22,768 nt of DNA from a virus: positions 1 to 22,768 of IMG/VR virus record IMGVR_UViG_3300017719_000227; one strand, written 5' to 3'. Numbering within the stretch: position 1 is the first letter of the stretch; each line of letters starts with the position of its first letter. The position numbers and the translations under genes are program-made. This document shows, piece after piece, positions 1-22,768 of the stretch. The notes beneath the pieces were generated by a model. The model was not told the origin of the DNA. It made no database searches and worked only from the letters and a program-made list of their open reading frames with translations.

Positions 1-948
1 ACCAATTGCAGATGCCGTGTAATCATTCCCTGTATCACTGACATCAACATATGCAATGCAACCATCAATGTTGTTTTTTATTTCATCAAATTCATCAGGT
101 GTTATTACATCAATATCACCAAATAACATGCCTTTTAAATCCATTGGTTCCTGTTGATATTCTGCTAACCAAATTTCTTTTGCAGTCTTTTTACGTTTAT
201 CAATGTATTCATCTGTTGTCATTACTGCACTGCAAAATGATTCATCCTGATCATTCAATGCCTTAATTACAATTGATTTATCATATGCACCATCTGCCAT
301 TTGATAACCAATTACATCGTTGACTGTCCAACGTGTGCCAATGTCAATACGTTTACAACCAGATTCAAACCGTGAATCATGTGTTGCCTGTTTCCATTGT
401 ATAACACGTGCATTCATGTGGTCATTTAATGCATCCTCAATACCCCTGTATAAATCATCAGTAATTGCAACCAATGATGCACCAAAACCAATAATTGTAC
501 CACCTACACCTGCACCAAAATAACCAACCTGTTTTGATTTGTTTGTGTTCCAACCTTGCAAATTTGCTTTATCATCAGATAAACGCACCGTGTTAAACAC
601 TTCATTAAACTTTTGTGATTTAACAATATCACGTACATCATATGAAAACTTTGTGTACAATGTTGCCGTGCATGTGTTACGCATTACTGATTCAGATGGG
701 TTATTGCCTAACATCCACGCACAATAAATTGATGTGATATATGATTTTCCTGCACGTGGTGGTAATGATACAGATAATGATTTGATGTTATCATCTGCAA
801 TATCCTGCATTGCATCTGCAACCTGTTTTAAAAACTTTCTTTGTTTAAAAAATTCAGGATCATAAAATGTGCAAAATTGCCAAAAATCACGTTTGCACAA
901 TTCATAATACAAATACAAATCAATTAGATCTGATTTATTTTTTGCCAT
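1..948 (-). CDS. terL: Terminase large subunit, partial (C-terminus off left edge)
   Basis: This gene encodes the packaging motor ATPase and nuclease. I translated it by hand because the frame stays open to the window edge: 316 codons from ATG at 948 with no stop. A Walker A motif PPRAGKS lies near residues 63-69. A Walker B-like stretch with two acidic residues (LVAITDD) is near 159-165, and a GTRWTVNDV motif is near 204-212. A first RNase H-fold nuclease motif, YVDVSDTGNDYTA, is near 300-312, so the cut falls inside the nuclease domain. The start overlaps the end of the small terminase gene by 14 bases, the usual terS-terL order. The family call is firm from motifs and context; the packaging mechanism (cos or pac) cannot be told from this part. 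Confidence 0.93.
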   Translation of the reverse strand, partial: MAKNKSDLIDLYLYYELCKRDFWQFCTFYDPEFFKQRKFLKQVADAMQDIADDNIKSLSVSLPPRAGKSYITSIYCAWMLGNNPSESVMRNTCTATLYTKFSYDVRDIVKSQKFNEVFNTVRLSDDKANLQGWNTNKSKQVGYFGAGVGGTIIGFGASLVAITDDLYRGIEDALNDHMNARVIQWKQATHDSRFESGCKRIDIGTRWTVNDVIGYQMADGAYDKSIVIKALNDQDESFCSAVMTTDEYIDKRKKTAKEIWLAEYQQEPMDLKGMLFGDIDVITPDEFDEIKNNIDGCIAYVDVSDTGNDYTASAIG

Positions 949-1372
949 TGTTTAAATGTTCACGTATTTCATCAGTTGATAATGCAGATAAATCAGGGCG
1001 ATTTGTGTTTAAATTAACATCCTGCCGTTCAACATAACCACGTGAACGCATTTTGCACTTCATATAAAAGATGGTTGCCGTTGTATTACCATCAGTGATT
1101 TGTTCATACAACTTTGATTCAACAAAATCATGTGCAGATTCTGCAACATCATCAACCTGTTGTGCATAATCATCATCATTGTTGTACCAATCGTAATGTG
1201 TGGAACGGTTAATACCAACAGTTTTACATGCAGTTGATACAATGCCCAATGATTTGATCAATGCATCAATCATTGCCTTTTTTAATGTGTTGGTTTTTGT
1301 TGGTTTTTTGGCAACAGTTTTTGCCCTGCGTTTTACAGGTTTTTTTGTATCTGGTATTTTTTTTGTTGCCAT
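935..1372 (-). CDS. terS: Terminase small subunit
   Basis: This 145-residue protein is the likely DNA-recognition subunit of the packaging terminase. It has a very basic N-terminus (about residues 1-35, rich in Lys, Arg and Thr). A helix-turn-helix-like segment follows (about 40-66, including TACKTVGINRSTHYDWY), then an acidic helix and a stretch ending MRSRGYVERQDV near residue 120, which is typical of Bacteroidota phage small terminases. Its 3' end overlaps the start of the large subunit gene by 14 bases, which supports both the call and translational coupling. The upstream membrane protein gene ends 7 bases before its ATG. The start at 1372 has an A-rich leader and no Shine-Dalgarno. Confidence 0.87.
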   Translation of the reverse strand: MATKKIPDTKKPVKRRAKTVAKKPTKTNTLKKAMIDALIKSLGIVSTACKTVGINRSTHYDWYNNDDDYAQQVDDVAESAHDFVESKLYEQITDGNTTATIFYMKCKMRSRGYVERQDVNLNTNRPDLSALSTDEIREHLNNGKK

Positions 1373-1379
1373 GATATTT

Positions 1380-1700
1380 TTAAAAAATCCAATTCAACAA
1401 CAATAATATCACTGATGCAATGAAAATTCTGATCAATGTTAAATTAATACTGTTTTTTGCCATCATATAATCTTTGAACCTGTAATGGTGTGCATGTGGC
1501 AAAAGTAAATGCAAAAACCTGTCAATTGTCCACAATATGTAAACCAATGGCAATAATGCACCTGCCAAAATTCTTTTCCAACGTGGATGTTTTATTTTTT
1601 CACTGTTTAAAATTTTACTTTTGGCATCATCAATAATTTCCTTTGCAGTTTTATCCTTTAAACCTGCACGTTCATTTTTTCGTTTTTCCTGTCTGTTCAT
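1380..1700 (-). CDS. Small two-TM membrane protein ahead of the terminase genes
   Basis: I do not recognise this 106-residue protein. It has a strongly basic, charged N-terminal third (residues 1-43), a probable membrane helix at about 44-62, a short linker with a HAHH cluster near 69-72, and a second probable membrane helix at about 87-105 at the extreme C-terminus. Two TM segments in a small protein can suggest a holin, but the lysis cassette with its own candidate lies far away at 9958-11538. It is the first gene downstream of the 1722-1770 terminator and sits 7 bases ahead of terS. It is therefore probably co-transcribed with the packaging genes. A role in membrane-associated packaging, superinfection exclusion or a second lysis function is possible, but nothing here decides it. 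Confidence 0.7.
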   Translation of the reverse strand: MNRQEKRKNERAGLKDKTAKEIIDDAKSKILNSEKIKHPRWKRILAGALLPLVYILWTIDRFLHLLLPHAHHYRFKDYMMAKNSINLTLIRIFIASVILLLLNWIF

Positions 1701-1711
1701 AATACAAATAT

Positions 1712-1770
1712 AAAAAAAAAGAAAATGGGATGCATTTAATATGATTTATCAATCACCTGCACCCCATTTT
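1712..1770 (-). terminator. Strong rho-independent terminator with nested hairpin
   Basis: On the minus strand the arm AAAATGGGGTGCA (1770-1758) pairs with TGCATCCCATTTT (1734-1722). This gives 13 pairs with a single G-T wobble, followed by a C and nine T. The 23-base loop holds a second small hairpin, TGATT-GATA-AATCA. It closes the short operon ending with the gene at 1817 and lies just before the membrane protein/terminase genes. It also lies only about 11 bases downstream of the predicted start site of the promoter at 1788-1820. Confidence 0.85.
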
Positions 1771-1787
1771 ACATAAAACATAACTTT

Positions 1788-1820
1788 CAAATGTACAAAA
1801 AATTGTACTGTTTTCATCAA
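1788..1820 (-). promoter_or_regulatory. Bacteroidota-type promoter (TTG-N22-TACATTTG) with overlapping palindrome
   Basis: On the minus strand a TTG (1820-1818) lies 22 bases before TACATTTG (1795-1788), matching the TAnnTTTG -7 box of Bacteroidota and the permitted spacing. A palindrome GTACAA-AAAA-TTGTAC (1793-1808) overlaps the -7 box and could be an operator. The predicted start is about 1781, immediately ahead of the terminator hairpin at 1770-1722. The TTG overlaps the stop of the upstream gene. Confidence 0.55.
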
Positions 1821-2128
1821 TAGTTTGAAAATGGTTTTTTATTTCGTACACCAACAGAATCAATTTTGCCATCAATATATGCATCAAATGCACGTTGCAT
1901 GGAACCCTTTGTTGTGGTACACATAATGTTTTTGTTTCTTAATTCAGGTTTGATTAATGTGATCCTGTCCATTGCTAATTTGCAAAATCTGTGCATGTCG
2001 GTAATTGTAAAAAAATCCCCCTGAATACTGCAATTTTCTTTTGATTGCAAATATGTACACATATCATCAAACGTTTTTGGCATTTGATTGTCATACAAAT
2101 ATGCCTGTTGTTGTAATTTATTTTCCAT
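1817..2128 (-). CDS. Hypothetical phage protein, 103 aa
   Basis: I do not recognise this protein. It is 103 residues long, soluble in appearance and has no obvious motif. It contains three cysteines spread along its length (near 24, 33 and 49) and one more near 70, without a metal-binding spacing. The C-terminal part, with KGSMQRAFDAYIDGK around residues 74-88, looks helical. It follows the zinc-motif gene by two bases and so is probably co-transcribed with it. It is the last gene before the terminator at 1712-1770. Position in the short operon between early and packaging genes suggests an accessory or regulatory role, but that is inference only. Confidence 0.7.
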   Translation of the reverse strand: MENKLQQQAYLYDNQMPKTFDDMCTYLQSKENCSIQGDFFTITDMHRFCKLAMDRITLIKPELRNKNIMCTTTKGSMQRAFDAYIDGKIDSVGVRNKKPFSNY

Positions 2129-2130
2129 AA

Positions 2131-2517
2131 TTAAAATTTTATTATTTCATCCAATGGTTTTTCAATTGTTCCTGATCCACTGCATTCATCACATTCAACA
2201 TCAATATAACAACCACCACAACACATTGATGCAACCTTGCCACATTCCTGCATCATTTCAACAATACCAGAACCATCACACGTTTCACAATCAATTTCAA
2301 TTTCATCATCATTGTAACGTAATTCATGCCCAATGTATGTTTTTGTTGATTCATCAGGAAATTTTACAATACATTCCTGCACCTGTTTACGTTCCCAATT
2401 TGTGTTTTTGTTTATGATTGTCATTGTTTCACACATGATAATGATTCCAATTTTATCAGATGCCAAAACACGCACCTGATCATATTGATCATGATTTGTT
2501 ATTGGTTTTAATTCCAT
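2131..2517 (-). CDS. DnaJ-type zinc-motif protein
   Basis: This 128-residue protein carries two CxxCxGxG motifs in its C-terminal half: CETCDGSG near residues 77-84 and CDECSGSG near 109-116. Between them are further cysteines (C92 and a CCGGC cluster at 99-103). That pattern matches the zinc-binding centre of DnaJ, but there is no J domain, so this is not a co-chaperone in the full sense. Small phage proteins with such motifs are known, mostly without assigned function. The N-terminal 70 residues look like a small beta-rich domain of unknown type. The gene starts 18 bases after the T-tract of a terminator hairpin (2535-2563), so its expression probably depends on read-through. Zinc binding is well supported; the role is not. 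Confidence 0.75.
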   Translation of the reverse strand: MELKPITNHDQYDQVRVLASDKIGIIIMCETMTIINKNTNWERKQVQECIVKFPDESTKTYIGHELRYNDDEIEIDCETCDGSGIVEMMQECGKVASMCCGGCYIDVECDECSGSGTIEKPLDEIIKF

Positions 2518-2534
2518 TTTGTAATTTTTATGAT

Positions 2535-2563
2535 AAAAAAAATGGGCAGGTGTTACCCTGCCC
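2535..2563 (-). terminator. Rho-independent terminator or attenuator inside the short operon
   Basis: On the minus strand GGGCAGG (2563-2557) pairs with CCTGCCC (2550-2544) around a six-base loop. One A and eight T follow. It is an unusually GC-rich stem for this genome. It lies between the 189-residue gene (stop at 2577) and the next gene (ATG at 2517), and I see no promoter in the 18 bases after it. Confidence 0.88.
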
Positions 2564-2576
2564 TGATAAATATTTA

Positions 2577-3146
2577 TTAAAATGATGGATCACGGTATTG
2601 TTCCATTACTCCAAAAATCACTGATTGTTTTGTGAAATTTTTATATTTTTTTGTTACACCATCAATCAATTTCATTTGGTTGTAAAAATTATCTGCATTT
2701 GGATTTTCATATAAATGTTGGTAGGATTCAATTTTATAATCTTTTAATAAAAATTCTGTTGATCCCCAACCATATTGTTTATTATATTTTTTCCATAATG
2801 ATTTGATGATTTCAACAGAATATCCAACTGATCCCCAACATTGTTTTTTGTTGTTCCATTCTAATTGCATTGTATGGTTTTCAGGGTTTGATTTATATGT
2901 GTACCTTTCATCACCATAACATTCACCAACATGTGTTGTTTCCATTTTACGTATTACGCATTCCATGCCGTTTGCAGACACTTCAATCACTTCATATGCA
3001 CTGCGATCTGAATAACTTAATAATGTTGCACCCTCACCAACAACAGGAATTGTTGAATTATTGCCCATCATTTGATTGATAAATCCACCTGCAACCCCCA
3101 CTTTTCTGGTTTGTCTTTTTACTGAATTGTTAACTGATTTTTTCAT
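2577..3146 (-). CDS. Conserved phage protein of unknown function, 189 aa
   Basis: I cannot name a family for this 189-residue protein. It has a basic N-terminus (residues 1-18). A central beta-rich block follows, with a VGEGATLLSYSDRSAYEV-type stretch near 36-53 and a YTYKSNPE segment near 82-89. This combination recurs in uncharacterised phage proteins I have seen. The C-terminal half is aromatic-rich and probably helical. It is the first gene behind the promoter at 3180-3209, with a leader carrying three copies of an AAAACAT unit, and it is followed by a strong terminator. A gene alone between promoter and terminator should be made in quantity relative to the genes beyond. Function is unknown. 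Confidence 0.75.
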   Translation of the reverse strand: MKKSVNNSVKRQTRKVGVAGGFINQMMGNNSTIPVVGEGATLLSYSDRSAYEVIEVSANGMECVIRKMETTHVGECYGDERYTYKSNPENHTMQLEWNNKKQCWGSVGYSVEIIKSLWKKYNKQYGWGSTEFLLKDYKIESYQHLYENPNADNFYNQMKLIDGVTKKYKNFTKQSVIFGVMEQYRDPSF

Positions 3147-3179
3147 GTTTTATGTTTTATGTTTTGCGTTATTGCCCTA

Positions 3180-3209
3180 CAAATATATAAATTAAATTTA
3201 TATATACAA
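3180..3209 (-). promoter_or_regulatory. Bacteroidota-type promoter (TTG-N19-TATATTTG)
   Basis: On the minus strand TTG (3209-3207) is 19 bases from TATATTTG (3187-3180), a full match to TAnnTTTG. The spacer is AT-rich and shares the block AAATTTATAT (plus strand) with the promoter at 9811-9843. The start of transcription would fall near 3173, giving a leader of about 27 bases for the gene at 3146. It lies just after the terminator 3216-3261, as expected for a new transcription unit. Confidence 0.65.
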
Positions 3210-3215
3210 TACCTA

Positions 3216-3261
3216 AACAAAAAAAAACACAAAAACCCCATATTTTTTTTCAAATACAGGG
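3216..3261 (-). terminator. Rho-independent terminator ending the replication operon
   Basis: On the minus strand CCCTGTATTT (3261-3252) pairs with AAATATGGGG (3245-3236). The ten-pair stem contains two G-T wobbles and has a six-base loop. A long T-rich tail follows (TTTTTGTG then nine T). It sits after the helix-turn-helix gene and ahead of the promoter at 3180-3209. Confidence 0.7.
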
Positions 3262-3284
3262 TAAATGCAGTGTGAATTGTGAAA

Positions 3285-3521
3285 TTATTTGTTGATCAGA
3301 TCCCCAATTTTTTGCACTGTGGTTAAATTTAAACCACGTTCATTGTTTAAAAACATATACATTTGATTTGGGTGTACATCACACATTTTTGCAAATGCAT
3401 GTGTTGTTAATGTGTGTTCCTTAATATAATGATTGCAAATTGCACGTACATCATCAACCAAAAATTTTAATTGTTTTGATTTTATTGGTGTGCGTTTTAC
3501 GGTTTTTTTTATTTTTTCCAT
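3285..3521 (-). CDS. Small helix-turn-helix DNA-binding protein
   Basis: This 78-residue protein has a basic N-terminal arm (residues 1-19). A Cro/CI-like helix-turn-helix follows at about 38-72: the AFAKMCDVHPNQMYMFLNN stretch fits the first helices and the recognition helix, followed by NLTTVQKIGDL as a last helix. Such single-domain proteins usually act as transcriptional repressors or early-to-late switches. It is the last gene of the replication operon, right before a terminator and the next promoter. The palindrome-bearing promoters at 1788-1820 and 9811-9843 are natural candidate targets. No cognate integrase or large CI-type repressor is visible, so lysogeny cannot be inferred. The HTH assignment is fairly secure; the regulatory role is inference. 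Confidence 0.72.
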   Translation of the reverse strand: MEKIKKTVKRTPIKSKQLKFLVDDVRAICNHYIKEHTLTTHAFAKMCDVHPNQMYMFLNNERGLNLTTVQKIGDLINK

Positions 3522-3530
3522 GATTTAGTT

Positions 3531-3935
3531 TTAAAATGGTAAATCTGTTTGTTCCTGTGATTCATTAAATTCATTCGCCATATCACCATTCATTTTTGGT
3601 GTTCCAACTGTTGTTGGTTTTGTTGGTACAGGTTCAGGAATACCACCAAACGTTTCAATTTTCCAACCCTGCAATGTATTGAAATACTTTGTTTCACCAT
3701 CTTTTGGGTTTTTCCATGCCCTGCCACGTAAATTAATATCAATTGATATTTCCATGCCCTGAACCAATAACCCAGATTCATCAACCATTTCCTGTATAAA
3801 TTGCACACAAATTAATTGTGGGTAATCTGTATCTGCATCAGTTTTTAATACAACATCACGTTTTTTAAATGTATCTGATATTTGAATTTCATTTAATACC
3901 TTTTCAACTGTACCGTGTAATTTTAGATCTGCCAT
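3531..3935 (-). CDS. DUF3127-type protein, possible ssDNA-binding protein
   Basis: This 134-residue protein resembles the DUF3127 family of Bacteroidota and their phages. The N-terminal 90 residues look like a beta-barrel. They include a FKKRDVVLKTD stretch near 23-33, a QLICVQFIQE strand near 40-49, and RGRAWKNPKDGETKYFNTLQ near 70-89. A Pro/Thr-rich linker follows, and the protein ends in an acidic tail with TDLPF. That ending is very like the D-x-P-F tip by which bacterial SSB recruits partner enzymes. The neighbours are a Gp157-type protein, a Sak3-type annealing protein and NinG. I infer a single-strand DNA-binding role in replication or recombination; this is not proven by sequence alone. 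Confidence 0.68.
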   Translation of the reverse strand: MADLKLHGTVEKVLNEIQISDTFKKRDVVLKTDADTDYPQLICVQFIQEMVDESGLLVQGMEISIDINLRGRAWKNPKDGETKYFNTLQGWKIETFGGIPEPVPTKPTTVGTPKMNGDMANEFNESQEQTDLPF

Positions 3936-3956
3936 TTTTATTTTATTTATTGTTTA

Positions 3957-4448
3957 TTATTTGATTTGTAAATTTTTATTTTCAATCATGGTTGCACCAT
4001 TAACAGATTCACCATGTTTAATTGCTTTTTTGATTGCAAGTTTATCAACCTTTGTTGTGATCACCTGCGTTTTGTATTTTTTATCAATCAACGTTTCATC
4101 AATTATTTCAATTGATTGTGATGATCTAAATGTAATTTTTGAAATGGGTGTTTCTATCACATCCAAATCAAATTGTTGCATTGCACCTGATAATGAATTT
4201 TCCAACCGTTCAATTGCGTTTTTACGCACCTTTTTAATTGATTGTAAACGTTTGATTTCTAAATCAACAACATCATTATCATATTTCAATGATCTTATTA
4301 CCTGTGCATATCCTGTTGCCTTTTGTTGTAATTGTTTTTCTGTTAACTGCAATTGATTTTGCAGATCATCAGTTAATTCACCACCGTTTTCAATCAACGC
4401 ATTGATGATTGATTGCATATCATTTGATATTTGAAATAAATTTGCCAT
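3957..4448 (-). CDS. Gp157-type siphovirus protein
   Basis: This 163-residue protein fits the siphovirus Gp157 family. It has a long helical, coiled-coil-prone N-terminal half (about residues 1-95, with regular Lys/Gln/Leu heptads). The segment IKKVRKNAIERLENSLSGAM near 71-90 follows, then a beta-rich C-terminal part with FRSSQSIEIIDE near 107-118. Members commonly sit beside single-strand annealing and SSB genes; the biochemical role is unclear, though an early report linked a relative to phage resistance. Here it lies between the Sak3-type gene (3 bases upstream) and the DUF3127 gene. Length and architecture are typical. Confidence 0.75.
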   Translation of the reverse strand: MANLFQISNDMQSIINALIENGGELTDDLQNQLQLTEKQLQQKATGYAQVIRSLKYDNDVVDLEIKRLQSIKKVRKNAIERLENSLSGAMQQFDLDVIETPISKITFRSSQSIEIIDETLIDKKYKTQVITTKVDKLAIKKAIKHGESVNGATMIENKNLQIK

Positions 4449-4451
4449 GTT

Positions 4452-5198
4452 TTATTTTTTTATAGATTTTTCAATTTCTTTTGCCTGATCAATTTGTGAT
4501 TGTAAAAAATCAACCAAATTGTTTTCCTGTGCCTTAGATAATGCAAATGTTGCACGTAATTTATCCTCATGGTATGCACCATTTTTAATTGCAGTTAATG
4601 CATCATTGAAACGTTTTGAATTAATTTTTTCCTTTTCAACAACCAAAACATTTTTTGTTTTTGTTTCTGGTTTTTTATTTGCAGGTACAGGATCAGGTGT
4701 TGGTGCAACATATCCATCGGGCAAATCCTCACCTGCATAAATATAAATCCCCAAACCAAACATTGCCAAATTTTTTACCAAACAACGCATCAATGCTTTA
4801 TTAATATCCATCATTGATGCAGGTGCAACAGTTATTTTTTTGCCTGATCTAAATGTAATATCATATGATTGTGATTTTTGTGCATTGTTTGAATTGTCCA
4901 TAACAGGCAACCACATATCATGCGTTTCACCCCCTGTTGTTACACGTGTTTGCACCAAAATACCAAATTCATCAACCATGTATGGTTTGTTTGTTTCAGG
5001 ATCTTTGATTATTTCATAATTTGCATCAGGACAATGTTTTTTAAATTCAGACCATGCCCACGCCCATGATAAATACGTAAAATTGTTGCGTTTTTCTGTG
5101 TTTGCATTAACGTTTAATGCAGATAATTTTGAAAACAATGGTTGTTTTGCAGTTGTTGCACGTGATTTACGTGCAGGTGTTTTTTTGGAATTTTCCAT
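4452..5198 (-). CDS. Sak3-type single-strand annealing protein (DUF1071)
   Basis: This 248-residue protein matches the DUF1071/Sak3 group of phage recombinases that anneal complementary single strands. Diagnostic features are an N-terminal FTYLSWAWAWSEFKKHCPDA block near residues 40-59, a central beta-rich region, and an ASMMDINKALMRCLVKNLAM helix block near 126-145. GLGIYIYAGEDLP follows. The first 20 residues are basic and the C-terminal 60 are helical and charged. It belongs to a recombination set with NinG, Gp157 and an SSB-like protein; I see no partner exonuclease in this window. The leader carries the recurring AAACATAACAAA element. Confidence 0.82.
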   Translation of the reverse strand: MENSKKTPARKSRATTAKQPLFSKLSALNVNANTEKRNNFTYLSWAWAWSEFKKHCPDANYEIIKDPETNKPYMVDEFGILVQTRVTTGGETHDMWLPVMDNSNNAQKSQSYDITFRSGKKITVAPASMMDINKALMRCLVKNLAMFGLGIYIYAGEDLPDGYVAPTPDPVPANKKPETKTKNVLVVEKEKINSKRFNDALTAIKNGAYHEDKLRATFALSKAQENNLVDFLQSQIDQAKEIEKSIKK

Positions 5199-5219
5199 TT
5201 TGTTATGTTTATGATTTAA

Positions 5220-5414
5220 TTAAATTGTTTTTAAGCGAATTGGACACACACCCATCATGCGTAATGATGAATCAAACAATTCCTTTGCAAATGCATCTGC
5301 ATTGTACCGTTCCTGTGGTGTAGTTAAACCCATTTCAAAATCTAATTTGTTTTTTTCCAAACGTTTTTTGTATGTAGATTTGAACGGTTGTGTTGAATAA
5401 TGCAATGATTTCAT
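5220..5414 (-). CDS. Small hypothetical protein, 64 aa
   Basis: I do not recognise this 64-residue basic protein. It has many Lys and Arg in the first 25 residues and a predicted helix around residues 34-52 (TPQERYNADAFAKELFDSS). The start at 5414 is supported by a leader of the type shared by early genes (AAAACATAACACAC). It lies between NinG (66-base gap) and the Sak3-type gene. No convincing promoter is visible in that gap, although AT-rich sequence similar to the spacers of the two clear promoters is present at 5446-5474. Function is unknown. Confidence 0.6.
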   Translation of the reverse strand: MKSLHYSTQPFKSTYKKRLEKNKLDFEMGLTTPQERYNADAFAKELFDSSLRMMGVCPIRLKTI

Positions 5415-5480
5415 GTGTGTTATGTTTTAAATATGGTGCAATATACAAAATAAATTTATATCAATGCAAATTTAATTTAT

Positions 5481-6038
5481 TTATTTCTGAATGTCTTTTA
5501 TTTTTTGTTTATAAAATTCAATCTTTTGTTTGATTTCATCAACAGATAAATTCATATCATCTGCCCTGTGATCATCCAACCATTGCAATTGATCAGGTGT
5601 AATACGTTCTGTAATTCGTAAACGGTATTCATGTGCATTTGATCCCCTGTGTTTGTTACACTGAACACATTGCCCAAAACAATTTGATTCATGAAAACGT
5701 AAAAAAGGATAATTTTTTTTATCCCAGAAATGCCCTGCATCATATTTTTTACCCTCTAATGATACACCACACGAAATGCAACCACGTAAATGATCCCTGA
5801 TCCTGATGTATTTATTAAAATACTTTTGCAATTTGTTTGCCCATTCTGTTGGTGTGATCAATTCCTGTTTTCTTTGTTTTAATTCTTTTTTATCTGCCTT
5901 TGCTTTTTTTAAAACATCCTTTTTTGTTTGAACGTTTGCATGTTGAATTGCACATTTCCAACCACATACAACCTGCCGTTCATTTGATGGGTAAAATTTA
6001 TCATCACATATTTTACACCTATTTTCTTTTTGTTTCAT
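5481..6038 (-). CDS. ninG: NinG/Rap recombination protein
   Basis: This 185-residue protein belongs to the lambda NinG (Rap) family, structure-specific nucleases that resolve branched recombination intermediates. It has an N-terminal zinc knuckle (CKICDDKF near residues 8-15 and C25/C29), a Lys-rich helical linker and the TPTEWANKLQKYFNKYIRIRD helix. The core has CISCG, YDAGHFW, an ESN motif and a second zinc pair, QCVQCN, near 113-118 of the C-terminal domain order. These are the standard marks of the family. It overlaps the preceding HExxH gene by four bases (ATGA), so they are probably translated together. It stands upstream of the Sak3-type annealing gene, which fits a phage recombination module. 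Confidence 0.9.
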   Translation of the reverse strand: MKQKENRCKICDDKFYPSNERQVVCGWKCAIQHANVQTKKDVLKKAKADKKELKQRKQELITPTEWANKLQKYFNKYIRIRDHLRGCISCGVSLEGKKYDAGHFWDKKNYPFLRFHESNCFGQCVQCNKHRGSNAHEYRLRITERITPDQLQWLDDHRADDMNLSVDEIKQKIEFYKQKIKDIQK

Positions 6039-6394
6039 TTAAAAAATATTTTTATGAATTTATTTGTTTCATTTTCTGCAAATTCAATTAATTTTTCCTC
6101 ACATTGTTGATCATTTAACCTGAATGATAAATGCATCATTTCATGCATCATTAATGTTATAAATTGAAATTTGTTTTGTGTTTTTAAAGTGTTTACATAT
6201 ACAAAATATTTATTTGTTGTATATGGTATTAAATTACATAAACCTGCAATAAAACAATCATCATGTGTATCAACATGATTGATGCAATCAGATCTGTTCA
6301 AACCATGCAAATGATCTACATTAAAATAATTAAACAAATCAATTGATTTATCTGAATATAAAAAAACGTAATTATGTTGATCAATAGATTTCAT
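6035..6394 (-). CDS. HExxH-motif putative zinc metalloprotease
   Basis: This 119-residue protein contains an HEMMH motif at about residues 84-88. It is followed 11-12 residues later by a double Glu (99-100) and then a helix ending EFAENETN, so it fits a minimal zincin with a downstream acidic third ligand. No signal peptide or membrane segment is present, so it would act in the cytoplasm. The N-terminal 70 residues match nothing I know. It is fused translationally to its neighbours: its ATG overlaps the helicase stop by one base (TAATG) and its stop overlaps the NinG start by four bases. ImmA/IrrE-type anti-repressor proteases are one possible analogy, but they are larger and differ outside the motif. 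Catalytic activity is inference. Confidence 0.6.
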   Translation of the reverse strand: MKSIDQHNYVFLYSDKSIDLFNYFNVDHLHGLNRSDCINHVDTHDDCFIAGLCNLIPYTTNKYFVYVNTLKTQNKFQFITLMMHEMMHLSFRLNDQQCEEKLIEFAENETNKFIKIFFK

Positions 6395-7737
6395 TAAAAT
6401 GGTGCATTTGTATGGTATAAATTTGATTGTTCCATTTTTATTGGTTCAAATACAGGTGCATCATCATCTGCCCATGTTGATGTTGCCAATTCAATTTTCA
6501 TTGGCACAATTCCTGTTTCACCCTCACGGTTTTTGGCAATTAAAAATTCACCTTTTCCCTGTGTTGAATTACCGTTTTCATCCTGCATTTCACCGTAATA
6601 TTCTGCACGGTGCAAAAATCCAACAACTGATGCATCCTGTTCAATTTCCCCTGATTCCTTTAAATCAGGCAATGATGGTCTTTTGCCTGTTTTTGCACTA
6701 TCACGTGATAATTGTGCCATTGCAATACATGGTATTTTTATGCCCATTGTCAAACGTTTAATATCATTTGATATACGTGTAACCTCTGTGTATCTGTTTT
6801 CTGATTTTGATGGTATTATTTTTTGCAAATAATCAACCAAATAAACATCCAACCCTGTTGTGTTTTTTAACTCTGTAACCTTTCTGGTAATATCCAAAAC
6901 GTTTTTTGATCCATCAATAAATGTGATGTTTGCCCAACCTGCACTGTGTTTAATATCATAAATTTTTTGCAATTCTGATTCTGTGCATTCACCCAATTTC
7001 ATTTTGTTTGAATCAATACCACTGATTGTTGCAATCATCCTACGCATAATTTGTGCATTGCTCATTTCTAAACTAAAAACACAACATTTTTTGTTCATAT
7101 CAAATGCCAATTGTTTTGCACATGAAACCAACCATGCCGTTTTTCCCATTGCAGGGCGACCACCCACAACCATTACATCAATGTTTTCCAAAATTATTTT
7201 GTTGTATGTACCTTTCCAACCTAATTGCAAACCCATTTCAACACCATTTTTTGCATTTTCATGCCGTGTTAAAACATCATCAATAATTTGTTCATTGGTT
7301 TGATCCTGCACGTTGTTGTTTTCCAATAACATTGTTTTTGTTTGATCACACAATTGTATTACATCATCAGGTGAAAAGTTTGGATCATCAACCTTTTCCA
7401 TGAAATCACGCATGAATTTATTTACCTGACTAATTTTGTATTGAAAATCAACATTATTTATTAATGATTCAATTCTTATGTATGGTGCATCATTGGTTGC
7501 ACATGATGTTTGATACACTGCATTTTTTGACAACCTGTTGTTTTTACGTAAACATTCAACAACAGTTAAAATATCAACCTGTTTATTGTCTTTTAACAAT
7601 TCACCAATGGCAAAATGCCAATCTTTGTGAATTTGCATTACGTTCCATTCTGGTTTTATTATTGGGTAATATTCCTGTATCACCTCTGAATTATGAATAA
7701 ATAAATATCCATAAATATTTGTTAAATCATCAATCAT
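6394..7737 (-). CDS. dnaB: DnaB-type replicative helicase
   Basis: This is a hexameric 5'-3' replicative helicase of 447 residues, close to normal DnaB length. The N-terminal helical domain (about 1-115) is followed by a linker and a RecA-like core. In the core, the Walker A motif GGRPAMGKT is at 192-200, the FSLEMS motif at 221-226, the Walker B aspartate in YLVDYLQ near 302, AQLSRD at 341-346 and LKESGEIEQDASVV at 359-372. A downstream HR near 376-377 is positioned like the arginine finger region. It lies directly behind the DUF4373 replication protein, which probably acts as origin binder or helicase loader. The leader is ATAAAACAAAAC with no Shine-Dalgarno. Confidence 0.93.
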   Translation of the reverse strand: MIDDLTNIYGYLFIHNSEVIQEYYPIIKPEWNVMQIHKDWHFAIGELLKDNKQVDILTVVECLRKNNRLSKNAVYQTSCATNDAPYIRIESLINNVDFQYKISQVNKFMRDFMEKVDDPNFSPDDVIQLCDQTKTMLLENNNVQDQTNEQIIDDVLTRHENAKNGVEMGLQLGWKGTYNKIILENIDVMVVGGRPAMGKTAWLVSCAKQLAFDMNKKCCVFSLEMSNAQIMRRMIATISGIDSNKMKLGECTESELQKIYDIKHSAGWANITFIDGSKNVLDITRKVTELKNTTGLDVYLVDYLQKIIPSKSENRYTEVTRISNDIKRLTMGIKIPCIAMAQLSRDSAKTGKRPSLPDLKESGEIEQDASVVGFLHRAEYYGEMQDENGNSTQGKGEFLIAKNREGETGIVPMKIELATSTWADDDAPVFEPIKMEQSNLYHTNAPF

Positions 7738-7745
7738 GTTTTGTT

Positions 7746-8492
7746 TTATGTTGTTGGTGTGTATGTTTTATTTATTTTTTTAGATTCAATAAATGCATAT
7801 TGATCCAATGTTTTTGCACGTGCAAAATATTCCAAAGTACAAAATTTAAAATTATTTTCTTTGTGGAATGCATCATTTTTACAAACGTTCATTGCCTTTG
7901 CAATATCTGTTGTGTTGTACCCATCTTTTAAACGTGCATTATATTTTTGTTTTACTGTTGGTGCAAATACCTTGCATCTTTTACCAAATGAATCATTGAA
8001 AAAATCCAAAAGTTTATCAAATTCAATTTTATTTTCTTTTGTTTTACTTTCTTTTGTTTTCTTTTCCTTTGTTGGTTTTTGTTCAACACTTGTTAAATTT
8101 TGTTCATCAGGTGTTGATTGTTTTGCACGTTTTTCTGCACTTTTTTTACCTGCATAACTGCGTTTTTCAATTACTGATTGCCTTTTTTCCATGTTATTTA
8201 ATACACGTTCAGAATAAAAATAATCACCATCTGTGCGTAATAAATCACAATCATCAATCAAACAGTTTATCATTTTTTCAATTTCATCTGCATCAACTTT
8301 AAGTTGAAAACCCAATGCAATAAAAATGTATTTTTTTAATGGTAATTTGTGTTGTTGATCTTCATGCAACATTTCAATTATTCGCCAAAATACACCATAC
8401 CCAGATGCACCAAACACTGATAAAAATGCCTGTACTTTTGGATCTGATGTTGTTGAATAATCATGTGCAAAATAAAATGTATCTTTTTTCAT
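7746..8492 (-). CDS. DUF4373 (Lin1244/Lin1753-like) replication protein
   Basis: This 248-residue protein has an N-terminal DUF4373 domain (about residues 1-105, starting TFYFAHDYSTTSDPKVQAF, with GASGYGVFWRIIEMLHE near 29-45), a winged-helix-like fold found in phage and plasmid replication proteins. A long Lys/Glu-rich linker follows (about 108-155). A C-terminal helical domain (FDKLLDFFNDSFGKR, VKQKYNARLKDGY, CTLEYFARAKTLDQY) resembles the DnaD-like tails that bind or load helicase. It sits immediately upstream of dnaB with 8 bases between them. I infer origin recognition or helicase loading. The leader holds the clearest copy of the AAAACAAAACATAACAA element. Confidence 0.8.
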   Translation of the reverse strand: MKKDTFYFAHDYSTTSDPKVQAFLSVFGASGYGVFWRIIEMLHEDQQHKLPLKKYIFIALGFQLKVDADEIEKMINCLIDDCDLLRTDGDYFYSERVLNNMEKRQSVIEKRSYAGKKSAEKRAKQSTPDEQNLTSVEQKPTKEKKTKESKTKENKIEFDKLLDFFNDSFGKRCKVFAPTVKQKYNARLKDGYNTTDIAKAMNVCKNDAFHKENNFKFCTLEYFARAKTLDQYAFIESKKINKTYTPTT

Positions 8493-8511
8493 TTGTTATG
8501 TTTTGTTTTAT
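8493..8511 (-). promoter_or_regulatory. A-rich leader element of the early genes (clearest copy)
   Basis: On the minus strand ATAAAACAAAACATAACAA immediately precedes the ATG of the DUF4373 gene. Near-copies precede ATGs at 3146, 5198, 5414, 7737, 8998 and 9440. No Shine-Dalgarno is present at any of them. A-rich leaders are known to drive initiation in Bacteroidota, so this most likely acts in translation; its repeated exact wording is stronger than composition alone would need. Confidence 0.5.
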
Positions 8512-8530
8512 ACAAATTTAATTTATTTTT

Positions 8531-8998
8531 TTAATTACCGTTTAACAAATCATCCAAATCAAATTTTGTTGATAATGCCTGTTTGATTGTTATTTGATCC
8601 ATTGAATACCCATACACCTTTGCATTAAATACATTTGCATATTTTGGCATTAATATATTACCACGCACAAAATCAAAACCCTGTTGCGTAACTTTGTAAA
8701 ATCCATTGTTTTCAGGATCATTTTGTATTAATCTGAAATACAATAATTTCTGCCAATCTGCACGTTGTGTTGGTGTAATGTTTTGATTGTCCAATATTGT
8801 TGCGAATTTTGTATATTGATTGCCTTTTTTCTGTGTATGCAATACAAATTTAATTAAACAAAATGCCATTGTTGATGCCAATTTACGTTTGTAAAGTTGA
8901 ACACGTTGATTACATGCAGGGCAATAACAACCATCTTTGTAATTTTCGTTTAAATACTTTTTTACATCCTGCAATGATGTTTCATTATTTGTTACCAT
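8531..8998 (-). CDS. Conserved early protein with a CPAC zinc-like motif, 155 aa
   Basis: I cannot name this 155-residue protein with certainty. Near residues 24-29 it has a CYCPAC cluster (possible zinc or redox pair, though no second cysteine pair follows close by). A helical segment comes next, then a winged-helix-like stretch at about 70-120 (TPTQRADWQKLLYFRLIQ and NGFYKVTQQGFDFVRG) where a beta wing would follow. Such a layout suggests a DNA-binding accessory protein of the replication region. It lies upstream of the DUF4373 gene, has the shared ATAAAACAAAACAA leader, and its start is overlapped by a possible tiny gene (8992-9102). The winged-helix reading is inference. Confidence 0.72.
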   Translation of the reverse strand: MVTNNETSLQDVKKYLNENYKDGCYCPACNQRVQLYKRKLASTMAFCLIKFVLHTQKKGNQYTKFATILDNQNITPTQRADWQKLLYFRLIQNDPENNGFYKVTQQGFDFVRGNILMPKYANVFNAKVYGYSMDQITIKQALSTKFDLDDLLNGN

Positions 8999-9102
8999 TT
9001 GTTTTGTTTTATGTAAATTCTAATTTTAATAAAAAATAAATTGATTTTAATTACTCTTTTCCATGCAATACCAAAATCATCTGTGTGGTGTTTATTACTC
9101 AT
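8992..9102 (-). CDS. Possible tiny gene, 36 aa
   Basis: I found this short open frame by hand. ATG at 9102 lies inside the last codons of the upstream gene (ATGAGTAA, overlap of 8 bases). The frame runs MSNKHHTDDFGIAWKRVIK and then a basic, Ile-rich tail ending in KQNKW, with its stop 7 bases inside the next gene. Exact bridging of the gap between two genes with overlaps on both sides is typical of compact phage operons. Against it, the tail is translated from the A/T-rich leader of the next gene and looks compositionally random. I rate it as possible, not established. Confidence 0.3.
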   Translation of the reverse strand: MSNKHHTDDFGIAWKRVIKINLFFIKIRIYIKQNKW

Positions 9103-9316
9103 TGTTCATTTTTGATTGATAAACCCTGAACTGTACACCATCAATTGTTTCAACCTTAAATGGTATTTCCTGTGCATATAAGTTTTGCATTGACCATGTT
9201 TTTGTTTCATAAATAAAATACCCTTTTGATACTTTTAAATGAACATCATACAATTGTTGCATTAAATCCCTGTGATCCTTATAATACAGATCTATATTAA
9301 TTTTTTTTAATGCCAT
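9095..9316 (-). CDS. Small hypothetical early protein, 73 aa
   Basis: I do not recognise this 73-residue protein. It has a basic start (MALKKINIDLYYKDH), a short helix near residues 15-30 and alternating hydrophobic residues consistent with beta strands to the end (KGYFIYETKTW, IPFKVETIDGVQFRVYQ). There are no cysteines and no membrane segment. It overlaps the end of the 47-residue gene before it by 20 bases. It belongs to the cluster of small genes just behind the early promoter, a place where phages often carry host-takeover or regulatory proteins; that role is only positional inference here. Confidence 0.6.
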   Translation of the reverse strand: MALKKINIDLYYKDHRDLMQQLYDVHLKVSKGYFIYETKTWSMQNLYAQEIPFKVETIDGVQFRVYQSKMNNE

Positions 9317-9440
9317 TTCTGTATTTTTTTACTTTTAAATAATGATCTAAATTAAACGATGATCTGATTACATCATTGTTTGTTTGCCTGTTCCAATGGG
9401 CAATAATTACCCATAATCGGTTTGTTAATAGTGATTCCAT
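9297..9440 (-). CDS. Small hypothetical early protein, 47 aa
   Basis: I found this 47-residue gene by hand; it is shorter than common length cut-offs. ATG at 9440 is preceded on the minus strand by AAAACAAAACATAAC, the same leader that precedes dnaB, the DUF4373 gene and others, which is the main support for it. The protein begins MESLLTNRLWVIIAHWNRQ, has an aliphatic-aromatic N-terminal stretch too short for a clear membrane helix, and ends with a basic tail (YLKVKKYRNGIKKN). Its stop lies 20 bases inside the next gene. Nothing indicates a function. Confidence 0.55.
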   Translation of the reverse strand: MESLLTNRLWVIIAHWNRQTNNDVIRSSFNLDHYLKVKKYRNGIKKN

Positions 9441-9459
9441 GTTATGTTTTGTTTTTAAT

Positions 9460-9795
9460 TTAATTGTATTGTGTTAATATTACGGCACGTAAATTTTGCA
9501 ACAAATCCAATTGATCCCTGTGAATGTGCAACATTTCTGCATCATAGTAATCAATCCTTTTTTTCCTTTTTATATTAAAAATTTCATCTTTTCGCACATC
9601 AATTTGATCCTGAATTTTCACGTTGATGTATCTGGTTTTGTTCCAATCAATACTGTTGTGCATGAATATATTTACACCGTGTTGATACATCAATACCAAT
9701 TCAATGTTTATTTTACCACAATCAATGTGTTCCTGTAATATCCATTCATCATTTAACATTTGAACAAATATTTGTTTTGTAGGTGTTGCAATCAT
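9460..9795 (-). CDS. First gene of the early operon, hypothetical, 111 aa
   Basis: I do not recognise this 111-residue protein. I chose ATG at 9795 (MIATPTKQ) rather than an upstream in-frame start at 9849. The upstream start would place the N-terminus inside the promoter, whereas 9795 has an A-rich leader (AAAATTAAAAAC) a few bases after the predicted transcription start near 9804. The protein mixes beta-like (INIELVLMYQHGVNIFM) and helical charged segments (YYDAEMLHIHRDQLDLLQNLRAV near the C-terminus). It has no cysteine pairs suggesting metal and no membrane segment. Being the first gene behind the strongest promoter seen, it is probably expressed earliest and highest. Function is unknown. 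Confidence 0.68.
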   Translation of the reverse strand: MIATPTKQIFVQMLNDEWILQEHIDCGKINIELVLMYQHGVNIFMHNSIDWNKTRYINVKIQDQIDVRKDEIFNIKRKKRIDYYDAEMLHIHRDQLDLLQNLRAVILTQYN

Positions 9796-9810
9796 GTTTT
9801 TAATTTTAAC

Positions 9811-9843
9811 CAAATGTACATAAATTAAATTTATATAAACAAA
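9811..9843 (-). promoter_or_regulatory. Early-operon promoter (TTTG-N21-TACATTTG)
   Basis: On the minus strand TTTG (9843-9840) is 21 bases from TACATTTG (9818-9811), a full match to the Bacteroidota -33 TTTG and -7 TAnnTTTG elements. Transcription would begin near 9804, about 9 bases before the ATG at 9795. It lies directly after the terminator 9880-9909. An ATGTACAT palindrome overlaps the -7 box, and TAACAT-GATA-ATGTTA (9863-9878) lies upstream; either could be a regulator site. Confidence 0.72.
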
Positions 9844-9879
9844 TAACAATAAAAATTAATTTTAACATGATAATGTTAA

Positions 9880-9909
9880 TAAAAAAAGGGATGCAATCAA
9901 ACACCCCTT
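9880..9909 (-). terminator. Rho-independent terminator after the lysis operon
   Basis: On the minus strand AAGGGGTG (9909-9902) pairs with CATCCCTT (9893-9886). The eight pairs include one G-T wobble, with an eight-base loop, and the second arm runs into a run of T. It ends the structural/lysis transcription unit and separates it from the early promoter at 9811-9843. Confidence 0.82.
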
Positions 9910-9915
9910 AATTAT

Positions 9916-9953
9916 GCCGTTGGTATAAAACCATTGTGATGAACAGAAACGGC
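9916..9953 (-). other. Second hairpin upstream of the lysis-operon terminator
   Basis: GCCGTT (9916-9921) and AACGGC (9948-9953) form a six-pair stem. Inside it TGGT and ACCA (9921-9924 and 9930-9933) can pair, with the outer T used by one or the other. It lies between the lysin stop codon and the terminator, and there is no T-tract after it. It may stabilise the mRNA 3' end or be a protein site; nothing else is visible here. Confidence 0.4.
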
Positions 9954-9957
9954 AATT

Positions 9958-10581
9958 TTATGCGTTTTCAGGCACAAATTCATTGATCAGGCAATATGTA
10001 ATATATTTCTGTTCATTGTCCTTTAAACGTTGTTTAAATACACGCAACCATTTTATGTATTTTATTCTGTCGTTTGTTACTTGGCACCCTGCACTGTTCC
10101 AACCAATTGCCCATGATACAAATGAATTGTACCATTTAAACGTGTTTGTGTGGAAATTTATACCAAAATACCCTGTTATTGGTTCACCAATTTGTTCAGA
10201 TTTATCATTATTGTTGCCATCTCTGTAACCTGTACACGCATGAACTTGCCTTAATTCATGACCACGTGATTTTCTATACACATACTTCCACATATTTTTG
10301 TGCCACATATTGGATTTTAAAACAAATGCACCGTGTTTATTATATTTTTTGTACCCACCTTTTAATGCAGGTGTGCCACAATTTGTTGTACCTGTTAAAA
10401 CATCAACATTTGTTTCACCATCAAAAATGTAAAATTTATCATCATATACATTTGGCACATCCTCATTTGATCGCACCCCTAAGATCCAAAAACCATTGGG
10501 GATTTTTGTGTAATTGTACAATGATTTTACCTGATCAATTAATTGTTTATCTGTGTAATTCCTGACTTTTGTATTGCTCAT
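9958..10581 (-). CDS. Putative endolysin with L,D-transpeptidase-like His/Cys motif
   Basis: I chose ATG at 10581 (MSNTKVRN, 207 residues) because it overlaps the spanin stop by four bases (ATGA) like the other lysis genes; a longer in-frame start at 10650 is less likely. The C-terminal region has GYFGINFHTNTF (His near 144) and, 18 residues later, SAGCQV (Cys near 166). This is close to the His...[ST]xGC signature of YkuD-type L,D-transpeptidases and to related Bacteroidota phage lysins ending in a SAGCQV-type motif. A GHELRQVHACTGYRDGNN stretch near 107-124 is also notable. There is no signal peptide, so holin-dependent release is expected. Peptidoglycan cleavage is inferred from motif and position; bond specificity is unknown. 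Confidence 0.65.
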   Translation of the reverse strand: MSNTKVRNYTDKQLIDQVKSLYNYTKIPNGFWILGVRSNEDVPNVYDDKFYIFDGETNVDVLTGTTNCGTPALKGGYKKYNKHGAFVLKSNMWHKNMWKYVYRKSRGHELRQVHACTGYRDGNNNDKSEQIGEPITGYFGINFHTNTFKWYNSFVSWAIGWNSAGCQVTNDRIKYIKWLRVFKQRLKDNEQKYITYCLINEFVPENA

Positions 10582-11024
10582 TTTGTAATTTTTATTATAA
10601 AATAAATACCAGATAACACCAAAAACATTATGAAAAACCATTTCAACCATGATTTGACCTGATCAAACCAATGTTGTTTTTTTTCGTAATATTTCACAGG
10701 TATTTTGCGTTCAACAATTTTTTCAACAATTATTGTATCACATTTTGCATCAATATAAATTGAATCATGTACAGTGTACATTTTAATTTTTAAACGTTCC
10801 TTTTCAATTACAATTGTATCATGTAATTGATCTGTTTTAAAAACTGTATCAACTTCAATTTTTTCAATTTCAACACGTACTGTATCAATTTTGGTAATTG
10901 TATCTGTTGTTATTAAATATGGATGTTTATTTACTAAACGTGTAAAACGTTGTGCAGGTGAACACGCATAAAACAAAAATAACAACATAAAATAAACCAA
11001 TAAATTACGTTGTTTTTTTATCAT
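10578..11024 (-). CDS. Putative unimolecular spanin (lipoprotein with C-terminal TM)
   Basis: I chose ATG at 11024 (MIKKQRNLL, 148 residues) rather than 11054. It gives a four-base ATGA overlap with the holin candidate and a compact lipoprotein signal: basic tip, hydrophobic run, then Cys at residue 21 (LFYAC). The -3/-2 residues Phe-Tyr are unusual for a lipobox. Mature CSPAQRFTRLVNKHPYLI is followed by a beta-rich, Thr/Asp/Val-repeating periplasmic domain (to about 118). A C-terminal membrane helix covers about 124-146 (WFFIMFLVLSGIYFIIK). Outer-membrane lipid anchor plus inner-membrane helix in one protein is the layout of u-spanins such as T1 gp11, which fuse the two membranes in the last lysis step. 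The lysin is immediately downstream. Confidence 0.75.
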   Translation of the reverse strand: MIKKQRNLLVYFMLLFLFYACSPAQRFTRLVNKHPYLITTDTITKIDTVRVEIEKIEVDTVFKTDQLHDTIVIEKERLKIKMYTVHDSIYIDAKCDTIIVEKIVERKIPVKYYEKKQHWFDQVKSWLKWFFIMFLVLSGIYFIIKITK

Positions 11025-11239
11025 TTGTTTTTGTTTTTGTTTATATTTTGCCATGATGCCAAACCCATTAATGCAGAAACAAAACCCAATAATTCAACCA
11101 AAACAATTTCCAAATTTTCATCATTTGCAAATCTCACAATTACATATGTAACCAAAACAATAATGCAATACAATGCCAAAAACCGTTTTGATGATTCCTG
11201 TGAATTACTGCGTATTAATTTTTTTATGTACAACCACAT
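11021..11239 (-). CDS. Holin candidate, two-TM small protein
   Basis: This 72-residue protein has two probable membrane helices, at about residues 20-38 (LALYCIIVLVTYVIVRF) and 46-63 (VLVELLGFVSALMGLASW). A basic N-terminus with KKLIRSNSQ and a basic C-terminal tail (NINKNKNK) flank them. Small size, two helices, charged ends and direct placement ahead of spanin and lysin genes make it the best holin candidate. Its ATG overlaps the stop of the preceding gene by one base (TAATG) and its stop overlaps the spanin start by four bases. No holin family can be named from sequence alone, and the neighbouring one-TM protein could share or hold the role. Confidence 0.62.
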   Translation of the reverse strand: MWLYIKKLIRSNSQESSKRFLALYCIIVLVTYVIVRFANDENLEIVLVELLGFVSALMGLASWQNINKNKNK

Positions 11240-11538
11240 TATTTTTCAACGTTTTTTTTTGCTAATGATAACACCAATGTGTTTACGTTATCAGATAACA
11301 AACAAACGTTTTTTGTTAGGTTTGCCAATTCCAACTGTGTGCGTTCTTCAATGCGTTTTACATCATTGATTTGTTGTTGTTGTACTAATTCAATTTTGCC
11401 CTTATTTTTACCAACTTCAATTGATGCACGTTTTACATCACTAATTAACCGTGATACAAAAAAACCAATTGCCGATAACATCAACAAAAGTAATACACCT
11501 GATATTGACAAAACAAATTGTGCCGTTTCCTGATCCAT
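11239..11538 (-). CDS. One-TM helical membrane protein of the lysis cassette
   Basis: I chose ATG at 11538 (MDQETAQF, 99 residues) over a GTG two codons upstream. It has an N-terminal membrane helix at about residues 7-28 (FVLSISGVLLLLMLSAIGFF), then a long helix rich in Lys, Glu and Gln that looks like a coiled coil (about 32-95). The layout resembles small phage membrane proteins near lysis genes, where the helix would face the cytoplasm or periplasm. It is coupled to the two-TM protein by a one-base TAATG overlap. It could be a holin partner, antiholin or a tail-associated membrane protein. Which one cannot be said. Confidence 0.6.
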   Translation of the reverse strand: MDQETAQFVLSISGVLLLLMLSAIGFFVSRLISDVKRASIEVGKNKGKIELVQQQQINDVKRIEERTQLELANLTKNVCLLSDNVNTLVLSLAKKNVEK

Positions 11539-11554
11539 CCCCACAATTTTATTT

Positions 11555-12133
11555 TTACAATCTTATTTGACCACCTGTTGTGTTTTGTAAAAAATCCTGC
11601 AATGCCAATGTATCAAATGCATCACCCTTTTCATTAACAACATTACCATTATCAATATCTGTTTTTGTTAAATCAATAATACCACCAGAATCAAGGTTGA
11701 TAATTCTAAATCCATTTAGAATTGGCACATTTTCCTGCCTTGCACGTGTTTCTTCTTCATTGATTTTTTCCAAAATTTCGTTCAATTCTTTTTCAATTTC
11801 CAATAATCGTTCTGCATGTTGTGCCCTTACTGAAATTATTTTTGATTTAATTTTTGCACGTGTTTCTGCATCCTTTGCATTATCATAATCACGCATTAAA
11901 CTTTCCATTTCACGGTTGTATTCTGCATTTATTTCTGACAATTCACGTTGATTGTCTGCATTTGCTTTTGCCCTATCCTGAACAAATCTTGAATCATCAA
12001 AAATTGGTTGCACCCATGTTTCATTGAATGTTGTTGATGATGATGGATATTGTGAACCGTGTACACGTACATCATTATCATTTGTGGTATCTATTTTTAA
12101 ATAATTACCCCCTGTGTAAATTTTTTGTTTCAT
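11555..12133 (-). CDS. Coiled-coil protein, possibly tail appendage or chaperone
   Basis: This 192-residue protein matches no family I know. The N-terminal 45 residues look beta-like and polar (IYTGGNYLKIDTTNDN and a Ser/Thr patch). Residues 52-140 form a long, highly charged helix (Glu/Arg/Lys rich, with heptad spacing) that should be a coiled coil. The C-terminal 50 residues include ILNGFRIINLDSGGIIDLTK and end in TGGQIRL. It is placed between the cysteine-rich fibre-like protein and the lysis genes. A trimeric connector or a fibre assembly factor would fit, but this is inference from shape and position. Confidence 0.6.
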   Translation of the reverse strand: MKQKIYTGGNYLKIDTTNDNDVRVHGSQYPSSSTTFNETWVQPIFDDSRFVQDRAKANADNQRELSEINAEYNREMESLMRDYDNAKDAETRAKIKSKIISVRAQHAERLLEIEKELNEILEKINEEETRARQENVPILNGFRIINLDSGGIIDLTKTDIDNGNVVNEKGDAFDTLALQDFLQNTTGGQIRL

Positions 12134-12155
12134 TTTTTAACTGTTTTTTACAAAT

Positions 12156-14033
12156 TTAATAAAAAGTACGTTTGTTTTTTGTGCGATCACCAACAATACA
12201 TGTTACAATTGCCTTTCTTTGGTTTAGATCAATATAATTTAATTCAGGTGATTGTTCAACAATTACAGGCAAATCATTGTAACGGTATGAATGATTTGAT
12301 ATATTATAATCTGAAATAAACATTTCATTCTCTGATAATAAATACAAATCAACCAATTTACGTGTGATGTCCTCACCTGTTGGATCAGTTGTTATTGTGT
12401 ATTCATTTAGATTTTGCCGTATTACTGATTCCATTGTACGGTTTTGATAAATTAAATTATCAATTTCCATGTTTGGTTGCCTTTCACCTATAAAACCGAA
12501 AAAACGTAATGAATCCTCAACATTGGATTGTGAAAAGTTGATGCCCTCAATTGCTTGAATTAAATTAAATTTAACCCTTACACGTGCAGTTTGTTCGGCA
12601 TTTTCAACACTGTATTGTTTTAAATTATATACACCCCAATTGAATTGACCAATTACACCTGAAATATTATATTCAATTTTCCATGTGTAACATCCAATCC
12701 CCTCACTGTTTAAAACATCAATCCATTGTATTGTGGCATAATATGCATCAGGTTCATTTACAAATGGTACAGGTGATGGTTGATATGTTGTTGGATTTCC
12801 ATTTTTGTACAATTTAAAATTCACTGAATCATTTGGATCAGACAATTTACACCATGCACTGTTCACATCATTTTTCCAACTGTCTGAACTTGTTGGATCT
12901 GCCAAAACTAAAAATGATTCACAACACCCAAATTGCCACCCCCTGTTTTGTTCTTCAAATACAATTGGAAATTGAATTGCAGAATATGATTTTTCTGTTC
13001 TATCCTCAATATAAACACAATCATTATTGGTACAATCAACGGTTGTTACACTCAACAAAATATTTTGATCACCTTTGACTGACCACAACCCAAATGGGCA
13101 TTCATCACAATCATCAACACAATTTGCAACACCTAATGATGCAAGGAACGTTCCATTTTCTGGGTTCGTACTGTCGCATTCATCATAATAAATTTTCCAC
13201 TGACAACACCCATTGTTATCAATTGTTAAAACCATGTAAAAACATTTCCCTGCATCCTGTGCATGTGGTATTTGCCAATAATTGTACCCATTCCACGCAC
13301 CTGTGGGTTCAGTTACATCAACACTGACTGTTGAACCATCTGATTTATTTACATATTCAAATGTTATGCATTCACATGGATTTGGACAATCAACTGCAAT
13401 GGTTGTAAATAATAAAGGATTTGGCAAATTATTTGTGTCCATTATCCAATTCACACCTGATTGATCCCCTAATTCTGCCAATGGGCAATCAATATTTGTT
13501 GCCAATCTGCCATAAATAGTACCACCACCCAATGTTGATGATATTATCCATGCACCGTTTGCATCAAACCAAATGTAAAATGTGTATGTATTATATTCAA
13601 ATATCCACCATTTTTTGCCGTTGAACAGTTGTTGCGTTAATGCCGTAATTGATCCCTCTGCAAACCCATCTGCCTGAACTGTCAAATTTATACAATTACA
13701 ATCAACAACACATGATCCAAAATAATACCCATCATATGGTGCCAATTGTGATGGTAATTCCCAAATGCCTTGACCACCTGCACCCAATGGTGGACACGGT
13801 TGTGTTGGAATTTGTTTTGTTCCTGATATTGAATTTGGAATATCACCCAAAATTTCAGTGATCAACCACTGACCTGTGCCACCACCCAAATCATTAAACC
13901 ATATAAAATAATCGGTTCCTGATATTGTGAATGTGTAATACGATAAACCATTGTACAACCCCTGTGATTGCAATTCCTCTGTTGTAGGAACGTTATTTAT
14001 TTCATATGTGAATGATATACAAGTACAACTCAT
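12156..14033 (-). CDS. Cysteine-rich fibre-like protein with three tandem repeats
   Basis: This is a 625-residue structural protein. The first ~340 residues are three divergent repeats of about 110-118 residues, each starting with a CxCI motif (C3/C5, C112/C114, C220/C222). Each continues through an aromatic NGxxYW block, a F/YxIWF strand with G and W, and a C-P ... W ... VDC closing segment. Cysteine content is far above that of neighbouring genes. A distinct C-terminal part (about 345-625) has a FGCCESFLVLADPTSSD stretch, a SVENAEQTARVRVKFNLIQ strand block and a final beta-rich tail. Position between tail proteins and lysis genes suggests a receptor-binding or host-range protein. Disulfide stabilisation outside the cell is plausible, but the repeat family is unfamiliar. 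Confidence 0.72.
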   Translation of the reverse strand: MSCTCISFTYEINNVPTTEELQSQGLYNGLSYYTFTISGTDYFIWFNDLGGGTGQWLITEILGDIPNSISGTKQIPTQPCPPLGAGGQGIWELPSQLAPYDGYYFGSCVVDCNCINLTVQADGFAEGSITALTQQLFNGKKWWIFEYNTYTFYIWFDANGAWIISSTLGGGTIYGRLATNIDCPLAELGDQSGVNWIMDTNNLPNPLLFTTIAVDCPNPCECITFEYVNKSDGSTVSVDVTEPTGAWNGYNYWQIPHAQDAGKCFYMVLTIDNNGCCQWKIYYDECDSTNPENGTFLASLGVANCVDDCDECPFGLWSVKGDQNILLSVTTVDCTNNDCVYIEDRTEKSYSAIQFPIVFEEQNRGWQFGCCESFLVLADPTSSDSWKNDVNSAWCKLSDPNDSVNFKLYKNGNPTTYQPSPVPFVNEPDAYYATIQWIDVLNSEGIGCYTWKIEYNISGVIGQFNWGVYNLKQYSVENAEQTARVRVKFNLIQAIEGINFSQSNVEDSLRFFGFIGERQPNMEIDNLIYQNRTMESVIRQNLNEYTITTDPTGEDITRKLVDLYLLSENEMFISDYNISNHSYRYNDLPVIVEQSPELNYIDLNQRKAIVTCIVGDRTKNKRTFY

Positions 14034-14043
14034 ATTGTTATTT

Positions 14044-15411
14044 TTAAGACGTTGATTTTATTACACTTGTTAATACAGGAAAACCAGTATATAAAGAACT
14101 TGATTTAATTATTGTAACCTCGTAAAAAGGAAAACCGTTTCCATTACCTGCACCCAATCCCAAACGTGGTGACCAAATGCGTAATTTCATGATTTCATCT
14201 GTACCAAAATCAAAATCCAATGTTGAAATGGATGTGGCACCATCTTCGTTTAAATCAACAATATTTGTGGTTGTACTACTTCCATCAAAATTGGTGTAAC
14301 TAACATGATATGTGCTTGATTTGTTTGAACCAAAATTTGTAATTTCCAATTCAATATCATCACTTGAACCATCATCAAGCCAAATTCTTACAATTTGATC
14401 ATTATATAAATCAACATCACCTGCATTTGTACTTTCAATGCTATTTGTGGCACCCCCACCACTTGATGGTGTTGTCCAATCTGAACCACCTGAACCATCT
14501 GATGTAATAACATCACCATTATTGCCAACAGTATTGGGTAATGCATATGCATCGTTTATTATCACACGGTTTGCCTTTACTGCAAATAAAGGTTTTGCAC
14601 TTGCAATTAAAAATTGAAAAACTTTTTCCAATGTTGGGACAATAAACGTTACGGCATTTGGTTGGCTTTCACTTACTGATGGTATTACAACATTAAAAAA
14701 TCCTAAATCCTCAAATGTTAAACTAAAATTATTTTTTGAATTTCCTGAAACCCTGCGATTATTTACCAAAACATCATCTGAACTGTAAATTGTATTCCCT
14801 ATTGTACCACCTGATGATGAAATATCAATAACACCTGATTGTGGTGATGTCACTGTTGTATTTCCTGATCCCTGTATTGTTATTGCACCCTGAAATGTGT
14901 TAACTGATGTTACACCAGATTGTGGTGCATCAATCCATTTTGCCAAACCTGCACCATCTGTTGAAAGTATTTGCCCTGCACTTCCATCCAACAATGGCAA
15001 CCTGTATTCATCATTTATAACAACATAACCATTTTCAACTGCAAACATTGGTGAACCTTTTGCACTGTTTGCAATAATAAATGATGCAAATGATTCACCT
15101 GTTGGAACAGTAAATTTTACACAATCTGTTTTTGATCCCTGTGTATCAACATGAAAATGTGCCATTTCTGATAATTGTAAAAAATGTGTTCCTGCACTAC
15201 CTTTTACAATTCTATCTGATGCCAATGAATCATCATCACTGTACAGTGTTTTAACGTTTGGTGCAGGTACAGAATTTGCAATTGCCGTTTTAATAGTTGA
15301 TCCTTTGATTTTTTTTGTTTCATATCCTGAACCTGTATAAAAATCAATATCATAAAAATCATCATCACCGAATGTTAATGCCTCATTTTGATAATTGTGT
15401 ATTTGTGCCAT
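14044..15411 (-). CDS. Tail-fibre-like protein with a duplicated domain
   Basis: This 455-residue protein is rich in Gly, Ser, Thr and Asp, as fibre proteins are. An N-terminal segment with YDIDFYTGSGYETKKIKG (residues about 20-37) resembles the start of other phage fibre proteins. A domain at about 56-166 is repeated at about 208-319: both copies have YS-DD near the start, a beta block, V.F.VPT, a F..FIIA-like helix, P.FAV, a V/I-IND-Y/A-LP segment and a DG..DW/KW end. Gly/Ser linkers join them, and a different C-terminal domain follows (325-455). The parallel repeat and linkers suggest a trimeric shaft or whisker. Receptor binding would most likely lie in the C-terminal domain. Confidence 0.68.
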   Translation of the reverse strand: MAQIHNYQNEALTFGDDDFYDIDFYTGSGYETKKIKGSTIKTAIANSVPAPNVKTLYSDDDSLASDRIVKGSAGTHFLQLSEMAHFHVDTQGSKTDCVKFTVPTGESFASFIIANSAKGSPMFAVENGYVVINDEYRLPLLDGSAGQILSTDGAGLAKWIDAPQSGVTSVNTFQGAITIQGSGNTTVTSPQSGVIDISSSGGTIGNTIYSSDDVLVNNRRVSGNSKNNFSLTFEDLGFFNVVIPSVSESQPNAVTFIVPTLEKVFQFLIASAKPLFAVKANRVIINDAYALPNTVGNNGDVITSDGSGGSDWTTPSSGGGATNSIESTNAGDVDLYNDQIVRIWLDDGSSDDIELEITNFGSNKSSTYHVSYTNFDGSSTTTNIVDLNEDGATSISTLDFDFGTDEIMKLRIWSPRLGLGAGNGNGFPFYEVTIIKSSSLYTGFPVLTSVIKSTS

Positions 15412-15422
15412 AATTTAATTTT

Positions 15423-17759
15423 TTATCCTGTTGTTTTAATTGTACCATCTGTGGTTTTTTTAATTGTACCATCTGTTGTTTTTTTCTCACCTGTCAATGA
15501 TGATAATGGGCAACCTTTTATTTTGGTTGTAAATTTACACCCATTTGCCAAATCAATTATATCAGGATCAAAAAAACATTCCATTTTTGCAATTTCAGGT
15601 GATGGGTATGTAATAACCATCTGCACACCATCAATTGGTTTTAATGGATTTGTTAAATCATTATCAAATGGCAATACAGAACTGCAAATTGTACGTGGTG
15701 TTGATTCTGTTGGTTCAACCGTAATCATTCCCCATGTATCTGTTGGATCCCATTGATCACCATTATTTATTGTGTGTGTTGCCACAACACGCATTTGTTG
15801 CCCAATTGATACAACCTGAACGTTTTGCCCTGTTGATTCAATAAACAATTCAATTGTTTGATCAATAACAGTTGATGAATCATATGCCAAATCACGTATC
15901 ACATTTGAATTTGTAAATGCCAATCCATTTTTCACCAATGATATTTCAAATCTAATTTCCCAATCTGGTAAATTGTCGTATTGTTCCCAATTCCTGTTTT
16001 GTGTAGGGAAAAAATCAGTTGATGCATTTAGTTGTTCCAACCAATATTGCCAATTCAATAAAAATGGGTAATAAATAGAAACACCATATTGTTGTGCATT
16101 GTCCATTAATGGTACACGTTGAAACAATGCATTTACCTTTTCACTGTTTGCAGGTAATGTTGAAACAATTGGTGCCGTTTCATTTATCAAATATTGCCCT
16201 GCATTGTTTATTTGAATCCCACCAAATGAAAATGTTGTTTCCTGTAATGTGAAATCATCCAATGATGTGCCGTTAAATGCTTCAATTTTACAACTTAATG
16301 AATCATAAACAACTGAATTATCCAATAAAAATGTGCCATAATATGCAACATCATCCTCTGTGTTTGCAATAAAACCTGTTTTTGATCCTGAAATTTCTGT
16401 AACATTTTGCGAATGATCTAAAAAACCATAATTTGTTGTTAAACCCAAAACACCACCAACAGGTGGATCACATTTTAATTGTTGTTTAAATACTGCATGA
16501 TTGATATTAATATCAAACACCCATAAATAAAACAACCTGTCGCCATCCTGCCGATCTGCCATAAATGTATTGAACATTGTGGATGGTGTAAATGTAAAAT
16601 TGATTGTTTTTGTGTTGCCATTAACAGTAACATTATTGATTGTAATACCAAACAACGCACCAAAATAATTTGGATCATTATTTGGTGCAGAATTATACGT
16701 TGTGCCAATTGATATTGGTTGTGTATGATTCAACATTGTTATGTTGGTTTGACTGTACGGCTTATTTTTGTAATAAGCATCATCAACAGAAACATAACAC
16801 CCACCAATTCCCATTTTTGAAATATCTGTTGTTGAACTTTCAATAACAACATCATGCACTGATGGTACACAATAATCTAATTCTGAAATGCCCTGTGTTA
16901 AAAATGATTGATTTGATCCTGTGTTGTATGGTTCATCAAACCAACCTGTGTTTGCATTTTCATCAAATGTTAATACAGTTGGTGGTAATGGATCATTTTG
17001 TAATGCCGTAAAACTGAACTTTGCATAAAATTTTAAATATGAATTTGTTGCAAACCACTGTTGGTTGTACATCCCAGATTGAACAAATTTTAATTGTACT
17101 GTGTATTCACAAAATGTTGAACTTAATGAACCACTGTTTGAATTTCTTGAAACCTGTGCCCTTACAAAAAATTGTCCTGATCTATTGCCAATTAACGTTC
17201 CAATTGCAGTATTTCCAACTGATAATGAACCCAATGATGGGAATTTTGCACGTGATGGTTCACCATCAATTAATGATAATTCTGTGCCCTGTTGCCCACT
17301 TAATGAATGATTGATAAATACATCCAATTCTGCATGTGGTTTTGGTTCATAAATACCTGTTGGTGGTGCCGTTGAACCTGAATAATTTAATACATAAATT
17401 ATCAAAAATTCATTTGCAGTTGAATCAAACCATGATGGAAATGCACCAAAATCACATTCAGAATCATCAACAAATGATATATTTGTATAAAATGATCCTA
17501 TCACCCCACCACCTGAATTAAAACGTGTTACACGCACCCAATCACCAACCCTGAAACCCTCATCCAACCACGATATTGCAGATGATGTTACAACATTCAT
17601 TGATGGATCTAATGTTAAAGGATTGTTTATTGATGTCATACGCATTTGTGAACGTATGTTAAATTCACCAATTATTTCATCACCTGCATTTGCAACATAT
17701 TGTGGTGTTGAATTGCCGAAATTATCAATAAAATTACTATTTAATAGTTGAATCGGCAT
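15423..17759 (-). CDS. Large tail/baseplate protein, 778 aa
   Basis: I chose ATG at 17759 (MPIQLLNSNF); a TTG three codons upstream is the only longer start. This large protein is beta-rich, Asn/Thr/Ser-heavy, without membrane segments, and has scattered cysteines in the last 120 residues. An N-terminal block contains a VGDWVRVTRFNSGGGVIG stretch (about 70-90), which looks like a small barrel. It overlaps the preceding 80-residue gene by 23 bases and is followed by the fibre genes. Placement after the hub-like protein fits a baseplate or tail-tip component. The C-terminus ends in an eight-residue repeat (KKTTDGTI), encoded by a 24-base tandem repeat. I recognise no named family. Confidence 0.62.
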   Translation of the reverse strand: MPIQLLNSNFIDNFGNSTPQYVANAGDEIIGEFNIRSQMRMTSINNPLTLDPSMNVVTSSAISWLDEGFRVGDWVRVTRFNSGGGVIGSFYTNISFVDDSECDFGAFPSWFDSTANEFLIIYVLNYSGSTAPPTGIYEPKPHAELDVFINHSLSGQQGTELSLIDGEPSRAKFPSLGSLSVGNTAIGTLIGNRSGQFFVRAQVSRNSNSGSLSSTFCEYTVQLKFVQSGMYNQQWFATNSYLKFYAKFSFTALQNDPLPPTVLTFDENANTGWFDEPYNTGSNQSFLTQGISELDYCVPSVHDVVIESSTTDISKMGIGGCYVSVDDAYYKNKPYSQTNITMLNHTQPISIGTTYNSAPNNDPNYFGALFGITINNVTVNGNTKTINFTFTPSTMFNTFMADRQDGDRLFYLWVFDININHAVFKQQLKCDPPVGGVLGLTTNYGFLDHSQNVTEISGSKTGFIANTEDDVAYYGTFLLDNSVVYDSLSCKIEAFNGTSLDDFTLQETTFSFGGIQINNAGQYLINETAPIVSTLPANSEKVNALFQRVPLMDNAQQYGVSIYYPFLLNWQYWLEQLNASTDFFPTQNRNWEQYDNLPDWEIRFEISLVKNGLAFTNSNVIRDLAYDSSTVIDQTIELFIESTGQNVQVVSIGQQMRVVATHTINNGDQWDPTDTWGMITVEPTESTPRTICSSVLPFDNDLTNPLKPIDGVQMVITYPSPEIAKMECFFDPDIIDLANGCKFTTKIKGCPLSSLTGEKKTTDGTIKKTTDGTIKTTG
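15434..15488 (-). repeat. 24-base tandem repeat at the 3' end of the tail gene
   Basis: On the plus strand TAATTGTACCATCTGT begins at 15437 and again at 15461, with flanking T-rich sequence conserved, so the period is 24 bases and there are about 2.3 copies. In the coding frame it gives KTTDGTIK repeats at the extreme C-terminus. It may be a site of slippage-driven length change. Confidence 0.8.
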
Positions 17760-17979
17760 GTTTATCAATTATGGTTTGTATTTTCTGCAAATCACCCTGT
17801 TTTACAGTTTTCATTATTTTGTTCAAATATGCCTGATGTTTTACAATTTCACCACGTTGATCATTGGGTAATTGATTAATTCCAACATTTACACCTTTTA
17901 TTAATTCATCCATTTTATCAGTTAATTGATCAACTAATTTCATTGTATCATTTATTGTGTTTTGTGTTTTATCCATCAT
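17737..17979 (-). CDS. Small helical protein between tail genes, 80 aa
   Basis: I do not recognise this 80-residue protein. It is almost entirely helical in appearance: a Asp/Lys/Leu/Met-rich segment with heptad-like spacing (about 8-28), a loop with GINQLPNDQRGE (about 33-45), and a second Lys/Gln-rich helix to residue 73. It overlaps its upstream neighbour by four bases (ATGA at 17979-17976) and its downstream neighbour by 23 bases. It could be a small tail chaperone, an assembly factor or a minor tip component. No membrane segment or cysteine is present. Confidence 0.6.
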   Translation of the reverse strand: MMDKTQNTINDTMKLVDQLTDKMDELIKGVNVGINQLPNDQRGEIVKHQAYLNKIMKTVKQGDLQKIQTIIDKHADSTIK

Positions 17980-19691
17980 TCATTTATTACAATTGTTTGC
18001 ACTTTTCCTGTGGCATAATCAAATGGTATTTTATATGAAATTACTGCCTTTGATGTTTCATTATTGAAACGAATTTTGATAATTTCACAGGTTATGCCGT
18101 TAATATCTGCAAAGTTGTTGTTTAACAAATTTACAAAATCATTTGTTTTCATCCTCACAGGTGCATCATTTATTATTTTATAACCATTTAATTGAATCTG
18201 ATTTATATAATGGAAATTATCATACAATGCCTTTGCACCTATCAATTCAACATAATTTACAGGTTGCCTACCACCCACCTGAAACAATAATTTTGTTTTT
18301 GAATAAAATTGTTGCCCAATTTGTGTGACACCAATTCTGTTTGTAATTTGTGATGAAAAGGATGTACCACCACCAAAAACACCTGTAATATTATCAATCA
18401 AAGTGAAAAAACCCTCTGCAATTTTTTCCAAAAAGTTTAATTTGTTTTTTCTTACACCCAATGCAAATGGGATGTTTACATCATTTAAACCCTTAATACA
18501 TACCAGATCCTGATTCACAACATTTAATGCACTTGTATCATATTCGGCATCTGTTGGATCAAAGAAATCAACCGTGTGGAAATCTGCATAATCAACATCA
18601 TAATGAATGTATAACCTTTTCCAAACATCAGATTTATTGTATTCAAATTCACCCTGCATATCATCCTGCATGTTTAATGCAGGTATTATGTTGTTTGGTG
18701 TGTTACCATCCCAAAAATCCCTGCGTTCAATTTGAACAGTATTATTGAAAACACGTGTATGTGCATTAAACATATTTTCAACGGCATCAATTAATGAACC
18801 CAATGTTGGTGTTGAATCTGATGCAGTTGGATAACCTTTTGTAAAACTAAAATTCAAATCATTTGATAAATAATCAACAATCCCCTTTTTTTCTTTTACC
18901 AATGGTACAGGCATCAAAGTTAAATTCTGCATTAATGTTAAAAGTGTTGAATCTAATTGATAACCCAAATGATTGCAACCCTTTTCAATTAAATTTTTAA
19001 CTGTACAACCTAATTGATACCTGATTTTTGGAAATAAAATTTCAAACATTTGTTGTGCCAATTTAATCACGGCAACCAACAATGATGCAGTGTAAATTAC
19101 CTGTGCAATAGTTTTTAAAACCAATGTAATTATTTCACCCAATGGTGGTACAGGTGGTATGCCCACATTTGGTGTAACGGCTAAAATCACTTTATTTGCC
19201 ATATCAACAACATCACGTATTGATTCAATCAATGCCTTTGTCATGGTATAAATGGAAATTGACAACATCAACGTGCCCATTGCAATATCATCTTTTACAA
19301 TCAAATATGGAATATCAATTGTTGGAAAAACAACACCCTGTTCTGCAAGTAATTCAAATGATGTGCCATTTGCATTGTCAAAAAAATTGTCATATGCACC
19401 ACGTTTTTTGATTTTTACCTCAATTTCATGATCTCTAAAAATTGCACTTTCTGTTAAATCAACATAATATTCCAATGAAATTTGGTTTCCCATTTCAATA
19501 CGGTATGGTATTCCCTCAAATAAACCCACTGTTGCAATCCAATCCTGAATAATTTTTAAACCCTCACGTGGCAAAATAATTTTATCTGCATCAATCTGTA
19601 AAATGTTTGGATCACCACCAAATGATGATGTTAAACCAAATTCCAAAACATTACGTGGTGCAACCTCTATATCATTTAAAAAATGTTTCAT
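17976..19691 (-). CDS. Tail hub-like protein with a hydrophobic central module
   Basis: This is a 571-residue protein directly downstream of the tape measure gene and coupled to it by a one-base overlap (TAATG). The N-terminal ~130 residues look like a beta-rich structural domain (EVKIKKRGAYDNFFDN near 91-106). Residues 138-220 contain several strongly hydrophobic stretches (GTLMLSISIYTM, VILAVTPNVG, IITLVLKTIAQVIYTASLLV), which is unusual for a virion protein. The C-terminal half is again soluble and mixed (IERRDFWDGNTPNNI, a WKRLYIHYDVDYADFHT block near 375). Gene order after the tape measure fits distal tail or hub function. The hydrophobic part could contact the host membrane during DNA entry; this is inference. 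Confidence 0.62.
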   Translation of the reverse strand: MKHFLNDIEVAPRNVLEFGLTSSFGGDPNILQIDADKIILPREGLKIIQDWIATVGLFEGIPYRIEMGNQISLEYYVDLTESAIFRDHEIEVKIKKRGAYDNFFDNANGTSFELLAEQGVVFPTIDIPYLIVKDDIAMGTLMLSISIYTMTKALIESIRDVVDMANKVILAVTPNVGIPPVPPLGEIITLVLKTIAQVIYTASLLVAVIKLAQQMFEILFPKIRYQLGCTVKNLIEKGCNHLGYQLDSTLLTLMQNLTLMPVPLVKEKKGIVDYLSNDLNFSFTKGYPTASDSTPTLGSLIDAVENMFNAHTRVFNNTVQIERRDFWDGNTPNNIIPALNMQDDMQGEFEYNKSDVWKRLYIHYDVDYADFHTVDFFDPTDAEYDTSALNVVNQDLVCIKGLNDVNIPFALGVRKNKLNFLEKIAEGFFTLIDNITGVFGGGTSFSSQITNRIGVTQIGQQFYSKTKLLFQVGGRQPVNYVELIGAKALYDNFHYINQIQLNGYKIINDAPVRMKTNDFVNLLNNNFADINGITCEIIKIRFNNETSKAVISYKIPFDYATGKVQTIVINE

Positions 19692-22600
19692 TATTTAATT
19701 TTGTATCTGTTGTAAATTGTTTTCCCATTGGTTGTTGTACTTCTTACAACCTGCAATGTGCCATCAATAATACGTTCCAATTCAATGTTTGAAACAGGTT
19801 TGTTTTTTATTGTTTTTTCCAATGATTCCAATTTTTCAACAATACGTTTATCATTGTTCTGTGCAATAATGTTTGCCTGTACACCATCAATTTTACCATT
19901 CTGGTGTTTCAATGCTAAATGTGCCAAATCATCATTTGAAATATCACCAATCATTGCGTTTTGTGCCTTTGTTAAAACACGTTCATTTGGATGTAATATT
20001 GCATGAAATCCACCCCTGCCATCAACACCCTGCCCATGTGATCCTGTGTTTTCTGTTCCATCCTCAAAAAATGGCAAATTCTGCACAAATTGTGTTAACA
20101 TGGTAATATCAGTAAAAGTTTTTAACAATGGATTTTTTACATTTGGATCCTCTGAATTTCGCAAATATGCCTGTAATGCATCAGATGCCAATGCAATACG
20201 TTGTTTACGTTTTTCCATTTGTTCCTTTTTTCTGTTCTGTTCTGCAATTATTTTTGCCTCTGTTGCCATTGATTGTTGTGCCTGAATATTACCATTTTTT
20301 GCCAAATCTGCATAACTATCATACCGTTTTTGTGCCATGTCAATTTCTTCCTGCACTTTTGCAATTCTTTGATCTGCATAATAATTGAATGCCTGTGTTA
20401 AACTTTGCACAATTGCAATTTGATCCTGCACCATTTTCTTTTGATCATCCAAAAATAATTTGTCCTGTTTTGATATTTCAGTACGTTTTAATTCTGCCAA
20501 TTTTATTTCATCATCCAACGTATCAACACCCAATTTCTTTTTTGCTTGAATTAATTTTTCCAATTGTTTTATTTGGAAATCCAACATTGCCTGATCAATT
20601 TCTAATTGCGTTGCACTTGAATTTAATAAACGTAATTTTTCCCTTTTTTCTGCATCAGTGTATGCATTTTCTAACTGTGTTAAATACTTTTGTTGAATTG
20701 CCAATTTCCTTTGTTCTGCATTATCAACAATTGTATTTATTTCATACAATGCATCAATGATTATTTTCTTTTTTTCACCCTCTGTTAATTCAGTATTTTT
20801 TAATTGAATATCACGGTTTTTTTCAATTTGTTCAATTTGCAAATTATCAATTTGTGTTGCAACATTTTCACGTTGTGTTACATTTGCAATTGTATCATCA
20901 ATGGCACGTAATTCATCCTGCTTTGCCTTTACCCTTGCATCAATATCTGCCTTTAAATTTTTTTGTTCTCTGGCACGTTCTTTATCCCTGTATTTTTTAT
21001 CAATTTCTGATAATTTTAATTGTAATGATTCCTCAATCTCTGTGGTTAATTTCTTTTTTTGTGATCTGTATGCCTTAACCTTTTTTAAATCCTCAATCCT
21101 ACGTTTTGCATCTGTTTCTGCCTTTTTGATTTCACGTTTTTCATCATTTTGCATTTGTATAATATCCTCATTTTCAATTTGCCGTGTTAGATCTGTTAAT
21201 TTATCAGGTTCACCATCATCACCTGAACCACCACCACCACCTGAACCACCTAATTTACAGGTTTTGGTTGCTTCATCCCATACACCACCACGTGTTTCAC
21301 AACTCACCTGTTCAGGTGATTTTTTTGTTGCTAATGATATTTGTAATTTTTCCCATTCTGCCGTTGCATCAATTAAAATTCTACGGTTTTGACTATCAAC
21401 TTTATACCATGCATTTAATGTTTCAATTAAATCATTTTCTGATGTTACACCAAATTTATCAAACAGTGTTGTTAATACATCCTGTGTAATACCACCATCA
21501 CGGAAATCATCTAAAATACGTTCTGCCTTTTCAACCTCAAAACCTGATTCTGCCTTTGCACGTTGTGCCATTTCAAACGTAATACGCACACCCTCTGCCT
21601 TTGTTTTTTCTCTAATATTTGCAATTACCTTTTCCTGTGCTAATGCTAATTGTTTTTGAAATTCGATTTCATCCTTTAAATTTGTTAACGTTGTACCATA
21701 CTGTGAATTTATTTTACGCATCAACAAATCACGTTCTTCACTTCCTGCATTGGTTTTTTTCAATGCATCAAAATACATGTTTGCCTGATCTGTTTCTGCC
21801 TTTTCATTATTGGTTAACGTGTTCATTGATTGTGCCAAATCATTTGCATTATCATCAACAGTGTTCAAAATGGATTGTAATTTTTGATATTCACGTACCA
21901 TGTCCATGATTGCAAACAATGCAATACCAATTAAATTTGATTTTATAAAACCCCCCAATGCTTTGAATGCACTACCCAAACCACGAACTGCACCTTTCAT
22001 TACACCCATTCCACGTGCACCCTGTATAAATGATGAATTTAACAAACGGTTTGCACCAATTTGCAACATTGTGATTGCCTTAAATGTTATAAATGCCTGA
22101 CCTAAATTCATCAATGTATTTAAAATCACCTCTAAATTCTGTGCTAATTCTCTGATGATTGATTTTAATTTATCACCTGCACCACCTGCCTCATTTTGTT
22201 TTAAAATGTAACCCTCAAATGCAGATTTTAAAATATCTAATGAACCACCCAATGTATCAATTTGCATTTGTGCCATTCGTGCCGTTGCACCCTCTGAATC
22301 CATTAATTTTGCAGTTAATTCATCAATTGCCAAACCATTTTCTGATAAAATTGAACCAATTACTGCACCCCTTTTACCAAATAATTCAAGTGATTTGGCA
22401 TTACTATCTGTTGCAGTTGATATTTGCAACATTGCCTGTTCAAATGTAATACCCCTTTTGGTTAATTCTAAAAACACATTTCGCAATCCTGTACCTGCCG
22501 TTGATGCATCAATACCCCTATCAGTTAGGGTGCCAATCATTGCAGTTGTTTGTTCTATTGAAAACCCTGCATTTTTTGCAATGGGTGCCACTGATGCCAT

Positions 22601-22768
22601 TGCCGTTGAAAACTTTTGCATATCAAGTGATGAACTTGAAAATGATTTACTCATTACATCAGTAACACGTGCAGTTTCTGTTGTTGCCAAACCAAAACCA
22701 CGAACTGTGGCACCAACAACTGTTGCACTTTCTGCCAAATCTGTGCCTGTTGCACTTGCCAAATCAAG
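19691..22768 (-). CDS. Tail tape measure protein, partial (N-terminus off right edge)
   Basis: This protein sets tail length and leaves the tail during DNA entry. The frame is open to the window edge, giving 1025 residues here with the true start outside. The first ~190 residues have the TP901-type tape measure core (VVGATVRGFGLATTETARV, GFSIEQTTAMIGTLTDRGI, GTGLRNVFLELTKRG, LGGSLDILKSAFEG). A hydrophobic patch (SNLIGIALFAIMDMV) lies near 270-285. From about 335 on there are long charged coiled coils, interrupted by a CETRGGVWDEATKTC loop and a Gly/Ser linker (around 21222-21305). The C-terminal part has FEDGTENTGSHGQGVDGRGG and FHAILHPNERVLTKAQN, a typical tape measure ending. The call is firm. 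Confidence 0.92.
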   Translation of the reverse strand, partial: LDLASATGTDLAESATVVGATVRGFGLATTETARVTDVMSKSFSSSSLDMQKFSTAMASVAPIAKNAGFSIEQTTAMIGTLTDRGIDASTAGTGLRNVFLELTKRGITFEQAMLQISTATDSNAKSLELFGKRGAVIGSILSENGLAIDELTAKLMDSEGATARMAQMQIDTLGGSLDILKSAFEGYILKQNEAGGAGDKLKSIIRELAQNLEVILNTLMNLGQAFITFKAITMLQIGANRLLNSSFIQGARGMGVMKGAVRGLGSAFKALGGFIKSNLIGIALFAIMDMVREYQKLQSILNTVDDNANDLAQSMNTLTNNEKAETDQANMYFDALKKTNAGSEERDLLMRKINSQYGTTLTNLKDEIEFQKQLALAQEKVIANIREKTKAEGVRITFEMAQRAKAESGFEVEKAERILDDFRDGGITQDVLTTLFDKFGVTSENDLIETLNAWYKVDSQNRRILIDATAEWEKLQISLATKKSPEQVSCETRGGVWDEATKTCKLGGSGGGGGSGDDGEPDKLTDLTRQIENEDIIQMQNDEKREIKKAETDAKRRIEDLKKVKAYRSQKKKLTTEIEESLQLKLSEIDKKYRDKERAREQKNLKADIDARVKAKQDELRAIDDTIANVTQRENVATQIDNLQIEQIEKNRDIQLKNTELTEGEKKKIIIDALYEINTIVDNAEQRKLAIQQKYLTQLENAYTDAEKREKLRLLNSSATQLEIDQAMLDFQIKQLEKLIQAKKKLGVDTLDDEIKLAELKRTEISKQDKLFLDDQKKMVQDQIAIVQSLTQAFNYYADQRIAKVQEEIDMAQKRYDSYADLAKNGNIQAQQSMATEAKIIAEQNRKKEQMEKRKQRIALASDALQAYLRNSEDPNVKNPLLKTFTDITMLTQFVQNLPFFEDGTENTGSHGQGVDGRGGFHAILHPNERVLTKAQNAMIGDISNDDLAHLALKHQNGKIDGVQANIIAQNNDKRIVEKLESLEKTIKNKPVSNIELERIIDGTLQVVRSTTTNGKTIYNRYKIK

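Follow-up and report, generated by a model that had tools for sequence, protein, structure and literature searches.

A predicted phage small RNA with conserved 5' complementarity to the starts of early replication genes

Late control in lambdoid phages employs a promoter situated near a terminator ahead of the late genes, together with antitermination by Q. To our knowledge, the corresponding switch from early to late expression in phages of the Bacteroidota has been little described. Small RNAs that act on phage genes include P22 sar, lambda OOP, aQ, VP882 VpdS and Phi24B 24B_1 (reviewed in PMC12197685); each of sar, OOP and aQ is antisense to one gene, the target of 24B_1 is d_ant, and VpdS binds Hfq and acts on both host and phage RNAs (PMC12197685). 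Within the Bacteroidota, the trans-encoded small RNA GibS of Bacteroides thetaiotaomicron has a Bacteroidota-type promoter and an intrinsic terminator, and exerts repression through a conserved, single-stranded 5' seed that pairs with mRNA start regions, in a host without an obvious homologue of Hfq or ProQ (PMC7366714). Control of many phage mRNAs by one regulator is known from phage T4, where the RegA protein binds at or just before the AUG of approximately 30 mRNAs (PMC3014915). Finally, the ‘stoperators’ of mycobacteriophages L5 and Bxb1 are numerous short, oriented sites that are bound as DNA by the repressor (PMC6550527).

The window analyzed here (that is, the whole stretch of 22,768 nucleotides of viral record IMGVR_UViG_3300017719_000227) is a 22.8-kb record of a tailed phage, the likely genes of which all lie on the minus strand. 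Along that strand, tail genes are followed by a replication and recombination set (a DnaD-like initiator, DnaB, NinG/Rap, Sak, a Gam-like protein and SSB), then by ORF 1817-2128, a promoter-hairpin element, a gene for a small membrane protein, terS and terL; a related contig of 31.4 kb (G001) spans the complete layout, from early genes through the element to late genes. The promoter type, and terminase relatives at 52% identity in Flavobacterium and Dysgonomonas genomes, point to a host within the Bacteroidota; one terminase relative, at 65% identity, is found within a contig filed as a Rhodobacteraceae MAG. The element and the gene that follows it comprise these features:

1818..1820, minus strand: TTG, a possible -33 element by sequence reading, 22 bases from the -7 box; kept in L002 only
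1788..1795, minus strand: -7 box TACATTTG, of the Bacteroidota TAnnTTTG type; a box lies at the same place in RNA-bearing relatives
1712..1784, minus strand: proposed small RNA of approximately 73 nt, from the predicted first base, 1784, to the end of the T-run (from the fold z-score and the layout in relatives)
1771..1784, minus strand: 5' pairing end GUUAUGUUUUAUGU, predicted to be unpaired; first 11 nt identical in types A-D (defined below)
1722..1770, minus strand: hairpin with a 13-pair lower stem and a short upper stem (fold)
1712..1721, minus strand: T-run of an intrinsic terminator (sequence reading)
1380..1700, minus strand: small membrane-protein gene, the first gene to follow the RNA in the genomes that were compared

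The original prediction had described a promoter that fires directly into a terminator ahead of the packaging genes, and its components are present as described: TACATTTG at 1795-1788 and the TTG at 1820-1818 are 22 bases apart, the 13-pair stem extends from 1770 to 1722 with its T-tract continuing to 1712, and the membrane-protein gene, terS and terL follow in that order on the same strand. The 73-nt strand beginning at 1784 folds at -21.5 kcal/mol (z = -4.7), a value equalled by none of 200 shuffles; a simple terminator scan, with its loop limit of 8, missed this hairpin. The -7 box by itself is at chance level (51 copies of TANNTTTG in the window, against 47 expected) and derives its weight from being conserved at its place before the hairpin. 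In that position the TANATTTG box has not been lost from close relatives, being kept in L002-L012 and L034, as well as in the more distant L021-L024. Alignment of the relatives for joint conservation of promoter, palindrome and hairpin, which had been proposed as a check, gave a divided outcome: the -7 box and hairpin recur together, whereas neither the -33 TTG nor the GTACAA/TTGTAC palindrome extends beyond L002, the former being clear at its 22-base spacing only there and in the window, and the latter carrying one mismatch in L002. The suggestion that this palindrome serves as an operator is therefore not borne out by conservation. Within the window clade, 99% of hairpin cells are paired across nine distinct sequences and 12 of the 13 lower-stem pairs are invariant; no compensatory changes were found among those nine, a comparison that the near-invariant lower stem makes uninformative. 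A search of the window against Rfam families gave no match at gathering score, and weak, chance-level matches only (E 0.75 or worse).

The layout of the element, with a promoter close to a terminator before late genes, is alike to that of the lambdoid Q system, and the original prediction had offered, as one possibility, a lambda-like antitermination switch, in which promoter, leader and terminator are placed under an antiterminator and the hairpin acts in cis only. The position of the unit at the early/late boundary, before the membrane-protein gene, terS and terL and on one strand with them, is in keeping with such a switch. We nevertheless consider it very unlikely. The palindrome is not conserved, nor was any other conserved operator found; there is no Q-like protein among the annotated proteins of the window (an incomplete contig); the hairpin is followed, in the window clade, by another -7-like box, TATATTTG; and the feature that is conserved is the 5' end of the RNA, the complementarity of which to early genes an antitermination switch leaves unexplained. 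The TATATTTG box lies at 1705-1712 (minus strand), between the hairpin and the ATG of the membrane-protein gene, and a transcript from it would be nearly leaderless. A second terminator-like hairpin, GGGCAGGG..CCTGCCC followed by T8, is located at 2544-2563 (minus strand), between ORF 2577-3146 and ORF 2131-2517; a similar CATGCCC and T-run precedes the orthologue in G001, G004 and G007.

Across the relatives, the stretch that separates ORF 1817-2128 from the membrane-protein gene retains the TANATTTG box, a spacer of 3-5 bases, the 11-base 5' end GTTATGTTTTA, and a hairpin. Those 11 bases are identical in every lineage of four types: type A, the window clade; type B, consisting of L021, L022, L118 and L129; type C, L024; and type D, comprising L330, L331, L333, L355, L417, L418 and L419. 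The -7 box is TANATTTG in types A-C and TATATTAG, which is not of the TAnnTTTG form, in type D, where it possibly denotes another promoter specificity. Four of the type D lineages (L330, L331, L333 and L355) were obtained by DnaB protein similarity, at 42-55% identity, and the remaining three by a pattern scan; their hairpins are unrelated to those of the other types (for example, GAGAGGGG..CCCCTCTTTTTTT), and the RNA occupies the same position before the membrane-protein gene wherever the record covers the region. A strong T-run is seen in the window and L002, in type B and in several type D lineages, and a weak one (TTTTCTAATTTATT) in the other close relatives. A small RNA whose seed serves many targets would be expected to have just this form, an unvarying 5' end joined to a body that can be exchanged. 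A leader peptide was also considered, as the 5' end contains an ATG, and was rejected: in type B the reading is ATG TTT TAA, and the frame varies among relatives.

The first nine bases of the proposed RNA have an exact complement, AAACATAAC, that is found just before the ATG of early genes in the window. Four exact copies are present at early-gene starts, and longer pairings precede three further genes:

5202..5210, minus strand: AAACATAAC, 3 nt upstream of the start codon (ATG) of sak, the annealing protein gene (4452-5198)
5419..5427, minus strand: AAACATAAC, 4 nt before the ATG of a 64-aa ORF (5220-5414)
8495..8503, minus strand: AAACATAAC, 2 nt upstream of the start codon (ATG) of the gene for the DnaD-like replication initiator (7746-8492)
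9441..9449, minus strand: AAACATAAC, directly before the ATG of a 47-aa ORF (9297-9440)
3150..3162, minus strand: ACATAAAACATAA, an extended target preceding the ATG of ORF 2577-3146; pairing partner of RNA nt 2-14, duplex -13.1 kcal/mol
7743..7751, minus strand: ACATAAAAC, an extended target preceding the ATG of the gene for DnaB helicase (6394-7737); duplex -12.3
9006..9014, minus strand: ACATAAAAC, an extended target preceding the ATG of ORF 8531-8998; duplex -12.2

These sites recur in relatives. The sak site is also present in the G001, G007 and L010 orthologues and in G027, and that of the DnaD-like gene in all seven orthologues of RNA-bearing contigs, as well as in G027 and G031. The window's DnaB gene displays the extended form ACATAAAAC in place of the exact AAACATAAC that is found in G001, G002, G003, G007, G008, G009 and L129 (the other RNA-bearing orthologues with a readable start), and the L002 orthologue of ORF 2577-3146 contains the full ACATAAAACATAAC. 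Between the window clade and G008/G009, identity of the DnaD and DnaB proteins is 45-50% and the leaders are dissimilar, without any change in the 9-mer. In type D, target sites are found before DnaB, DnaD, Sak and small ORFs. Throughout the relatives, sense copies of AAACATAAC lie 0-10 bases before start codons and the antisense copy corresponds to the promoter-hairpin unit, apart from a few other antisense copies with no adjoining box or hairpin. Several early genes, including ssb and ninG, have no site. Copies outside called start regions occur at L005 1357 and at G025 3466 and 5690; the latter two may precede ORFs that fall under the 40-aa limit or were not called.

When the 25 bases before each start codon were taken as the translation initiation region, AAACATAAC proved to be the commonest 9-mer in those of the eight RNA-bearing contigs (29 of 288), as compared with 2 of 400 in nine RNA-less contigs (Fisher 8e-10, a p-value to be read as a guide, the genes not being independent). 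Such regions make up 2.5% of the sequence of the eight contigs and contain 29 of the 32 sense copies, all 29 ending either 0-5 or 10 nt before the ATG. The target genes are upstream (that is, on the early side) of the RNA in 28 of the 29 cases, and G004, which holds mainly late genes, has no target sites. A wider comparison gave a similar picture: sites are present in 8 of 8 clusters that possess the RNA and in 6 of 87 that do not (p 2.5e-8), in a sample of 95 sequence clusters (at least 7 kb, or shorter if carrying the RNA) that was gathered mainly by protein similarity and in which the RNA-bearing clusters include the window clade, where the motif was first seen. In each of the six RNA-less clusters, target-like sites number one or two, and most of them occur as single copies.

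It is conceivable that AAACATAAC is simply a favored translation-start sequence, an iteron or a module-boundary repeat, and that its copy at the promoter is coincidental; the start regions of Bacteroidota phages are A-rich, and the sites lie near replication genes. Of the explanations weighed here we regard this as the least probable, given that the site is nearly absent from the start regions of RNA-less phages and that its copies are dispersed rather than clustered. A repeat at start codons was observed elsewhere, in G012 (L189/L190) and G013 (L191/L192), where a terminator-like hairpin is followed by TAAACCTTT just before start codons, in 4-5 units per genome; a k-mer search found no comparable intergenic antisense partner for TAAACCTTT, which also counts against a favored start sequence or iteron as the origin of the pairing described here. 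The same kind of search, over nine contigs of RNA-less phages, found no other seed/target pair.

Additional tests addressed the match between each RNA and its own genome. At successive positions along the RNA, matches to its complement peak at nt 1-15 and set in abruptly at the G expected as +1; since this abrupt onset of complementarity to the target genes falls at 1784, that base is more likely to be the first of the RNA than 1781, near which the start had been predicted. Hybridization energies obtained with a genome's own seed were not equalled by any of 300 shuffled seeds in the window, G001 or G008, and own-seed duplexes at or below -9 kcal/mol numbered 8 in the window (0.74 for shuffled seeds) and 10 in G008 (0.11 for shuffled seeds); this excess is weaker in contigs with fewer early genes. 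The extension ACATAAAAC is complementary only to the longer 5' end of the window clade (GUUAUGUUUUAUGU); start regions contain it in 10 of 173 cases in that clade, 0 of 76 in types B and C, and 0 of 390 in RNA-less contigs (A versus B and C, p 0.03).

A different reading of the same repeats holds that they are DNA operators or stoperators: a phage repressor would bind AAACATAAC as DNA, oriented copies near gene starts would stop transcription, and the inverted copy at 1784-1776 would be the operator of the promoter. Like the sites of L5 and Bxb1, which are asymmetric, mostly one-way and in some cases inside promoters (PMC6550527), the repeats described here are oriented and asymmetric (32 sense copies in eight contigs, 29 of them in start regions), and the window encodes a small protein (3285-3521, minus strand) with a weak XRE-type HTH match (E 0.001, under the curated cut-off). 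We judge this reading improbable. Homologues of the XRE-like protein occur in relatives both with and without the RNA, including the site-less L014-L017 and L049; no integrase was found in the records, which are possibly incomplete; and the gaps that accommodate the sites are in some cases very short (21 nt before sak). A DNA operator would not predict the clade-specific extension ACATAAAAC, and it leaves unexplained why complementarity begins abruptly at the expected first base, why the distance to the -7 box is constantly 3-5 nt, and why a hairpin always follows; the stoperators of L5 and Bxb1 have no matching hairpin RNA (PMC6550527). A role of the element in lysogeny control was similarly dropped, an integrase not having been found in records that may be incomplete.

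A protein translational repressor resembling T4 RegA, for which AAACAUAAC would be an RNA-protein site in early mRNAs, would account for the position of the sites, placed as are those of RegA at or just before the AUG (PMC3014915). It would not lead one to expect that a conserved promoter-hairpin unit has an antisense copy at its start, or that RNA and sites co-occur, and we consider it highly improbable.

The limits of the family were examined by scanning viral contigs. An exhaustive pattern scan gave 39 matches with the TANATTTG box; those with a strong hairpin were all of type A, B or C, and target sites were confined to contigs of these types. In the type D scan, the ten matches without a strong hairpin had no target sites. 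A separate, loose pattern scan of viral contigs gave mostly chance matches. Approximately 60 further terminase relatives contained neither the RNA nor convincing target sites, and a DNA search of deposited phages for the same RNA gave short chance matches only and no close phage record. Copies of GTTATGTTT in L033 and L053, with no adjoining promoter box or hairpin, were judged to be chance. Outside this RNA family, an inverted repeat, CTCGCCAAA..TTTGGCGAG with TTATGTTTTA after it, recurred among the contigs met by the pattern scan, in L087, L106, L114, L125, L135, L142 and L147.

The hairpin, the conservation of the -7 box and 5' end, the complementarity, the position of the sites, the co-occurrence and the synteny are all computed observations, and on these we believe it likely that the element encodes a trans-acting small RNA of the phage, the 5' end of which pairs with the start regions of early replication mRNAs and probably blocks their translation. 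A short phage RNA was one of the possibilities raised in the original prediction, and its support now comes from evidence that the prediction did not contain, namely the complementarity of the 5' end to early-gene starts and its co-occurrence with those sites in relatives. According to the proposed mechanism, a host-type promoter would give rise to an RNA of approximately 73 nt, consisting of 5'-GUUAUGUUUUAUGU, the hairpin and a U-run. Its 5' end would pair with AAACAUAAC, or with its extension (ACAUAAAACAUAAC), immediately before the start codons in the mRNAs for the DnaD-like initiator, DnaB, Sak and small early ORFs, most likely keeping ribosomes off these messages, so that replication and recombination proteins would be lowered as the phage passes to packaging. 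We infer from the sequence comparisons that the RNA is made, as well as its exact ends, its pairing in the cell, its repressive action and its timing. Repression is the likeliest sign of control because the pairing covers the bases that adjoin the AUG, as is the case for GibS and, with a protein, for T4 RegA. The location of the element between early and late genes hints at a role in switching off the replication genes; the RNA might just as well serve as a permanent brake.

Read-through of the terminator would endow the late mRNA with the same 5' end, and such read-through into the membrane-protein, terS and terL genes may coexist with the small-RNA role. In the predicted folds, the seed is unpaired in the window clade; in types B and C, and in several lineages of type D, it pairs with a CATAAC-like sequence 3' of the hairpin, such that the 5' end may be partly hidden there. 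In some type D lineages the CATAAC-like partner is located past the T-run and, because of that placement, the seed would, speculatively, be free in the terminated RNA and hidden in the read-through RNA.

The proposed RNA, predicted from sequence, is alike to GibS in its promoter type, in its 5' seed directed against mRNA start regions and, in those lineages with a strong T-run, in its probable terminator; GibS, however, is chromosomal, has metabolic targets and possesses a seed of 30-50 nt, whereas the phage RNA has a seed of 11-14 nt that exactly matches several genes of its own genome. We know of no sequence relation between the two. Like T4 RegA, it would be one regulator acting over many early phage mRNA starts at positions adjoining the AUG, the agent here being an RNA rather than a protein. 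With sar, OOP, aQ, VpdS and 24B_1 it would share the properties of being encoded by a phage, acting by base-pairing and controlling phage genes (PMC12197685). The antisense action of sar, OOP and aQ on single genes is unlike a multi-gene seed, and that review describes none of the five as complementary to a site that is repeated at the starts of a group of replication genes (PMC12197685). Among the papers searched, few of them subscription ones, no phage small RNA was described that acts on its own replication-gene set via a repeated start-region site; those found act on single phage genes or on host genes (PMC12197685). Base-pairing small RNAs are a known kind of regulator; the family and its regulatory logic would be new.

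The prospects are evenly balanced that these elements represent a family of trans-acting phage small RNAs that lower the translation of their own replication genes, in which the 11-nt seed is kept while the remainder of the molecule is replaced, and in which late transcription could itself silence the early genes, because a read-through late mRNA would begin with the same seed. The target code is short and conserved enough for a compensatory test in one experiment and for searches in other phages. If the proposal is true, the control of a replication-gene regulon by a single RNA would be an RNA counterpart of T4 RegA, and would add a viral case to the few worked-out base-pairing RNAs in a phylum without obvious homologues of Hfq or ProQ.
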